Below, in pieces: positions 1 to 64,000 of a stretch of 64,000 bases of DNA. The notes beneath the pieces are model-generated. The model did no database searches. It was not told the DNA's origin and saw nothing but the letters and a program-made list of their open reading frames with translations. The number at the start of each line of letters is the position of its first letter. Within the stretch, counting starts at the first letter, position 1. Source of the stretch: Solilutibacter silvestris (GTDB lineage: Bacteria; Pseudomonadota; Gammaproteobacteria; Xanthomonadales; Xanthomonadaceae); assembly GCF_002895945.1 (NCBI RefSeq), contig NZ_NPZB01000002.1, positions 496,001 to 560,000 of the forward strand, given 5' to 3'. The position numbers were made by a program, and so were the translations under genes.

Positions 1-290
1 TCCTGGCGGTAGGGGAACGGACCGCCACTCTGGATCAGTCGCAATGTGTCGTGCGCTTCCGGCGGCAATGATGTGTTGGTCCTGCCTGCGTCGCGAGCGG
101 GGCGACCCGACAGCGGCGGCAGCGGATGCGCGTCGGCGGTGGTACGACCGGGAAGTTCCGCCGTTGTTTGTGGCGCGGCGACTGCGGGCGTGCTGCCATG
201 CGTGCGATGCCAATGGATGGCAAAGAACAGCAGCGCGATGATCGCCAGCCACGGCCACAGCGGGCGCGAATTGTTCGGTGAGCTGTTCAT
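1..290 (-). CDS. Guanyl-specific ribonuclease (N1/T1/Sa family), partial, cut by window start
   Basis: The minus strand reads open from an ATG at 290 to the window edge (96 full codons, no stop). Residues 11-27 form a hydrophobic helix (LWPWLAIIALLFFAIHW), followed by a Pro/Thr/Ala-rich spacer. From about residue 75 the sequence LPPEAHDTLRLIQSGGPFPY closely resembles the start of secreted bacterial guanyl ribonucleases such as RNase Sa (LPPEATDTLNLI, GPFPY). These enzymes cleave single-stranded RNA after G in the periplasm or outside the cell. The catalytic Glu, Arg and His lie downstream and are off the window. The helix could be an uncleaved anchor or part of a signal peptide; no clear signal-peptidase site is seen. 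The gene sits 22 bp upstream of the M14 peptidase in the opposite reading sense of transcription order (the peptidase is transcribed towards it). Confidence 0.75.
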   Translation of the reverse strand, partial: MNSSPNNSRPLWPWLAIIALLFFAIHWHRTHGSTPAVAAPQTTAELPGRTTADAHPLPPLSGRPARDAGRTNTSLPPEAHDTLRLIQSGGPFPYRQ

Positions 291-312
291 GTCGCCTCCA
301 TTCGTCGATGAA

Positions 313-2082
313 TCAGTGCGGAACCGTGTCGCTACGGAACACCGGGTACAACCGCAATGCCGGATCGTAAGCGGGATGGCGACGATAGAAGAAATCAAGG
401 CGCGCCTGCGGTGACTTGGCGAAATCGGCGTCATTCTTCAAGCGCTGCTCGAATTCCTGCTTCAGTGCCGGATCGCGCGCCAGCATCTTGCGCGCTTCCT
501 GTTCGGTCACGTAGGCCTCCATGTATTCCTTGGATTCGAACGCGTTGTTCATGTCGCCCCAGCCGGCCAGCGCGTCGGGTGCCTGCGGTTCCAGCAGTCC
601 CATCAGCAGGCGCGACTTCGCCTGCGCGATGGGCACGAACAGCGCGCCCGCCACCAGGTCGCGATGATCCGGCGACCAATGTCCGGCCAGTGTCACCGGC
701 TGGTGTCCCTCGAATGAATTCGCCGAGAACTTGGCCGTGTCGGCGCGGAAGCTCTCCACCGCAGCGTTGGGCATGGCGCGCGCGATGCGGCGATATTCGA
801 TGCCGTGCGCCTTCAGTTTCGGCTCGACGATCGACGCCCACGCCGCTGGCACCAGATAGCCGCCGCGCGGGGCGACGACTTCGACATCGGCAACGACATG
901 ATCCTTGAGCGGGATGTGCCAGACCTGCGGCTTCGATTCGTCGTATTCGGTCATCGTGCCGCCGGAAATGTCGGACTTCCGCCGTTGATAGGCATAACCC
1001 TTGAAATCGATCGTGCGTACGTCGTCGGTGTTGCGGTAGCTCAACGCCACCGGCGTGCCACCGAGTTTGCGCGCGCGCTGGTCGGCGGCATGCGCGGCAG
1101 ACAACCACTCCCTGCCATGGGCGGCGGTGAGTTCGACCACATCGACGATGCCGTTGCGGGTGATGCGCACGCGTTCCGGATAGGTGCGCCAGGAATGCGT
1201 CTCCAGCAGGATGCCGACGCGGTTGCGCAGCGGGTAATAGCCATTGGAGAAGCGCGGCGTCGAGGGGCCTTCGATGAAACCGGATTGCGGATCGTCATCG
1301 TTCACGAAGGAGGGATAGAAGCCGACCGGTTTCGAACCCTGCGTGGCCAATCGTTCCAGCAGGCCGTCCTTCACCGCGCGCCCGACCTTGCGCAATTCCA
1401 TGTCGCCGGAATTCACCGGTTCGCCGGTGATCGAGACATCGTGCTGGAACTTGGCGCCGTCGGTGACGTGCAGGTCGATCTCCACCAGCGGATCCCAGGC
1501 GTTGACGAGACGCAGCATCGCCTGCATTTCCGGCGCATCGGCCTTCATGTAATCGCGGTTGAGGTTGTAGCGTTGCGCGGTGACGCGGAAGCCCATTTCC
1601 TCCGGGCCGCGCTGGTTGGGGCGGTTCCACGCGCGGAAATTCTCGTGGCCGTCGATGTTGAAGACCGGGACGAACAGCAACACGGCATGATCGAGCGCAC
1701 CCTTGGCGGCCTTGCCTTGCAGCATCTCGCGAATCGCAAGAAACCCGGCGTCCTTGCCATCGATTTCACCAGCGTGGATGCCACCCTGCGCCAGCACCAC
1801 CGGCAGGCCTTTCGCGCGCGCGGCCGCGGGCGTCAGTGCGCCCGACGTCGACACCGCCAACGCCTTCATCGGTCGTCCTTCCGGTGTGGTGCCGAAATCG
1901 AAGCAGCGTACCGATTTGGGGTATTTCGTCTGGAAATCGCGGCACAACGCGATCACTTCGTCGTAGCGGCCGGTGCGCTGAAAGCCGCTGCGTTCCGACA
2001 CGGTGGAGAGATCATTGGCAGCAAGCGCGGCAACGGGCAAAGCGGCGCTCAACAGCAGGGAGGGCAGGACAACACGGCGCAT
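313..2082 (-). CDS. M14 family zinc carboxypeptidase, secreted
   Basis: A 589-residue protein with an N-terminal signal peptide (about residues 1-21, ending AALA) predicted to act in the periplasm or outside the cell. The M14 metal-binding signature is visible: HAGE with H103 and E106, and the third ligand H205 in DLHVTDG. NRDYMK near residue 175 is the usual arginine-containing substrate region. M14 enzymes remove C-terminal residues from peptides; the substrate here is not known. The C-terminal third (after about residue 400) is a beta-rich extension common in large M14 members of this family. The ATG at 2082 is chosen because it starts exactly at the signal peptide; the Shine-Dalgarno sequence is weak. 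Confidence 0.88.
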   Translation of the reverse strand: MRRVVLPSLLLSAALPVAALAANDLSTVSERSGFQRTGRYDEVIALCRDFQTKYPKSVRCFDFGTTPEGRPMKALAVSTSGALTPAAARAKGLPVVLAQGGIHAGEIDGKDAGFLAIREMLQGKAAKGALDHAVLLFVPVFNIDGHENFRAWNRPNQRGPEEMGFRVTAQRYNLNRDYMKADAPEMQAMLRLVNAWDPLVEIDLHVTDGAKFQHDVSITGEPVNSGDMELRKVGRAVKDGLLERLATQGSKPVGFYPSFVNDDDPQSGFIEGPSTPRFSNGYYPLRNRVGILLETHSWRTYPERVRITRNGIVDVVELTAAHGREWLSAAHAADQRARKLGGTPVALSYRNTDDVRTIDFKGYAYQRRKSDISGGTMTEYDESKPQVWHIPLKDHVVADVEVVAPRGGYLVPAAWASIVEPKLKAHGIEYRRIARAMPNAAVESFRADTAKFSANSFEGHQPVTLAGHWSPDHRDLVAGALFVPIAQAKSRLLMGLLEPQAPDALAGWGDMNNAFESKEYMEAYVTEQEARKMLARDPALKQEFEQRLKNDADFAKSPQARLDFFYRRHPAYDPALRLYPVFRSDTVPH

Positions 2083-2272
2083 GGCGGGAGTCTTCGCGGT
2101 CGGATCGCGCCGATGTTAGCGCGGCGTGGTGGCGCGGGGTTCGAAGTCTTTGGATCGGGTTGATTTCACGCCGCGCTCACACAAGTCACGGGCGTGCTCC
2201 CGCACAATATGCGCGTGGCGACAGGGCACCGCCGCGGGGGTTCCACTCAAACGCAACATGGCGGGCTGTGCA

Positions 2273-2545
2273 ATGGCAATCACGATCCATCACGTGCCGG
2301 AGATCCGGAGATTCGTCACTTCCGTCGACGGTCATGAGGGATATGTCGAATATTCGCGGCATGGCGATGTGTTGTCGATCGACCACACCATCGTGCCCCC
2401 GGCCATCGGTGGACGCGGCATCGCCGGCGATCTGGTCAAGGCGGCCGTCGAATACGCAGGCGCCGAAGGATTGAAAGTGCATCCGGCCTGTTCCTATGCC
2501 GAGGCCTGGATGCGCCGGCATCCTGATGCTGCATCGTGGGCCTGA
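2273..2545 (+). CDS. Small GNAT-like N-acetyltransferase (YjdJ/Acetyltransf_CG type)
   Basis: A 90-residue protein from the ATG at 2273 (MAITIHHVPE). It has the compact layout of the Gcn5-like family typified by YjdJ: a beta hairpin with GYVEY, then IDHTIVPPAIGGRGIAGDLV, which is the acetyl-CoA-binding loop (GGRGIAG) and helix, and HPACSYAEAWMRRHP at the end, typical for this family. The acceptor substrate is unknown. An upstream in-frame ATG at 2258 is possible but would only add five residues. The stop lies 1 bp before the start of the lipoprotein gene, so the two are probably cotranscribed. Confidence 0.8.
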   Translation: MAITIHHVPEIRRFVTSVDGHEGYVEYSRHGDVLSIDHTIVPPAIGGRGIAGDLVKAAVEYAGAEGLKVHPACSYAEAWMRRHPDAASWA

Positions 2546-2546
2546 C

Positions 2547-3359
2547 ATGAGCGCAGGCCACACTCGCGCGAAACATGGGATTGCACTGCTGGTCGTCGTC
2601 GCGCTCGCGGGTTGCGGCAAGCATGATGCGCAACCGGCCAATGGAACCACGCCGCCGCCGGCTGCCGTTGCGCCGGTGACGCTGCAGGATCAGGTCGAAC
2701 ACACGCCGGTGTATCTGCTGGGCATCACCTATCCCAAGGGTGCGTCGTTGCCGGCGGGATTGGCGCAGGAAATCAAGGCGTATGCCGATGCATCCCGCAA
2801 GCGCCTGGTTGATGCGGCAAAGCCACACAAGGCCGGCGATGCCGGCGTCCCCTATGACATGAGCCTCGAATTCCGCCAGATCGCGCCGCCAGCGCGCGGG
2901 TTGATCGCGATTGCCGCCGACGGCAGCCTGTATACCGGCGGCGCGCAAGGCGATCCGCTGATCCGGCGTTTCGTGTGGGACACGCAGGCTGGAAACCTGA
3001 TCCGTTCGCAGGATCTGCTTGCCGGTCCCGCCGGTTGGGCTGCGGTCTCGGCCAGTGTGCGCGAGACCTTGATGGGACAGATCCGCGCGCGCCTGGAAGA
3101 CGACAAGCAGACACCGGAGGAGGTCGACAAGGCCTTGAAGCTGATGGGTCCGATCGTGGAATCCGGCACCGAACCCGCCGCCAGCGAGTTCAGCGAGTTC
3201 GAACCGATGATCGATGCGCAGGGCAAGCTGATCGGCCTGACCTTCGTGTTCCCGCCGTACCAAGTCGCCGGGTATTCCGACGGCATCCAGCGCGCCGATG
3301 TGCCGGCGTCGGTCTTGCTGCCGTACCTTGCGCCGCGTTATCGCACCCTGTTCCAGTAG
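2547..3359 (+). CDS. Lipoprotein with DUF3298 (RsiV-like) domain
   Basis: A 270-residue protein beginning with a lipoprotein signal peptide; the lipobox LAGC is near residues 19-22, so the mature protein should be acylated and held in the envelope. The region with YTGGAQGDPLIRRFVWD and the C-terminal YQVAGYSDGIQ ... LPYLAP match the DUF3298/RsiV-like fold, a periplasmic domain found in anti-sigma factors and lysozyme-binding proteins. No cytoplasmic anti-sigma segment is present, so a direct regulatory role is not supported. It starts 1 bp after the acetyltransferase stop. Transcription ends at the hairpin at 3376-3409. Confidence 0.78.
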   Translation: MSAGHTRAKHGIALLVVVALAGCGKHDAQPANGTTPPPAAVAPVTLQDQVEHTPVYLLGITYPKGASLPAGLAQEIKAYADASRKRLVDAAKPHKAGDAGVPYDMSLEFRQIAPPARGLIAIAADGSLYTGGAQGDPLIRRFVWDTQAGNLIRSQDLLAGPAGWAAVSASVRETLMGQIRARLEDDKQTPEEVDKALKLMGPIVESGTEPAASEFSEFEPMIDAQGKLIGLTFVFPPYQVAGYSDGIQRADVPASVLLPYLAPRYRTLFQ

Positions 3360-3375
3360 CTGGCCACAGCGTTGA

Positions 3376-3409
3376 AACGAACAGCGCCGGCAATGCCGGC
3401 GCTTTCGTT
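3376..3409. terminator. Bidirectional hairpin terminator between convergent genes
   Basis: Inverted repeat AACGAA-C-AGCGCCGGC, loop AAT, then GCCGGCGCT-TTCGTT. Apart from one bulged C the stem is a perfect 15 bp. It lies in the 72-bp gap between the convergent lipoprotein and M3 peptidase genes and can serve both strands, although the U tracts are short. Confidence 0.65.
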
Positions 3410-3431
3410 GTGCAGAACCTTGCAGCGAGCG

Positions 3432-5612
3432 CTACTTGCTCGTCAATCCACGACGCTCCAGCAACGGCTGGATGTCCGGCTTGCCGCCGTAGAATTTCTC
3501 GAACAATTCCATCGCGTCGACGCTGCCGCCGCGCGACAGCAACATCGAACGGAAACGATCGCCATTGGCGCGGGTCAGGCCACCGTGGTCGCGGATCCAT
3601 TTCGCGGTATCGGCGTCCAGCACTTCCGACCAGATGTAGGCGTAGTAGCCGGCGGCGTAGCCTTCCATGATGTGCTTGAAATACGGGGTGCGGTAACGCG
3701 GCGGCACCGGCGCGTAGTCGAGGCCGATGTCCTTCAGCGATTTCGCCTCGTAGGCCATCACGCCCGATGCATCCGGCACCGCCGATGCCGGGATCTGGTG
3801 CCACTTCTGGTCGAGCATCGCGGCGCCGAGGTATTCCGTGGTCTTGAAGCCCTCATTGAACTTCGACGCGGCCATCACCTTGTCGAGCAAGGCCTTCGGC
3901 AGCGGTTCTCCCGTCTGCCAGTGCTTCGCATAGTTGGCGAGCACGGTCGGATCGTCCATCCACATCTCGTTGACCTGCGACGGATATTCGACGAAGTCGC
4001 GCGGCACGTTGGTGCCGGAGAAGTACGGATACTTCACGTTCGAGAACATCCCGTGCAGCACGTGGCCGAACTCGTGGAAGGCGCCGTTGACGTCATCCCA
4101 GGTCATCAGCGACGGCTTGCCCGCGGTCGGCTTGGTGACGTTGAGGTGGAACGCGATCACCGGCTTGGTGCCGAGCAGGTCGGCCTGGTCGGCGTAGGAG
4201 CTCATCCACGCGCCGCCCTGCTTGGAGCCGCGCGCATAGGGATCGACGATGATGATCGCGAGCTTGCTGCCGTCCTCGTTGAAGACGTCATAGGTCTGCA
4301 CGTCTTCCTGGTAGACCGGAAGATCGGTGCGGCGCTTGAACGTCAGGCCGTACAGTTTGTTGGCGGCGAAGAACACGCCGTTGTTGAGCACGTTGTTGAA
4401 ATCGAGATAGGGCTTGATCTGGTTTTCGTCGTAGTCGTATTGGGCCTTCCGCACCTTCTCGGTGTAGAACGCCCAGTCCCACGGTTCCAGCTTGAAGGTC
4501 GGCTGGCCCTTGGCCTTCTGTTCCTTGTCGATCATCGCCTGCAGCACCGCGCCTTCCTTGCGGGCATTGGCGACGGCGATCGGAGCGATCTTGTCGAGCA
4601 TCGCGTTCACCGCCTGCGGGTTCTTCGCGGTTTCATCGGCCAGCGCGAACGAGGCGTAATCCGGATAGCCCATGATCGCGGCGCGTTCGGCGCGCAGCTT
4701 CATCAGACGCGAAATCGGCGCGGTGTTGTCCCACTCGCCGCCGCGGCTGCCGCGGATGATCGAGGCGTTGTGGATTTTTTCGCGTAACGCGCGGTTTTCC
4801 AACTGCGCTTCGAGCGGCTGGCCGGTGGTGTTGACCAGTGCGATCCGGTATTTGCCGGGCATGCCCTTCGCCTTGGCATCGTCGGCCAGGCCCTGGATCT
4901 GTTCGTCGCTGAGGCCGGCGAGTTCCGCGCGCGAATCGACCAGCACCGCCGAGGCATTGGCTTCGGCCAGCACGTTTTGCGTCAGCTTGGTCTGCAGGCC
5001 GGCGATCTCGGCGTTGATCGCCTTGACGCGTTCCTTCTGCTGCGCCGTCAGGTCGGCGCCGGCGTGCTTGAAGTCCTCGTAATAGCGTTCGACCAGGCGC
5101 GTGCCCTGCGCGTCCAGCCCCAGCGTGGCGCGGTGGTCGTACAGCGTCTTGATGCGCTGGAACAGCTTGCCGTTGAGATAGGTGCTGTCGCGATGCGCGG
5201 CGAACTTCGGCGAATACTCGGCGTCGAGTTTGTCGAGATCGGCGTTGGTGTTGGCGGCTGTCAGGTTGGAGAACACGTAGGTCGCGCGCGAGAGGATGCG
5301 CCCGCTTTTCTCCATCGCCAGGATGGTGTTGTCGAAGGTCGGCGCGGCCTTGTTGTTGGCGATCGCTTCCACTTCCTTCTTCTGCTCGGCCATGCCGCGG
5401 TCGAAGGCGGGGGCGAAATCGCCGGCCTTGATCTTGTCGAATTGCGGATAGCCGAATTCGAGCGGACTGCTGCTGAAGAACGGGTTGGTGCTGTTGGCGG
5501 GCATGGAAGTTCCGGGTTTCGCGGCGGCATTGGCCGGATGATCGAACGTGGCGCCGAACAGCAGGGTGATGGCGAGTGCTGCGGCAAGCGGGGTGCGGGA
5601 GGGCATGGGCAT
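3432..5612 (-). CDS. dcp: M3 family oligopeptidase (peptidyl-dipeptidase Dcp type), exported
   Basis: A 726-residue M3 metallopeptidase. The zinc site HEFGH lies at about residues 513-517 in AFHEFGHVLHG, as expected for thimet-type/Dcp enzymes that cleave short peptides. A signal peptide covers about residues 1-32 (SRTPLAAALAITLLFGATF ... NAAA), so the product is probably periplasmic, unlike the cytosolic E. coli enzyme. The ATG at 5612 is chosen for the Shine-Dalgarno GGGGAA 7 nt upstream; the ATG two codons later (5606) is equally possible. Distinguishing Dcp from oligopeptidase A by sequence is not secure; Dcp-like is preferred for the signal peptide and length. Confidence 0.9.
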   Translation of the reverse strand: MPMPSRTPLAAALAITLLFGATFDHPANAAAKPGTSMPANSTNPFFSSSPLEFGYPQFDKIKAGDFAPAFDRGMAEQKKEVEAIANNKAAPTFDNTILAMEKSGRILSRATYVFSNLTAANTNADLDKLDAEYSPKFAAHRDSTYLNGKLFQRIKTLYDHRATLGLDAQGTRLVERYYEDFKHAGADLTAQQKERVKAINAEIAGLQTKLTQNVLAEANASAVLVDSRAELAGLSDEQIQGLADDAKAKGMPGKYRIALVNTTGQPLEAQLENRALREKIHNASIIRGSRGGEWDNTAPISRLMKLRAERAAIMGYPDYASFALADETAKNPQAVNAMLDKIAPIAVANARKEGAVLQAMIDKEQKAKGQPTFKLEPWDWAFYTEKVRKAQYDYDENQIKPYLDFNNVLNNGVFFAANKLYGLTFKRRTDLPVYQEDVQTYDVFNEDGSKLAIIIVDPYARGSKQGGAWMSSYADQADLLGTKPVIAFHLNVTKPTAGKPSLMTWDDVNGAFHEFGHVLHGMFSNVKYPYFSGTNVPRDFVEYPSQVNEMWMDDPTVLANYAKHWQTGEPLPKALLDKVMAASKFNEGFKTTEYLGAAMLDQKWHQIPASAVPDASGVMAYEAKSLKDIGLDYAPVPPRYRTPYFKHIMEGYAAGYYAYIWSEVLDADTAKWIRDHGGLTRANGDRFRSMLLSRGGSVDAMELFEKFYGGKPDIQPLLERRGLTSK

Positions 5613-5646
5613 GGAGCGTTTCCCCTTTGGGATCAGGCGGAGAGAA

Positions 5647-6447
5647 TCATTTTTCGACGAAGGCGCGTTCGAACACGTAGTCGCCGGCCTGGCCGATCTT
5701 CGGCGAGACCTTGAAGCCGCGTGCATCCAGCAAGGTGCGGAAATCGGCCAGCATCGACGGGCTGCCGCAGATCATCGCGCGGTCATGCGCCGGATCGAGC
5801 GCTTCGATGCCGAGCGACTGCGCGATACGGCCATCGGCGAGCATGTCGGTAATGCGGCCGTGGTGATCCTGGCCGCGATACTCAAAGGGTTCGCGCGACA
5901 CCGCCGGGAAGTACAGCAGCTTGTTGCGGACCAATTCGCCCAGCAATTCATGGTTCGGCAATGCGTGTTCGAAGAACTCCCGGTAGGCGAGATCGTCCGC
6001 GCTGCGCACGCCGTGGCAGACGATCACGCGCTCGAAACGTTCGTAGGTTTCCGGGTCCTGGGCCACCGACAACCACGGCGCGAGGCCGGTGCCGGTGCCG
6101 AGCAGATAGAGGTTGCGCCCGGGATTGAGGTCGCTGATCAGCAGCGTGCCGGTCGGCTTGCGGCTGACCAGCAGCGGATCGCCGGGTTTGAGGTGTTGCA
6201 GCTTCGAGGTGAGCGGGCCGTCCTCCACCTTGATACTGAAGAAGTGCAGCGTTTCCGCCCAGTTGGCGCTGGCGACGGAATAGGCGCGCACGAGCGGCTT
6301 GCCTTCGCCCGGCAGCCCGATCATCACGAACTGGCCGTTCTCGAAGCGCAGGCCGGGGTCGCGGGTGGTGGTGAAACTGAAATAGGCATCGGTCCAGTGA
6401 TGGACATCGAGCACGGTTTCAGTGAAATGGGGCAGCGGGTTGGACAT
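5647..6447 (-). CDS. fpr: Ferredoxin--NADP(+) reductase
   Basis: A 266-residue single-chain FAD enzyme of the bacterial Fpr subclass that exchanges electrons between NADPH and ferredoxin or flavodoxin, often under oxidative stress. The FAD-binding motif RAYSVAS is near residue 55, the pyrophosphate-binding loop GTGTGLAPWLS near residue 115, the NADP region VCHGVR near 147 and CGSPSM near 228. It ends in VEK, the short C terminus expected of bacterial Fpr. The ATG at 6447 gives the usual length; a GTG three codons earlier is the alternative. The gene ends 34 bp before the M3 peptidase start on the same strand and starts 56 bp after the ABC exporter gene. Confidence 0.9.
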   Translation of the reverse strand: MSNPLPHFTETVLDVHHWTDAYFSFTTTRDPGLRFENGQFVMIGLPGEGKPLVRAYSVASANWAETLHFFSIKVEDGPLTSKLQHLKPGDPLLVSRKPTGTLLISDLNPGRNLYLLGTGTGLAPWLSVAQDPETYERFERVIVCHGVRSADDLAYREFFEHALPNHELLGELVRNKLLYFPAVSREPFEYRGQDHHGRITDMLADGRIAQSLGIEALDPAHDRAMICGSPSMLADFRTLLDARGFKVSPKIGQAGDYVFERAFVEK

Positions 6448-6503
6448 TCGGACCACGGCAGGGGCAAGCCCGCCATTTTAAGGCCGATGGGGTTTCGCTG
6501 CGT

Positions 6504-8357
6504 TCAGCGGTAGCCGGCGGCCTGCAATTCGAACAATTCGGCGTAGCGGCCGCCCTGCGCCATCAGTTCCGCATGGCTGCCCTGCGCCTCGACCTTGCCG
6601 TCGGCCAGCACCAAGATGCGGTCGGCCATGCGCACGCTGCTGAAACGGTGGGAAATCAGCACCGCGGTGCGGCCCGCGCCCAATTCCTTGAAGCGCTCGA
6701 ACACCTCGAATTCGGCGCGGGCGTCCAGCGCGGCGGTCGGTTCGTCGAGGATGATGACCTGGGCATCGCGCATGTAGGCGCGCGCGATCGCGATCTTCTG
6801 CCACTGGCCGCCGCTGAGGTCGACGCCGGTTTTCCAGCGCCGTCCCACCAATTGGTCGTAGCCGTTCGGCAATGCTTCGATCACTTCGGTGGCCATGCCG
6901 CGGCGCGCCGCTTCGACGATCCGCGCGCGGTCGCGCAAGGCATCGATCTGGCCGACGCCGATGTTCTCGCCGGCACTGAGGTGGTAGCGCACGAAGTCCT
7001 GGAAGATCACACCAATGTTCGCGCGCAGGTCGTCGAGGTCGTAATCCTTGAGGTCGATGCCATCGAGCAGGATCCGTCCCTCATCGGGATCGTAGAGTCG
7101 CGCCAGCAGCTTCACCAGCGTGGTCTTGCCAGCGCCGTTCTCGCCGACCAGTGCCAGCACTTCGCCGGCATGCAACTGGAATGACAAACCACGCAACGCC
7201 CAGCGTTCGGAGCCGTCGTAGCGGAAGCCGACGTTCTCGAACACGAAGCCGTCGCGGATCGGATGCGGCACCGGCAACGCGCCGGGCTTGCTGGTGATTT
7301 CCGGCTGGATGCGGAAGAAGGAATACAGATCGTCGAGATAGAGCGACTGGTTCGCCACCTGCGCGAATCCCGACAGCAACGATTCCAGCAGGCTGCGCAG
7401 GCGCAGGAAGCTGCCGGAGAGAAACGTCAGGTCGCCGATGGTGAAGTCGCCGCGCACCGTGCGCCAGGCGATGTAACCGTAGGCGCTGTAGTAGGCGATG
7501 CTGCCGAGTGCGGTCAGGATCGTGCCCCAGAACGCGCGGCGTGCAGCGAGGCGTTTGTTGGCCAGGTAGAACTTGTCGGAGAGCGTGCGGAAACGCTCGA
7601 TCAGGAAACGGTTGAGGTCGAAGATCTTGACCTCTTTCGCGCTTTCCACGCTCGATCCGAGTTGCTTGAGGTATTCCAGTTCGCGGCGCTCGGTCGTCCA
7701 CATCGTGTTGAGCGTGTAGCCGAGCGTGTTGAAGTGCGATTCGCCGATGAAGGCCGGCACCAGCGCCAACGCCAGCAGCGCCATCAGCCACGGCGCATAG
7801 GCGACCAGTCCGGCGGCGAAGGTGAGGACGGTGATGGCATCCTGCGCCTGCCCGAACAACTGGCCCATCAGGTTCATCCGGCCCATGGTCTGGATGCGCG
7901 CGCGTTGCAGGCGATCCTGCAGGTCGGGGTCCTCGAAATCCTCCAGATCCAGCGTCGCCGCATGCTCCATCAGGCGCGCGCCGATGCGGTTGGTGAACAG
8001 ATCGGAGAGCAGGCCATCGACGTAGCCGACCAGGCGCCCCAGCAGATCCGACAGCACCGCGATCGCGAGTTCCAGCGCCAGCAGCAGCGCGAAGTGATCG
8101 AGCAGGCCGGAGTGCCAGGCATCGACCAGCCAATGCGGCACCTGCAGGCGCGACAGGTGCACCGCTTCGTCGATGATCAGCTTGCCGACATAGAGCAGGG
8201 CGACCGGCAGCACCGCGCGGATCAACCGCAACACGATATTGGCGAGCGTCAGCGGGCGACTGGTGGCCCAGATGTCGCGCAGGAACGGCGGCAGGTTGCG
8301 CAACGCCTTGAAGCGTTCGCGCAACGACAGATCGACCGGGGGCAGGGGCGGCGCCAT
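6504..8357 (-). CDS. ABC transporter, fused permease-ATPase (exporter type)
   Basis: A 617-residue half-transporter: six predicted membrane helices in residues 40-320 and a C-terminal nucleotide-binding domain. Walker A GENGAGKTT lies near residue 404, the signature is LSGGQWQK, Walker B is VIILDEPTAALD, and the H-loop is ISHRFS. It should act as a homodimer in the inner membrane. The cargo is unknown; the closest broad group is the HlyB/MsbA-like ABCB family found next to lantibiotic or peptide export, but no such precursor gene is nearby. The W in the signature (LSGGQWQ) is typical of this subgroup. The neighbours give no functional link. Confidence 0.85.
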   Translation of the reverse strand: MAPPLPPVDLSLRERFKALRNLPPFLRDIWATSRPLTLANIVLRLIRAVLPVALLYVGKLIIDEAVHLSRLQVPHWLVDAWHSGLLDHFALLLALELAIAVLSDLLGRLVGYVDGLLSDLFTNRIGARLMEHAATLDLEDFEDPDLQDRLQRARIQTMGRMNLMGQLFGQAQDAITVLTFAAGLVAYAPWLMALLALALVPAFIGESHFNTLGYTLNTMWTTERRELEYLKQLGSSVESAKEVKIFDLNRFLIERFRTLSDKFYLANKRLAARRAFWGTILTALGSIAYYSAYGYIAWRTVRGDFTIGDLTFLSGSFLRLRSLLESLLSGFAQVANQSLYLDDLYSFFRIQPEITSKPGALPVPHPIRDGFVFENVGFRYDGSERWALRGLSFQLHAGEVLALVGENGAGKTTLVKLLARLYDPDEGRILLDGIDLKDYDLDDLRANIGVIFQDFVRYHLSAGENIGVGQIDALRDRARIVEAARRGMATEVIEALPNGYDQLVGRRWKTGVDLSGGQWQKIAIARAYMRDAQVIILDEPTAALDARAEFEVFERFKELGAGRTAVLISHRFSSVRMADRILVLADGKVEAQGSHAELMAQGGRYAELFELQAAGYR

Positions 8358-8435
8358 CGTCGCAGTCTGCCGGTCAGCAGGTCATTCGGCGGTGAGCACA
8401 TCCATGATCACCGCCCGCAACGATGCACGCGCTCG

Positions 8436-8969
8436 TCAATGCGCAGTTTCCGCCACGGTCTTGAGATTGGCCAGTCCGCGCTCGAAATCGGGGCCGATCG
8501 TCTGGTCCATCGACACGAACATGCTCATCACCTTGACCATGAAGTTGCTGTGGCCGCGCATCGTCCACGTCACGCGGGTGCCGCTGCCTTCCGGTGCCAG
8601 CACGAAATCGACGGTATTGCTGGCGGCGAAGGGTTCGATGAAATCGAGGTCCATCTTGATTTTGCCCGGCGCCGTCGCCTCGGTGATCTTCATCGAGCCT
8701 TTGCCGGCCTGCTTGTTGCCCGACCACGCGTAGCTGGAACCGACGCCGTTCTGCGGGCCGGAATACGTCACTTGCATGGCGGGATCGAGCTTCTGCCACG
8801 GCGACCATTGTGGAAAATTGTGGAAGTCGTTGATCAAGTCGTACACGCGCTGGGGCGGTGCGGCGATCACGGTGCTGCGGCTGACTTCGAAGGTGGCAGG
8901 GCGCGTAGCGGCATAGGCCAGGAACGCGGCGATCACCACCACCAGCACGATCACGATTTTCTTGAACAT
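8436..8969 (-). CDS. SRPBCC (START-like) family protein with N-terminal membrane anchor
   Basis: A 177-residue protein with one N-terminal hydrophobic segment (residues 4-22) and a polyketide-cyclase/SRPBCC fold: VSRSTVIAAPPQRVYDLINDFHNFPQWSPW, a glycine turn GVGSSYAWSG, and a C-terminal helix with ANLKTVAE. These domains bind hydrophobic ligands, but the ligand is not predictable. The start at 8969 is supported by GGGGAGA 6-7 nt upstream. Open sequence upstream in the same frame to 9284 does not look coding. It is 78 bp upstream of the ABC exporter gene and may be cotranscribed. Confidence 0.8.
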   Translation of the reverse strand: MFKKIVIVLVVVIAAFLAYAATRPATFEVSRSTVIAAPPQRVYDLINDFHNFPQWSPWQKLDPAMQVTYSGPQNGVGSSYAWSGNKQAGKGSMKITEATAPGKIKMDLDFIEPFAASNTVDFVLAPEGSGTRVTWTMRGHSNFMVKVMSMFVSMDQTIGPDFERGLANLKTVAETAH

Positions 8970-9223
8970 TGCGGTCTCCCCGGGATCCATTCCCATCGGT
9001 CGTGCGGCGATGATGGCACGTCGAGGACTCATGCGGCAGGCCGAAATTCCCGTCCCGGTGGCGATTTCCTTTATCCTGTGCAGGCGCCCCGTCCGGGGGA
9101 ATATCGGCGGGCGCCCGTCACACGCTTGTCGAAATGGCCATGCAATGTCTCGTCCAGCTTGGGCTGCGCGGGTCACGTTCGCAGCCAGGTTTCCCATTTG
9201 TTTTTCACTAAGGAATCGAATCC

Positions 9224-12200
9224 ATGGCACACAGTCTGCGGGCTGCCCGTCTGTCACTTTCCATCGCGGCACTGCTGGCGGCAACGCCGCTGCTGGCCCA
9301 GAACGTCACCACCTCGGCGGTGGCCGGTCGCGTGCTCGATGCCAGCGGCAAGCCTGTCGCGGGCGCCACCATCACCATCACCCATGAACCCACGGGCACG
9401 GTGAAGGAAGTCAGCACCGATGGTGAAGGCCGCTTCGGCGCGCAAGGCTTGCGCGTGGGCGGACCGTTCGACATCAAGGTGAAGTCCGGCGCGGGCACTG
9501 CGGACCAGGAAGGCGTGTTCCTGCAACTCGGCCAGACCACCCCGGTCAATTTCAACCTCAATGCCGCGGCTGGCAGCGAACTCGGGACGGTCACGGTGAC
9601 CGGCTCGAAGCTGGCACAGATCTTCAAGCCCGACAACAAGGGGCTTTCGACCGTGGTGTCGACGCGCCAGTTGCACGACACGCCGCAGGGCAACCGTTCC
9701 ATCGATGACGTGGCGCGCCTCGATCCGCGCGTCAACGTGCTCGACCCGGGCCTTGGCACGATCTCGATCGCGGGGATGAACAACCGCTACAACAGCGTCA
9801 GCGTGGACGGCGTGTCGCAGTCCGATCCGTTCGGCCTCAATGCCAACGGCCTGCCGTACCTGAAGTCGCCGATCTCGGCGGAAACCATCGCCGCGTACAA
9901 CATCTCGCCGTCGAATTACGACGTGATCTCCGATTCCGTCGGCGCCGATGTCAATGCGGTGACCAAGTCGGGCGGCAACCAGTACCACGGTTCGCTCTAC
10001 TACTCCTATCGCGATTCCGGCAAGCTGATGGGCAAGGCCGGCTGGTTGCAGCCGGACACGCGCGGCTACAAGTACACCGGCTTCGATCGCGATCGTGTGT
10101 ACGGCTTCACTTTCGGCGGCCCGATCATCGAGGACAAGCTGTTCTTCTTCCTCTCGGCCGAGCATGAGAAGACCTCCGGCATCGGCGCCGATTCCCTCAA
10201 CGGTCTCGATCCCAGCCTCGGACAAGGCGCGTCGACCAGCGGCAAGGTGTCGCCGGGCGATCTGCAGAAAGTGATCGATATCGCCACGAAGCTCGGCCTG
10301 AAGCCGGGCGTGTTCGGCGGCGCTTCGGCACTGGCCTATGACGACAAGCGCTACCTCGCCAAGTTCGACTGGAACATCAACAACAACCATCGCGTCAGCC
10401 TGGCCCTGCAGCGCAACAAGAACCTGCAGCCCGCAGTGGGCGGCAACGGCCCCAACAGTGTCGGCCTGACCAGCTACACCTATACCAAGGCGATCACCAC
10501 CGACAACTACGTGGTGCACCTGTTCGATGACTGGACCGACAGCTTCACCACCGAAACCAAGATCGGCCTGCAGCATTTCGTGCAGGACACCACCGCGCCA
10601 TGGCAGCAGCCGGCGGTGTCGGTCAACCTCGATCCGGCTGGCAAGGGCCCGACGGTGAACCTGGGCGAGGAACGTTATCGCCACTACAACCACATCGACA
10701 CGCGCAAGTTCACCCTGTTCGCGGCCGGCACCTATACCGTGGGCAGCCATGCGATCAAGGGCGGTTTCGACTACCAGCGCAACAAGATCTACAACATGTT
10801 CGGGCAGGCCGAATTCGGCGTGTACAGCTTCTATGGCCTGGCCAATTTCGCCAACGCGCAATACCAGCGTTACGACCTGTACCACCCGGCGCCGGGGTAT
10901 GCGCTCAATGACATCGCGGGCGCATGGACATACAGCCAGCTGAGCCCGTTCATCCAGGACACCTGGCAAGTCAACGATCGCCTGTCGATGCAGTACGGCG
11001 TTCGCGTCGACGTTCCGCGCGCCTCGGCCAAGCCGGTGTACAACGCCAATTTCGCGAACACCTTCGGCTATGCCAACAACACGACGGTGGGCGCGAAGAA
11101 TTACGTGATCGAGCCGCGCTTCTCGTTCAACTACACCTTCAACACCAAGTACCAGACACAGCTGCGTGGTGGCGTCGGCTTGTTCCAGACTTCGCCGCCG
11201 ACGGTGTGGATGACCAATCCGTACCAGAACAACGGCGTCACGTTGGCGAGCTACACCTCGTTCGCTCCGGCCACGGCACCGTTCAGCGCCGATCCGATGA
11301 ACCAGCCGATCCCGACAGGCAGCAATCCCGCCGGTTCGATCGATGTGATCGATCCCAACTTCAAGCTGCCGACGGTGTGGAAGGCCAGCCTGGCGATCGA
11401 TCGTGAAACGCCGGTGTGGGGCCTGGTCGCCTCTGCGGAATACCTGCATATCCAGGTGCAAAACGGCGTCCTCTACCAAGCTGTCAATTTCGGCGCGCCG
11501 ACCGGCACGCTGCCCGATGGGCGCCTGTCGTACTGGAACCCGAATCTCGCGCCGGGCAAGGCGCCTGCCGGCTCCGACGCGCTGTACAACCAGAATCGTG
11601 CGTACAACACGGCGTCGACGCTGCTCGGCAACACCCACAAGGGCAAGTCGGACAGCCTGACGCTGGCACTCACCAAGCCGCTGTCGCACGGCTTCTCCGG
11701 CAGCTTCAGCTACACGCTGAGCCACGCCACGGAAGTCGATCCGGGTGCCGACACGGTTGCGTTCGACGGCTACCGCCGCAACGCCCGCACCAATCCCAAC
11801 AGCGACATCGCCACCGTGTCGAACTACAACATCCCGCGTACGGTCAAGCTGGCGTTGAACTGGGAGCATAAATTCTTCGGCAACTACCGCACGCAGGCGT
11901 CGCTGTTCTATTCCGGCCGCAGCGGCAATCCGTACACCTGGGTGTTTGGCAATGATGCCAACGGCGACAGCGTTGCCGGTTGGGATCCGGCCTACATTCC
12001 GGGCGTGAACGATCCCAAGGTCGCCTACGCCGCTGGCACCAGCGCCAAGGCCATCAGCCAGTTCCAGGACTACCTTGCCGGCGATTATTACCTCGCCACG
12101 CACCGTGGCCAGATCGCCGATCGCAATGGCGCGCATGCGCCGTGGAGCAACACGCTGGACTTCGGCTTCACCCAGGAATTGCCGGGCATCTTCAAGGGCA

Positions 12201-12472
12201 ACAAGGGCGAGTTCCGTCTCGACTTGCACAATCTGCTGAACCTGCTCAACAAGCACTGGGGGCAGACCTCGACCGTCGGTACCTATCCGGCGCGCACGCT
12301 GGTCAACTACGCCGGCGTGAATGCCCAGGGCCAGTACCTGTATTCGTTGCCGACCGACAAGAACGGCAACTACGCGCCGCAGGCGCTGCAGGTGTATGAC
12401 GGCGGCTTCTACGATCCCAGCCGCGTGGTTTCGCGCTGGTCGCTGATGGCGACGGTGCGTTACACGTTCTGA
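9224..12472 (+). CDS. Oar-like TonB-dependent receptor with carboxypeptidase-regulatory domain
   Basis: A 1082-residue outer-membrane protein. A signal peptide (cut near ALA/Q at residue 26) is followed by a CarboxypepD_reg-like beta sandwich (about residues 30-115), a TonB plug (about 120-250; SIAGMNNRYNSVSVDGV and VNAVTKSGGNQYHGSLYY), and a long beta-barrel ending in RYTF, the terminal phenylalanine expected for outer-membrane assembly. Oar-type receptors are abundant in Xanthomonadaceae and are linked to uptake of large substrates, peptides or to protein export; the ligand here is unknown. No TonB box was clearly identified. It is monocistronic, with a strong terminator at 12499-12533. Confidence 0.9.
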   Translation: MAHSLRAARLSLSIAALLAATPLLAQNVTTSAVAGRVLDASGKPVAGATITITHEPTGTVKEVSTDGEGRFGAQGLRVGGPFDIKVKSGAGTADQEGVFLQLGQTTPVNFNLNAAAGSELGTVTVTGSKLAQIFKPDNKGLSTVVSTRQLHDTPQGNRSIDDVARLDPRVNVLDPGLGTISIAGMNNRYNSVSVDGVSQSDPFGLNANGLPYLKSPISAETIAAYNISPSNYDVISDSVGADVNAVTKSGGNQYHGSLYYSYRDSGKLMGKAGWLQPDTRGYKYTGFDRDRVYGFTFGGPIIEDKLFFFLSAEHEKTSGIGADSLNGLDPSLGQGASTSGKVSPGDLQKVIDIATKLGLKPGVFGGASALAYDDKRYLAKFDWNINNNHRVSLALQRNKNLQPAVGGNGPNSVGLTSYTYTKAITTDNYVVHLFDDWTDSFTTETKIGLQHFVQDTTAPWQQPAVSVNLDPAGKGPTVNLGEERYRHYNHIDTRKFTLFAAGTYTVGSHAIKGGFDYQRNKIYNMFGQAEFGVYSFYGLANFANAQYQRYDLYHPAPGYALNDIAGAWTYSQLSPFIQDTWQVNDRLSMQYGVRVDVPRASAKPVYNANFANTFGYANNTTVGAKNYVIEPRFSFNYTFNTKYQTQLRGGVGLFQTSPPTVWMTNPYQNNGVTLASYTSFAPATAPFSADPMNQPIPTGSNPAGSIDVIDPNFKLPTVWKASLAIDRETPVWGLVASAEYLHIQVQNGVLYQAVNFGAPTGTLPDGRLSYWNPNLAPGKAPAGSDALYNQNRAYNTASTLLGNTHKGKSDSLTLALTKPLSHGFSGSFSYTLSHATEVDPGADTVAFDGYRRNARTNPNSDIATVSNYNIPRTVKLALNWEHKFFGNYRTQASLFYSGRSGNPYTWVFGNDANGDSVAGWDPAYIPGVNDPKVAYAAGTSAKAISQFQDYLAGDYYLATHRGQIADRNGAHAPWSNTLDFGFTQELPGIFKGNKGEFRLDLHNLLNLLNKHWGQTSTVGTYPARTLVNYAGVNAQGQYLYSLPTDKNGNYAPQALQVYDGGFYDPSRVVSRWSLMATVRYTF

Positions 12473-12498
12473 TCGGACGGCGCCAATCGCAGTGACAC

Positions 12499-12533
12499 GA
12501 ACCGGGGGCGGGCGACTACCCCCGGTTCTTTTT
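12499..12533 (+). terminator. Rho-independent terminator after Oar-like receptor
   Basis: Perfect 10-bp stem GAACCGGGGG / CCCCCGGTTC with a 10-nt loop, followed by TTTTT. It begins 26 bp after the receptor stop codon. Confidence 0.85.
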
Positions 12534-12580
12534 GCGTATCCCGTAAAATATCGGGCTCGTTCCTCCCCACGAGCTTCCCC

Positions 12581-14134
12581 TTGAGCGCCGAATCCTCTGC
12601 TTCCCGCGCATCCGGCCCGGTTTCCATCCGCCAGGCCGACCTGATCCAGTCGGTCGCCGATGCGCTGCAGTACATCAGCTATTTCCATCCGGCCGACTAC
12701 ATCCGCGGCCTGACTGCCGCCTACGCGCGCGAGGAATCGCCGGCCGCGAAAGACGCGATGGCGCAGATCCTGGTGAATTCGCGCATGTGCTACGAAGGCC
12801 ACCGCCCGATCTGCCAGGACACCGGCATCGTCACCGTGTTCCTGAAGATCGGCATGGACGTGCGTTGGGATGACGCCACCATGGGCGTCGAGGACATGGC
12901 CAACGAAGGCGTGCGCCGCGCCTACAACGATCCCGACAACAAGTTGCGCGCCTCGGTGCTGGCCGATCCCGCCGGCAAGCGCAGCAACACCGGCGACAAC
13001 ACGCCGGCGGTGGTGAACGTCAGCGTCGTGCCCGGCAACACGGTGGAGGTGATCGTCGCGGCCAAGGGCGGTGGTTCCGAAGCGAAATCGAAGTTCGCGA
13101 TGCTCAATCCCTCCGATTCCATCGTCGACTGGGTGTTGAAGACGGTGCCGACCATGGGCGCCGGCTGGTGCCCGCCGGGCATGCTCGGCATCGGCATCGG
13201 CGGCACCGCGGAAAAGGCGATGCTGCTGGCGAAGGAGTCACTGATGGAAGCGATCGACATCACCGACCTGCAGGCGCGTGGTGCATCCAATCGCGCCGAG
13301 GAACTGCGCCTCGAGTTGTACGACAAGGTCAACGCGCTCGGTATCGGCGCGCAAGGCCTGGGTGGGCTCACCACCGTGCTCGACGTCAAGGTCAAGGACT
13401 ATCCGACCCACGCCGCCAACCTGCCGGTGGCGATGATCCCGAATTGTGCGGCGACACGCCACGCGCACTTCACCCTCGATGGCAGCGGACCAGTGACGCT
13501 CGATCCACCATCGTTCTCCGATTGGCCGCAGATCGTTTACGACGCCAGCAAGGGTCGCAAGGTGAATCTCGATACGGTGACGAAGGAAGAGATCGCGACG
13601 TGGCAGCCGGGCGAGACGCTGCTGCTCAACGGCAAGCTGCTCACCGGGCGCGATGCCGCCCACAAGCGCATGGTCGACATGCTCAACAAGGGTGAAACCT
13701 TGCCGGTCGATCTCAACGGCCGCTTCATCTACTACGTCGGCCCGGTCGATCCGGTGCGCGATGAAGTGGTCGGTCCCGCCGGTCCCACTACCGCCACGCG
13801 CATGGACAAATTCACCCGTCAATTGCTGGAGCAGACCGGCCTGATCGGCATGGTCGGCAAGGCCGAGCGTGGTCCCGCCGCGATCGATGCCATCCGCGAC
13901 AACGGCGCGGTCTACCTGATGGCGGTCGGCGGCTCGGCCTATCTCGTCTCGAAGGCGATCAAGGCCGCGCGCGTGCTCGCGTTCGAGGACCTCGGCATGG
14001 AAGCGATCTACGAATTCGAAGTCGAGGACATGCCGGTCACCGTCGCGGTCGACAGCCGCGGCAGCTCGGTCCACCAGACCGGCCCGAAGGAATGGCAGGC
14101 GAAGATCGGCAGGATTCCGGTCGTCGTCGCATGA
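12581..14134 (+). CDS. Fumarate hydratase class I (iron-sulfur)
   Basis: A 517-residue class I fumarase that interconverts fumarate and malate in the TCA cycle. The N-terminal alpha domain and C-terminal beta domain are fused as in E. coli FumA/FumB. The three cysteines that hold the [4Fe-4S] cluster are visible in ICQDTG, GWCPPGM and PNCAATRH. GIGIGGTAEKAM and VAVGGSAYL are family hallmarks. The start is taken as TTG at 12581, because the first in-frame ATG lies inside the conserved domain and the upstream frame gives nothing better. The gene lies 30 bp upstream of the VOC gene. Confidence 0.9.
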   Translation: MSAESSASRASGPVSIRQADLIQSVADALQYISYFHPADYIRGLTAAYAREESPAAKDAMAQILVNSRMCYEGHRPICQDTGIVTVFLKIGMDVRWDDATMGVEDMANEGVRRAYNDPDNKLRASVLADPAGKRSNTGDNTPAVVNVSVVPGNTVEVIVAAKGGGSEAKSKFAMLNPSDSIVDWVLKTVPTMGAGWCPPGMLGIGIGGTAEKAMLLAKESLMEAIDITDLQARGASNRAEELRLELYDKVNALGIGAQGLGGLTTVLDVKVKDYPTHAANLPVAMIPNCAATRHAHFTLDGSGPVTLDPPSFSDWPQIVYDASKGRKVNLDTVTKEEIATWQPGETLLLNGKLLTGRDAAHKRMVDMLNKGETLPVDLNGRFIYYVGPVDPVRDEVVGPAGPTTATRMDKFTRQLLEQTGLIGMVGKAERGPAAIDAIRDNGAVYLMAVGGSAYLVSKAIKAARVLAFEDLGMEAIYEFEVEDMPVTVAVDSRGSSVHQTGPKEWQAKIGRIPVVVA

Positions 14135-14163
14135 CTCGCCGCTATCGCATAAGGAGCAATTGA

Positions 14164-14550
14164 ATGTTCAGCCATATCACGCTTGGTGCCAACGACATCG
14201 ATGCCACGAAAGAATTCTATGACGCCATCCTTGGCGTGCTGGGCGCTCAGGCAGGCGTGATCGATGCGAAGGGGCGACTGGTCTATCACCACGGTGGTGG
14301 TCGCTTGCTGATCACCAAACCGCTCGACGGTCAGCCGGCAACGCACGGCAACGGCAGCACGATCGGGTTCCTGGGTGCATCACCGGCAGCCGTCGATGCC
14401 TGGCATGCCGCCGGCATTGCCCATGGTGGCACCAGCATCGAGGATCCGCCCGGAGTCCGCCACGCCACCGAGGGGCGCGTGCTGTATCTGGCCTATCTGC
14501 GCGATCCTTCCGGCAACAAGCTATGCGGCTTCCACCGAATCAGTCCTTAG
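14164..14550 (+). CDS. VOC (glyoxalase/bleomycin-resistance fold) family protein
   Basis: A 128-residue protein with two beta-alpha-beta modules of the vicinal oxygen chelate fold: FSHITLGANDIDATKEFYDAIL at the start and YLAYLRDPSGNKLCGFH at the end, with a potential metal-binding histidine at residue 4. The function within this superfamily (glyoxalase, dioxygenase, resistance protein) cannot be assigned. A good ribosome-binding site AAGGAG precedes the ATG by 6 nt. It is probably cotranscribed with fumarase and converges on pldA with a 12-bp gap. Confidence 0.78.
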   Translation: MFSHITLGANDIDATKEFYDAILGVLGAQAGVIDAKGRLVYHHGGGRLLITKPLDGQPATHGNGSTIGFLGASPAAVDAWHAAGIAHGGTSIEDPPGVRHATEGRVLYLAYLRDPSGNKLCGFHRISP

Positions 14551-14562
14551 CGCGATGCCTGA

Positions 14563-15687
14563 TCAATACCACTCCAGCAACGACACGCCGAGGCCGATGT
14601 AGGCCGCGCGGTGGTTGTAGTCGATCATGCTTTCGCCATAGCCGTCGAACAGCTGGAAATGGCCGCGCAGCTGGCGCGTGATCGGGAAGCCCCAGTCGAA
14701 CTGCAGCGCGCCGTGCGAGCGATCGCCGCCGCGCAACGAATGACGCGCGGTGAGCGAGAACTCGTTGCGACCGACCGTGTGCACCAGGGTCATGTCGCCG
14801 CGGCCCATGTAATCCTCGATATCGGGGTTGTCGTCCTTGGCGCGGCTTTCGGGAATGCGGAACCATGGTCGCAACATCAGCGACCAGTTGTCGCGATCGA
14901 AGCCGATGTTCGTCATCACCCGGTTCCAGCTGCGCGATAGCGGATCGGCGCGGCCGTTGGACTGGTGGGTGACGCCGATTCCCGCCAGCCGGCCCTTCCA
15001 TCCGCCGATGGCGTAGTTGGTGCGGAACACCAGCAGCACTTCGGGTTCGTAATTGGTTTCGCGGAACGGCCGCGAGTCGCCCGAGTTGTAGACCTGCCAG
15101 CGCGAACTCTGGGTATAACCCATCCACACGTCGCCGTTGTCGCCGAACAGGTTCTCGATCGCCTTGGTCTTGAAGCTGAGCTGGAACTTCGCTTCGATGT
15201 TCTGCAGGGGCTGCGGCGTGGTCACCGTGTTGTTCGGATTGGGCGAATGCGGCATGGTGTTGGCATCGTTGGTCCAGAACACCGGCAACAGGTAGACCGG
15301 CTTGTAGGCGCGGAAATTCCAGGTGCCGAGTTTGGAATCCTTCGCCAATTCCCAGCGACGATCGAGCAGGGAGCCCTTGCCGGAATTGGCGATCGCGGTC
15401 GCGTCGTCGGTTTCCGAGGCATACAGGTCGCTATGCGGTTGTGCCGCGCGCTCCGCAGCGCGCGCGGCCTCCTGCTGTTTCGCCTGCGTTGCGGCGGCAT
15501 CGGCAGCTGCGGGCGTGGGGGTGTCGCGTTTCGTCGCTGCGTCGTAGCAAGCGAGGCGTTCCTTGTCGGTTTCGATCGCCATGCATGCGGTGATGTCCGC
15601 TTGCGCCGCAGCCTGTGCGCGTGCTGGCGCGTGTGCCAGCGTGGTCGCCAAGGCCACGACGGCGAGGGCGGGCAGGCGTGCCGTCAT
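14563..15687 (-). CDS. pldA: Outer-membrane phospholipase A1 (OMPLA)
   Basis: A 374-residue outer-membrane phospholipase. A signal peptide (to about residue 25) precedes an Ala/Gln-rich linker and a 12-strand barrel ending in LLEWY, an aromatic C terminus. The catalytic triad is recognisable: H241 and S243 in THQSNGR and N255 in RSWNRV, with the same spacing as H142, S144 and N156 of E. coli OMPLA. It hydrolyses phospholipids that reach the outer leaflet when the outer membrane is disturbed. Its ATG overlaps the stop of the upstream mechanosensitive-channel gene (ATGA), so the two are translationally coupled. Confidence 0.88.
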   Translation of the reverse strand: MTARLPALAVVALATTLAHAPARAQAAAQADITACMAIETDKERLACYDAATKRDTPTPAAADAAATQAKQQEAARAAERAAQPHSDLYASETDDATAIANSGKGSLLDRRWELAKDSKLGTWNFRAYKPVYLLPVFWTNDANTMPHSPNPNNTVTTPQPLQNIEAKFQLSFKTKAIENLFGDNGDVWMGYTQSSRWQVYNSGDSRPFRETNYEPEVLLVFRTNYAIGGWKGRLAGIGVTHQSNGRADPLSRSWNRVMTNIGFDRDNWSLMLRPWFRIPESRAKDDNPDIEDYMGRGDMTLVHTVGRNEFSLTARHSLRGGDRSHGALQFDWGFPITRQLRGHFQLFDGYGESMIDYNHRAAYIGLGVSLLEWY

Positions 15688-16958
15688 TTCGGTGGCGCCT
15701 GGTTGAGCAAGTTGCTGCCGATCTCCTCGGCGCGCGCCTCCTGCACCGATGCGTCCATCTCGCGATCGACCGAGGTGTCGCGTTTCTCCTGGACTTCCTG
15801 GGCCACCGGTGGCGGATGCGCGTCGCCATCGCTCCGGACCAACTGGATCTGTTGCACCGAACTTGGCGGCAGGATGCCGGCTCCGCGCAAGGTGCGACGG
15901 ACCATCCGCATCGCTTCACTGCGGGTCTTCGCCAAGTCGTTGTTGGCCTGGTCGATCCAGCCGGCGAACTGGATGGTCGCGCCGCTGTCGGAGAGATCGC
16001 GGATCCACGCGCTCGGGGCCGGATCGGCAAGCACGCCCGCGACGCCGCGGATCGCGCCGATGCCGAGGTCCATCGCGTCGTTCCAGGAACTGCTGGTGCT
16101 GACGTTGGTGATGAAATCGAAGCGACGGCGTGAGTTGCGCGTGTAGTTGGTGATCACCGATTTGAACACCAGCGCATTCGGCAATTGCAGGTTCAAGCCG
16201 TCGGCGGTCATCAGCACGGTGACGCGCGACGTCAGCGCCACCACGCGGCCTTCGCTGCTGTCGATCCGCACCAGGTCGCCGGGGGAGAACGGTTGCCGGA
16301 ACGACAGCAGGATGCCGGAGATGTAGTTCTCGGCGATGTCCTTGAAGGCGAAGCCGAGTGCCAGCCCGACCACACCGGCCGATCCCAGCACCGCGCCCAC
16401 CAGTGACGTCGCGCCCAGCAGGTTGAGCGCGATCAGCACGCCGCTCAACACCACCAGCGTCTTGACGATATTGCGGACCAGGCCATCCATGTAGGGGTTG
16501 TGCCTGCTGAGGCGCTTGACCAATTGCATCCGCCGGCTGATGAATCCACCCAGCCACACGGAGAACATGATCACCAGGATCGCGAGCACCAGCAGCGGCA
16601 GATTGACCACCAGCCGCACCAGCTTGCCCTTGAGTTCGTCGACGGCGGCGCGAATGCGCACCGGCAGGTCGGGGTCCAGCATGATCTGGTTGTTGACCTG
16701 GCGGACGCCATCGACGCTGGTGGCGATTTCCGCCGCGGCCTGCCGTTGCGGCGTGTCCACCACCTGGCCGTTGAGGGTCGCGACGCCGCCCGTCACCTGC
16801 GCCGAGACCTGCTTCAGGTCTTCGCGCGCCTGCAGTTGATGCGCCAGTTTGCGCTGGATGGTGGCGTCGTCGGGAACCGGTTGCGCAAGCGCCGGCGCCA
16901 TGGCGGCGAAGGTGGTGGCCAGCAGGAAGGCGAGGGTGCGAAGGCGATCGATCATCAT
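15684..16958 (-). CDS. Small-conductance mechanosensitive channel with N-terminal BON domain
   Basis: A 424-residue MscS-family protein. Domains in order: signal peptide (about residues 1-26), a BON domain (about 30-105; the VTGGVATLNGQVVDTPQR and VDGVRQVNNQI turns), three membrane helices with the pore helix GSAGVVGLALGFAFKDIAEN, and the soluble MscS beta domain (PFSPGDLVRI, NALVFKSVITNYTR). It is expected to open under membrane tension in the inner membrane, with the BON domain in the periplasm, possibly touching lipid or peptidoglycan. The start is the first of two adjacent ATGs (16958, 16955). A 4-bp overlap couples it to pldA. Confidence 0.85.
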   Translation of the reverse strand: MMIDRLRTLAFLLATTFAAMAPALAQPVPDDATIQRKLAHQLQAREDLKQVSAQVTGGVATLNGQVVDTPQRQAAAEIATSVDGVRQVNNQIMLDPDLPVRIRAAVDELKGKLVRLVVNLPLLVLAILVIMFSVWLGGFISRRMQLVKRLSRHNPYMDGLVRNIVKTLVVLSGVLIALNLLGATSLVGAVLGSAGVVGLALGFAFKDIAENYISGILLSFRQPFSPGDLVRIDSSEGRVVALTSRVTVLMTADGLNLQLPNALVFKSVITNYTRNSRRRFDFITNVSTSSSWNDAMDLGIGAIRGVAGVLADPAPSAWIRDLSDSGATIQFAGWIDQANNDLAKTRSEAMRMVRRTLRGAGILPPSSVQQIQLVRSDGDAHPPPVAQEVQEKRDTSVDREMDASVQEARAEEIGSNLLNQAPPK

Positions 16959-17005
16959 CCGCTCATTGTGCCGGCAATCGCTTGAACCGCGACATCCGTG
17001 CTGGA

Positions 17006-17521
17006 TCAGTGGTTGAACAGCCATCCCGATGCGAACAGTCCCAGCATCAATCCGGCGATGGCGAGTTTGAGCGCGACGCCCAGCGCGATGCCCAGCCAGG
17101 TGCCGACGCCGATGCGCGTCGCCGCGCCGAGATCCGCCTGGGTGAGGCTGCGCCGATGCAGCAATTCCCCAGCCAGCGCGCCGACGAATGGACCGAGGAA
17201 GAACCCGAACGGGGGGAACACGAAGGCGCCAATCAGCATGCCGAGGGTTGCGCCAATCAGCGCCGTGCGGCTGGCGCCGACCCGCTTGGCGCCATGCGCA
17301 GCGGCCCAGAAATCGATCCCGAGCGAGGCCAGGGTGAGCAGGGCGAGGAGGGTCAGCCGGACTGCTCCGACGTGCTGGAAACCGTCCGCCCAGGCCGAAA
17401 GCAGCAGTCCGGCGAACACCAGTGGCAGCCCCGGAAGGACCGGCAACATCACTCCAATCAGGCCTGCCAGCACCAGTATCGCCGCAAGCAACTGAAAAAC
17501 AAAAGAATTGTCGATATTCAT
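17006..17521 (-). CDS. DUF456 family membrane protein
   Basis: A 171-residue, very hydrophobic protein with about four to five helices. PVLPGLPLVFAGLLLSAW near residue 30 and the glycine-rich GATLGMLIGAFVFPPFGFFLGPFVGALAGE are the DUF456 signature. The family function is unknown. The start is taken as the ATG at 17521 (MNIDNSF), immediately before the first helix; an ATG at 17554 would add eleven non-conserved residues. It lies 47 bp upstream of the mechanosensitive-channel gene and may belong to the same operon, which would then be DUF456-mscS-pldA. Confidence 0.78.
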   Translation of the reverse strand: MNIDNSFVFQLLAAILVLAGLIGVMLPVLPGLPLVFAGLLLSAWADGFQHVGAVRLTLLALLTLASLGIDFWAAAHGAKRVGASRTALIGATLGMLIGAFVFPPFGFFLGPFVGALAGELLHRRSLTQADLGAATRIGVGTWLGIALGVALKLAIAGLMLGLFASGWLFNH

Positions 17522-17725
17522 GGAGTTTGGAGACCGATTTTGCGCCAATGTCAAGAATATGATTGATTTTTAACACTAGCGGAGTTACCGTGCGCTTGCT
17601 GAGTTTCAAGGGTCACCGTGAATCGTGGCCCGCCGGTGCGCCAGATCGTGTGATTTGTCCATCGTTGCCCGTTCCTCCTTGCGACCAGCATTACTCGCTA
17701 ATAAACGTTACAAGGAGCAACACCG

Positions 17726-17935
17726 ATGTCGAACCGCGAAGTTGGAACCGTCAAATGGTTCAACGATGCCAAGGGCTTTGGCTTTATCAGCCGCGAAAAT
17801 GGTGAGGACGTGTTTGTGCACTTCCGCGCCATCCAGATGCCCGGTTTCAAGAGCCTGAAAGAAGGCCAGCGCGTCAGCTTCACCGTCGTCCAGGGCCAGA
17901 AGGGCCTGCAGGCCGACGCTGTCGAAGCCGCGTAA
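17726..17935 (+). CDS. Cold-shock protein (CspA family)
   Basis: A 69-residue single cold-shock domain that binds single-stranded RNA and DNA as a chaperone or antiterminator. RNP1 KGFGFI (about residues 16-21) and RNP2 VFVHF (about 29-33) are intact, and the opening GTVKWFN is typical. AAGGAG lies 9 nt before the ATG. About 200 bp upstream contain no gene, consistent with the long leader usual for csp genes, but no specific cold box was identified. Confidence 0.93.
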
Positions 17936-17954
17936 GCAATCCGACGCTGCAAGG

Positions 17955-17983
17955 AAAAGGCCCGCGCGAGCGGGCCTTTTTTT
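17955..17983. terminator. Bidirectional terminator between csp and glycine-zipper lipoprotein gene
   Basis: Perfect 11-bp stem AAAAGGCCCGC / GCGGGCCTTTT with loop GCGA and seven T residues on the plus strand. On the minus strand the A run at its left side gives four T residues, so it can also end the lipoprotein transcript arriving from the other side. Confidence 0.85.
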
Positions 17984-18015
17984 GTGAATGATCCTGGCGT
18001 GGATGATGCCGCTGA

Positions 18016-18531
18016 TCAACGCGCCCAGGCACGGCCGTTGTACACGCGTACCGGCGATCCTTCCTGGATGTTGTTGACGTCGGACTGCGATACCGTGACG
18101 ACGCGGCCATCGTCCATGCGCACCGTCAGCAGGTACTGGCCCTGGCCCTGTGCGCGGTTCTGCTGGATCGCGTTGCCGACCAATGCACCCGCCGCGGCGC
18201 CGGCGACCGTCGCCACGTTGCGCTTGCTCTGGCTGCGGGAGTTCTGATCGGCGATCTCGCGACCCGCCACCGCACCCACCACGCCGCCGATGATGGCGCC
18301 CGTCGGGTTTGGCGCGCTGCTGCCGTTGCCGTTCATGTCGATGCGCGTGACCACGCCGCAGTCGGCGCAATAGCCGTTGTTGTAGCCGCCATTGTTGTTG
18401 TAACCACCGTTGCCATTGTTGTAGCCACCATTGCCATAACCGCCGCCGTAGCCATTGCCGGGGCCGGTGGTGGCGCAGGCGCCAAGCGTCATCGCGGCAG
18501 CGGTGGCAAGCATTGCATTGCGCAGCTTCAT
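18016..18531 (-). CDS. Glycine-zipper (2TM) lipoprotein with Gly/Tyr/Asn repeats
   Basis: A 171-residue predicted lipoprotein: lipobox LGAC ends the signal peptide near residue 19. Residues 27-54 are a low-complexity tract of GGY and NN repeats. Then comes CADCG followed by two glycine-zipper segments (GAIIGGVVGAVAG and VAGAAAGALVGNAI), as in SlyB/Rick_17kDa-type outer-membrane lipoproteins, and a C-terminal beta domain (LTVRMDDGRVVTVSQ). These proteins are thought to stabilise the envelope. The ATG at 18531 has GGAG 6 nt upstream and begins at the signal peptide. Confidence 0.83.
   Translation of the reverse strand: MKLRNAMLATAAAMTLGACATTGPGNGYGGGYGNGGYNNGNGGYNNNGGYNNGYCADCGVVTRIDMNGNGSSAPNPTGAIIGGVVGAVAGREIADQNSRSQSKRNVATVAGAAAGALVGNAIQQNRAQGQGQYLLTVRMDDGRVVTVSQSDVNNIQEGSPVRVYNGRAWAR
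18370..18453 (-). repeat. Low-complexity Gly/Tyr/Asn-coding repeat inside lipoprotein gene
   Basis: This stretch codes for residues 27-54 of the lipoprotein, built from imperfect copies of GGYNN and GGYGN. At DNA level the plus strand shows repeated gttgtagcc/accgcc-like units of about 15-24 bp, a pattern prone to slippage and length variation. Confidence 0.7.
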
Positions 18532-18601
18532 GTCGAACTCCAGATGGATGAGGGCGTGGTCGATCATGTGGACGAGTTGATGAATGGGCTGGAAACCGTC
18601 A

Positions 18602-18626
18602 CGAAAAACGGCGCCGCAGCGCCGTT
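18602..18626 (-). terminator. Rho-independent terminator after cytochrome c gene
   Basis: On the minus strand AACGGCGC, loop TGCG, GCGCCGTT is followed by TTTCG. It lies 44 bp downstream of the cytochrome gene stop and upstream of the lipoprotein gene, separating the two minus-strand units. Confidence 0.7.
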
Positions 18627-18669
18627 CCCGTCAGCCTGCGTTCACCGCCGTGCAGGCGGCTTCACGGGG

Positions 18670-19113
18670 TCATTTGTTGAAGTCGTCGTGGCAGGCCTTG
18701 CACTGGTCGCTGATCATCGCCAGCGTCTGCTTCACGCCTTCGCAGTTCATCGGCGGCGACGCCAGCGATGCGTCCAGCACCTTGCGGAAGTCGCTGGCAT
18801 GTTTGGTGAAGCGATCGTCCTTCGCCAGATCGGGGAAGGCCGCTTCCAGGTCGTCGGCGGTGCGGCGCAGGGTTTGCAGGTGGGGGATGGTATCGGTCGC
18901 GGCGCAGCGGTTCGTCTTCAGGTTCTCCTTCAGCGCGTCCATGTGGTGCGCCTGCACGTGCATCAGCGCGTGCGGGAAGGGATCGTGCTTCGGCCACATG
19001 CGGATGATCATCACGGTGGCGATGATGCCCATGAGCAACCCGACCAGCCACAGGAAGAAATAACGCTTGCTTGCGGAGCCACTCTTGGGCGCATCCGGGG
19101 CAGGGGTGGACAT
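18670..19113 (-). CDS. Membrane-anchored monohaem cytochrome c (c-prime-like)
   Basis: A 147-residue protein with one N-terminal membrane helix (about residues 18-37, FFLWLVGLLMGIIATVMIIRM) and a helical domain ending in CKACHDDFNK. The haem-binding CXXCH is therefore at the extreme C terminus, as in cytochrome c-prime and related four-helix cytochromes. The helix is not followed by a cleavage site, so it should stay anchored facing the periplasm. The role is unknown. The start at 19113 has AAGGA 8 nt upstream; the ATG at 19122 has no properly spaced site. It is divergent from tcdA across 65 bp. Confidence 0.8.
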   Translation of the reverse strand: MSTPAPDAPKSGSASKRYFFLWLVGLLMGIIATVMIIRMWPKHDPFPHALMHVQAHHMDALKENLKTNRCAATDTIPHLQTLRRTADDLEAAFPDLAKDDRFTKHASDFRKVLDASLASPPMNCEGVKQTLAMISDQCKACHDDFNK

Positions 19114-19178
19114 CGACCGCATCCTTGACCTGAGTTGAAGTGGCTGAACCTTAGCATGGCGATCCGTACACTGTGCGT

Positions 19179-19970
19179 ATGAGCGATTTGCGGGAACGAT
19201 TCGGCGGCATCGACCGCCTCTACGGACGTGATGCACTGCAGCGGCTGGATGCGGCCCGCATCGCGGTGGTCGGGATCGGCGGCGTCGGTTCGTGGGCGGT
19301 GGAGGCGTTCGCGCGCAGCGGCATCGGCCACATGGCGCTGATCGATGCCGATGATCTCTGCGTGTCCAACACCAATCGCCAGTTGCCGGCGCTCGAAGGC
19401 GCCTACGGCCGCGCCAAGGTCGAGGCGATGGCCGAGCGCTGCCGCGCGATCCGCCCCGATATCCGCATCGATGCGGTGCAGTCGTTCCTGACGCCATCGA
19501 ACATGCAGGAGTTGCTGGGCGACGGTTTCGACCTGGTGTTGGACGCCTGTGACAGTTTCCGGGCGAAGGTCGAATTGATCGCGTGGTGCCGGCGTCGCAA
19601 GCAACCGATCATCACCGTTGGTGCGGCGGGTGGACGCAGCGATCCGACGCAGATCCGGGTGCGCGATCTGTCGCGGACGGAACACGACGCGATGTTGTCG
19701 CTGATCCGCAAGAAGCTGCGCGGCGAGTTCAATTTCCCGAAGAATCACGCGCGCTACTTTGGCGTGCCGGCGGTGTATTCGCTGGAGAACGTGCGTTATC
19801 CGCAGGCGGATGGCAGCGTGTGTGGGATGCGGCCGCAGCTCGGCAAGGACGATGCATTGAAGCTCGATTGTGGTGCGGGACTTGGCGCGGCCACGCACAT
19901 CACCGGCACGTTCGCGTTCGCGGCGGTGGGGAAGGCGTTGGAGATGTTGTTGAAGACGCGCGCTGGTTGA
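19179..19970 (+). CDS. tcdA: tRNA threonylcarbamoyladenosine dehydratase (TcdA/CsdL)
   Basis: A 263-residue E1-like, ATP-dependent enzyme that converts t6A at position 37 of ANN-decoding tRNAs to its cyclic form. The Rossmann loop GIGGVGSW is at residues 32-39, the adenylation-type DADDLCVSNTNRQ motif near 54, and ITVGAAGGRSDPTQIRV near 147. GTFAFAAVGKALEMLL at the end is typical of TcdA, which unlike ThiF lacks a ubiquitin-like partner. The ATG at 19179 is used; a GTG two codons upstream is less likely. The intergenic palindrome at 20022-20090 follows. Confidence 0.9.
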   Translation: MSDLRERFGGIDRLYGRDALQRLDAARIAVVGIGGVGSWAVEAFARSGIGHMALIDADDLCVSNTNRQLPALEGAYGRAKVEAMAERCRAIRPDIRIDAVQSFLTPSNMQELLGDGFDLVLDACDSFRAKVELIAWCRRRKQPIITVGAAGGRSDPTQIRVRDLSRTEHDAMLSLIRKKLRGEFNFPKNHARYFGVPAVYSLENVRYPQADGSVCGMRPQLGKDDALKLDCGAGLGAATHITGTFAFAAVGKALEMLLKTRAG

Positions 19971-20021
19971 GCGTCTTCGCGGGTTCAAGGCACGCGCTGG
20001 CTGGCGTGGGCGGCAGACCCA

Positions 20022-20090
20022 ATGCGCGGGACGCCGTGAATACGTTCATGTAGGCTCGACTCGGCATCCATGCCTCGTATGCCCGCGCAT
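20022..20090. repeat. Imperfect palindromic intergenic element (REP/MITE-like)
   Basis: The ends ATGCGCGGG (20022-20030) and CCCGCGCAT (20082-20090) are exact inverted repeats. Inside them ATACG (20040-20044) pairs with CGTAT (20076-20080), and GGCAT-CC-ATGCC forms a further small palindrome at 20063-20074. The element sits in the 222-bp gap between convergent tcdA and tatD. No second copy was noticed in this window. From memory, similar text recurs between genes in Xanthomonadaceae, but this was not checked. Confidence 0.5.
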
Positions 20091-20192
20091 CGGACTGGCG
20101 CACCCACTTGCCGCGCGCGTGTTGTTGCTTCCCAGAGACTTGAAAGCCGCCACAACCGACGCAGGCGCTCAGCCGGGCGATACGCTCTCGCA

Positions 20193-20966
20193 TCAACTCC
20201 GCGATAATTTCAGCAACCCCATCGCATTCGCCGTCGTCGCGGCAGCGATCACTTCCGATGACTCATCGCGCAATTCGGCAACGGTCGCGAGGATCGCCGT
20301 GAGTCGCGCCGGCTCGTTGCGCTGGCCACGCCATTGCGCATCCGGTTGGTCGGGAGAATCGGTTTCCAGCACCAACTGTTCCAGCGGCATGGTGGCGACC
20401 AGTTCGCGCAGGCGTTGCGCGCGCGGGTAGGTGACCGGTCCGCCGATGCCGAGCAGGAAACCCATTTGCCACAACTGCCGCGCCTGTTCCGTGCTACCGC
20501 CGAAGCTGTGGATGATGCCGCGCAGGCCGCCGACCTTCTTCAGGCTGGCGATCGTCGCATCGACCGCGCGCCGTGCGTGCACGATCACCGGCAGATCGAA
20601 TTCGCGCGCCAGTCGCAACTGGGCATCGAAATAGAATTGCTGAGTCCCGCGATCCAGCGTCTCGATGAAGTAGTCCAGCCCGATTTCGCCGACGGCCACG
20701 CAGCGCTCATCACTCAACCAATGACGCAACTGTTCGAGATGTTCGGGGCGATGTTCGTCGAGGAACATCGGGTGCATGCCGTAGGCCGGATACAGCTCGT
20801 GCGGGAACGCCACGCAGACCTCGCGCAAATGCGGCCAACCGGCTGCTGCGATCGCCGGCACCAGTTGCCCGATGATGCCGGCGTCGCGGGCGCGCGCCAT
20901 CACCGCGTCACGATCGGCGTCGAAGGCATCGACGTCGATGTGGCTGTGCGAATCGAACAGCTGCAC
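20193..20966 (-). CDS. TatD-family metal-dependent hydrolase/DNase (YjjV-like)
   Basis: A 257-residue TIM-barrel hydrolase. Metal ligands expected for TatD are visible: H7 and H9 in DSHSH, E94 in VGEIGLD, H130 in VIVHARRA, H153 in IIHSFGG and D202 in LETDSP. TatD proteins act as 3'-5' exonucleases or general metal-dependent hydrolases, with proposed roles in DNA repair and D-aminoacyl-tRNA editing in some relatives. It follows the DUF6116 gene by 6 bp on the same strand, so they are probably one operon. Confidence 0.88.
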   Translation of the reverse strand: MQLFDSHSHIDVDAFDADRDAVMARARDAGIIGQLVPAIAAAGWPHLREVCVAFPHELYPAYGMHPMFLDEHRPEHLEQLRHWLSDERCVAVGEIGLDYFIETLDRGTQQFYFDAQLRLAREFDLPVIVHARRAVDATIASLKKVGGLRGIIHSFGGSTEQARQLWQMGFLLGIGGPVTYPRAQRLRELVATMPLEQLVLETDSPDQPDAQWRGQRNEPARLTAILATVAELRDESSEVIAAATTANAMGLLKLSRS

Positions 20967-20972
20967 GGGCGA

Positions 20973-21218
20973 TCAGCGGCGGGTGGCGCTGCCTTCGATC
21001 GGCGGTTGTGCATCGCCGGAACTCTTGCCGCCCGGGTCCTTTTTCTTCCACTTGGCGAGGATCAGTGCCACGACGCCCAGGAAGGCCTCGTCGATCGGCC
21101 AGATCGGATCAGGCATGGCGATGTGCAGGACCGCAAGCAATCCGGCGACGATGAACAATTTGGGATGGCTGAGTCGGCCCAGCCACTTCAGGAATGGGGC
21201 GAACAGAAAATGGCGCAT
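20973..21218 (-). CDS. Small membrane protein, DUF6116-like
   Basis: An 81-residue protein with two hydrophobic helices (LFIVAGLLAVLHIAM and DEAFLGVVALILAKW) joined by a short PDPIWPID turn, then a charged tail. The pattern (LxWLGRLxxPxLF ... DPIPxIDE ... LLAxWK) is shared with small proteins annotated DUF6116 in Xanthomonadaceae. The function is unknown. The start at 21218 (MRHFLF) fits the family; the ATG at 21233 would add five residues. Confidence 0.65.
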   Translation of the reverse strand: MRHFLFAPFLKWLGRLSHPKLFIVAGLLAVLHIAMPDPIWPIDEAFLGVVALILAKWKKKDPGGKSSGDAQPPIEGSATRR

Positions 21219-21411
21219 CGGTCGGATCCACAAGGCGGAATGGCGTCACCGTATCAGGTCGATTGCGCGATCGCGTGATGCAAACTGAATGGGCACTGCA
21301 TGTTTATCCTGTCGTCAGACATCGGACGGCGAAATCGTCGTTGCGTTCAGGTGAAATGCTGTTAGATGGTGACGTAGAGCACGGCGGATGGGCCGCCACA
21401 GGAGATGATTC

Positions 21412-22239
21412 ATGAACATCGACAACAAGGTTCTCGGAGCTGGGCTGGGTTGCCTGCTGCTGGGCGGCGGCGCCGTGGCTGCTTACCACGCCGCGACATC
21501 GCAGCCGGCGGCCCCGGTTACGGCCGCGACGCCGGCAACGACAGCGCAACCGGCTTCCGGCACGACAGCGCTGCAGCCGACGGCGGCCGACAGCGCCAGC
21601 AATGCCGTGCATGGCGATGCGGCGAGCAATGCATCGGATTACGCGCCGATCATCGGCGTGCAGAAGGTCAGCAGCAAGAGCACCCGCTATGCGACCGTGC
21701 TCGACGTGACGCCGGTGAACGACAAGATCGCCCAGAACACGCCGCGCCAGGATTGCCGTGACGTGGTTGTCAACGAACCGGCGCCGACGCGCGATCCCCA
21801 CAACGTCGCCGGTTCCGCGATCGGCGCGGTGGTTGGTGGCTTGGTCGGCCATCAGATCGGTGGCGGCAAGGGCCGTGACCTGGCGACCGTGGCAGGCGCG
21901 GTGGGCGGCGGCATCGCCGGCAACCGCATCGAGAATCGTCGCCATGCCAATGCCACGGTGCAGCGTGTGGATCGTCAATGCAGCACCGTCAACGACACCA
22001 GCTACAAGAACAAGCTGATCGGTTATGACGTGACCTATCGCAATCCGGACGGCAGCGTCGGCAAACAGCGGATGGGCAGCCGCCCCGGTTCGCGCATCGC
22101 GGTCGGCACCGGCACCCAGACCGACGGTTACGACGTGACCTATCGCTATGAAGGCAAGGACAAGGTGGTTCGCCTCGACCAGAGGCCGGCCACGGACCGC
22201 TTCCCGGTGGTGGATGGGCGGGTGGTGACGCGCCTGTAA
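21412..22239 (+). CDS. Glycine-zipper 2TM domain envelope protein
   Basis: A 275-residue protein with an N-terminal hydrophobic segment (about residues 7-26, GAGLGCLLLGGGAVAAYHAA) that may be a signal anchor, an Ala/Thr/Gln-rich spacer, and a glycine-zipper pair (GSAIGAVVGGLVGHQIGGGKGRD and AGAVGGGIAGNRIE, about residues 136-175), followed by a beta domain with DVTYR repeated twice. It resembles SlyB-like proteins that affect outer-membrane integrity. GGAGATG lies 5-6 nt before the ATG. Transcription is probably ended by the hairpin at 22270-22297. Confidence 0.8.
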   Translation: MNIDNKVLGAGLGCLLLGGGAVAAYHAATSQPAAPVTAATPATTAQPASGTTALQPTAADSASNAVHGDAASNASDYAPIIGVQKVSSKSTRYATVLDVTPVNDKIAQNTPRQDCRDVVVNEPAPTRDPHNVAGSAIGAVVGGLVGHQIGGGKGRDLATVAGAVGGGIAGNRIENRRHANATVQRVDRQCSTVNDTSYKNKLIGYDVTYRNPDGSVGKQRMGSRPGSRIAVGTGTQTDGYDVTYRYEGKDKVVRLDQRPATDRFPVVDGRVVTRL

Positions 22240-22269
22240 GAGCCTCCGCCAACTCGGCGCAAGGAAACG

Positions 22270-22297
22270 ACGGGAGCCGCAAGGCTCCCGTTCCCTT
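22270..22297 (+). terminator. Probable terminator after glycine-zipper gene
   Basis: Perfect 9-bp stem ACGGGAGCC / GGCTCCCGT with loop GCAA. The tail TTCCCTTT is only moderately U-rich, so termination strength is uncertain. Confidence 0.6.
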
Positions 22298-22356
22298 TGG
22301 GCGGGCCGGTACAATGGGCGGCTTCGTCCTCCTGATACAAAGTGAGTGCCGTTCCC

Positions 22357-23526
22357 ATGGCCGCAGCCCTGCATCCCTACGATCTCTATGACGTCCGCTC
22401 CCTGCTTTCCGAGGAAGAACGGGCAGTGCAGGACTCGGTGGCACGCTTCACCGATGAGCGCGTGCTGCCGATCATCGGCGACTGCTTCGACAAGGGCGAA
22501 TTCCCCGCGCATCTGATCCCGGAAATGGCCGAGCTCGGCCTGCTCGGCGCCACGCTGCCCGAGGAATACGGTTGCGCCGGTTTGAGCGGTGTCAGTTACG
22601 GCCTGATCTGCCAGGAACTGGAGCGCGGCGATTCCGGCATCCGCAGCTTCGCCAGCGTGCAGTCGTCGCTGTGCATGTATCCGATCTACGCCTACGGCAG
22701 CGAGGAACAGCGCAAGCGTTGGTTGCCCGACATGGCCGCCGGCAAGGTGATCGGTTGCTTCGGTCTGACCGAATCGCACGGCGGTTCCGATCCCGCCAAC
22801 ATGAAGACGGTCGCGAAGAAGGACGGCGGCGACTGGGTGATCAACGGTGGCAAGATGTGGATCACCAACGGCAACATCGCCGATATCGCCATCGTCTGGG
22901 CGCAGACCGATGACGGCATCCAGGGCTTCATCGTCGAGAAGGGCATGAAGGGTTTCGACGCGCAGGCGATCAAGCACAAGATGAGCCTGCGCGCGTCGGT
23001 GACCTCGGCGCTGTTCTTCGACAATCTGCGCGTGCCCGATTCCAGTCGCCTGCCCAATGTGAAGGGACTGAAGGGACCGTTGGGCTGCCTGACGCAGGCG
23101 CGTTACGGCATCACCTGGGGACCGATCGGCGCAGCGATCGCCTGTCTCGACGAAGCGCTGAACTATTCCAAGGACCGCATCCTGTTCGATCGCCCGGTCG
23201 CGGCCACGCAATCGGCGCAATTGAAACTGGCCGACATGGCGCGGCGCATCACCATGGCGCAGTTGTTGTCGCTGCAACTCGGTCGCTTGAAGGACGCCGG
23301 CAAGATGCAGCCGACCCAGGTGTCGCTGGCGAAGTGGAACAACTGCCGCATGGCGATCGACATCGCGCGCGAGTGCCGCGAGCTGCTCGGCGCCGCCGGC
23401 ATCACCACCGAACATGCGGCGATCCGCCACGCGCTCAATCTCGAATCCGTCATCACCTACGAGGGCACGGAAACGGTGCACCAGCTGGTAGTCGGGCGCG
23501 AACTGACCGGCATCAATGCCTTTTGA
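22357..23526 (+). CDS. gcdH: Glutaryl-CoA dehydrogenase / acyl-CoA dehydrogenase
   Basis: A 389-residue FAD acyl-CoA dehydrogenase. GIRSFASVQSSL with the arginine that binds the omega-carboxylate, GCFGLTESHGGSDP (FAD loop), KMWITNG, and the catalytic glutamate of TYEGTE (about residue 369) match glutaryl-CoA dehydrogenase, which oxidatively decarboxylates glutaryl-CoA to crotonyl-CoA in lysine and tryptophan breakdown. No other genes of that pathway are adjacent. The start at 22357 is used; a GTG at 22342 in frame is possible. The stop is 25 bp before the acetyltransferase start. Confidence 0.87.
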   Translation: MAAALHPYDLYDVRSLLSEEERAVQDSVARFTDERVLPIIGDCFDKGEFPAHLIPEMAELGLLGATLPEEYGCAGLSGVSYGLICQELERGDSGIRSFASVQSSLCMYPIYAYGSEEQRKRWLPDMAAGKVIGCFGLTESHGGSDPANMKTVAKKDGGDWVINGGKMWITNGNIADIAIVWAQTDDGIQGFIVEKGMKGFDAQAIKHKMSLRASVTSALFFDNLRVPDSSRLPNVKGLKGPLGCLTQARYGITWGPIGAAIACLDEALNYSKDRILFDRPVAATQSAQLKLADMARRITMAQLLSLQLGRLKDAGKMQPTQVSLAKWNNCRMAIDIARECRELLGAAGITTEHAAIRHALNLESVITYEGTETVHQLVVGRELTGINAF

Positions 23527-23551
23527 GCATTGTCCAGATCGCGACACGCAC

Positions 23552-24133
23552 ATGAACGCAGCATCCGCACACGCCGACTGGTTTGCGCGCTTGCGCGAGG
23601 GCGCACCGCGGATCGAAAGCGAACGACTGATCCTGCGCGTGCCGGAGCTCGCCGATTACCCGCGCTTCGCCGAGATGTTCGCCGATCCGGCGACGCACCA
23701 CATCGGTGGCCCGCTGGTGCGCGGCGATGCGTGGCGACGTTTCCTGCAGATGCCGGGTGCGTGGTTCACGCAGGGGTACGGGATGTTTTCGGTGATCGAG
23801 AAGGCTTCCGGATTGTTCATGGGCCAGGCCGGCCCGTGGTTTCCCGATGGCTGGCCCGATACCGAGGTCGGCTATGCCTTCCACGCCGACGGCCGCGGCA
23901 AGGGCTACGCGACAGAAGCCTGTACCGCCGCGATCGATTGGGCATTCGAAACGCTGGGCTGGACCACGGTGATCCAGTCGATCGATGCGGCGAATACCGA
24001 GTCGCAGAAAGTCGCGCAACGATTGGGTGCGCGCAATATTGGTCGCGGAAGCTATCCGCCGCCGCTCGATACACATCACATCGAAATCTGGACCCAGACG
24101 CGCGAGGAATGGTTCGCGCGTCGTCCGCGATGA
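23552..24133 (+). CDS. GNAT family N-acetyltransferase (RimJ/RimL-like)
   Basis: A 193-residue acetyltransferase of the type that modifies small molecules or ribosomal proteins. IESERLILRVPELADYPRFAEMFADP is the usual N-terminal part and ADGRGKGYATEAC holds the acetyl-CoA loop (GRGKGYA). NTESQKVAQRLGARNIGRGS is the C-terminal beta-alpha element. The substrate is unknown. The ATG at 23552 is used. It lies between gcdH and the fused E1 gene with short gaps (25 and 18 bp), suggesting one transcript. Confidence 0.83.
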   Translation: MNAASAHADWFARLREGAPRIESERLILRVPELADYPRFAEMFADPATHHIGGPLVRGDAWRRFLQMPGAWFTQGYGMFSVIEKASGLFMGQAGPWFPDGWPDTEVGYAFHADGRGKGYATEACTAAIDWAFETLGWTTVIQSIDAANTESQKVAQRLGARNIGRGSYPPPLDTHHIEIWTQTREEWFARRPR

Positions 24134-24151
24134 CACACACGAGAACCCTGC

Positions 24152-26422
24152 ATGTTCGCCGCCATCCCCAATCCCGTTCCCGCGCGCATGAAAGGCGTCA
24201 ATCGCGCCGAGGTCTGCGACGTCAATTTCACTGAATTCGTCAAGGCCTGGGATGGCCAGAAGGATGTGCGGCCGACGGCGGACGAACCGATCCTCGATGG
24301 CAGCGCGCTCGATGCCCGCGGCTTCCGCGAACTGTTCGAATCGCAACTGGTGTCGCGTCATCTCGACCTGATGGCGCGAGTGTTGCGCGTGCAGAACAAG
24401 GTCTTCTACACCATCGGCTCCAGCGGCCACGAAGGCAATGCGATGGTGGCGCGCGCGACGCGCCATACCGATCCGGCGTTCCTGCACTATCGCAGCGGTG
24501 GTTTCATGGCCGAGCGCTTCCGCAAATTGCCCGGCATGGATCCGATCATGGATTCCGCACTGTCGTTCGCCGCGAGCGCGGAAGATCCGGCCTCGGGTGG
24601 ACGCCACAAGGTGTGGGGCAGCAAGCCGTTGTGGGTGTTGCCGCAGACATCGACGATCGCATCGCACCTGCCGAAAGCGTTGGGCACGGCGGTCGCGATC
24701 GAAGCCGCGCGGCGCATCGGTCACCAACTCCCGATTCCCGACGACAGCATCACCATCTGTTCGTTCGGCGATGCCTCCGCCAATCACGCCACCGCGCAGA
24801 CGGCGTTCAATGCGGCATCGTGGACGGCCTACCAGAAGCTGCCGGCGCCGGTGCTGTTCGTGTGCGAGGACAATGGCATCGGCATTTCGGTGAAGACGCC
24901 GGGTGGCTGGATCGGCGAGAGTTTCCGCAATCGTCCCGATCTCGATTATTTCACCGCCGACGGCCTCGATCTCGCCGCCGGCTATGGCGACGTGCAGCGA
25001 GCGGTCGAGCATTGCCGCAGCACGCGCCGCCCGACCTTCCTGCACCTGCGCACCACCCGCATCATGGGTCACGCCGGCACTGACTTCGAGCTGGAATGGC
25101 GCAACATCGACGAGCTGGTGAAAGTCGAGGCGAGCGATCCGTTGCTGCGCAGCGCGGCGATCGCGCTGGAATCGGGGCTGATGACGAAGGACGAGATCCT
25201 CGCACTGTACGAGGAGACGCGCGCGAAATGTTTCGCCGCCGCCGAAGACGCCGACTCGCGCCCGCGCATCGAAACGCTGGAAGAAGTGATGCGTCCGCTG
25301 GCACCGTACACGCCGGACAAGGTCGCGGCGGAAGCCCATCGTCCGCCGTTGCCGGATGCGCGCATCAAGGCGTTCGGCAGCGAGGACAAGTTGCCGGAGA
25401 AATTGCCGCCGCGCCATCTCGCCATCCAGATCAACAACGCGCTGCACGATCTCTTCGCCAAGTATCCGGAAACGCTGCTGTTCGGCGAGGACGTGGCGCA
25501 GAAGGGCGGCGTCTATACCGTCACCAAGGGACTGCACAAGGCGTTCGGCAATCGTCGCGTATTCAACACCCTACTCGACGAGACGATGATCCTCGGCATG
25601 GCGCAAGGCTTCGCCAACATGGGCATGCTGCCGATCCCCGAGATCCAGTACCTGGCCTATCTCCACAACGCCATCGACCAGATCCGCGGCGAGGCGGCGT
25701 CGTTGCAGTTTTTCAGCAACAACCAGTTCGCCAACCCGATGGTGGTGCGCATCGCCGGCCTCGGTTACCAGCGCGGTTTCGGCGGCCATTTCCACAACGA
25801 CAATTCGATCACGCCGTTGCGCGACATTCCTGGCATCGTGGTGGGTTGTCCGTCGCGCGGAGACGATGCGGCGATGATGCTGCGCACGCTGGCGGCGCTG
25901 GCCAAGATCGATGGTCGCGTCACCGTCTTCCTCGAACCGATCGCGCTGTACATGACCAAGGATCTCTACGAGCCGGGTGATGGCCAGTGGCTGACGCCGT
26001 ATCCGTCGCCGGATCAGGCACTGGTGGTGGGCGAGGAACGCGTTTACGAACCCGATGCCAATGACTGCGTGATCTTCACCTACGGCAATGGCGTGCCGAT
26101 GAGCCTGCGCGCTGCCCGCGAAATCGAGAAGCAGCATGGCTGGAAGGTGCGCGTGGTCGACTTGCGCTGGCTGGTGCCGCTGAACCACGCTGCCATCGCC
26201 AAACACGCCGGCGAGTGCGATCGCATCATCGTGGTGGACGAAGGACGCTTCAGCGCCGGTGTCGGCGAAGGCGTGATCACCGCGATCACCGAAGCCGGGT
26301 ACGGCGGCAAGCCGATCCAGCGCATCGTCGGTGCCGATACCTATACGCCGCTGGCGGGCGCGGCCTTCCTCGTCATCCCCAAGGATGACGACATCGTCGC
26401 GGCCGCCGATTCGCTGGCTTGA
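24152..26422 (+). CDS. Fused alpha/beta E1 component of a branched-chain 2-oxoacid dehydrogenase
   Basis: A 756-residue thiamine-diphosphate enzyme joining E1-alpha (about residues 50-370) and E1-beta (about 420-750). The TPP/Mg motif is FGDAS (206-207 GD) ... CEDNGIGIS about 33 residues later. The beta half shows FGEDVAQKGGVYTVTKGL, IPEIQYLAYLHNAIDQIRGEA and VVDLRWLVPLN. It decarboxylates branched-chain 2-oxoacids and passes the acyl group to an E2 lipoyl protein. No E2 or E3 gene is nearby, so its complex partners must be encoded elsewhere. An alternative ATG lies at 24188. It is 18 bp after the acetyltransferase and converges on fdsD. Confidence 0.87.
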   Translation: MFAAIPNPVPARMKGVNRAEVCDVNFTEFVKAWDGQKDVRPTADEPILDGSALDARGFRELFESQLVSRHLDLMARVLRVQNKVFYTIGSSGHEGNAMVARATRHTDPAFLHYRSGGFMAERFRKLPGMDPIMDSALSFAASAEDPASGGRHKVWGSKPLWVLPQTSTIASHLPKALGTAVAIEAARRIGHQLPIPDDSITICSFGDASANHATAQTAFNAASWTAYQKLPAPVLFVCEDNGIGISVKTPGGWIGESFRNRPDLDYFTADGLDLAAGYGDVQRAVEHCRSTRRPTFLHLRTTRIMGHAGTDFELEWRNIDELVKVEASDPLLRSAAIALESGLMTKDEILALYEETRAKCFAAAEDADSRPRIETLEEVMRPLAPYTPDKVAAEAHRPPLPDARIKAFGSEDKLPEKLPPRHLAIQINNALHDLFAKYPETLLFGEDVAQKGGVYTVTKGLHKAFGNRRVFNTLLDETMILGMAQGFANMGMLPIPEIQYLAYLHNAIDQIRGEAASLQFFSNNQFANPMVVRIAGLGYQRGFGGHFHNDNSITPLRDIPGIVVGCPSRGDDAAMMLRTLAALAKIDGRVTVFLEPIALYMTKDLYEPGDGQWLTPYPSPDQALVVGEERVYEPDANDCVIFTYGNGVPMSLRAAREIEKQHGWKVRVVDLRWLVPLNHAAIAKHAGECDRIIVVDEGRFSAGVGEGVITAITEAGYGGKPIQRIVGADTYTPLAGAAFLVIPKDDDIVAAADSLA

Positions 26423-26446
26423 TGCATCCGCCGCCGGCGCGGAGCG

Positions 26447-26713
26447 TCAGCCGGCGTCGCTGACACCGCGCTTGGTCGGTGGCGGCGTCTGGTTCAACCT
26501 GTGCGAAAGGTTTTCGATGGCGTCGCGCGCCAGCGGCGACAAGTCATCGCCGCCGGCCTGCAGGTACTGCACGATCCGCTCGCGCATCGTCGGCTCCCAG
26601 AAGCGCTGCAGATGCACGACCATGGTATTCACCGCATCCGCGTGTTCGGGATAGGCGGCCAGGTTGGCGGCGATGTCGTTGGCCATCTCGACCAGGCGTG
26701 CCGAAGGATTCAT
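26447..26713 (-). CDS. fdsD: NAD-dependent formate dehydrogenase, delta subunit
   Basis: An 88-residue protein at the end of the fds operon. LVEMANDIAANLAAYPEHADAV and HLQRFWEPTMRERIVQYL are the hallmarks of FdsD/FdhD-delta subunits, small proteins needed for stable or active soluble NAD-linked formate dehydrogenase although they carry no cofactor. It lies 11 bp after fdsA. No fdsC-like chaperone gene is found between or beside these genes. Confidence 0.88.
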   Translation of the reverse strand: MNPSARLVEMANDIAANLAAYPEHADAVNTMVVHLQRFWEPTMRERIVQYLQAGGDDLSPLARDAIENLSHRLNQTPPPTKRGVSDAG

Positions 26714-26724
26714 GCAGCGGCTCC

Positions 26725-29640
26725 TCAGCGAACGGCCGTGGCGGTGCGGTCGGACTCGCCTTCCGGCAACAGCGATTCCTGCAACTCCGTGAACGCCTGG
26801 AAGCGCTTCTGCCAGTCGGACGGCTGCGAAACGCGGGTGGCCTGGACCGCGGTCACCTTGTACTCGGGGCAGTTGGTCGCCCAGTCGGAGTTCTCGGTGG
26901 TGATCACGTTGGCGCCGGATTCCGGGAAGTGGAAGGTGGTGTAGACCACGCCCGGCTGGACCCGCTCGGTGATCCGCGCGCGCAACACGGTGTCGCCCGC
27001 GCGGCTTTCCACGCCGACCCAGTCGCCCTCGGCGATGCCGCGTTCCTCTGCGTCGTGCGGGTGCAGTTCCAGCCGGTCCTCATCGTGCCAGGCAACGTTC
27101 GGGGTGCGCCGCGTCTGCGCCCCCACGTTGTACTGGCTGAGGATGCGGCCGGTGGTGAGCAGCAGCGGATAGCGCGGGGTGACTTTCTCGCGGGTGGGCA
27201 CGTAGGGCGTGAGCATGAACCTGCCCTTGCCGCGGACGAATTCCTCGACGTGCATGGTCGGCGAGCCGCGCGGATTGTCGACGTTGCAGGGCCACTGGAT
27301 GCTGCCCATCTCGTCGAGCAATTCGAAGCTGACGCCGGTGAAGGTCGGCGTCAGGCTGGCGATCTCGGCCATGATCTCGCCCGGATGGCTGTATTGCATC
27401 GGATAGCCTAGCGCGTTCGACAGCAACTGGGTCACTTCCCAGTCGGCGTAGCGCGCCTTGGGCTCCATCACCTTGCGCACCGGCGAGATGCGGCGCTCGG
27501 CATTGGTGAAGGTGCCGTCCTTCTCCATGAAGCTGCTGCCCGGCAGGAACACGTGGGCGAACTTGGCGGACTCGTTGAGGAACAGGTCCTGCACCACGAT
27601 GCATTCCATCGCGGTCAGCGCCGCGGTGACGTGCTGGGTGTTGGGGTCGCTTTGCGCGATGTCCTCGCCCTGGATGTACAGGCCCTTGAAGCTGCCCTCG
27701 ATCGCGGCCTCGAACATGTTGGGGATGCGCAGGCCGGGTTCGTCGTGCAGCGGCACGCCCCAGCGCTGCTCGAACGCACGGCGCACCGGTTCGTCGGACA
27801 CGTGGCGGTAACCGGGGAATTCGTGCGGGAAGCTGCCCATGTCGCAGCTGCCCTGCACGTTGTTCTGCCCGCGCAACGGATTCACGCCCACGCCCGGGCG
27901 GCCGATGTTGCCGGTGGCCATGGCCAGGTTGGCGATGCCCATGACCGTGGTCGAACCCTGCGAATGCTCGGTCACGCCTAGGCCGTAGTAGATCGCGCCG
28001 TTGTCCGCGCCGGCGTACAGCCGCGCGGCCTCGCGCACCAGCGCTGCGGGAACGCCGGTCTCGGCTTCCATCGCCTCGGGCGAGCGCGACGGATCGGAGA
28101 CGAATGCGCGCCACTGCTCGAACGCCTCGCTTTCGCAGCGGCGGACGATGAAGTCCTCGTTCATCAGGCCTTCGGTTGCCAACACATGCGCCAGCGCGGT
28201 GACCATGGCAACGTTGGTGCCCGGGCGCAGCTTGAGGTGCAGGCCGTGTTCGGAATGCGGCGTGCGCAGCAGGTCGATGCGGCGCGGATCGATCACGATG
28301 AGTTTGGCGCCCTCGCGCAGCCGCCGGCGCATGGCCGAGGCGAACACCGGATGGCCGTCGGTCGGATTGGCGCCGATCACCAGGATCACGTCGGCGAAAC
28401 GCACCGAATCGAAATCCTGGGTGCCGGCGGATTCGCCCAGGGTCTGCTTCAGGCCGTACCCGGTCGGCGAATGGCAGACGCGTGCGCAGGTGTCGACGTT
28501 GTTGTTGCCGAACGCGGCGCGCACCAGCTTCTGCACCAAGTAGGTTTCCTCGTTGGTGCAGCGCGAGGAGGTGATGCCGCCGACCGCGAACTTGCCGTAC
28601 GTGTCCTGGATGCGCCGGAACTCGGAGGCCGCATGCGCGACCGCCTCTTCCCAGCTCACCACCCGCCACGGATCGCTGATCTTCTCGCGGATCATCGGCG
28701 TGGTGATGCGGTCCGGATGCGTCGCATAGCCCAGGGCGAAGCGGCCCTTGACGCAGGAATGGCCGTGGTTGGCGTGGCCGTCGTTGTTGGGGACCATGCG
28801 CACCAGTTCTTCGCCGCGCATCTCGGCGCGGAACGAGCAGCCCACGCCGCAATAGGCGCAGGTGGTGACGACGCTGTGCTCGGCCTGGCCGATCGTGATC
28901 AGCGATTTCTCCGACAGCGTGGCCGTGGGGCAGGCCTGCACGCAGGCGCCGCAGCTCACGCATTCGGAATCGAGGAAGGGTTGGTCCTGGCTGGCGGCAA
29001 CCTTGGAATCGAAGCCGCGGCCCTGGATGGTCAGCGCGAACGTGCCCTGGACTTCCTCGCAGGCGCGCACGCAGCGCGAGCACACGATGCACTTGCTTGG
29101 GTCGAAGGTGAAGTAGGGATTGGAGGTGTCCTTGCCCTCGAACAACGGATTGTCGTGCCCGTGCTCGTCCTTGGCGTAGACGTGGTTGGCGCCCTCGTAG
29201 CCGTAACGGACTTCGCGCAGGCCGACCGCGCCGGCCATGTCCTGCAATTCGCAATGGCCGTTGGCGGGGCAGGTGAGACAATCCAGCGGGTGGTCGGAGA
29301 TGTACAGCTCCATCACCCCGCGCCGCAGTGCGGCCAGCTTCGGCGTCTGCGTGCGCACCTGCATGCCTTCGCTGACCGGCGTCGTGCAGGAAGCGGGATA
29401 GCCCTTGCGGCCTTCGATCTCGACCAGGCAGATCCGGCAGGAGCCGAAGGCGTCCAGCGAATCGGTGGCGCACAGCTTGGGGATGCTGGTGCCGGCGATG
29501 GCCGCCGCGCGCATCACCGAGGTGCCCGCGGGCACTTCGACGCGCTTGCCGTCGATCTCGAGATTGACGGTCTTCAGCGTTTCCAGCTGGATGATCTGCG
29601 GGTTCGGGGTGCCGTAGTCGTTTTCTGCGATCGATCGCAT
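26725..29640 (-). CDS. fdsA: NAD-dependent formate dehydrogenase, molybdenum catalytic alpha subunit
   Basis: A 971-residue molybdopterin enzyme that oxidises formate to CO2 in the cytoplasm. Domains in order: a [2Fe-2S] domain (GSCRICLVEI), a His-Cys3 [4Fe-4S] site (HPLDCLTCPANGHC), two ferredoxin-type clusters (CIVCSRCVRAC and CVSCGACVQACP), the Mo-pterin [4Fe-4S] motif (CAYCGVGCSF) and the bis-MGD domains. The molybdenum ligand is a cysteine, C389 in RVCHSPTGYG, not selenocysteine. GNIGRPGVGVNPLRGQNNVQG and the C-terminal molydopterin-binding domain are intact. It lies 13 bp after fdsB. Confidence 0.93.
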   Translation of the reverse strand: MRSIAENDYGTPNPQIIQLETLKTVNLEIDGKRVEVPAGTSVMRAAAIAGTSIPKLCATDSLDAFGSCRICLVEIEGRKGYPASCTTPVSEGMQVRTQTPKLAALRRGVMELYISDHPLDCLTCPANGHCELQDMAGAVGLREVRYGYEGANHVYAKDEHGHDNPLFEGKDTSNPYFTFDPSKCIVCSRCVRACEEVQGTFALTIQGRGFDSKVAASQDQPFLDSECVSCGACVQACPTATLSEKSLITIGQAEHSVVTTCAYCGVGCSFRAEMRGEELVRMVPNNDGHANHGHSCVKGRFALGYATHPDRITTPMIREKISDPWRVVSWEEAVAHAASEFRRIQDTYGKFAVGGITSSRCTNEETYLVQKLVRAAFGNNNVDTCARVCHSPTGYGLKQTLGESAGTQDFDSVRFADVILVIGANPTDGHPVFASAMRRRLREGAKLIVIDPRRIDLLRTPHSEHGLHLKLRPGTNVAMVTALAHVLATEGLMNEDFIVRRCESEAFEQWRAFVSDPSRSPEAMEAETGVPAALVREAARLYAGADNGAIYYGLGVTEHSQGSTTVMGIANLAMATGNIGRPGVGVNPLRGQNNVQGSCDMGSFPHEFPGYRHVSDEPVRRAFEQRWGVPLHDEPGLRIPNMFEAAIEGSFKGLYIQGEDIAQSDPNTQHVTAALTAMECIVVQDLFLNESAKFAHVFLPGSSFMEKDGTFTNAERRISPVRKVMEPKARYADWEVTQLLSNALGYPMQYSHPGEIMAEIASLTPTFTGVSFELLDEMGSIQWPCNVDNPRGSPTMHVEEFVRGKGRFMLTPYVPTREKVTPRYPLLLTTGRILSQYNVGAQTRRTPNVAWHDEDRLELHPHDAEERGIAEGDWVGVESRAGDTVLRARITERVQPGVVYTTFHFPESGANVITTENSDWATNCPEYKVTAVQATRVSQPSDWQKRFQAFTELQESLLPEGESDRTATAVR

Positions 29641-29653
29641 GGCTGGTTAACTC

Positions 29654-31213
29654 CTAGGCGGCGGCAGGCGCGCGCCGTTCGGGCGAGAAATCTTCCGGGA
29701 AATGATTGAGTGCGCTGAGCACCGGATAGGGCGTCATCCCGCCGAGCGCGCACAGCGAGCCGTGCAGCATGGTTTCGCACAGATCGCGCAGCAGCGCTTC
29801 CTGGCGGTCGCGGTCGAGACGCGCGGCGATGCGATCGATCACCTCGACGCCGCGCGTCGAACCGATCCGGCACGGCGTGCACTTGCCGCAGGATTCGATC
29901 GCGCAAAATTCCATCGCGTAGCGCGCTTGCTCCAGTAGATCGACGCTGTCATCGAACACCACGATGCCGCCATGGCCGAGCATCGCGCCGACCGCGGCGA
30001 ACGCCTCGTAATCGATCGGCGTGTCGAATTGCGATTCCGGCATGTAGGCACCCAGCGGGCCACCGACCTGGACCGCGCGGATCGGACGTCCGCTCGCGCT
30101 GCCCCCGCCGTAGTCGTAGAGCAGTTCGCGCAACGTCAGCCCGAATGCGCGTTCGACCAGCCCGCCGTGTTTGATATTGCCGGCGAGCTGCAGTGGCAAT
30201 GTGCCGCGCGAACGGCCCATGCCATAGTCGCGATAGGCTTCGGCGCCCTCGGTGACGATGAACGGCACCGAGGCCAGCGTGATCACGTTGTTGATGACGG
30301 TCGGTTGTCCGAACAGGCCTTCGATCGCCGGCAGCGGTGGCTTGAAACGCACCTGGCCGCGCTTGCCTTCGAGGCTTTCCAGCAGCGAGGTTTCCTCGCC
30401 GCAGATGTAGGCGCCGGCGCCGCGCCGCACCTCGAGGTCGAAGCGACGGTGGCTGTCGCCGATGCCTGCGCCGAGCCAGCCCGCCTCATAAGCCGCAGTG
30501 ATCGCTTCCTCGAGTGCGCGCAACGCATGCGGGTATTCGCTGCGCAGGTAGATGTAACCACGCGTCGCGCCGACCGCGATGCCGGCGATGGCCATGCCTT
30601 CGATCAACGAGAACGGATCGCCTTCCATCAACATGCGATCGGAGAACGTCCCGGAATCACCTTCGTCGGCGTTGCAGACGATGTATTTCTGCGCGGCGGG
30701 CGTGTCCAGCACGGTCTTCCACTTGATGCCGGTGGGGAACGCCGCACCACCGCGACCGCGCAGGCCGGAATCGGTGATGGCCTGGACGACGCCGGCCGGC
30801 GCCATGCCCAGGGCACGGCGCAGACCTTTCCAGCCGCCGTGCGCCGCGTAGTTGGAGGTATCGATCGGATCGATCAGCCCCACGCGTGCGAAGGTGAGGC
30901 GTTGCTGGTTGGCGAACCAGGGGTGTTGTTCGATGTTGCCTTGGCGCAGCGCGTGGTCGCCGCCGTGCAGCCAGCCGGCGGCGAACAGCGATGCGACATC
31001 GCCTTCGGTGACGGGGCCGTAGGCAATGCGGCCGGCCGGCGTCGCGACTTCCACCAACGGTTCCAGCCACAACAGTCCACGCGAACCGTTGCGCACGATG
31101 CGAACATCGACATCGTGGCTCGCGGCTTCGCGGCGGATCGCCTCGGCGACTTTGTCCGCTCCCATCGAAATGGCGGCGGCATCACGCGGCACGTAGAGGG
31201 TGATGGTGCTCAT
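29654..31213 (-). CDS. fdsB: NAD-dependent formate dehydrogenase, diaphorase beta subunit
   Basis: A 519-residue NuoF/HoxF-like subunit that passes electrons to NAD. A thioredoxin-like N-terminal region (residues 1-110) precedes the FMN/NAD fold: SGLRGRGGAAFPTGIKW, YIVCNADEGDSGTFSDR and GEETSLLESLEGKRG. ESCGKCTPCRIGS plus a later cysteine bind a [4Fe-4S] cluster. The start at 31213 (MSTITLY) overlaps the fdsG stop as ATGA, so translation is coupled. The longer reading frame upstream runs into fdsG and is not coding. Confidence 0.92.
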   Translation of the reverse strand: MSTITLYVPRDAAAISMGADKVAEAIRREAASHDVDVRIVRNGSRGLLWLEPLVEVATPAGRIAYGPVTEGDVASLFAAGWLHGGDHALRQGNIEQHPWFANQQRLTFARVGLIDPIDTSNYAAHGGWKGLRRALGMAPAGVVQAITDSGLRGRGGAAFPTGIKWKTVLDTPAAQKYIVCNADEGDSGTFSDRMLMEGDPFSLIEGMAIAGIAVGATRGYIYLRSEYPHALRALEEAITAAYEAGWLGAGIGDSHRRFDLEVRRGAGAYICGEETSLLESLEGKRGQVRFKPPLPAIEGLFGQPTVINNVITLASVPFIVTEGAEAYRDYGMGRSRGTLPLQLAGNIKHGGLVERAFGLTLRELLYDYGGGSASGRPIRAVQVGGPLGAYMPESQFDTPIDYEAFAAVGAMLGHGGIVVFDDSVDLLEQARYAMEFCAIESCGKCTPCRIGSTRGVEVIDRIAARLDRDRQEALLRDLCETMLHGSLCALGGMTPYPVLSALNHFPEDFSPERRAPAAA

Positions 31214-31746
31214 GCGATGTTCCTGCAGTCTGCGCGCATCGCGTCGATCACCGTGTCGAGCGCCTTCGGCGTGAGCCGACCGCGCAGCTCGCCATCGACC
31301 AATCCGGCCGGCGCCAGCGCGCAATTGCCGAGGCAGTAAACCGGCTCGAAGTCGATCGTTCCATCAGCGCTGCGATGCGTGTCGTCGTGGATGCCTAGGC
31401 GTTCGCAAGCATGGCGCTCCAGCGCGCGCGCGCCCATCGCCTGGCAGGCCTCGGCGCGGCACAGCCGGAGACTGTGTCGCGCCGGTGGCGTGCGCCGGAA
31501 CTCGTGGTAGAAGCTGACCACCCCATGCACATCGGCGCGGGTCAGGTTCAACGCCTCCGCGATCGGCGCCACCGCGCCTTCCGGGACGAAACCCAGCGCG
31601 TCCTGGATCGCATGCAGCACCGGCAGTAATGCGCCGGGTTGCTCGCCATGCCGCTCCAATGCTTCCGCGACCGCTTGCACGTACGGCGCCGCCAGTTGCG
31701 GCACCCTTTCGGTCACGGATTCGGCTTGCCTCGTGCGTTTGCCCAT
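31210..31746 (-). CDS. fdsG: NAD-dependent formate dehydrogenase, gamma subunit (NuoE-like)
   Basis: A 178-residue thioredoxin-fold [2Fe-2S] subunit homologous to NuoE and HoxE. The four cluster cysteines are in LCRAEACQAMG and VYCLGNCALAP. HAIQDALGFVPEGAV and ADVHGVVSFYHEFR are family features. It carries electrons between FdsA and FdsB. It is the first fds gene, 51 bp downstream of the OFA transporter on the same strand. Confidence 0.92.
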   Translation of the reverse strand: MGKRTRQAESVTERVPQLAAPYVQAVAEALERHGEQPGALLPVLHAIQDALGFVPEGAVAPIAEALNLTRADVHGVVSFYHEFRRTPPARHSLRLCRAEACQAMGARALERHACERLGIHDDTHRSADGTIDFEPVYCLGNCALAPAGLVDGELRGRLTPKALDTVIDAMRADCRNIA

Positions 31747-31797
31747 TGATGCGCGTATCCGGTGTCGGGAGGAAATGATGCGATGCTCGCGATCGTC

Positions 31798-33450
31798 CTA
31801 CTTGAACAGGGCAGCCGCCTTCGCCAGGGCGATGTAAAGCCCGATCAGGAACGGGATTCCCACCGCCAGCCACGCGATCACCCCGCGAATGCCGAACACG
31901 CCGCGCGCCGCGGTGATGGCGGTATCGCCGCTGCTCTTGGGCTCATGCTGCAGCGAGCGCTCATGCGCCAGCTCCTCGTCGGTCATGAAGACCGATTCCT
32001 TCACCGGCTTCACCAGCAGGTTGCAGATCAGGCCGATGAACAGCAGTCCCGCCATGATGTAGAGCGTGCGGTCGTACACCAGATTCTTCGCCACGCCGGC
32101 CGCCAGTTGGCTTTCGCGGATGGCCGCGATGATGACGGGACCGACGATGCCGGCGGCGGACCAGGCCGTCAGCAGGCGACCATGGATGGCACCGACCATC
32201 TGCGTGCCGAACAGATCGGCGAGATAGGCCGGCACCGTGGCGAAGCCGCCGCCGTACATGCTGATGATCACGCAGGTCGAGGCGACGAACAGGGCAGCCA
32301 TGCCCGCATGTCCCCAGATCGGCAACACGCAATACAGGAGGATGCCGAGAATGAAGAACACGCAATAGGTGTTCTTGCGCCCCAGCTTGTCGGACAGCGA
32401 GGCCCAGAACAGCCGTCCGAGGCTGTTGAACAGGCTGAGCAGGCCGACCAGACCTGCGGCCGAGGCGGCGACGGCGGCCTTCTGCTCGGTGGTGAGGGTA
32501 GCGCCGGTGGCCGTGTCGAGGCCAAGCAGCTTGCCGCCGAAGACGTCCTGCAGCATCGGGCTGGCCATCGCCAGCACCGCGATGCCGGCGGTCACGTTGA
32601 GGAACAGCACGCCCCAGACCAGCCAGAACTGCGGTGTTTTCCACGCGCGATTCAGATGCACGTGGCGCTGGGTGATCATGCTGTTCGCGCTGGCCTTGGG
32701 TGTCCAGCCCTCGGGCTTCCAGCCCGTTGGTGCAACGCGGAAGCCGAATGCGCCGGCCGACATCACCAGCAGGTAGATCACGCCCATCACGATCAGGGTC
32801 GTGGAGACGCCCTGCGGAGTGGTGCTGGAAAAATGCTTCATGAGTGCCACTGCCAGCGGCGCGCCGACCATCGCGCCACCGCCGAAGCCCATGATCGCGA
32901 AGCCTGTCGCCATGCCGCGGCGATCCGGGAACCATTTGATGAGGGTGGACACCGGCGTGATGTAGCCAAGGCCCTGGCCGACGCCGCCAAGCACGCCGCA
33001 GCCGAGATAGACCAGCCACAATTGATGCATCGCAACGCCGATGCCACCGATCACCAGGCCACCACCCCAGCACAACGCGGCGATGAAACCGGCCTTGCGC
33101 GGACCCGCGTGTTCCAGCCAGCCGCCCCACAGCGCTGCGGAAATGCCGAGCATGGCGATGAAGGTTTCGAAGACGTGGGTGACCTGGGGAACGGTCCAGT
33201 TGCACGTCGTGGTGGTCAGTGATGCGATGAAGCCCAAGTTGGTGCAGACAGCTGGATCGGTTTCGGTGATCAGCTTGCTCATCGGCAGCCAGAACACCGA
33301 AAAACCATAGGCCATGCCGATGCACAGGTGGATCGCCAGTGCGGCTGGAACCACCCACCATCGGTTGTAGTTCGGACCTGCGATGGTGCGCGCCCGATCC
33401 AGGAGTCCGGGCTGCGAAAGCGTGTCGACTTGATCCACAGTGATGCTCAT
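31798..33450 (-). CDS. OFA-family major facilitator (oxalate/formate antiporter type)
   Basis: A 550-residue, 12-helix MFS permease. The first large periplasmic region (about residues 60-90) and GYGFSVFWLPMSKLI, LGGVGQGLGYITPVSTLIKWFPDRRGMATGFAIMGFGGGAMVG are typical of the OFA family, whose members move oxalate, formate or other carboxylates. It is longer than OxlT (about 420 residues) because of loops near residues 220-300 and a tail. Its place directly before fdsGBAD, transcribed together, suggests formate or a formate-yielding acid as substrate; the sequence does not prove that. Confidence 0.83.
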   Translation of the reverse strand: MSITVDQVDTLSQPGLLDRARTIAGPNYNRWWVVPAALAIHLCIGMAYGFSVFWLPMSKLITETDPAVCTNLGFIASLTTTTCNWTVPQVTHVFETFIAMLGISAALWGGWLEHAGPRKAGFIAALCWGGGLVIGGIGVAMHQLWLVYLGCGVLGGVGQGLGYITPVSTLIKWFPDRRGMATGFAIMGFGGGAMVGAPLAVALMKHFSSTTPQGVSTTLIVMGVIYLLVMSAGAFGFRVAPTGWKPEGWTPKASANSMITQRHVHLNRAWKTPQFWLVWGVLFLNVTAGIAVLAMASPMLQDVFGGKLLGLDTATGATLTTEQKAAVAASAAGLVGLLSLFNSLGRLFWASLSDKLGRKNTYCVFFILGILLYCVLPIWGHAGMAALFVASTCVIISMYGGGFATVPAYLADLFGTQMVGAIHGRLLTAWSAAGIVGPVIIAAIRESQLAAGVAKNLVYDRTLYIMAGLLFIGLICNLLVKPVKESVFMTDEELAHERSLQHEPKSSGDTAITAARGVFGIRGVIAWLAVGIPFLIGLYIALAKAAALFK

Positions 33451-33554
33451 TCCTTCACCCCTCGCGATGACGGCGCGGCCGTCGAGCTGAATGCTGTTCC
33501 GAGGCTCAATTAGGTTGCCGAAAACATATATGAGCCGACAGATCCGCCATCTTC

Positions 33555-33593
33555 TTTATAGGATTGACGAAGGGACTGCAACAGTTCCATAGT
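33555..33593. promoter_or_regulatory. Divergent promoter and operator-like palindrome, formate module
   Basis: A 17-bp imperfect palindrome GGGACTG-CAA-CAGTTCC lies at 33572-33588. Reading right, TTGACG (33564-33569) and CATAGT (33588-33593) give a -35/-10 pair with an 18-bp spacer, towards the regulator gene. Reading left, the complement of 33576-33581 (TTGCAG) and of 33555-33560 (TATAAA) give a pair with a 15-bp spacer, towards the OFA/fds genes. The palindrome overlaps both. A second dyad GGCTCA/TGAGCC is at 33503-33508 and 33531-33536. Promoter strengths are inferred only from similarity to consensus. Confidence 0.4.
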
Positions 33594-33702
33594 TCAGTAA
33601 TCTGCTTTTTAAAGCCATATACCTAGGCGAAAGCGCAGTGCTGGGCTGCAGCAATGCCGTCGTCACTGCGCTTAGTACCCTCTGCCCTGCGAGTCATTGC
33701 CC

Positions 33703-34782
33703 ATGTACAAGGTCGCCATCCGTCCGTGCTGGGAGCTGCAATCTGCATCCGGGACCGTGTTGCCGCCACGCCTGATCGAACTTCTGGTCGAGGTGCATGC
33801 CAGCGGGTCGTTGGCTGCGGCCTGCCGCAAGGTCGGTCTTTCGTATCGCTATGGCTGGGGCCTGTTGCGCGAGGGCCAGAAACTGTTCGGGATGCCATTG
33901 ATGCGGGCGATGCGCGGACGTGGCGCGCGCCTCACCGCGATCGGCGAGCGACTGATCTGGGTGGACAAGCGCATCAATGCCCGGTTGTCGCCGATGCTCG
34001 ATTCCCTCGCCACCGAACTCGAGGCCGAACTCGAGCGTGGCATGGGCAGGGATGTGCCGATCAGCCTCCATGCATCACACGGATTCGGCGTGGAAGTGTT
34101 TCGTACCGCGATGGCACAGGCGCAGCATCCGATCGATCTCAAGTACCGCAGTCCCGACGAGGCGCTGAGTGCATTGCGCACCGGCACCTGTGAGCTGGCC
34201 GGCTTGCATCTGCCGATTGGCGAGCTGGAGGACGAGTTGCTCGCGCACTATCTCGATCGCTTCGATCTGCAAAACGATCGGGTCATCCACCTGGCCATGC
34301 GTCGCCAGGGCTTGATCCTCGCTGCCGGCAATCCGCAGGGGATCCGCGGCCTGGCCGATGTGCTGCAGGGTGGTTTGCGCTTCATTCATCGCCAGCAGGG
34401 GTCTGGCACCCGCCTGCTGCTCGATTGTCTGCTCAAGCGCGAGGGCGCGTCGCTGTCCGACCTGCGCGGTTGCGATGTCGAGGAATTGACACACGCCGCC
34501 GTCGCTGCCTATGTCGCCAGCGGTCTTGCCGACGCGGGACTTGGACTGGAACCTCCGGCGCGCCGCTATGGCGTGGAATTCATTCCCATCGCCACCGAAC
34601 ACTATTTTTTCCTGTGCAGGGAAGAGACGATCGAATCCGACCGCCTGGCCGATGTGCTCGGCATGTTGCGCGATCCCGCTTTCCGCAACGACTTGAGTCG
34701 CCTGCCGGGCTACGATCCGTGCATGTGCGGGCAGGTGCAACGCCTGCCCGATGCATTCCCGTCATTGCAAAGGTTGTGTTGA
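33703..34782 (+). CDS. Transcription regulator: ModE-like HTH plus periplasmic-binding-protein-like domain
   Basis: A 359-residue protein. Residues 20-90 form a ModE/LysR-type winged helix (LLVEVHASGSLAAACRKVG-LSYRYGW, then RGRGARLTAIGERLI). From about residue 115 comes a PBP-like domain of the kind found in proteins that sense molybdate or other anions (SHGFGVEVFR, LAGLHLPIG, GSGTRLLLDCLL, DAGLGLEPPARRYGVEF). Two cysteines (CMCG) lie near the end. It is divergent from the formate operon, so it probably controls it; the ligand (formate, molybdate or other) is unknown. The start at 33703 is the ATG two codons after a TTG. Confidence 0.75.
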   Translation: MYKVAIRPCWELQSASGTVLPPRLIELLVEVHASGSLAAACRKVGLSYRYGWGLLREGQKLFGMPLMRAMRGRGARLTAIGERLIWVDKRINARLSPMLDSLATELEAELERGMGRDVPISLHASHGFGVEVFRTAMAQAQHPIDLKYRSPDEALSALRTGTCELAGLHLPIGELEDELLAHYLDRFDLQNDRVIHLAMRRQGLILAAGNPQGIRGLADVLQGGLRFIHRQQGSGTRLLLDCLLKREGASLSDLRGCDVEELTHAAVAAYVASGLADAGLGLEPPARRYGVEFIPIATEHYFFLCREETIESDRLADVLGMLRDPAFRNDLSRLPGYDPCMCGQVQRLPDAFPSLQRLC

Positions 34783-34843
34783 TTCCGGGAAGGCGCCAGG
34801 TGCGACGATATTTCGTTATCGTTGCGGTGAAGACGGAGTTGGG

Positions 34844-35087
34844 ATGAACACGAAGATGAGCACGAAGCCGCAACGCTTCGCGTCGGTCGATGCATTGCGC
34901 GGGATCACGGTTGCGGCGATGTTGCTGGTCAACGATCCCGTCAGCTGGGATCACGTGTTCTGGCCGCTGGATCGCGCCGTGGGGCGGCGACAAGCTCGCC
35001 TCGCTGGCCTATGCCGTCGTGTTCGTCGCGTTGTGGTGGGCGATCATGCGCTGGATGGATCGACGTCGCATCTACCTCAAGATCTGA
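34844..35087 (+). pseudogene. Remnant of a NagX/DUF5009-type membrane acetyltransferase-like gene
   Basis: From the ATG at 34844 the frame reads RFASVDALRGITVAAMLLVNDP then WDHVFWPL, the unmistakable N terminus of the NagX/DUF5009 family (heparan-glucosaminide N-acetyltransferase-like, about 360 residues). Near 34978 this stops. In the next reading frame the family's C terminus follows at once: GGDKLASLAYAVVFVALWW ... DRRRIYLKI and a stop at 35087. The middle, roughly 280-300 codons, is missing and the two ends are out of frame, so no functional protein can be made. It lies between the regulator gene and the convergent ygfZ. Confidence 0.8.
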
Positions 35088-35098
35088 CGCGATCGTAC

Positions 35099-35938
35099 TC
35101 AGCGCGCGAGTCCGTCCAGCAGTGGCGAGATTTTCGCCGCGCGGCCATCCACTTCGATCGCTGAAGGATCGAGCGTGGCAACGGCAAGCGCGACATCTTC
35201 CGAGGTGGAGATGATGCTTCCGATCTCGCGCGATCCATCCGAGATGGCTGTGCCCGCTTCGACCGCAGCAATGCCTTCCAGCAACAGCAGCCCGCGTTTC
35301 GCCTGCCCGAGGAAGTGCGTCCGCGCGACGATTTCCTGTCCGGGATAGCAACCCTTCTTCACGCTGTAGGCCTGCAGCCGATCCAGCGAGAGTTGTTGCG
35401 ACGTCCACTTCGGTTCGGCATCGGCGCGGAAACGTGGCAGGCCGTGGCGCAGGTCCATCGTGCGCCAGCGCTGCGCGGCTTCATCATCCGCATCGAATTG
35501 CGTTGCGCCGATCAGCCAAGTGCGTTCGCCGCCTTGCGCGGAGAGATCGAGCGAAGCGGCATCTTCCCCCAATGCAGCTGTCGCGCCTTGCGCAGATGGC
35601 GGGCTGGCGAAACTTCCACCCACGTGCAGGTCGTCGCGGGCGATCAGCTTGACCTTGCTGCGGAAGACAAAGCGCTGTAGTTGTTGCGCCAATGCACTGG
35701 CCGGCATGTCGGGCAGCACGCACCACAGGGTCTGGGCATCGCGGCGGAGCAGGGCGAACAAGGCGATCACCCGGCCCTGCGGGGTCAGCCAGCCGTTCCA
35801 TTGCCATTGGCCATCGCCGGGTTGGGCGACGTCGTTCATGCACTGCGCCTGCATGAACGCGATGGCATCGGGGCCGGAGATTTCCAGCACGGACTGGCCG
35901 GTCAGGGCGAAGGCGGAGGGGTTCGGGTTGTCGGGCAT
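35099..35938 (-). CDS. ygfZ: Folate-binding protein YgfZ (iron-sulfur cluster repair/assembly)
   Basis: A 279-residue protein of the GcvT-like fold. The signature KGCYPGQEIVARTH is near residue 196, with the conserved cysteine. YgfZ binds tetrahydrofolate and helps build or repair [4Fe-4S] enzymes, including succinate dehydrogenase and fumarase in E. coli. Its position beside the sdh operon fits that role. It is divergent from the SdhAF4-like gene with only about 28 bp between starts, so promoters must overlap. Confidence 0.9.
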   Translation of the reverse strand: MPDNPNPSAFALTGQSVLEISGPDAIAFMQAQCMNDVAQPGDGQWQWNGWLTPQGRVIALFALLRRDAQTLWCVLPDMPASALAQQLQRFVFRSKVKLIARDDLHVGGSFASPPSAQGATAALGEDAASLDLSAQGGERTWLIGATQFDADDEAAQRWRTMDLRHGLPRFRADAEPKWTSQQLSLDRLQAYSVKKGCYPGQEIVARTHFLGQAKRGLLLLEGIAAVEAGTAISDGSREIGSIISTSEDVALAVATLDPSAIEVDGRAAKISPLLDGLAR

Positions 35939-35966
35939 GGTCGCTGGAACGTATCATTCACAGGTG

Positions 35967-36131
35967 ATGGACGATGACATCATCGGCGAAGACGCCCTTC
36001 CACCCAAGCCCGACGCGACCGAGACCGCGCCCGTGACGACTCCGGCGATCCGCGAGATCGGCGGACGCCCGGGCCTCGAACCGACGCGTTACGGGGATTG
36101 GGAGAAGGACGGACGCTGCATCGATTTCTGA
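35967..36131 (+). CDS. DUF1674 protein, homologue of succinate dehydrogenase assembly factor 4
   Basis: A 54-residue protein whose C-terminal half, EPTRYGDWEKDGRCIDF, is the DUF1674/SdhAF4 signature. The mitochondrial homologue (Sdh8/SDHAF4) binds flavinylated SdhA and shields it until it joins SdhB. Here the gene is 49 bp upstream of sdhC on the same strand, so a role in SDH assembly is likely. The N-terminal half is acidic and Pro/Thr-rich. Start: ATG at 35967; the frame is open further upstream, where an ATG at 35937 overlaps the ygfZ start and is less likely. Confidence 0.82.
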   Translation: MDDDIIGEDALPPKPDATETAPVTTPAIREIGGRPGLEPTRYGDWEKDGRCIDF

Positions 36132-36180
36132 CTCCCGCGCTTCGAACAGGCACGCTCGAACCCCTCCGAGGAATACGCCG

Positions 36181-36579
36181 ATGGCGAATCCGCAACGCCC
36201 CTTGTCGCCCCACCTGCAGGTCTATCGCTGGCAGGTGCAGATGGTGACTTCCATCCTCCATCGCGCCACCGGCATCGCGCTGGCGTTCGGCGCGCTGGCG
36301 ATCGTCTGGGGCCTGCTGGCATTGGCCGGCGGTCGCGAGAGCTGGGACGCCTTCACCCACTGCGCCAGTTCGCCGCTGGGCATGGTGCTGCTGTTCGGCT
36401 GGGCCTGGGCCTTCAGCTTCCACCTGATCAACGGCATCCGCCACCTGGTGCAGGACGCCGGCTACGACTACGCGATCCCGCAGTTCGTGCGCAACAGCTG
36501 GATCAGCATCATCGGCAGCCTGGTGCTGGTCGCGGCGATCTTCGTCTTCGCGGTCTGGTGCAAGGGAGGCGCGGCATGA
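36181..36579 (+). CDS. sdhC: Succinate dehydrogenase cytochrome b556 subunit
   Basis: A 132-residue three-helix membrane anchor of complex II. RPLSPHLQVYRWQVQMVTSILHRATGIAL contains the quinone-site Ser/Arg region, and FSFHLINGIRHLVQDAGY holds the haem-ligand histidine. GAGGAATACGCC precedes the ATG with a good spacing. Its stop overlaps the sdhD start (ATGA). Confidence 0.93.
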   Translation: MANPQRPLSPHLQVYRWQVQMVTSILHRATGIALAFGALAIVWGLLALAGGRESWDAFTHCASSPLGMVLLFGWAWAFSFHLINGIRHLVQDAGYDYAIPQFVRNSWISIIGSLVLVAAIFVFAVWCKGGAA

Positions 36580-36956
36580 GCGAATTCCGCAATCCGCTGA
36601 AGACTGCCCTCGGTCTTGGTTCGGCCAAGTACGGCGTGTCGCATTTCGTCAACCAGCGCCTGACCGCGATCGCGCTGGTCTTCCTCGGCCTGTATTTCCT
36701 CGGGCTGGTAATCTGCGGTGCGCAGGGCGGCTATGACGTCGTGCATGGCGCGATCGCGCATCCGGTCAACGCAGTGCTGGTCGTCGCCTTCGTTGTTGCC
36801 ATGTGCTGGCACGCGGCACTGGGCGTGCAGACGGTGATCGAGGACTACGTCCATTCCGGCTGGGGCATCGCGCTCCAGATCCTGAACCGCTTCGTTTTCG
36901 CCGTGACCGCGATCGCCGGGGTGTTCGCTGTCGTCCGCATCGCGCTTGGGAACTGA
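36576..36956 (+). CDS. sdhD: Succinate dehydrogenase membrane anchor subunit
   Basis: A 126-residue three-helix protein that with SdhC binds haem b and ubiquinone. [22 protein letters not shown] and the second-helix [17 protein letters not shown] (haem histidine and the conserved Asp-Tyr) are visible. Its ATG overlaps the sdhC stop by 4 bp and its stop is 4 bp before the sdhA start. Confidence 0.92.
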
Positions 36957-36960
36957 AGAC

Positions 36961-38751
36961 ATGACCGGGTACAAGATCCACGAACACGAATTCGACATGG
37001 TGGTGGTCGGCGCCGGTGGTGCCGGCCTGCGTGCCACTTTCGGTCTCGCCCAGCAGGGCTTGAAGACCGCCTGCATCAGCAAGGTGTTCCCGACCCGTTC
37101 GCATACCGTCGCGGCGCAGGGCGGCGTGGCGGCCGCGCTCGCCAACATGGGCGAGGACGACTGGCGCTACCACTTCTTCGACACCGTGAAGGGCAGCGAC
37201 TGGTTGGGCGACCAGGACGCGATCGAATACATGTGCAAGGAAGCGATCCCGGCGATCGTCGAGCTCGAGCATTACGGCGTACCGTTCTCACGCACCGAGG
37301 AAGGCAAGATCTACCAGCGTCCGTTCGGCGGCATGACCACGCGCTACGGCGAGGGCCCACCGGCGCAACGCACCTGCGCCGCCGCCGATCGCACCGGCCA
37401 CGCCATCCTGCACACGCTGTACCAGCAGTCGCTGGCGCACGACGCGCAGTTCTTCATCGAATACTTTGCGCTCGACCTGATCATGGACGACGCCGGCGCC
37501 TGCCGCGGCGTGCTGGCGCTGGAAATGGCGACCGGCGAATTGCACCTGTTCCGTTCGCACGGCGTGGTGCTGGCCACCGGCGGTTACGGACGTGCCTATT
37601 TCTCCGCGACCTCGGCGCATACCTGCACCGGCGACGGCGGCGGCATGGCGTTGCGCGCCGGACTGGCGATGCAGGACATGGAATTCGTGCAATTCCACCC
37701 GACCGGCATCTACGGCGCCGGCTGCCTGATCACCGAAGGCGTACGTGGCGAAGGCGGCATCCTCCGCAACAGCAACGGCGAGCGTTTCATGGAACGCTAT
37801 GCGCCGAGCGTCAAGGATCTCGCGCCACGCGACATGGTGTCGCGCGCGATGACGATGGAAATCCGCGAAGGCCGCGGCGTCGGCGAGCACAAGGACCACA
37901 TCCTGCTCGACCTCACCCACCTCGGTCCGGAAGTGATCCACGAGAAACTGCCGGGCATCGCCGAGAGCGCGCGCATCTTCGCCGGCGTCGACGTCACCAA
38001 GGAACCGATCCCGGTGCTGCCGACCGTCCACTACAACATGGGCGGCATCCCCACCAACTACCACGGCGAAGTGGTGCAGTTGAAGGACGGCAACCCCGAT
38101 ACCGTGGTGCCGGGCCTGTTCGCGATCGGCGAAGCGGCCTGCGTCTCGGTGCACGGCGCCAACCGCCTCGGTTCGAATTCGCTGCTCGACCTCGTGGTGT
38201 TCGGTCGCGCGGTCTCCCATCGCGCCGCCGAACTGATCAAGCCGAATTCGCCGCACGGCCAATTGCCGGAACATGCGCTGGACGCGGCGATCGCGCATCT
38301 CGATCGCATCCGCAATGCCGACGGTTCGACCCCGACCGCGGTGATCCGCGATCGCATGCAGCGCACCATGCAGCGTGACGCCGCGGTGTTCCGTACCGGC
38401 GAAACGCTGGACGAGGGCGTCAAGGCGATCCGCGATATCCATGCCTCGTTCGCCGACGTCAAGATCAGCGACCGCTCGCTGGTATGGAATACCGACCTGA
38501 TCGAAACGCTCGAACTGGAAAACCTGCTCGACCAGGCGCTGGTGACGATCGTCTCCGCGGCCAATCGCGAGGAATCGCGCGGCGCCCACGCCCGCGAGGA
38601 TTTCCCCAAGCGCGACGATGCCAACTGGATGAAGCACACGCTGGCTTCGGTTGACCGCAACGGCAACACCCACATCGATTACCGGCCGGTGCACATGTAC
38701 ACGCTGACCGACGATGTCGCGGTGATTCCGCCGAAAGAACGCAAGTACTGA
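36961..38751 (+). CDS. sdhA: Succinate dehydrogenase flavoprotein subunit
   Basis: A 596-residue flavoprotein that oxidises succinate to fumarate. The FAD dinucleotide fold GAGGAGLRA is near residue 18, the histidine for covalent FAD is in SHTVAAQGG (about residue 45), the active-site region [21 protein letters not shown] is near 240, and the catalytic arginine is in [26 protein letters not shown] is near 402. The ATG at 36961 gives the standard N terminus ([14 protein letters not shown]). sdhB follows after 12 bp. Confidence 0.95.
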
Positions 38752-38763
38752 GGGCGCGCACAG

Positions 38764-39543
38764 ATGGCCGAATTCACCCTCCCGAAGAATTCCGTGGTCG
38801 GCAAGGGCCGGCATTTTCCGGCGCCGGGCGCCACGCGCATGCGCACCTTCAAGGTGTATCGCTGGAGTCCCGACAACGGCGAGAACCCGCATACCGACAC
38901 CTACGAGATCGATCTCGACAAGTGCGGCCCGATGGTCCTCGACGCGCTGATCAAGATCAAGAACGAAATCGATCCGACGCTGACGTTCCGTCGCTCCTGT
39001 CGCGAAGGCATCTGCGGTTCGTGTGCGATGAACATCGACGGCACCAACACGCTGGCCTGCACCAAGGCGATCGACGATTGCCGCGGCAAGGAAGTGCCGA
39101 TCTACCCGCTGCCGCACATGGAAGTGGTGAAGGATCTGGTTCCGGATCTCACCCACTTCTACGCGCAGTACGCATCGATCCGTCCGTGGCTGCGCACCGA
39201 AAGCCCGGCGCCGTCGCGCGAGCGCCTGCAGTCGCCGGAAGACCGCAAGAAGCTTGACGGCCTCTACGAGTGCATCCTGTGCGCCTGCTGCTCGACCTCG
39301 TGCCCGAGCTACTGGTGGAATGGCGAACGCTATCTCGGCCCAGCGGTGTTGTTGCAGGCCTATCGCTGGATCGTCGACTCGCGCGACGAGGACACCGGTG
39401 CGCGTCTCGACGATCTCGAAGATCCGTTCAAGCTGTATCGCTGCCACACCATCATGAACTGTGCGCGTACCTGCCCGAAGGGGTTGAACCCGGCCAAGGC
39501 GATCGCGGAGATCAAGAAGCTGATGCTGGCGCGCCGGGTCTGA
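38764..39543 (+). CDS. sdhB: Succinate dehydrogenase iron-sulfur subunit
   Basis: A 259-residue protein carrying three clusters: [2Fe-2S] in [15 protein letters not shown] and a later cysteine, [4Fe-4S] in [12 protein letters not shown], and [3Fe-4S] in [17 protein letters not shown]. The start at 38764 follows a short 12-bp gap. The N terminus is about 15-20 residues longer than in E. coli, as usual for the alpha/gamma type found here. It is followed 23 bp later by the membrane-START gene. Confidence 0.95.
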
Positions 39544-39566
39544 GCATCGGCCCGACTGATCCGTCG

Positions 39567-40622
39567 ATGGAGCAGGCTCCGGACGTCAACGAAGCGGATC
39601 CTTACTTGCCGCCGGCGGAACCGTTGGCGCCGGATCCACTGGCAGGCATGTCGCCGCTGAAGCGTTTCGCCTTGATGGTCTGCGGCGGTATCCTCTATGG
39701 CTTGGTGATGCGCCTGCTGTTCGGCGGGATCCCGGGAATTCCGGCGCTCTTCGATGGCAAGGGGCCGATGTTGCTGTCCTTCGGCGTGCTGGTGCCGATT
39801 GTCCTCGGGATGATCACCGTGTATGGCTTGGTGCCGGAGCGCCGCAGTATTCTCCGCGCGTTGTTCGCGCCTTGGCTGACCGTAATCGGATTCGCGGTAG
39901 GCACGGCGATCATGCTGCTCGAAGGCAGCATTTGCATCGCGATCATGTTGCCGGCGTTCCTGGTCGAATCCTCGATAGGTGGTGCGTTGATGCTGGTGCT
40001 GTTGCGAATGGGCGCGCGACCTTCCCGCTCGACGACAGCATCGGTATTGCTCTTGCCGCTGCTGCTGGGGGGCGTCGAGGCACGAGTCCACGATATCGAC
40101 AGCCATCGGCATCTGCACCGCAGCCGCGTGATCCATGCCACGCCAGAACAGGTGTGGCGCGTGCTGAACGATGTGCAGGATATCCATCCGGAAGAACTCG
40201 GGCGCGGGCTGGCGTGGAACATTGGCCTGCCGTATCCGCTCTCGGGGCGTACGGAGATCACGGCGCAGGGCAGGGTACGGCGATCGCGCTGGCAACACGG
40301 CATCCGCTTCGACGAACCGATCAGCGAATGGCGGCCGTCGCAACGGTTGTCATGGGTCTATCGTTTCCAGCCCGGCTCCATTCCCGTGGACGCACTGGAC
40401 GATCACGTCGCGTTGGGTGGGCGCTACGCAGGCTTGGACGACACGCGTTTCACGCTCATTCCGGTGCCAGGTGGAACGAAAGTGGATCTCGATATCGGCT
40501 ATCGCGTCAGCACGAATTTCAACATGTATTCGGCGTGGTGGATGGATCGACTGCTGGGTGATGGCGCCGAGCGGATCCTAGCGATGTACGCACGACGGAC
40601 CGAATCCGCTTCTTCTATTTGA
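39567..40622 (+). CDS. Polytopic membrane protein with C-terminal SRPBCC (START-like) domain
   Basis: A 351-residue protein. Residues 1-30 are acidic and proline-rich. Four to five membrane helices follow (about residues 30-180: FALMVCGGILYGLVMRLLF, LVPIVLGMITVYGLV, WLTVIGFAVGTAIMLL, IAIMLPAFLVESSIGGALM, SVLLLPLLLGG). The C-terminal 160 residues form a SRPBCC domain (HRSRVIHATPEQVWRVLNDVQDIHP ... SEWRPSQRLSWVYRF ... ILAMYARR). The product is not recognised. It is 23 bp after sdhB on the same strand, so it probably shares the sdh transcript. The ATG at 39567 is used; ATG at 39648 would lose the acidic segment. It overlaps the end of the convergent regA by 8 bp. Confidence 0.72.
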   Translation: MEQAPDVNEADPYLPPAEPLAPDPLAGMSPLKRFALMVCGGILYGLVMRLLFGGIPGIPALFDGKGPMLLSFGVLVPIVLGMITVYGLVPERRSILRALFAPWLTVIGFAVGTAIMLLEGSICIAIMLPAFLVESSIGGALMLVLLRMGARPSRSTTASVLLLPLLLGGVEARVHDIDSHRHLHRSRVIHATPEQVWRVLNDVQDIHPEELGRGLAWNIGLPYPLSGRTEITAQGRVRRSRWQHGIRFDEPISEWRPSQRLSWVYRFQPGSIPVDALDDHVALGGRYAGLDDTRFTLIPVPGGTKVDLDIGYRVSTNFNMYSAWWMDRLLGDGAERILAMYARRTESASSI

Positions 40623-41157
40623 CCCGCTGCTTGTCGAGCTTGCGTGCCAGCGTGCGCCGGTGCATGCCGAGGCGGCGCGCGGTTTCCGAGATGTTGAAAC
40701 CGGTTTCGGCCAGCGTCTCGTGGATGCGTTCCCATTCCAGGGTCTTGATCGAAGTCTTGCGTTCACCCAAGTCGACATCGGCATCGCCTTCGTTGCGTTT
40801 GAGCGCGGCCTCGATGTCGTCGCTGTTCGACGGCTTGGCGAGGTAATGGCGCGCGCCCAGCTTGATCGCCTCGACGGCGGTGGCAATGCTGGCGTAGCCG
40901 GTCAGCACGACGATGCGCAATTGCGGATCGTGCGCGTGCAGTGCCTTGACGCAGGACAGTCCGGAATCGCCGCCGGCCAGTTTCAAATCGACCACCGCGT
41001 GAGTTGGGGGGAATTCCGCGAGCAGATGCTGCATTGATTCCAAGGTGTCGGCGAGGCGCACGGCATAGCCGCGACGTTCGAAGGAGCGTGCCAGCGTGCG
41101 CGCGAAGGCGGCATCGTCTTCGACGATCAGCAAGCGTTTGTCGCCGTCAGTCGCCAT
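40615..41157 (-). CDS. regA: Response regulator, RegA/PrrA family
   Basis: A 180-residue two-component response regulator. The receiver domain has the acidic pocket VEDD (12-15), phosphorylation site D57 in VVDLKL, and T/K switch residues in VVLTGYAS and YLAKPSNSDD. A Pro-poor linker leads to a Fis-type helix-turn-helix (NISETARRLGMHRRTLARKL) near the end, the RegA/PrrA/ActR signature. This family controls respiratory and energy genes in response to redox state. The ATG at 41157 gives the usual length; it overlaps the end of regB by 11 bp. Confidence 0.88.
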   Translation of the reverse strand: MATDGDKRLLIVEDDAAFARTLARSFERRGYAVRLADTLESMQHLLAEFPPTHAVVDLKLAGGDSGLSCVKALHAHDPQLRIVVLTGYASIATAVEAIKLGARHYLAKPSNSDDIEAALKRNEGDADVDLGERKTSIKTLEWERIHETLAETGFNISETARRLGMHRRTLARKLDKQRVK

Positions 41158-42463
41158 TGTCGTCACCATCATCCATGGTCAGCGCTGACAGCGGCAGTGT
41201 CATCGTCACCACCGCGCCTTGCGCAGTATTGCGCGCCTTGAGCGTGCCACCGAGGCTGCGCGCGACGTTCACCGACAGGAACAGGCCCAGTCCATGGCCG
41301 GGTTCGTCCTTGCTCGACTGGTAGGGCTTGCCGAGTTGTTCCAGCATCGTCGGGGCGAAGCCGGGGCCGTGGTCGGCGATTTCGATCACGACATCGCCAT
41401 TGGCGAGGGCGACGTGCATCGCGACGTGTTGCGGAGAAACATCCAGCGCATTGTCGAGCACGTTGCAGATCATCTGCTTCAAGCCTGCGTCGGACACGAT
41501 CAACGGATTGTCGGCGCATTGGTTGCGGTAGTCGAATTGCTGCGTCGGGCGCGTGGTGCGCCATTCATCGGCGAGGTCGTCGAAGAAATCGCGCAGCCAT
41601 ATTTCTTGCGGCGCTTCGCCACGGGTTTCGCCGGCCGATTGCAGGATGCCGGTGACGATGGCCTTGCAACGCAGCACCTGCACCTGCATTTCCACCACAT
41701 CCTGCAGCAGTTCGGGGTCGGAGGCGAAGTGGGGCAGGTGTTGCCAGTCGCCGAGGATCACCGCCAGCGTCGACAGCGGCGTACCCAGTTCGTGGGCGGC
41801 GCCGGAGGCGAGCAGGCCCATGCGCACGATGTGTTCTTCCTCGGCGGCGCGTTGGCGCATCGTCGCGAGATGGGCGTCGCGTTCGCGCAGGATCCGGCCG
41901 ATGCGGGTGATGAACACCACCAGCAAGGTCGCGACCAGGGCGAAGCAGATCAGCAAGCCCTGCACGTAGAGCGAGGCGAGGCCTGACGAGAGATCGGCGG
42001 GCAGCACCACGGGGCCGGGAGACGACATCAGGCACAACACGCAGGCGCTGGTCGCGACGGCGATGATCCAGCTCGATGCAGTGCGCAGCAGGATCGCGCC
42101 CAGCACCACGTGCAACAGGAACAGGAACAGGAAGGGATTGGTTGGGCCGCCGCTGAAGTGCAATTGCGCGGTGAGCGTGGCGACGTCGACCAGCAACGCC
42201 AGCAGGAGGGCGCGGTCGGTGACGCGCGTGCGGCGTTTCAGCACGATCTGGCTGGCGAGGTTGTAGGCGACCAGGGCCAGCAGCACCAGCAGCATCGGCC
42301 GCAGTGGCAGGGCGATGTGCAGGACGAAGTGGACGAACGCGATCGCCAGCACCTGTCCGACCACGGCGATCCAGCGCAACTGGATCAACTGCTGCAGGTT
42401 GCGCAGTCCGGCGTTGTCGCGCGATGGCGCAGGATCAGCGTTCGTGACGAGTGCGATCGACAT
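41147..42463 (-). CDS. regB: Redox-sensing histidine kinase, RegB/PrrB family
   Basis: A 438-residue kinase with six N-terminal membrane helices, then DHp and ATPase domains. The quinone-binding heptad SGGPTNPF is at residues 104-111, the phospho-accepting histidine is H224 in GAAHELGTPLS, and C266 in VLRCKAI corresponds to the redox-active Cys265 of Rhodobacter RegB. The ATP site shows NVLDNALD and GHGLGLFLS. It should sense the quinone pool and thiol state. It overlaps the end of the surf1 gene by 29 bp and is the upstream partner of regA. Confidence 0.9.
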   Translation of the reverse strand: MSIALVTNADPAPSRDNAGLRNLQQLIQLRWIAVVGQVLAIAFVHFVLHIALPLRPMLLVLLALVAYNLASQIVLKRRTRVTDRALLLALLVDVATLTAQLHFSGGPTNPFLFLFLLHVVLGAILLRTASSWIIAVATSACVLCLMSSPGPVVLPADLSSGLASLYVQGLLICFALVATLLVVFITRIGRILRERDAHLATMRQRAAEEEHIVRMGLLASGAAHELGTPLSTLAVILGDWQHLPHFASDPELLQDVVEMQVQVLRCKAIVTGILQSAGETRGEAPQEIWLRDFFDDLADEWRTTRPTQQFDYRNQCADNPLIVSDAGLKQMICNVLDNALDVSPQHVAMHVALANGDVVIEIADHGPGFAPTMLEQLGKPYQSSKDEPGHGLGLFLSVNVARSLGGTLKARNTAQGAVVTMTLPLSALTMDDGDDNGD

Positions 42464-43145
42464 TGCCGGAAGTGTAGAACACGCGCCAGCCGGCGTAGAG
42501 CGTCAACACTGCCAGCGCGAACCAGGTCAGCGCGTATTGCAGGTGCTGGTCCCGGAAACTCACCACTGTCATGCCGCCCGCGGGCCATTGCGGCGCGAAG
42601 GCATCACGCCCGGCGTCGATGAAGTACGGCGCGACAGTGCCGAGTCCGCGTGTTTGTGCGATCGCGGCGACATCGCGCGAATACCATCGATCGTGGGCGG
42701 GATCGTTGTGGCGCAGGAAGCCGCCGCGCGGTTCGCTGGTGCGCAGCAATCCGACGATCCGTACATGGCCGACGGGCGGTGGGACATCGCCCTTCCAGTC
42801 ATCCGGCACGAAGCCGCGATTGACGAGGATGGTGTCGCCACTGTCGCTGCGCAGTGGCGTCAGCAGCCACCAGCCGGGCCCGCGCTCGGTGACTGCCTGC
42901 ACGCGGGTGTCGTGGTTGGGCAGGTAGTCGCCTTCAATCACCACGCGGCGATATTCGTCACGCTGTGCGGAGACGTTCGGCCAATCGTTGCGCGCGGGTG
43001 GCGGCGTCGGTGCAGCATGGATGCGTGCATCGACGCGTGCGATCAGCGCGTGCTTCCACTGCAGTCGCTGGACCTGCCACACACCGAGTGCGGAGAATCC
43101 GCAGAAGGCCAGGGTCAATGCAATGAGGAAGACCGCAGTGCGCAC
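42435..43145 (-). CDS. SURF1-family terminal-oxidase assembly protein
   Basis: A 236-residue protein with a helix at each end (about residues 5-25 and 205-225) and a periplasmic domain, the standard SURF1 topology. LGVWQVQRLQWKHALIARVDAR near residue 20, VNRGFVP near 109 and the C-terminal FRDQHLQYALTWFALAVLTLYA are family motifs. SURF1 delivers haem a to cytochrome c oxidases; some bacteria have separate SURF1 versions for quinol oxidases. Its place between cyoD and regB, 1 bp after cyoD in sense of transcription, suggests a role with the CyoB enzyme here. Confidence 0.87.
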   Translation of the reverse strand: MRTAVFLIALTLAFCGFSALGVWQVQRLQWKHALIARVDARIHAAPTPPPARNDWPNVSAQRDEYRRVVIEGDYLPNHDTRVQAVTERGPGWWLLTPLRSDSGDTILVNRGFVPDDWKGDVPPPVGHVRIVGLLRTSEPRGGFLRHNDPAHDRWYSRDVAAIAQTRGLGTVAPYFIDAGRDAFAPQWPAGGMTVVSFRDQHLQYALTWFALAVLTLYAGWRVFYTSGNVDRTRHER

Positions 43146-43146
43146 A

Positions 43147-43530
43147 TCAAGGCATGTTGCGCATATCGTGCGGCGACATCACCGGCATCATGTTCGCGTT
43201 CAAATGGTGCATCACCCACATCGAACCAGCCAGCGTGATGACCACCAGCACCAGGGTGAAGATCAGCGCCAGCATGTTCCAGCCGCCTTCCGACTTGGTG
43301 TTCATGTGCAGGAAGTAGATCATGTGCACGAGGATCTGCGCTGCAGCGAACGCGAGGATCACCGCCACGGCCGTGCCGGGATTGGCGATGACCTTGCCCA
43401 TGATCAGCCAGAACGGAACCGCGGTCAGGATCACCGAAAGGATGAAGCCGGTGACATAGCCACGCACGGTGGCGTGGGCGTGGCCGCCTTCCTCGTGGTG
43501 ATGGTCGTGTTCGAAAGTGGTATCGCTCAT
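43147..43530 (-). CDS. cyoD: Cytochrome o ubiquinol oxidase subunit IV
   Basis: A 127-residue small subunit with three helices. [24 protein letters not shown], then [21 protein letters not shown] and the last helix [27 protein letters not shown] are the family pattern. The N terminus is His-rich ([12 protein letters not shown]). The ATG at 43530 overlaps the cyoC stop by 4 bp. CyoD assists assembly of the CuB site in the bo3 enzyme. Confidence 0.92.
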
Positions 43531-44171
43531 GGCAGCACGCCCATCAGGTAGACGAAGGTGAAGACGCCGATCCAGACGACGTCGAGGAAGTGCCAGAACA
43601 TCGACAGGCAGAACAGGCGGCGCTGGTTGGCGGCGCTGAGGCCGGTCTTCATCACCTGTGTCATCAGCACGATCAGCCAGACGATGCCGAAAGTGACGTG
43701 CAGGCCGTGGGTGCCGACCAGGGCGAAGAACGACGACAGGAAGGCGCTGCGTTGCGGACCGGCGCCTTCGTGGATCAGGTGGCGGAACTCGTAGAGTTCG
43801 ATGCCGAGGAAGCCGGCACCGAACAAACCGGTGATCGCCAGCCACGCCAGCACCGCGCGCGGTTTGCGGTGTTGCATCGAGATCATCGCGAAGCCATAGG
43901 TGATCGACGACAGCAGCAGCAACGCGGTGTTGACCGCGACCAGTGGCAGGTCGAACAGTTCGGCCCCGCCGGGGCCGCCGGCGTAGTTGCGGCCGAGCAC
44001 GCCGTAACAGGCGAACAGGCTGGCGAAGATCAGGCAGTCGCTCATCAGGTAGAGCCAGAACCCGAGCAGGGTGCCGTTCTCCGGATGGTGGCGCGCCTCG
44101 GTATCGAGGAATTCGTCCCTGGAAAAAGACGGCGTGCCGTCAACGTGCGTAGTGGCGATGGCGTCAGACAT
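43527..44171 (-). CDS. cyoC: Cytochrome o ubiquinol oxidase subunit III
   Basis: A 214-residue membrane subunit with five helices. [21 protein letters not shown] near residue 35 and [18 protein letters not shown] near 150 are typical of subunit III in quinol oxidases. It does not carry metal centres. It overlaps the end of cyoB by 8 bp and the start of cyoD by 4 bp. Confidence 0.93.
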
Positions 44172-46170
44172 GGGCGTTCAGCAGCTCCGTGCGCGCGTGT
44201 TCGGTGTCGACCACTTCATCGGCGGGGATGTGGAAATCGCGGTCGTAGTTGAAGGTATGGACGATCGCGGATACCAGCAGTGCCGCGAACGCGATCACCG
44301 CCAGCCACCACACATGCCAGATCATCGCGAAGCCGATCACCGTGCTCAGTCCGGCCAAGATGATGCCGGCCGCGGTGTTCTTCGGCATGTGGATCGACTT
44401 GAAGCCGGACAACGGACGCTGGAAGCCACGCTGTTTCATGTCCCACCACGCATCGTTGTCGTGCACGATCGGAGTGAAGGCGAAGTTGTAGTCCGGCGGC
44501 GGCGACGAGGTCGACCATTCCAGCGTGCGACCGTCCCAGGGATCGCCGGTGGTGTCGCGCAGCGCGTCGCGGCGACGGAAGCTGACGAAGATGTCGATCA
44601 GGAAGCAGGCGATGCCGATGGCGATCAGCACGGCGCCGAATGCGGCGATCAGGAACCAGATGCGCAGCGAGGGATCATCGAAATGGCTGAGGCGACGCGT
44701 CACGCCCATCAGGCCGAGCACGTACAACGGGGTGAACGCGAACCAGTAGCCGGCGAACCAGAACCAGAAGGACATTTTTCCCCAGAACGGATCGAGCCTG
44801 AAGCCGAACGCCTTGGGGAACCAGAAGGTCATGCCCGCGAACAGGCCGAACACCACGCCGCCGATGATCACGTTGTGGAAGTGCGCGATCAGGAACAGGC
44901 TGTTGTGCAGCACGAAGTCCGCCGGCGGCACCGCCAGCAAGACACCGGTCATGCCACCGACGGTGAAGGTGACCATGAAGCCGAGCGTCCACAGCATCGG
45001 CACTTCCAGGCGGATGCGGCCGCGATACATGGTGAACAGCCAGTTGAAGATCTTCGCCCCGGTCGGGATCGAGATGATCATCGTGGTGATGCCGAAGAAC
45101 GAGTTGACGCTGGCACCCGAGCCCATGGTGAAGAAGTGGTGCAGCCACACCAGGTACGAGAGGATGGTGATGACGATGGTCGCGTAGACCATCGAGCTGT
45201 AGCCGAACAGGCGCTTGCCGCAGAACGTCGACACCACCTCGGAATAGATGCCGAAGCAGGGCAGGATCAGGATGTAGACCTCCGGGTGGCCCCAGATCCA
45301 GATCAGGTTGACGTACATCATGGCGTTGCCGCCGAAATCATTGGTGAAGAAGTGCGTGCCGAGATAGCGATCCAGCGTCAGCAGGGCGAGCACCGCAGTC
45401 AGCACCGGGAACGACACCACGAGCAGCACGTTGGTGCACAGCGCGGTCCAGGTGAACACCGGCATCCGCATCAGGGTCATGCCCGGTGCGCGCATCTTGA
45501 CGATGGTCGCGATCAGGTTGATGCCCGACAACGTGGTGCCGACGCCGGCCACCTGCAAGCCCCAGATGTAGTAATCGACGCCGACGCCGGGACTGTATTC
45601 GATGCCCGACAGCGGTGCGAAACCGAGCCAGCCCGCGGTGGAGAATTCGCCGAGGAACAGCGACAGCATCACCAGCATGGCGCCGCCGACCGTCATCCAG
45701 AAACTGAAATTGTTGAGGAAGGGGAAGGACACGTCGCGCGCGCCGATCTGCAGCGGCACCAGGTAGTTCATCAAGCCGGTGACCAGCGGCATCGCCACGA
45801 AGAAGATCATGATCACGCCGTGCGCGGTGAAGATCTGGTCGTAGTGGTGCGGCGGCAGGTAGCCCATGTTGTCGCCGAAGGAGATCGCCTGTTGCAGGCG
45901 CATCATCAAGGCGTCGGAGAAACCGCGCAGCAGCATCACCAGTCCCAGCACCATGTACATGATGCCGATCTTCTTGTGGTCGATGCTGGTGAACCAGTCG
46001 CGCCACAACATGCCCCACAGCTTGTACTTGGTGATCGCCCCGAGCACGGCGAGACCGCCGAGCATGGTGGCGATGAAGGTCCACAGCACGATGGGTTCGT
46101 GCAGCATCGGAATTTCGTCGAGACTCAGGCGACCGAGCAGCGGAGACGTGGCAGGAGCGTGTTGCAACAT
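44164..46170 (-). CDS. cyoB: Cytochrome o ubiquinol oxidase subunit I
   Basis: A 668-residue haem-copper oxidase core with about 15 helices. It contains the low- and high-spin haems and Cu[21 protein letters not shown] has the CuB histidine and the cross-linked tyrosine, LHHFFTMG provides two further CuB histidines, and [13 protein letters not shown] carries the haem ligands. [10 protein letters not shown] opens the conserved region. The ATG at 46170 is used because the longer frame runs into cyoA. It oxidises ubiquinol and pumps protons. It starts 14 bp after the end of cyoA. Confidence 0.94.
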
Positions 46171-46184
46171 GGCTGTGTTCCGGT

Positions 46185-47174
46185 TCAGTGCGCGTGCGCG
46201 TCGGCGGGGGGCATGGCCATCGGCATCGATTCGTGCGACATCGATTCCTGCGATTGCGCCGGCGACGAGGCATCCTTCGCCATCATCTCGTCCATGCACA
46301 TGTGGCCCTGCTTGACGCAACGGTTGAGGATGGCGTGGTACAGCCCCTCATCGATACGTGAATAACGGCGTACCGGCTCGCGTTCGCTCGGTTGCGCCAG
46401 CACCAGGTAGTCGGCGCGCTGCAGGGTGCCGCCATTGGCCTTGGCCTGCGCGACCCACTGGTCGAAACCGGCGTTGTCGGTGGCGGTGAAGATGAAATGC
46501 ATGTGCGAGAAACCGGCGCCGCTGAAGTTCGACGAGAAGCCCTGGTACTGGCCGGGCTTGCCGATCGCCGCGTGGAGGCGGGTTTCCATGCCCGGCATGG
46601 TGTAGATCATCCCCGCCAGCGCCGGCACGTAGAACGCGTTCATCACATTCTCCGAGGTCATGTGGAACTCGATCGGACGATCCACCGGGGCGACCAGTTC
46701 ATTGACCGTGGCGATGCCCTGTTCCGGATAGATGAACAGCCACTTCCAGTCGAGCGAGACCACGTCCACCACCAGAGGCTTGGTCTCGGCGGTGACCGGC
46801 TTGCCCGGGGCGATGCGGCTCAATGGGCGGTACGGGTCCAGGGTGTGGGTGGAGATCCAGGTCACCGCGCCCAGCGCGATGATGATCAGCAGCGGTGCCG
46901 CCCAGATCAGCAGTTCCAGCTGGGTGGAATGGTCCCAGTCCGGCTTGTAGGTGGCCTTGGCGTTGGAGGCGCGGTAGCGCCAGGCGAAGAGCAGTGTCAG
47001 CGCGATCACCGGGACGATGATCAGCAGCATCAGCACCGTGGCGACCACGATCAGGTTGCCCTGCTGGGCAGCGACGTCGCCGGGCGCATTCAGCACCAGC
47101 GTGTTGCAGCCGGCCAGCGACAGGGCCGCGATGGCCACGGCCACGAACCGGATCAAGGAGTTGATTCTGCTCAT
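46185..47174 (-). CDS. cyoA: Cytochrome o ubiquinol oxidase subunit II, lipoprotein
   Basis: A 329-residue subunit with a lipoprotein signal (lipobox LAGC, residues 20-23), two membrane helices and a cupredoxin-like periplasmic domain. The CuA ligands of cytochrome c oxidases are absent, as expected in quinol oxidases ([13 protein letters not shown] region). The last 40 residues are rich in Met, His and Ser with MCMDEMM and MPMAMPP, possibly a copper-handling tail. It is the first gene of the cyoABCD-surf1-regB-regA run. Confidence 0.92.
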
Positions 47175-47211
47175 TGCGGTACTTTAGTCCTCGCGGCCCG
47201 GTGCGGCGATT

Positions 47212-47224
47212 GGACGTTTTGTCC
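47212..47224. promoter_or_regulatory. 13-bp dyad between cyoA and the divergent transporter gene
   Basis: GGAC-GTTTT-GTCC is an exact dyad about 40 bp upstream of the cyoA start and about 100 bp upstream of the transporter start. Such a site could bind a dimeric regulator (RegA is one candidate). It does not match a RegA consensus that I can state with certainty, and no clear -35/-10 was found beside it. Confidence 0.25.
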
Positions 47225-47325
47225 TATGGCCTCCCGTGCCCGATGGTGGGAAGCTAGCGTGGCCGGTGACCGCGCGCGAACGCGACTACCCCTCCAAATT
47301 CTGGCCCACACCCGGTCCAATCAAG

Positions 47326-48657
47326 ATGTCCGCGAATTCCAGTTCCACCACCACGACCCACGACCACGGGACGCACAGCAGCCACGAGGTTGCCCCGGGC
47401 GAAATCGCCGTTGGCGTCGTGGTCGGCCGCACGTCCGAATACTTCGACTTCTTCGTCTACGGCATCGCCTCGGCGCTGGTGTTCCCGTCGGTGTTCTTCC
47501 CGTTCGCACCCAAGCTCGAAGCCACGCTGTATTCGTTCGCGGTGTTCGCGCTGGCCTTCATCGCGCGCCCGTTCGGCACCATGCTGTTCCTGTGGATCCA
47601 GCGTCGCTGGGGCCGCGGCACCAAACTGACCGCCGCGCTGTTCCTGCTCGGCACCTGCACGGCCGGCATCGCTTTCCTGCCGGGCTACGTCACGCTGGGC
47701 ATGACATCGGTCGTGCTGCTGTCGGTGTTGCGCTTCCTCCAGGGCATCGCGCTCGGCGGATCGTGGGATGGCCTGCCATCGCTGTTGGCATTGAACGCAC
47801 CGAAGGGTCATCGCGGCTGGTACGCAATGCTCGGCCAGCTCGGCGCGCCGACCGGTTTCATCGTCGCCGCCGGCCTGTTCGCCTATCTCTACGCCAGCCT
47901 GCCGCTGGCCGATCTGCTCGACTGGGGCTGGCGCTATCCGTTCTTCGCCGCGTTCGCCATCAACGTGGTCGCGTTGTTCGCGCGCTTGCGGCTGGTCGTG
48001 ACCGACGAATACGCCCGCGAAATGGACGAACACGAGCTGGCACCGGTACGCGTCACCGAATTGATGAAGGCGCGTGGCCGCTACGTGGTGATCGGCGCGT
48101 TCACCGCGCTGGCCAGCTACGCGTTGTTCCACCTCGTCACCATCTTCCCGCTGTCGTGGATCCTGCTGTTCTCGAAGCAGTCGGTGCCGCAATTCCTGAT
48201 CGTGCAGATCATCGGCGCCTTCCTCGCCGCGGGTGGCATCGTCGCGTCGGGCTTCATCGCCGATCGGCTGAGCCGTCCGCGCACGCTGGGCGCGCTGGCG
48301 GTGGCCATCGCCGCGTTCAGCGGCTTCGCCCCGACACTGCTGGGCGCCGGAACCGTGGGCCAGGACGTCTACATCCTCGCCGGCTTCTTGCTTCTCGGGT
48401 TGTCCTACGGGCAGGCGGCGGGCGCTTTGAACGCCAACTTCGGTGATCGTTACCGTTACACCGGCGCGGCCCTCAGCAACGACATCGCCTGGCTGATCGG
48501 TGCGGCCTTCGCGCCGCTGGTCGCGCTCGGCCTGTGTGCGAAGTTCGGCCTGGCCTACGTCGGCGTCTACCTGCTGTCGGGCGCGCTGGCGACACTGGCG
48601 GCACTCGGCGTCAACCGCTGGTTGCGCCTGAAGCGCGAAACCGTCCGCGCCAAGTGA
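47326..48657 (+). CDS. MHS-family (metabolite:H+ symporter-like) MFS transporter
   Basis: A 443-residue, 12-helix MFS protein. [29 protein letters not shown] and [11 protein letters not shown] with the following RRWGRGTKL loop are MHS/ShiA/ProP-subfamily motifs, whose members take up citrate, proline, dicarboxylates and similar metabolites. The first 20 residues are Ser/Thr/His-rich. The substrate is unknown. The ATG at 47326 is used because the open frame upstream lacks membrane-protein character. Its stop overlaps the sdhE GTG start (GTGA). Confidence 0.83.
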
Positions 48658-48902
48658 GCGAAGACGCCGAATTCAAGCGTATCCGCTGGCGCTCGCGGCG
48701 CGGCATGCGCGAGCTCGACCAGGTGTTCGAGCGCTATCTCGAACACGACTGGCCGCAGGATTCCGAGTCACAACGGGCGGTTTTCCTACGGCTGCTGGAC
48801 TGCGAGGACGATAAGCTCTGGCGCTGGATCATGGGCTACGAGCACTGCAGTGACGCCGAACTCGCCGCACTCATCGAACGCATGCGCACCCTGGGCCATT
48901 GA
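48654..48902 (+). CDS. sdhE: FAD assembly factor SdhE (CptB/YgfY)
   Basis: An 82-residue protein starting with [26 protein letters not shown] contains the RGMRE motif (residues 16-20) required for covalent flavinylation of SdhA and FrdA. The C-terminal [18 protein letters not shown] is also typical. It overlaps the MFS stop by 4 bp and the ygfX frame by about 50 bp, so translation is likely coupled. It lies 10 kb from sdhA in this window. Confidence 0.9.
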
Positions 48903-49293
48903 GCTCGGGCCGTCACGGCTGTCGCGTGCGGCATTGGTCGTGCTGGGAATGCTGGCTGCCATCGCTGCGCTGATGTCCGCCTTGCCATGGATGATGAAGC
49001 TTCCGCTGGCCGTGATCGTGCTGGCGTACACGGCGTGGCTGGAACGGCGCGAACGCACGCGCCCGATCCGCTGGCTCGATGTCGATGGCGATCCGCTGCT
49101 GGATGGCGTCGCGCTGCGCGATGCCCGCATCGAAGTGCATGGCCCGTGGCTGACGCTGGTTCGCAAGGATGCGCGTGGCCGCTGGCGGCGCGAGACCTGG
49201 TGGCATGGCATGGACGCCGTGAACCGACGCCGACTGCGACTGGCCGTTTCCGGCGATCGCCACATGCTGTCCCCGCCAATGCTGGCACCATAG
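48850..49293 (+). CDS. YgfX (CptA) family membrane protein
   Basis: A 147-residue reading frame from a GTG at 48850. [31 protein letters not shown] and a second helix [15 protein letters not shown] form the two-helix hairpin of YgfX, followed by a small beta domain ([15 protein letters not shown]). ygfX nearly always accompanies sdhE. It was once described as a toxin with SdhE as antitoxin; the SDH link of SdhE makes this doubtful. The start is uncertain because the first ~17 residues overlap sdhE and no ATG precedes the conserved IELGPS. Confidence 0.72.
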
Positions 49294-49316
49294 TCCGAAT
49301 CCTTCTGCGGCCTCCC

Positions 49317-50561
49317 ATGTTCAAACCGCTCCCCATCGCCATCGGCCTGCGCTACCTGCGCGCGAAACGCCGCAATGGCTTCATCTCCTTCATTTCCATG
49401 GCGTCGATCGTCGGCATCGCGCTCGGCGTCGCCGTGCTCATCACCACGCTGTCGGTGATGGGTGGCTTCCAGCGCGAAATCCGCGATCGCCTGTTGCAGA
49501 TGGCCGCGCACGCCACCGTCGCCGCCGATGGTCGCAACATGACCGAGTGGCCGCAGGCGATCAAGCTGGCGTTGCAGGATCCGCGTGTCGAAGCTGCCGC
49601 ACCTTATGTCGACACCCAGGCGCTGCTCACCGGCAACGACAAGGCGCCGGCGATCATCCGTGGCGTGCTCCCCGATCGCGAGCGCAAGGTCTCGGTGATC
49701 GGCGACAAACTCGTCGTCGGCAGCCTCGATTCGCTGACGCCCGGCAGCTACAACATCCTGCTCGGCAAGGAGCTCGCCGACATCCTCGGCGTGCGTGTCG
49801 GCGACAGCGTGCTGGTGGCGACCTCGGGCCTGAACGTCACCGGCCTGGGCGCGGTGCCGCAGATGAAGCGCTTCGTGGTCAGCGGCGTGTTCGAGGCTGG
49901 CCATCAGGAATTCGACAAGGGCCTCGCCGTCGTGCGCATGGAAGACCTGCAACTGGTGCAGCGCATGGGCGATGGCGTCACCGGCGTGCGCCTGAAATTG
50001 CATGACATGGATCTGGCCTGGGCCGTCGCCCGCGATCTCGCGCTGAAACTCGGTGGCGGTTATCGCGTCAACGACTGGATGCACGAGAACGGCAACATCT
50101 TCCGCGCCATCCGCATGGAACGCACGATGATGGCGATCCTGCTGTCGCTGATCATCGCGATGGGCGCCTTCAACCTGGTGTCGTCGCAAGTCATGCTGGT
50201 CACCGACAAGCAGGCCGACATCGCCATCCAGCGCACGCTGGGGATGACGCCGGGGCAGGTGATGCGCATCTTCATGGTGCAGGGCAGCCTGATCGGGATC
50301 ATCGGCACCGTGATCGGCGTGGTCGGCGGCGTCCTGCTCACGCTCAACCTCGAACACATCCTCAAGCTGATCGAACGCGTCTTCCACGTCACGTTGCTGC
50401 CGGAAGACGTCTACTACATCACCGGCCTGCCCACCGATCTGCGGGCGGACACGGTTGCGATCATCGCTGCTGTCGCGCTCGCGATGGCGTTCCTCGCCAC
50501 CCTGTATCCGGCCTGGCGCGCCTCGCGCACGCCGCCGGCGGAGGCGCTGCGCTATGAGTGA
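49317..50561 (+). CDS. Lipoprotein-releasing ABC permease (LolC/LolE/LolF type)
   Basis: A 414-residue permease with four helices: one after the N-terminal [30 protein letters not shown], then a large periplasmic domain (about residues 45-265), then three near the C terminus ending in [18 protein letters not shown]. With LolD it lifts outer-membrane lipoproteins from the inner membrane to LolA. Only one permease gene is present before lolD, so it may work as a homodimer (LolF style) or its partner is elsewhere. Its end overlaps lolD by 8 bp. Confidence 0.87.
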
Positions 50562-51273
50562 TGTGATCATTCGCGCGAGTCAACTGGCCAAGACTTATGC
50601 GGAAGGGAAGCTGAAAACGCCAGTATTCGATGGCCTTGACCTGGCTGTCTCGGCAGGAGAAACCGTTGCGATTGTTGGCGCATCGGGCGCGGGCAAGAGC
50701 ACCTTGCTGCATCTGCTCGGCGGGCTCGATGTGCCGACCACAGGTGATATCTGGATCGATGCAGAATTCAAAGGCGTGCGGGCTTGCTGGGACATCGCAA
50801 GCTTGCCGGACGCCGAACGCGGGCGCCTGCGCAATCGCGCGCTGGGTTTCATCTACCAGTTCCACCATTTGTTGCCGGAATTCACCGCGCTCGAGAACAC
50901 CATGCTGCCGGTGATGCTCGCGGGCATCTCGGCAAGCGAAGCGCGCAAGCGCGCGACGGCATTGCTCGAACAGGTCGGCTTGGGCGCGCGGCTGGAACAC
51001 AAGCCGGGCGAACTTTCGGGTGGCGAACGCCAGCGTGCGGCAGTCGCACGTGCGCTGGTCAACACGCCGTCGTGCATTCTCGGTGACGAACCGACCGGCA
51101 ATCTCGACGATCGCACCGCAGCGACGGTGTTCGAACTGATGCTGGAACTCAATCGCGCGAAGGGCACCAGCCTGGTGCTGGTGACGCATGATCGCCGTCT
51201 CGCACGCCGCCTCGATCGCGTACTCGAGCTGACCAACGGTCGGCTGCGCGAACTGCCACCGGACGACGTCTGA
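50554..51273 (+). CDS. lolD: Lipoprotein-releasing ABC ATPase LolD
   Basis: A 239-residue ATPase. Walker [10 protein letters not shown] is at residues 42-50, the signature is LSGGERQR, and Walker B is [29 protein letters not shown] is the LolD motif that meets the permease. The sequence has an insertion [13 protein letters not shown] before ERGRLRN, not always present in LolD. It powers lipoprotein release from the inner membrane. It is followed after 1 bp by comEC. Confidence 0.9.
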
Positions 51274-51274
51274 C

Positions 51275-53599
51275 ATGCACGCGGCGACAGGGACGTCACC
51301 ACGCATTGGCCCGCGCCGCATTGGTTGGGAGCCTGCGATCGGATTGCTGGCCGGGGCGATGCTGTGTCTGTGGTTGCCGTGGCTGCCACCGCGCTGGAGC
51401 CTGATCGCGCTTGCGGTCGCCGGCGTCGTGCTGTGGTGGAAACTGCCGCGCCGCGTCTGGATCGCCACCGCGCTGCTCGGTTTCGGTTGGGCCGGCGTGA
51501 TCGCGGGATCGGCTTTGCAAGCGCGCTTGCCGTCGGAACTTGAAGGCCGCGAACTGGTCGTGCAGGGACGCGTCGACAATCTGCCGGAAGAGGACAGCAA
51601 GAGCACGCGCTTCCAGTTCGTGGTCGATGACGACATCGCGCAACAGGAGGAATTGCGCGGCAAGCGCATTCGCCTCGGCTGGTTCGCTGCGCCCGATCAA
51701 ACGCCGCCGCAGATCGAAGCGGGATCGCGCTGGCGCCTGCGCGTCAAGCTCAAGCGTCCGCATGGGTTGCGCAATCCCGGCGTCCAGGATTCCGAACGCG
51801 GCATGCTGGTCGATCGCATCGTCGCCACGGGATCGGTCAAGGGCGGCGACGGCAACGAAGAATTGTTGGCAGGCACCGGCATCGACGCCCTGCGTGACGG
51901 CATCGCCCAGCGCATCGAACAGGGATCGTCGCCGGCGCGGCGTTTCATCCGCGCGTTGTCGGTCGGCGATACCCGTGGCTTGAGCGATGACGACTGGACG
52001 ATCCTGCGCGCCAATGGCTTGACCCATCTCATTGCCATTTCCGGTTCGCATGTCGCGTTGACGGCGATCCTCGGCTCCGCGCTGGCGTGGTTGCTGTGGC
52101 GCGCGTTCCCGGTGCTCGGCGGCTGGATGCCGCGCCGCACCGCGATGATGCTGGCCGGCGCGCTGGTCGCGGCGTTCTACACCGCGTTGTCGGGTGGTGA
52201 AGTGCCGACCTTGCGCACCCTGCTGATGATGGCGAGCGTGGCCAGCGCCGTGCTGTTGCGACGACGCATGGGCGCGGTGCAGGCGCTGGCGATTGCCGCG
52301 ATCGCATTGACACTCATTGATCCGCTGAATCTGCTGCGTCCCGGCTTCTGGCTGAGTTTCTCCGGGGTGGCATGGCTGTCGTGGTGCCTGCGCGAAGGCG
52401 GACGCGGCGTGTTGCGCGAATTCCTCGGCGCGCAGGGAGTTGCGACGCTCGGACTGCTGCCGCTGTCGATGCTGTTCTTCGCGCAGGCGTCGTGGGTGTC
52501 GCCGTTGGCCAATCTGGTCGCAGTGCCATGGTGGGGATTCATCGTCGTGCCGCTGTCGCTGCTCGGCGTGATGCTCGATGGCCTGCATCACGGCTGGGGC
52601 GCGCCGTTGTGGAATCTCGCGGCGTGGCTGTTCGATGCCGCCTGGCCGTTGTTCCAGCGCATCGCCGAATGGCCGTTTGGGCAATCGCGCTTGCCGGAAG
52701 CGAGCATGTGGGCATGGCCGCTGGCATTGCTCGGCGCGTTCTGGTTGCTGGCGCCTCGCAAACTGCCGGGCAAACCGCTGGCGCTCGCCTTGTGGTTACC
52801 GATGTTCACGCCGTTGCAACCGGCGCCGTTGCCGGGCGAGGCGCGGATGCAGATGATCGATGTCGGGCAGGGGCAGGCGATACTGGTGCGCACTGCGCAT
52901 CACGCAATCCTGTACGACGCCGGCCCGGCGACTGATGATGGTTACGATGCCGGCGCCACCGTGGTATTGCCGGCACTGGCTGCGCTCGGTGTCGATCGTG
53001 TCGACCTGATGATGTTGAGCCACGCCGATGCCGATCACGCCGGCGGCATGAACGCGGTGCTTGCGGGAATGACGGTCGAAGCCGTGCAGGCGCCGCCGGG
53101 CGCGCCGATCGAAGTCGATACGCACTGCAAACTCGGTGACCATTGGAACTGGGATGGCGTGGCGTTCGAGGTCGTCTCGCCGTTGCCGGAGTCGGACTAC
53201 GCCGGAAATCCATCGAGCTGCGTGCTGCGCGTCGGCGTTGGCGACCATGCGCTGTTGCTGACTGGCGACATCGACCAGGCCACCGAGCGTGCGCTGGTGG
53301 AACGCGATCCGGCGGCACTGCGCGCCGACGTGGTGTCGATGCCGCATCACGGCAGCGCCGGTTCCTCCAGCGATGCCTTCGTCCACGCCACCGGCGCGAC
53401 ATGGGCGATCGCCTCGGCCGGCTATCGCAACAAATTCCATCACCCCAACCCCAAGGCATTGGCGCGCTGGACCGGGGCCGGCACCCGTGTCCTCGACACC
53501 CCGCATGCCGGATCGGTGCGCGTCGATCTGTCGGCGGCGGCCGTCATCGTGGCAACCGAGCGGACGCGGCGCAAGCGCATCTGGGACAGCGAGCACTGA
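51275..53599 (+). CDS. comEC: ComEC/Rec2 family competence protein (DNA channel with beta-lactamase domain)
   Basis: A 774-residue membrane protein that in naturally competent bacteria brings single-stranded DNA through the inner membrane. An N-terminal OB-like region follows three helices; the competence domain (LIAISGSHVALTAILGSAL) spans about residues 240-510; a metallo-beta-lactamase-like domain follows with SHADADHAGG (H583 to H588) and DAGP. The usual DNA-channel and hydrolase parts are all present. It lies within the lol/exb/msbA/lpx gene run, but its role does not depend on them. Confidence 0.9.
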   Translation: MHAATGTSPRIGPRRIGWEPAIGLLAGAMLCLWLPWLPPRWSLIALAVAGVVLWWKLPRRVWIATALLGFGWAGVIAGSALQARLPSELEGRELVVQGRVDNLPEEDSKSTRFQFVVDDDIAQQEELRGKRIRLGWFAAPDQTPPQIEAGSRWRLRVKLKRPHGLRNPGVQDSERGMLVDRIVATGSVKGGDGNEELLAGTGIDALRDGIAQRIEQGSSPARRFIRALSVGDTRGLSDDDWTILRANGLTHLIAISGSHVALTAILGSALAWLLWRAFPVLGGWMPRRTAMMLAGALVAAFYTALSGGEVPTLRTLLMMASVASAVLLRRRMGAVQALAIAAIALTLIDPLNLLRPGFWLSFSGVAWLSWCLREGGRGVLREFLGAQGVATLGLLPLSMLFFAQASWVSPLANLVAVPWWGFIVVPLSLLGVMLDGLHHGWGAPLWNLAAWLFDAAWPLFQRIAEWPFGQSRLPEASMWAWPLALLGAFWLLAPRKLPGKPLALALWLPMFTPLQPAPLPGEARMQMIDVGQGQAILVRTAHHAILYDAGPATDDGYDAGATVVLPALAALGVDRVDLMMLSHADADHAGGMNAVLAGMTVEAVQAPPGAPIEVDTHCKLGDHWNWDGVAFEVVSPLPESDYAGNPSSCVLRVGVGDHALLLTGDIDQATERALVERDPAALRADVVSMPHHGSAGSSSDAFVHATGATWAIASAGYRNKFHHPNPKALARWTGAGTRVLDTPHAGSVRVDLSAAAVIVATERTRRKRIWDSEH

Positions 53600-53681
53600 A
53601 TCCAGGGCGAGTGCAGTAGGATCGAGGCAGGTTCCGGGTGGGCTATCCTATCGGCGACTCCCCCAAACCTCAGGTTGCAGA

Positions 53682-54317
53682 GTGCTCGAACTGGTGAAGG
53701 CCGGCGGCTGGCCGATGATTCCCCTCCTGCTGCTGTCGCTGGCGGCGTTTTCCATCATCGTCGAACGACTGTGGAGCCTGCGCCGCGCCACGATCCTGCC
53801 ACCCGGTCTCGGCGAGGAAGTGCGCACCTGGGCGGCACGTGGCGGCCTCGATCCCAAGCACATCGACTCCCTGCGCCAGACCTCGCCGCTGGGGCAGGTG
53901 CTGGCCGCTGCACTGGACGTGCGCGATCGCACTCCCGACCAGCGCCGCGAGCGCGTCGAGGACGTCGGTCGTCATCAGGTGTTCCGCATGGAGCGTTTCC
54001 TCAACGCACTCGGCACGATTGCCGCGATCGGCCCGCTGCTCGGGTTGTTCGGCACCGTGGTCGGCATGATCCAGATGTTCCTCGGCATCCTCGATCATGG
54101 CCTCGGTGACGTGAACCTGCTCGCCGGCGGCATCGGCAAGGCGCTTGTGTGCACCGCGACCGGCATGATTGTCGCCATTCCGGCGCTGATCGCCCATCGC
54201 TGGCTGAAGCATCGCATCGCCACCTACATCATCGACTTCGAACATGAAGTGATGTTGCTCGACGACGTGATCGACGAGCGTCGCGAGATTACCGCGAAGA
54301 TGCAGGCCCACGGCTGA
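53682..54317 (+). CDS. exbB: ExbB/TolQ-type proton channel subunit
   Basis: A 211-residue inner-membrane protein starting with GTG (VLELVKAGGWPMIPLLLLS). Three helices and the conserved GTIAAIGPLLGLFGTVVGMIQMF and KALVCTATGMIVAIPALIAHRWL identify MotA/TolQ/ExbB proteins, which with ExbD turn proton flow into force on TonB-like partners. It starts 82 bp after comEC, the only notable gap in this run, so a promoter there is possible. It is 1 bp from exbD. No tonB gene is present. Confidence 0.9.
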   Translation: MLELVKAGGWPMIPLLLLSLAAFSIIVERLWSLRRATILPPGLGEEVRTWAARGGLDPKHIDSLRQTSPLGQVLAAALDVRDRTPDQRRERVEDVGRHQVFRMERFLNALGTIAAIGPLLGLFGTVVGMIQMFLGILDHGLGDVNLLAGGIGKALVCTATGMIVAIPALIAHRWLKHRIATYIIDFEHEVMLLDDVIDERREITAKMQAHG

Positions 54318-54318
54318 C

Positions 54319-54753
54319 ATGCGCATTCGCGACCGCGAACAGGACGACATGTCGGAGATCAACCTGATCCCGTTGATCGACGTCATCCTGTGCCTGATCA
54401 TCTTCTTCGTGATCACCACCACCTTCGCCTCGCGCAACGTGTTGCGCCTGCAACTGCCACGCGCCGACGGCGAGGCTCCGCAGCAGAAGGACAAGCCGCT
54501 GGCCGTGCTGGTGAATGCCGACGGCCGCTATTTCGTCGAGGATCGCGAATCGCTGCGCAATGACGTCGAGACCCTGAAGCGCACCATCACCGAAGTTGCT
54601 GGCAACGATCGCAGTCGCCCGGTGCTGTTGCGCGCCGACGCCCGCACGCAGCATCAGGCCGTGGTCACTGCATATGAAGCGCTGGGCCAGCTCGGCTTCC
54701 GCCAAGTGATGATCGCCACCGCGCCGCAGCCGAAAGAGGGCGTGGCGAAATGA
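54319..54753 (+). CDS. exbD: ExbD/TolR-type proton channel subunit
   Basis: A 144-residue protein with one helix (PLIDVILCLIIFFVITTTF) holding the essential aspartate of PLIDV (about residue 20), and a periplasmic domain ending in MIATAPQPKE. Partner of the preceding ExbB. Its last codons overlap the msbA start by 4 bp. The tight link with msbA, lpxK and kdsB is a gene order typical of xanthomonads and pseudomonads. Confidence 0.9.
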   Translation: MRIRDREQDDMSEINLIPLIDVILCLIIFFVITTTFASRNVLRLQLPRADGEAPQQKDKPLAVLVNADGRYFVEDRESLRNDVETLKRTITEVAGNDRSRPVLLRADARTQHQAVVTAYEALGQLGFRQVMIATAPQPKEGVAK

Positions 54754-56495
54754 GTGCAGCCAAGCGTACGACCCGCGAAACCTACCGGCGCCTGCTCGGT
54801 TACGCCAAGCCCTATCGCGGGCTGATCGCAGCGGCCGTCCTCGGCATGGCGCTGGAAGCAGTATCGAGCGCCGGCATCCTGCAGCTGATGAAGTGGATCG
54901 TCGACGACATCTTCAACGCGCGTCAGTACATCTATCTGTTCCCGGTGGTGCTGGTTGGGCTGTTGCTGGCGCGTGGCCTGTTTGGTTTGGTGGGCGATTA
55001 TTGCATCGCGCGCGGTGGCCGTAACGTCGCCCGTGATCTGCGCATCCAGCTGATGGGCAAGTATTTGCGTTTGCCTGGCGCGCGCTTCGACCAGGAACCA
55101 GTGCCGGTGATGATCACCCGCCTCGGTGGCGACACCGAGCAGGTGGCGCAGGCCGCGGTCGATTCGCTGAAAGTAATGGTCAGCAACACGTTCAACATCA
55201 TCAGCACCTTGGGCGTGATGTTCTACAACAGCTGGCGGGTGTCGCTGGTGCTGCTGGTGCTGGCGCCGGTGCTGGCGTCGATCATGGGCAAAGTCGGTAG
55301 CCGTTATCGCCGCCTCAACCATGAAATCCAGAGCGCGTCCGCCGACATGCTGCAATCCGCCGATCAGGCCTTGCATGCGCACCAGGAAGTGAAGACCTAC
55401 GGCGCCCAGCAGGCCGAACTGTCGCGCTATGCCGAACAGAACAAGCGCAACGTCAGCCTCTCGCTGAAAGTGGAAGTGACGCGCAGCTCGCTGTCGCTGT
55501 TCGTGCAGGTGCTGGGTGCGGTCGGCGTCGCGGTGATGCTGGTGATTTCGGCGCACGAAGCTGCAGTCGGGCGATTGACCAGTGGCACGTTCTTCCTGTT
55601 GCTGACATCAATGGTCAACCTGGTGCCGTTGCTGCGCCAGATCACCAATGTGCAGAGCATGCTGCAGCGGGGCATTTCCTCGGCCGATCGCGTGTTCGAA
55701 GTGCTCGACGCCGAAGACGAACGCGACGACGGCGAGCTGCACGTCGAGCGCGTGCGTGGCGAACTCAAATTCCGCCATGTCAGCGCGCGCTACGACGGCC
55801 AGAACACATCGGCACTGGACGATGTCAGCTTCATCGCGCGTCCCGGCACCGTGACCGCGATCGTCGGGCGCTCGGGTAGCGGCAAGTCGACGCTGATCAA
55901 GCTGATCCCGCGCTTCTACGAACCGGCGTCGGGCGAAATCCTGCTCGATGGCCAGCCGCTGGATGATTACCGTTTGGGCGATTTGCGCCGGCAGATCGCG
56001 CTGGTCGGCCAGCATGTCGCATTGTTCGATGGCAGCGTCGCCGACAACGTCGCCTATGGCGAAATGGCCGATGCCGATGCCTCGCGCGTGCGTCGTGCCA
56101 TCGAGGGCGCGAACGCTGCAGAATTCGTCGATCGCCTGCCGAAAGGACTCGACACCCATGTTGGCGAACGTGGTGGCAAACTTTCGGGTGGCCAGCGCCA
56201 GCGTGTCGCCATCGCCCGTGCCTTGCTGAAGGATGCGCCGATCCTGATCCTCGACGAAGCCACCGCCGCGCTCGACAACGAATCGGAACGGCTGGTGCAG
56301 GATGCACTCGACCACTTGATGCCCGATCGCACCACGCTGGTGATCGCGCATCGCCTGTCGACCATCGAACACGCCGACCAGGTGCTGGTGCTCGACCACG
56401 GCCGCATCGTCGAACGCGGTAGCCACCGTGAGCTGCTGGGGCAGGGCGGGGTGTATGCGCATCTCCACGCCATGCAGTTCCGGGAGGGTGCGTGA
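54750..56495 (+). CDS. msbA: Lipid A-core flippase MsbA
   Basis: A 581-residue ABC half-exporter. Six helices occupy residues 20-320. Walker [10 protein letters not shown] is near residue 373, the signature LSGGQRQR near 478, Walker [13 protein letters not shown] near 500. [22 protein letters not shown] near residue 125 and the neighbours lpxK and kdsB identify it as MsbA, which flips lipid A-core across the inner membrane. Overlaps exbD and lpxK by 4 bp each. Confidence 0.92.
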
Positions 56496-57505
56496 GTCGC
56501 GAACGCCGGCCGCCGTCATGGTGGTTCGGCGATGCGGCGGTTCCGGTGTGGGCGGATGCGGTGGAATCGCTCTATCGCAGCGTGTCGGCGCGCCGACGTC
56601 GCGTGCAGCAGAAGCGCGCGAAACCTGTCGGTGTCCCCGTGCTGGTGATCGGCAACCTGATCGCAGGTGGTGCCGGCAAGACGCCGCTGACCATCGCCGT
56701 GGTCGAGCGCCTGCGCGCGTGGGGCTGGAATCCCGGTGTCGCCAGCCGCGGATATGGCCGGCGCGATGCGAAACAGGCGCGCTGGGTCGAAAGTGGTGAT
56801 GATCCCGCCATCGCCGGCGACGAGCCGGTGGTGATCGCTCGGCGCACGAAAGTGCCGGTACGCGTCGATGTCCGCCGTGCAGATGCCGCACGCGCGTTGC
56901 GCGATCGTGGTTGCGACATCGTGGTCTGCGACGATGGCTTGCAGCATTACGCGCTGGCGCGTGACATCGAGATCGAAGTGATCGATGGCGTGCGCGGCTA
57001 TGGCAACGAACGCATGATTCCGGCTGGCCCATTGCGCGAGCCGATCGAGCGTGCCGAACTCTGTGACTTCCGCGTGCGCAATCTCGGCAGTGATGCCGTG
57101 GAAACGGACGACAACGATTTCGGCGTGTGGCCGATGCATCTGGTCGCGCATCGCGCCGCGGCGTTGCGTGGTCCGCGCGTGCGATCGTTGGCGGAATTCG
57201 CCGGGCAGCGCGTCCATGCGGTCGCCGGCATCGGCCATCCCGAACGCTTTTTCGACACCTTGCGCGCGTACGGAATTGCCGTGGTTCCGCATGCATTCCC
57301 CGACCATCACGCCTACACCCCCGGCGATTTCGATTTCTCCAGCCCGCTGCCGGTATTGATGACGGAGAAGGACGCGGTGAAGTGCAGTGCCTTCGCCGGC
57401 GAGCAGTGGTACAGCGTGCCGGTGGACGCCGAATTGCCGGCGGCCTTCTGGGTCGCGCTGGAAGATCGCCTGAACGCACTGCGCCAGATGAGCTTGCTGG
57501 GATGA
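56492..57505 (+). CDS. lpxK: Tetraacyldisaccharide 4'-kinase LpxK
   Basis: A 337-residue membrane-associated kinase that adds the 4'-phosphate in lipid A synthesis. The P-loop [12 protein letters not shown] is at residues 54-65, preceded by the hydrophobic anchor. [20 protein letters not shown] holds the catalytic aspartates, and [13 protein letters not shown] with [10 protein letters not shown] are lpxK hallmarks. The start is GTG, overlapping the msbA stop. kdsB starts 17 bp after its end at the chosen start. Confidence 0.92.
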
Positions 57506-57522
57506 GCCAGTTGGGAGTCGCC

Positions 57523-58308
57523 ATGAACCCGAAATTCGTTGTCGCCATTCCCGCGCGCCTCGCGGCCAGTCGCTTGCCAGGCAAGCCGCTGCGCCTGCTG
57601 CGTGGCGAACCATTGATTCGCCATGTCGCGCGACGCGCACTCTCTGCAGGCGCCGATGACGTGGTGGTCGCTGCAGACGACGCCAGCATCATCGCCGCGC
57701 TCGACGGCATCGCGGTGCGCGGCGTGTTGACGCGCAACGATCATGTTTCGGGCACCGATCGCCTCGCCGAATGTGCGCGACTCGCCGGCTGGAGCGATGA
57801 CACCCTGGTGGTGAACCTGCAAGGCGACGAACCGTTCGCGCCGGCAGCGGGCATTCGCGCGGTGGCGCAAGTGCTCGCCGACAGTGGCGCCGAGATGGCG
57901 ACGCTGGCGACGCATATTGCCGATCCCGAACAATTGTTCGATCCCAATACCGTCAAGCTGGTGTGGCGCGATCGCAGCGGGGATGCGAACTGGCGCGATG
58001 TCATGTACTTCAGCCGCGCGCCGATCCCGTGGCATCGCGATGCCTTCGCCGAGAACAAGCGTGTGGTGATGCCGGAACAATGCCTGCGCCACATTGGCAT
58101 CTATGCCTATCGCGTCGGCTTCCTGCAACGCTTCGCCGCGATGCCGCAGGGCATGCTGGAACAACTGGAATCACTGGAACAATTGCGCGTGCTGGAAACG
58201 GGCCATCGCATCGCCGCCGCGTTGACGCCGGAAGCGTTCCCGCCGGGCGTGGATACGCCGGAAGACCTCGCACGCGCCGAGGCGCACCTGGCCGCTCCTG
58301 CTTCATGA
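57523..58308 (+). CDS. kdsB: 3-deoxy-manno-octulosonate cytidylyltransferase
   Basis: A 261-residue enzyme that makes CMP-Kdo for the inner core of [16 protein letters not shown] near residue 10 is the nucleotide-binding motif, [10 protein letters not shown] near 97 and FSRAPIPW near 163 are further family sites. The start at 57523 is preferred because GGGAG lies 6 nt upstream; an earlier ATG at 57502 overlaps the lpxK stop and cannot be excluded. Confidence 0.92.
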
Positions 58309-58326
58309 TTCCCACCGCATAATGGC

Positions 58327-60174
58327 GTGGTGACCAGCGAACATCCGGCTCCCTTCGATGGCAAGGCATTCACGCGCGACCTGACCAGCGCGCCCGGCGT
58401 GTATCGCATGTACGCCGCCGACGACACGCTGCTCTACGTCGGCAAGGCGGCATCCCTCAACAAGCGCGTCGCCAGCTATTTCAACAAGGCCCTGACCATC
58501 CGCATCGCGACCATGGTCGGCCAGATCGCGCGGATCGACGTCACCGTCACCCGCACACCCGCCGAAGCGCTGATCCTCGAAAACCAGCTGATCAAGACAC
58601 TGAAGCCGCGCTACAACGTGATGTTGCGCGACGACAAGAGCTATCCCTATGTGCTGCTGACGCAGGAGGAATTCCCACGCATCGCATTGCACCGCGGGCC
58701 GCGCGCGATTCCCGGAAAATATTACGGGCCGTATCCCAGCGCGTACTCCGTGCGCGAAACGCTCAACTTCATGCACCGCCTGTTCAAGTTGCGCAATTGC
58801 GAGGACAGCGTGTTCCGCAACCGCACCCGGCCGTGCCTGCAATACCAGATCGGGCGTTGCACCGCGCCCTGCGTTGGCCTGATCGATGCCACGGCCTACG
58901 CGCGTGACGCCCATCGCGCCGAACTGTTCCTGTCCGGCCGCAGCGAGGAACTCGGGCGCGAACTCACCGCCGAGATGGAGGCCGCCAGCGAACGTCTCGA
59001 TTTCGAGGGCGCGGCGCGCTTGCGCGACTTGCTCAGCGGCGTGCGCAAGCTGCAATCGCCGCAGTCGCTGGGCAACGATGGCAGTGACACCGACGTCCTT
59101 GCCTGCGTGCTGCGCAATGGCCATGCCTGCGTGATGCAGCTGTCGTGGCGCGATGGCCGCAACCTCGGCACGCGCGCGTTCTTCCCGAAGCTCAATGGCG
59201 AGGATTCCGCCAGCGAAGTGCTGGCCGCGTTCGTCTCCCAGTATTACGGCGACCATCCGCCGCCGAACGAGGTCTGGCTCGACCAGGATATCCCCGAGCG
59301 TGGGTTGATCGAGGAGGCGTTGAACGAAGCCTCGCTGCACAAGGTGCGTTTGCGCACGCGTTTTCGTGGCGAACGCGCGGCGCAGATCGATTTCGTCCGC
59401 CGCAACGCCGATGCCGCGCTGTCGTCGGAACTGGCCAGCAACGCCGCGCAGAAGGCGCGACTGGATTCGTTGTGCGAACTGCTGGGACTGGACAGCGCGC
59501 CGCAGCGCATCGAGTGCTACGACATCAGCCACACCATGGGTGAGGCGACGGTCGCGTCCTGCGTGGTCTTCGATCAGAACGGTCCGGTGCGCGGGCAATA
59601 TCGCCGTTTCAACATCACCGGCATCACCCCCGGTGACGATTACGCTGCCATGCACCAGGTGCTGACGCGGCGCTTCAAGCGCGCGATGGACAGCCTCGCC
59701 GCAGGCGAAACACCGGCCAATCCGATCCCCGATCTGTTGCTGATCGACGGCGGTGTCGGTCAACTGGCGCAGGCGCGGGCAGTCCTCAACGAACTCGACG
59801 TGCAAGGCTTGGCGATGATCGGCGTCGCCAAGGGCGAACAACGCATCGCCGGTGACGAAACCCTGGTGTTTCCCGATGGCCGCGAGTTGCATCCGGGCAA
59901 GCAGTCGCCCGGCCTGCAACTGATCCAGCAGGTGCGCGATGAGGCGCATCGTTTCGCCATCACCGGCCATCGCGGGCGCCGCCAGAAAGCGCGCACCACC
60001 AGCCGTCTGGAAGACATCCCCGGCATCGGGCCGCGCCGCCGCGCCAGCCTGCTCAAACACTTTGGCGGAATGGTCGGGTTGAAGGCCGCGGGCGTCGCCG
60101 ACATCGCCCGGGTCGAGGGCGTCAACGCCGCATTGGCCGAAAGGATATACGCGGCGTTGCACGGACTCGCGTAG
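58327..60174 (+). CDS. uvrC: Excinuclease ABC subunit C
   Basis: A 615-residue nucleotide-excision-repair nuclease. An N-terminal GIY-YIG domain (APGVYRMY ... LLYVGKA, residues 23-42), a UVR motif (ASERLDFEGAARLRDLLSG, about 218-236), the RNase H-like domain (ECYDISHTMGEATVASCVVF) and a C-terminal double helix-hairpin-helix (LEDIPGIGPRRRASLLKHFGG) are all present. It makes both cuts around bulky lesions with UvrB. The start is GTG at 58327 (or 58330). It sits 18 bp after kdsB and 12 bp before pgsA. Confidence 0.94.
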   Translation: MVTSEHPAPFDGKAFTRDLTSAPGVYRMYAADDTLLYVGKAASLNKRVASYFNKALTIRIATMVGQIARIDVTVTRTPAEALILENQLIKTLKPRYNVMLRDDKSYPYVLLTQEEFPRIALHRGPRAIPGKYYGPYPSAYSVRETLNFMHRLFKLRNCEDSVFRNRTRPCLQYQIGRCTAPCVGLIDATAYARDAHRAELFLSGRSEELGRELTAEMEAASERLDFEGAARLRDLLSGVRKLQSPQSLGNDGSDTDVLACVLRNGHACVMQLSWRDGRNLGTRAFFPKLNGEDSASEVLAAFVSQYYGDHPPPNEVWLDQDIPERGLIEEALNEASLHKVRLRTRFRGERAAQIDFVRRNADAALSSELASNAAQKARLDSLCELLGLDSAPQRIECYDISHTMGEATVASCVVFDQNGPVRGQYRRFNITGITPGDDYAAMHQVLTRRFKRAMDSLAAGETPANPIPDLLLIDGGVGQLAQARAVLNELDVQGLAMIGVAKGEQRIAGDETLVFPDGRELHPGKQSPGLQLIQQVRDEAHRFAITGHRGRRQKARTTSRLEDIPGIGPRRRASLLKHFGGMVGLKAAGVADIARVEGVNAALAERIYAALHGLA

Positions 60175-60186
60175 CATGGGCGGCGC

Positions 60187-60897
<711 letters not shown>

Positions 60898-60908
60898 GTT
60901 TTGCAAAG

Positions 60909-60934
60909 CCCCGGTACGCCGGGGTTTTGTTTTG
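60909..60934 (+). terminator. Hairpin with T-rich tail between tRNA-Gly and tRNA-Cys
   Basis: Stem CCCCGG / CCGGGG, loop TACG (a very stable tetraloop context), then TTTTGTTTTG. It looks like an intrinsic terminator but lies inside the tRNA cluster, and no good promoter is seen before tRNA-Cys; it could attenuate or mark a processing site. Confidence 0.6.
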
Positions 60935-60952
60935 TGAAACAATGAGTTTGAT

Positions 60953-61026
60953 GGCCGGGTGGCAGAGTGGTCATGTAGCGGACTGCAAATCCGCGTACGC
61001 CGGTTCGATTCCGACCTCGGCCTCCA
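60953..61026 (+). tRNA. tRNA-Cys (anticodon GCA)
   Basis: Cloverleaf of 74 nt with encoded CCA. Acceptor GGCCGGG pairs with CTCGGCC through one G-U pair; the anticodon loop CTGCAAA holds GCA at 60985-60987; the discriminator U73 required by cysteinyl-tRNA synthetase is present (GGCC-T-CCA). Confidence 0.97.
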
Positions 61027-61031
61027 TCAAG

Positions 61032-61063
61032 GAAAATCCCGGCGCAAGCCGGGATTTTCTTTT
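61032..61063 (+). terminator. Strong terminator-like hairpin between tRNA-Cys and tRNA-Leu
   Basis: Perfect 12-bp stem GAAAATCCCGGC / GCCGGGATTTTC with loop GCAA and a TTTTG tail, starting six bases after tRNA-Cys. If it terminates fully, tRNA-Leu needs its own promoter; none of good quality is seen in the 57 bp before it. Confidence 0.75.
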
Positions 61064-61120
61064 GTGGATCAGGCGATCATCATGCGCTTCGACTGGTTTG
61101 CGGGGTAGCATTCCCGACAC

Positions 61121-61207
61121 GCCCGGATGGCGAAACTGGTAGACGCAAGGGACTTAAAATCCCTCGATGGCGACATCATGTCGGTTCGATCCCGACTCCG
61201 GGCACCA
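61121..61207 (+). tRNA. tRNA-Leu (anticodon UAA)
   Basis: Class II tRNA of 87 nt with encoded CCA and a long variable arm. Acceptor GCCCGGA pairs with TCCGGGC; anticodon stem AGGGA/TCCCT encloses loop CTTAAAA with TAA at 61155-61157; discriminator A73 is present. It decodes UUA/UUG. Confidence 0.97.
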
Positions 61208-61223
61208 CAACAGCGAGTGATCG

Positions 61224-62876
61224 ATGATCGTCTTCAAGAGCGAGCAAGCGCGCTATCTCGGATATGTGCTGGCACTCGCCGGATTGCTGATTTCCTTGTT
61301 GTTGCTGGTCTGGGGCCACCGACAGGGCTGGCTGGCCGGCGTGATCGTGTTCGGTGCGTTCGCGGCGCTGGGAACCGCCGACCTGTTGCAGACGCGCAGC
61401 ACGCTGCGGCGCAACTATCCGATCTTCGCCCATCTCCGCTACGTGCTGGAATCGTTCGGGCCGGAAATCCGCCAGTATTTCGTCGAATCCGATATCGTCG
61501 AGGTACCGTTCTCGCGCGAGCAGCGCACGCTGGTATACGAACGCGCGAAGAATCTCAGCGACGTGGTGCCGTTCGGCACCGAGCTGGACGTCTACGGCGA
61601 CCAGTACGAGTGGATCAATCATTCGATCGCACCGACGCCGCACCACGACGAGAACTACCGCATCACCATCGGCGCGAACACTGCGCACCCGTATGACGCC
61701 AGCGTCTTCAACATCTCGGCGATGAGCTTCGGTGCGCTGTCGGCCAACGCGATCCGTGCGTTGAATCGTGGCGCCAAGCTCGGCGGTTTCAGCCACGACA
61801 CCGGCGAAGGCTCGATTTCTTCCTATCACCGCGAATACGGCGGTGATCTGGTGTGGGAAGTCGGCTCCGGCTATTTCGGTTGCCGCAACCAGGACGGCAG
61901 CTTCAATGCCGACAAGTTCGCGGAGAACGCGCGCGATCCGCAGGTGAAGATGGTCGAGCTGAAGCTGTCGCAGGGCGCAAAGCCGGGCCATGGTGGCGTG
62001 TTGCCGGCAGCGAAGGTGACGGCGGAAATCGCGGCGACGCGTGGCGTGCCGATGGGACAGGATTGCGTGTCGCCGGCGCGGCACAGCGTGTTCTCGACGC
62101 CGATCGAGTTGCTGCAATTCATCGCGAAGATGCGCGAACTGTCAGGCGGCAAACCAGCGGGATTCAAACTGGCGATCGGCCATCCCTGGGAATGGTTCGG
62201 GATCGCCAAGGCGATGCACGAAACCGGCTTGCTGCCGGATTTCATCGTGGTCGATGGTGCGGAAGGCGGCACCGGCGCGGCACCGTCGGAGTTCGTCAAC
62301 CACGTCGGCGTACCGATGCACGAAGCGTTGATGCTGGTGAACAACACGCTGATCGGCCTCGATCTGCGCGATCGCGTCCGCATCGGCGCGGCCGGCAAGA
62401 TCACCAGCGGTTTCGATCTCGCCCACACCTTGGCGCTGGGCGCGGACTGGTGCAACGCTGCCCGCGCCTTCATGTTTTCGCTGGGCTGCATCCAGTCGCG
62501 CAGCTGCCACAACGACAAATGCCCGACCGGCGTGGCGACGCAGGATCCTGCCCGTTGGAAGACGCTGGACGTGGAAGACAAGGCGCAACGCGTGCAGAAT
62601 TTCCATGGCAATACGCTGAAGGCATTGCGCGACATGCTGTGCGCCGCCGGATTGAACCATCCGCGCGAACTCGGCCCCGAACATATCCTGCGCCGGGTCA
62701 GTCCGATCGAGATCCGTGCGTTGTCGCAGCTGTACCCCCATCTGCAAGTCGGCGAATTGCTGGAGAATCGCGAGCGGAGCCATCAGGTGTTCCGCGCATT
62801 CTGGGACACGGCGCGTAGCGACAGTTTTGCGCCACCGGCCCATGTCGCGGAATTGCGCAGTTCGAAATCATTCTGA
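61224..62876 (+). CDS. FMN-binding glutamate synthase-like protein, membrane-anchored
   Basis: A 550-residue protein. Residues 10-50 hold two membrane helices (GYVLALAGLLISLLLLVW and GVIVFGAFAALG). The remainder is the alpha-subunit FMN barrel of glutamate synthase: MSFGALSANAIRALNRGAKLGGF, KPGHGGVLPAAKV, VDGAEGGTGAAP, GAAGKITSGFDLA. C422, C428 and C433 in CIQSRSCHNDKC match the [3Fe-4S] ligands of GltB. The amidotransferase and NADPH domains are absent, so it is not a complete glutamate synthase. Its reaction is unknown. It starts 17 bp after tRNA-Leu. Confidence 0.85.
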   Translation: MIVFKSEQARYLGYVLALAGLLISLLLLVWGHRQGWLAGVIVFGAFAALGTADLLQTRSTLRRNYPIFAHLRYVLESFGPEIRQYFVESDIVEVPFSREQRTLVYERAKNLSDVVPFGTELDVYGDQYEWINHSIAPTPHHDENYRITIGANTAHPYDASVFNISAMSFGALSANAIRALNRGAKLGGFSHDTGEGSISSYHREYGGDLVWEVGSGYFGCRNQDGSFNADKFAENARDPQVKMVELKLSQGAKPGHGGVLPAAKVTAEIAATRGVPMGQDCVSPARHSVFSTPIELLQFIAKMRELSGGKPAGFKLAIGHPWEWFGIAKAMHETGLLPDFIVVDGAEGGTGAAPSEFVNHVGVPMHEALMLVNNTLIGLDLRDRVRIGAAGKITSGFDLAHTLALGADWCNAARAFMFSLGCIQSRSCHNDKCPTGVATQDPARWKTLDVEDKAQRVQNFHGNTLKALRDMLCAAGLNHPRELGPEHILRRVSPIEIRALSQLYPHLQVGELLENRERSHQVFRAFWDTARSDSFAPPAHVAELRSSKSF

Positions 62877-62886
62877 GGCGGGAAAC

Positions 62887-63075
62887 TCAAGCCATCTGCG
62901 GCGCACGGAAACCGCAGCGCAGGAAGATCGTGCGTTCGCGTTCGTCCAGTTCATCGAACCCGAGCTCGCGGACACCGCCGGGGCGTTGGTCGTGGGTGAG
63001 GAATTCGTAGTCGGTGTAGTCGGGTTTGCGATCCGTGCGATTCCGGGGCTGGCGAAACGGAGCGAGCATGTCCAT
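62887..63075 (-). CDS. Small hypothetical protein
   Basis: A 62-residue reading frame, MDMLAPFRQPRNRT at its start and ERTIFLRCGFRAPQMA at its end, with an acidic middle (GFDELDERE). AGGGA lies 7 nt before the ATG, which supports translation. No family was recognised and no signal peptide or helix is seen. It converges on the glutamate-synthase-like gene (10 bp apart) and lies 123 bp downstream of the ArsC-like gene. Confidence 0.5.
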   Translation of the reverse strand: MDMLAPFRQPRNRTDRKPDYTDYEFLTHDQRPGGVRELGFDELDERERTIFLRCGFRAPQMA

Positions 63076-63198
63076 GTGGTCTTCCCTGACGATGGCGCGG
63101 CCGGTCGTGACCGCACAGCCACGATAGGGCGACGGATCGCAGGAAACTTTCGGGAGGTGGCCGTCGCTGGCGTAGGAAAAGCCCGCGATCGAAGGCGA

Positions 63199-63558
63199 TC
63201 AGGCACCGTCGACCAGCTCCAGCGCGCGTTCCGGCGGCCGGCAGATCACCGCGCGCTCGCCGCGCACCAGGATCGGGCGTTCGATCAGCCGTGGCTGCGC
63301 CACCATCGCCGCGATGGCGATGTCATCGGGCAGGGTGGGATCGTCCAACCCGAGTCCGGCATATTCCGGCTCGCCCTTGCGCAGCAGCTCGCGGGCGGGA
63401 ATGGCGAGCTTGCCCACCAGGTCGCGCAAGGTGGCGTCGTCGGGTGGCGTCAGCAGGTATTCGACCACGCGCGGTTGCAGGCCGCGCTCGGCGAGCAGGG
63501 CGGCGGTGGCCCGGCATTTGGAGCAGGCATCGTTGTGATAGAGGGCGAGGTCGGGCAT
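63199..63558 (-). CDS. arsC: ArsC-family reductase (glutaredoxin-dependent arsenate reductase type)
   Basis: A 119-residue thioredoxin-fold protein. The active cysteine is C12 in NDACSKCRAT; arsenate reductases of this class have this cysteine near position 12, together with arginines that bind the oxyanion (R60, R94 and R107 in E. coli). Here RELLRKGEPEY, ERPILVRGERAVICRPPERAL supply comparable arginines. A second cysteine (C15) is present. No other arsenic resistance genes are near, so arsenate may not be the natural substrate. Confidence 0.8.
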   Translation of the reverse strand: MPDLALYHNDACSKCRATAALLAERGLQPRVVEYLLTPPDDATLRDLVGKLAIPARELLRKGEPEYAGLGLDDPTLPDDIAIAAMVAQPRLIERPILVRGERAVICRPPERALELVDGA

Positions 63559-63616
63559 GGCAGCGTGCCGGGCGTGGGCACGCCATGATGCCCGGATCGG
63601 CGCCGGCGTTGTCCGC

Positions 63617-63838
63617 TCAGGATGGCTCGAACTGGCAGCCGAGCCGCGCCAGCATGTGCTTTTCGATCTCGCTCAGCTGCGATACCTCGAGTTCCCGGGC
63701 CTGGGTCGGGCGCATGTCGTAGGTGGTGAACACGTACTGGCGATGCCCGAAGGCGCAATAATCGCCGTCGCGGGTGCTGTAGGAAATCGGGGCGCCGCAG
63801 TTGCGGCAAAGCATCGTGGTTTCATCCTTGAACATCAT
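63617..63838 (-). CDS. Small zinc-ribbon-like protein
   Basis: A 73-residue protein beginning MMFKDETTM. CRNCGAPISYSTRDGDYCAFGH gives a C-x2-C ... C-x3-H arrangement that could bind zinc. The C-terminal half is helical (ELEVSQLSEIEKHMLARLG). No family was recognised. AGGAC lies about 9 nt before the first of two adjacent ATGs. It precedes the ArsC-like gene by 58 bp on the same strand. The remaining sequence 63839-64000 shows no gene apart from a possible ATG at 63998. Confidence 0.6.
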   Translation of the reverse strand: MMFKDETTMLCRNCGAPISYSTRDGDYCAFGHRQYVFTTYDMRPTQARELEVSQLSEIEKHMLARLGCQFEPS

Positions 63839-64000
63839 GTGCCTACGTCCTGTAGGGGCGTGCGTCCAATTCCGCGCACGAGCGGATGTTAGCACCGCCG
63901 AATCCGCCATTGCAGCGAACGCGTTCACAAAAAAGCCGCCTTTCGCCGCTGGCGCCATGCCATCATTCCTGAATCCGTCCGCTGGCCAGACTGACGCATG

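Follow-up and report, generated by a model that had tools for sequence, protein, structure and literature searches.

A quinol oxidase gene run with surf1 and regBA in Solilutibacter silvestris, and a conserved palindrome proposed as the operator of its redox switch

The gene run and its transcription

The window, that is, the whole stretch of 64,000 nucleotides of Solilutibacter silvestris DNA that was analysed, carries on its minus strand a run of genes that begins with cyoA (46185–47174; quinol oxidase subunit II, with a LAGC lipobox and, by eye, no CuA cysteines) and cyoB (44164–46170; subunit I), continues through cyoC (43527–44171; subunit III) and cyoD (43147–43530; subunit IV) to a surf1 gene with a GTG start (42435–43145), and ends with regB (41147–42463), which encodes a RegB-like sensor kinase, and regA (40615–41157, with an alternative ATG at 41172), which encodes a response regulator with a Fis-type HTH. 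Calculated from the coordinates, the junctions from cyoA/cyoB to cyoC/cyoD are a gap of 14 bp and overlaps of 8 and 4 bp, and those of cyoD/surf1, surf1/regB and regB/regA are a gap of 1 bp and overlaps of 29 and 11 bp, which bears out the preliminary description of these genes as lying on one strand with overlaps or gaps of at most 14 bp. The span given there, 41147–47174, covers cyoA to regB and leaves regA outside.

Between cyoA and a divergent gene on the plus strand (47326–48657), which encodes an MFS transporter of the metabolite:H+ symporter subfamily, lies the palindrome ATAGGACAAAACGTCCAAT (47209–47227, minus strand), proposed here as a RegA operator; a −10-like hexamer, TAAAGT (47181–47186, minus strand), stands 22 nt to its 3' side. 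The transporter is YhjE-like and scores 241.2 against TIGR00883, below the cut-off of 443.45. The divergent MFS gene, the palindrome and the pointer of SURF1 to heme A had all been missed earlier.

RegB and RegA score best against families NF033792 (235.5, cut-off 350) and NF033791 (169.3, cut-off 250), and because these equivalog cut-offs are not reached the pair is named RegB/RegA-like, working alike by motif. The SGGPTNPF motif at residues 104–111 and Cys266 are as first described; GGPTNPF is encoded at 42131–42151, H224 at 41792–41794 and C266 at 41666–41668. Across 36 aligned RegB sequences, including two whose genomes lack cyoB (L148 and L149), the residues G105, G106, N109, P110, F111, H224 and C266 are invariant, so that all 36 have the GGxxNPF quinone motif, the phospho-His and the redox Cys. 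RegB and CyoB distances correlate at 0.586, near the 0.658 of CyoB and CyoC. In two relatives (G028 and G060) regBA is kept, but cyoB is missing at a threshold of E 1e-250, as is the palindrome at one mismatch or fewer.

The gene order, for which a survey of other genomes had been suggested, recurs beyond chance: a first survey (window included; SURF1 and CyoD searched with domain-trimmed profiles) showed surf1 followed by regB at 34 of 116 cyo loci, and the same succession stands at 43 of 76 named cyo loci. Among the latter, the cyo-surf1-regBA run is kept across alpha-, beta- and gammaproteobacteria, and this conservation, together with the tight junctions, supports the earlier suggestion that the genes may be made together. 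A scan for sigma-70-like promoters from 40000 to 48500 gave 0 sites against 1.5 expected; being empty throughout the region, it shows no internal promoter, nor does it find the proposed cyo promoter. The TAAAGT hexamer was missed by this consensus scan, which also requires a −35. With up to two mismatches allowed, the strict FNR pattern matches the window 24 times (12.7 expected); one match is on the cyoA start (47161–47174), and there is none between 42400 and 43200 and none near the regB start. The loose pattern, TTG-N8-CAA, is in excess upstream of cyoA, in 18 of 78 regB-bearing loci (shuffled mean 4.2) and in 9 of 47 and 13 of 67 loci of the other two groups (shuffled means 4.0 and 6.0).

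In Sphingopyxis granuli, the available text reports that regB is preceded by a TSS and by an Fnr box, the latter at −43.5 (PMC7713065), and regBA of the window could likewise depend mainly on a promoter of its own, in which case it would be better described as adjoining the oxidase operon than as belonging to it. This is somewhat unlikely, given that surf1 and regB overlap by 29 bp in the window and that no promoter- or FNR-like site stands out near regB, the promoter scan being empty everywhere.

The type of oxidase and its SURF1

On sequence grounds, CyoABCD is classed as a heme-copper quinol oxidase: the subunits pass the NCBIfam equivalog cut-offs (CyoA with 334 bits against 266.2 for TIGR01433; CyoB, CyoC and CyoD for TIGR02843, TIGR02842 and TIGR02847), the CuA ligands are absent from CyoA when it is compared by eye with CoxB of the same genome, and the quinone-site residues are kept. 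The residues R71, D75, H98 and Q101, which we take to be those of the quinone site in E. coli CyoB, align to R82, D86, H109 and Q112 of the window protein.

The SURF1 protein belongs to Pfam family PF02104 (180.9 bits) and appears to be of the Surf1q, or quinol-oxidase, kind. Its H201, before the second membrane segment, is kept in at least 90% of 40 sequences and is at most compatible with heme A binding; a search of solved structures gave a distant SURF1-like protein, 7w5z (E 2e-5), the remaining matches having E values of 0.04 or worse. The pairing of SURF1 with a quinol oxidase, singled out earlier as of interest, is not new: Surf1q of Paracoccus serves a ba3 oxidase, according to the accessible part of the report (PMC9145763), and 49 of the 116 surveyed cyo loci have SURF1. 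As expected of a Surf1q/ba3 system, surf1 accompanies the quinol oxidase, a second SURF1 accompanies the cytochrome c oxidase and the genome encodes a heme A synthase; cyoE, found in the operon of the E. coli bo3 type, is absent from the run. Heme A at the active site is probable, because the SURF1 is of the Surf1q kind and the organism carries CtaA. SURF1 points to heme A, and the annotated "cyo" may therefore be a ba3 oxidase, which seems more likely than bo3.

That the enzyme is an ordinary bo3 oxidase, whose SURF1 handles heme O or merely aids folding, is unlikely. All four subunits do pass the CyoA–D (bo3) cut-offs and score above the aa3-type Qox models, and a heme O synthase, recognised by eye beside the cox cluster of the same genome, could supply heme O. 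However, heme A is bound by both Surf1c and Surf1q of Paracoccus, the latter being specific for ba3, as far as the available text goes (PMC9145763), and one Paracoccus locus falls in the same CyoB branch as the window. In addition, CtaA is present in 49/49 genomes with a surf1-cyo locus and in 38/52 other cyo genomes tested (absent from 0/49 and 14/52, respectively), a contrast that is confounded by descent. Among the clade-specific CyoB residues listed, there was none that could be linked with heme A or heme O.

CyoB falls into two deep branches, a division described here for the first time, of which one goes with surf1 and an MFS gene, and often with regBA, and the other often with cyoE. The YhjE-like MFS gene, usually divergent, is found at 47 of 49 surf1 loci and at 1 of 67 other cyo loci; on the tree, SURF1 and MFS show just two changes, too few for an independent-pair comparison. 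It has been reported, in the part of the work available, that YhjE-like MFS genes adjoin cyoABCD, mostly in opposite orientation, and that E. coli needs YhjE for an active bo3 oxidase (PMC10588857). The separation of a surf1/MFS branch from a cyoE-rich branch offers a simple way to predict which annotated bo3 oxidases may be ba3.

The palindrome before cyoA

The palindrome ATWGGACAAAWYGTCCAAT, counted when at least 11 of its 14 arm positions matched within 400 nt upstream of cyoA, stands before cyoA at every locus whose run includes regB (77 of 77). This figure is partly circular, since the palindrome had been discovered in these very regB-bearing loci. It is present in 6 of 48 surf1 loci without regB in the run and in 1 of 67 loci without surf1, and the contrast of the regB-bearing loci with these groups is free of circularity. 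After one shuffle each, the counts were 1/77, 1/48 and 0/67. The spacer is 5 only, and a −10-like TA lies 22 nt downstream (+41/+42) in 70 of the 76 distinct upstream regions that belong to regB-bearing loci. On the CyoB tree, the independent pairs for palindrome and regB agree in 5.3 cases and oppose in 0, with a median p of only 0.06.

In the other type of cyo locus of the window's own family, a box GCGRC-N5-GTCGC is found in 13/13 loci (0/77 full-run loci), and 11 of 11 genomes with such loci encode a RegB-like kinase outside the locus. This box shares with the palindrome the core GAC-N5-GTC, which fits the PrrA pattern YSCGGC(5)GWCRMA given in the available text of PMC5506826. Like RegA/PrrA sites, the palindrome is an inverted repeat with an N5 spacer and a GNC/GNC core, in the form GGAC-N5-GTCC in 77/77 loci when at least 11 of 14 positions must match; the R. 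sphaeroides-type box GCGNC-N5-GNCGC shows no excess in full-run loci (2/78, shuffled mean 2.7). A weak literature text search for the palindrome, by exact variants and written forms, returned only unrelated restriction-modification work, and one for surf1 and regBA named together returned nothing and is equally weak, since it misses PMC7713065, where surF1regBA is one word.

At one mismatch or fewer, the cyo site is the sole copy in 22 of 30 full-run genomes; the palindrome occurs in 3 of 14 surf1-without-regBA genomes and in 1 of 6 cyoE-type genomes, in no case at cyo, and the reversed pattern, used as a control, has matches in 4 of the 53 genomes taken together. When 369 genomes of the class, mostly ones new to the analysis, were searched for the exact palindrome, three matches emerged: that of the own genome, one at a module in a new family (G664), whose surf1 and regB are separated by about 1 kb, and one that has no module nearby (G518). 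In one genome (G349), an exception by position, the site is perfect and a RegB of 48% identity is encoded about 32 kb from it. Three Luteibacter loci match at 12 of 14 positions and lack a close RegB; the RegB-like kinases that come nearest there are 29–31% identical. The own genome holds seven further palindromes at two mismatches, against one for the reversed control. Five have been placed: two inside long ORFs (L242, L243), one only inside a Met-less ORF (L240), one about 40 nt before the likely start of a TonB-receptor-like ORF (L241) and one between genes (L244). Because of this count of seven against one, with at least two sites before genes, RegA may have other targets, and both the one-site reading and the main explanation are rated slightly lower. 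Weaker palindromes elsewhere are possible, and the seven sites need not all be chance.

That the palindrome is a promoter element or the site of another regulator, and that RegBA just travels along and acts globally elsewhere, is improbable. In its favour, RegA, PrrA and RegR act as global regulators with degenerate sites (available text of PMC5506826 and PMC4263372), a variant site persists in the Luteibacter loci although no close RegB is present, and two genomes keep regBA without cyoB or the site; against it, the site tracks regB in cis (77/77 against 6/48 surf1 loci), also where regBA sits elsewhere in the genome (G349), and its core and N5 spacing match both the PrrA pattern (PMC5506826) and the box of the other cyo type.

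The proposed module and known systems

The sharp conservation of the palindrome in every examined run with the switch speaks for control of the oxidase by the switch encoded with it; the palindrome is proposed as the RegA operator, a feedback loop written in cis. The locus would then quite probably be a self-contained quinol oxidase module, in which CyoABCD, a Surf1q-type SURF1 and RegBA are joined by a cis palindrome through which RegA activates. SURF1 would act as a Surf1q-type heme chaperone dedicated to an oxidase with heme A at its active site (ba3). RegB would respond both to the redox-active cysteine that it carries and to the quinone pool, and would set the phosphorylation of RegA, which would bind ATWGGACAAAWYGTCCAAT about 43 bp before the putative start of the cyo transcript and serve, rather than as a repressor, as a class II type activator of an operon, presumably one transcript, that encodes RegBA itself along with SURF1 and the oxidase. 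On the far side of the same site lies the divergent MFS gene. The direct feedback from oxidase through quinone to kinase, as first suggested for this DNA and already proposed for S. granuli, appears strengthened by the palindrome, which accompanies regBA in cis.

As a more tentative extension, RegA of this RegBA branch may be a nearly one-site switch instead of a global regulator, with its single strong palindrome in front of the operon of its own oxidase. Sensor, regulator, operator, oxidase and heme chaperone would then make up a closed feedback module that is portable and occurs in alpha-, beta- and gammaproteobacteria. If this is true, the sharpness of the operator would suffice to decide how proteins of the RegA family recognise DNA, compared as recognition-helix Ala against Gln (RoxR-like pairs) and GGAC against CGAC half-sites. 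A sharp palindrome cis-tied to regBA offers in itself a direct test of how the RegA/PrrA family reads DNA, and also of whether a quinone-pool sensor controls the oxidase that drains that pool.

The gene order cyo-surf1-regBA and a SURF1 for a quinol oxidase are already known; the two-branch split of CyoB with its surf1/MFS tie and the palindrome tracking regB in cis are new. The operon cyoABCDsurF1regBA has been described in S. granuli TFA, where RegBA autoregulation of the whole operon was proposed (PMC7713065); its gene order equals that of the window, the available text names no palindrome before cyoA, and the internal Fnr box and TSS at regB reported there are not seen in the window. Paracoccus denitrificans, with Surf1q and ba3, resembles the window in having a quinol-oxidase SURF1 plus a second one for cytochrome c oxidase (available part of PMC9145763), and a Paracoccus sediminis locus has surf1 and the MFS gene, but neither regBA nor the palindrome (L187). 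In the work on YhjE, the available text does not state the tie of the MFS gene to surf1 loci (PMC10588857). RegB/RegA, PrrB/PrrA and RegS/RegR have, like the window, a kinase with GGxxNPF and a conserved Cys and a regulator with a Fis-type HTH, although the window pair falls below the equivalog cut-offs. RegA/PrrA sites are reported to be degenerate, with no usable consensus in Rhodobacter sphaeroides ChIP-seq or in Acidithiobacillus ferrooxidans (PMC4263372, PMC5506826, available text), and the GAC-N5-GTC core of the window site resembles the PrrA pattern (PMC5506826); in contrast to the global RegBA-type systems, the site here is sharp, usually single-copy in its strong form, and linked in cis to one operon.

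Gene content of the run

The seven genes lie on the minus strand in the order cyoA (46185-47174), cyoB (44164-46170), cyoC (43527-44171), cyoD (43147-43530), surf1 (42435-43145, PF02104), regB (41147-42463) and regA (40615-41157), with overlaps at four of the six junctions and gaps of at most 14 bp, which bears out the single run of the preliminary description. Each of the subunits CyoA-D scores above its NCBIfam equivalog cut-off, while RegB and RegA find their best families in ActS/PrrB/RegB and ActR/PrrA/RegA, both under the cut-offs. The redox inputs previously read in the kinase, SGGPTNPF at residues 104-111 and Cys266, are correct, and all 36 aligned RegB sequences share GG, NPF, H224 and C266. 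The CuA ligands, compared by eye, are absent from CyoA and present in the CoxB of the same genome, and in an alignment the window CyoB keeps the E. coli CyoB residues that we take to form the quinone site. On the plus strand, the flavoprotein and iron-sulfur genes of succinate dehydrogenase (36946-39543, identified by eye) converge on regA.

Two kinds of cyo locus

The cyo-surf1-regBA order was surveyed in related genomes, first in 116 cyo loci, made up of every one of the 23 in a family set of 79 genomes and 93 hand-picked ones (one to a few per genus, among the matches listed from a phylum set of 397 genomes). SURF1 is present in 49 of these loci and RegB in 34, always alongside SURF1. A YhjE-like MFS transporter gene, usually divergent from cyoA (47326..48657, plus strand, in the window), accompanies 47 of the 49 SURF1 loci versus one of the 67 without SURF1. 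CyoE occurs in 33 loci without SURF1 (upstream of cyoA in L123 and L144) and in two SURF1 loci (L080 and L135), there on the opposite strand; in none of the 116 are SURF1 and CyoE together on the cyo strand. With the CyoB tree rooted at its midpoint, the SURF1 and MFS labels change twice each, RegB eight times and CyoE nine times. Because changes are few for SURF1 and MFS and more numerous for RegB, surf1 and the MFS gene mark one deep CyoB branch, within which regBA is variously present or absent. This branch comprises 51 rows, SURF1 being absent in L100 and L128, and the addition of eight named rows brings the SURF1 changes to three. The surf1-less locus L100 (genome G285) retains the MFS gene. 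A second set consists of 80 named SURF1 loci of alpha-, beta- and gammaproteobacteria; cyoB lies in 76 of them, and these include 73 with the MFS gene and 44 with RegB (43 on the cyo strand).

A palindrome before cyoA as candidate RegA operator

Counting k-mers upstream of cyoA pointed to the inverted repeat ATTGGAC-N5-GTCCAAT, located at 47209-47227 in the window and with the consensus ATWGGACAAAWYGTCCAAT in 76 distinct regB-bearing regions. At a threshold of at least 11 of 14 arm positions, at most 400 nt before cyoA, it is present in all 77 loci whose run includes regB (the same set in which it was discovered), 6 of 48 SURF1 loci whose run does not, and 1 of 67 others. Shuffled regions (one shuffle each) gave 1/77, 1/48 and 0/67, the shorter arms TTGGAC/GTCCAA at 10 of 12 positions gave 77/77, 4/48 and 0/67, and any other spacer length between 2 and 9 gave at most 6/77. 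Among the six exceptions, L210 and L177 score 11, a level also attained by one shuffled region; three Luteibacter loci (L161, L168, L226) carry the variant ATGGGACAAAGTGTCCTAT or ATGGGACAATGTGTCCTAT, with no regBA in the run and a distant best RegB-like kinase (29-31% identical). The sixth, G349 (L139/L245), keeps a perfect palindrome before cyoA and has its regBA, with a 48% identical RegB, at a distance of about 32 kb from the cyo genes.

In 70 of the 76 distinct regions the palindrome is followed at a constant 22 nt by TA, with T four bases further in 41, and this spacing would place the palindrome centre near -43 of a deduced start site; class II activators bind with their centre near -43. 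A consensus promoter scan detected no promoter before the window cyoA. The -10-like TAAAGT (47181-47186) ends 6 nt ahead of the cyoA ATG at 47174, so that either the cyo mRNA would have almost no leader or the true start would be an internal one (TTG, 47154-47156). An FNR-like sequence with two mismatches covers the cyoA start (47161-47174); such matches are in excess over the whole window (24 versus 12.7 expected).

The palindrome is proposed as a candidate RegA operator because it is tied in cis to regBA and because the other cyo branch combines a related box with a RegB-like kinase in the genome. On a CyoB tree built from 192 loci, palindrome and regB agree in 5.3 independent pairs and oppose in 0, with a median p of 0.06 that is bounded by how many pairs there are; restricting the comparison to the 125 SURF1 loci gives 4.8 and 0. 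The related box, GCGRC-N5-GTCGC, is found in all 13 other-branch cyo loci of the window's family (L048-L058, L061, L147), and elsewhere in 3 of the 54 remaining SURF1-less loci, 2 of the 48 that have SURF1 but no regB in the run, and none of the 77 full runs; all 11 genomes holding the 13 loci encode, away from cyo, a RegB-like kinase (153-169 bits). Both elements have GAC-N5-GTC or GGC-N5-GTC in common and differ outside it; for PrrA the published pattern reads YSCGGC(5)GWCRMA (PMC5506826). The RegA helix-turn-helix consensus is ARRLGMHRRTLARKL (n=77) versus ARLLGMHRRSLQRKL in two regulators of the family that we label RoxR-like (L150, L152), and Ala versus Gln in this element is a candidate explanation of the difference between the boxes. 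Orphan regBA pairs of the module type occur in two relatives, L148 (G028) and L149 (G060), where neither cyoB (E 1e-250) nor the palindrome (at most one mismatch) was found in the genome; the pair can thus persist without the oxidase.

With at most one mismatch, 22 of 30 full-run genomes hold a single site, located at cyo, as does G349; G232 has one site elsewhere and seven have none, and all eight have a two-mismatch cyo site. Fourteen surf1-without-regBA genomes yielded three sites and six cyoE-type genomes one, none at cyo, and the reversed control pattern matched in 4 of 53 genomes. At two mismatches, the own genome contains seven further sites versus one for the control, and at least two of five inspected lie before genes. 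Since the one-mismatch copy is mostly single and two-mismatch sites exceed the control, the strong palindrome appears to be dedicated to cyo, and weaker RegA targets are possible elsewhere. Possible targets of this kind are L241 (C1:400450), about 40 nt before the likely start of a TonB-receptor-like ORF, and L244 (C1:1516624), also before a gene. An exact search of 369 genomes of the class (most of them unused before, module carriers or not) returned three matches: the own genome; G664, a genome of a new family whose module has surf1 and regB about 1 kb apart; and G518, with no module near.

Heme A and known systems

All 49 genomes that carry a surf1-cyo locus encode heme A synthase (CtaA), versus 38 of the 52 further cyo genomes examined (four more lie outside the 52, and a broken copy in G127 is scored as present); all 14 CtaA-less cyo genomes are of the cyoE-bearing kind. 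This distribution is consistent with the use of heme A by the surf1 branch, confounded as it is by descent. The nearest named relatives of the window SURF1, own-genome records left out, come from a proteobacterial MAG (77%) and, within Lysobacterales, from Pseudoxanthomonas (64%), Lysobacter and Thermomonas (both 59%), so the window probably belongs to that order. Brucella (L205, L235) has a Surf1q-like gene for which a range of 9 kb yielded no cyo genes.

The gene order, the link to SURF1 and the notion of feedback had all been described before, in Sphingopyxis granuli and related reports. The operon cyoABCDsurF1regBA of that species has an internal Fnr box and a transcription start before regB, and its authors propose that RegBA increases expression of the entire operon (PMC7713065); another report places YhjE-like MFS genes next to cyoABCD, mostly in opposite orientation (PMC10588857). 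The interpretation put forward in the preliminary description, a direct quinone-pool feedback of a co-made oxidase, SURF1 and RegBA, is partly supported, and the possible feedback gains strength from the cis palindrome; it had already been proposed for S. granuli, where regB has its own start. As to binding sites, no strong consensus is reported for PrrA by ChIP-seq (PMC4263372), and none for RegA of At. ferrooxidans (PMC5506826). In the literature searched, no description was found of a sharp palindrome tied to regBA, of its distance to the -10, of the near-uniqueness of the strong palindrome or of the surf1/MFS versus cyoE split.

The own genome (2.85 Mb, three contigs) encodes two heme-copper oxidases and two SURF1 proteins, the second in a cox cluster, annotated by eye, with cox11, heme A synthase (CtaA, also detected by PF02628) and heme O synthase. 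This arrangement is that known from Paracoccus, in which Surf1c serves aa3 and Surf1q serves ba3 (PMC9145763).
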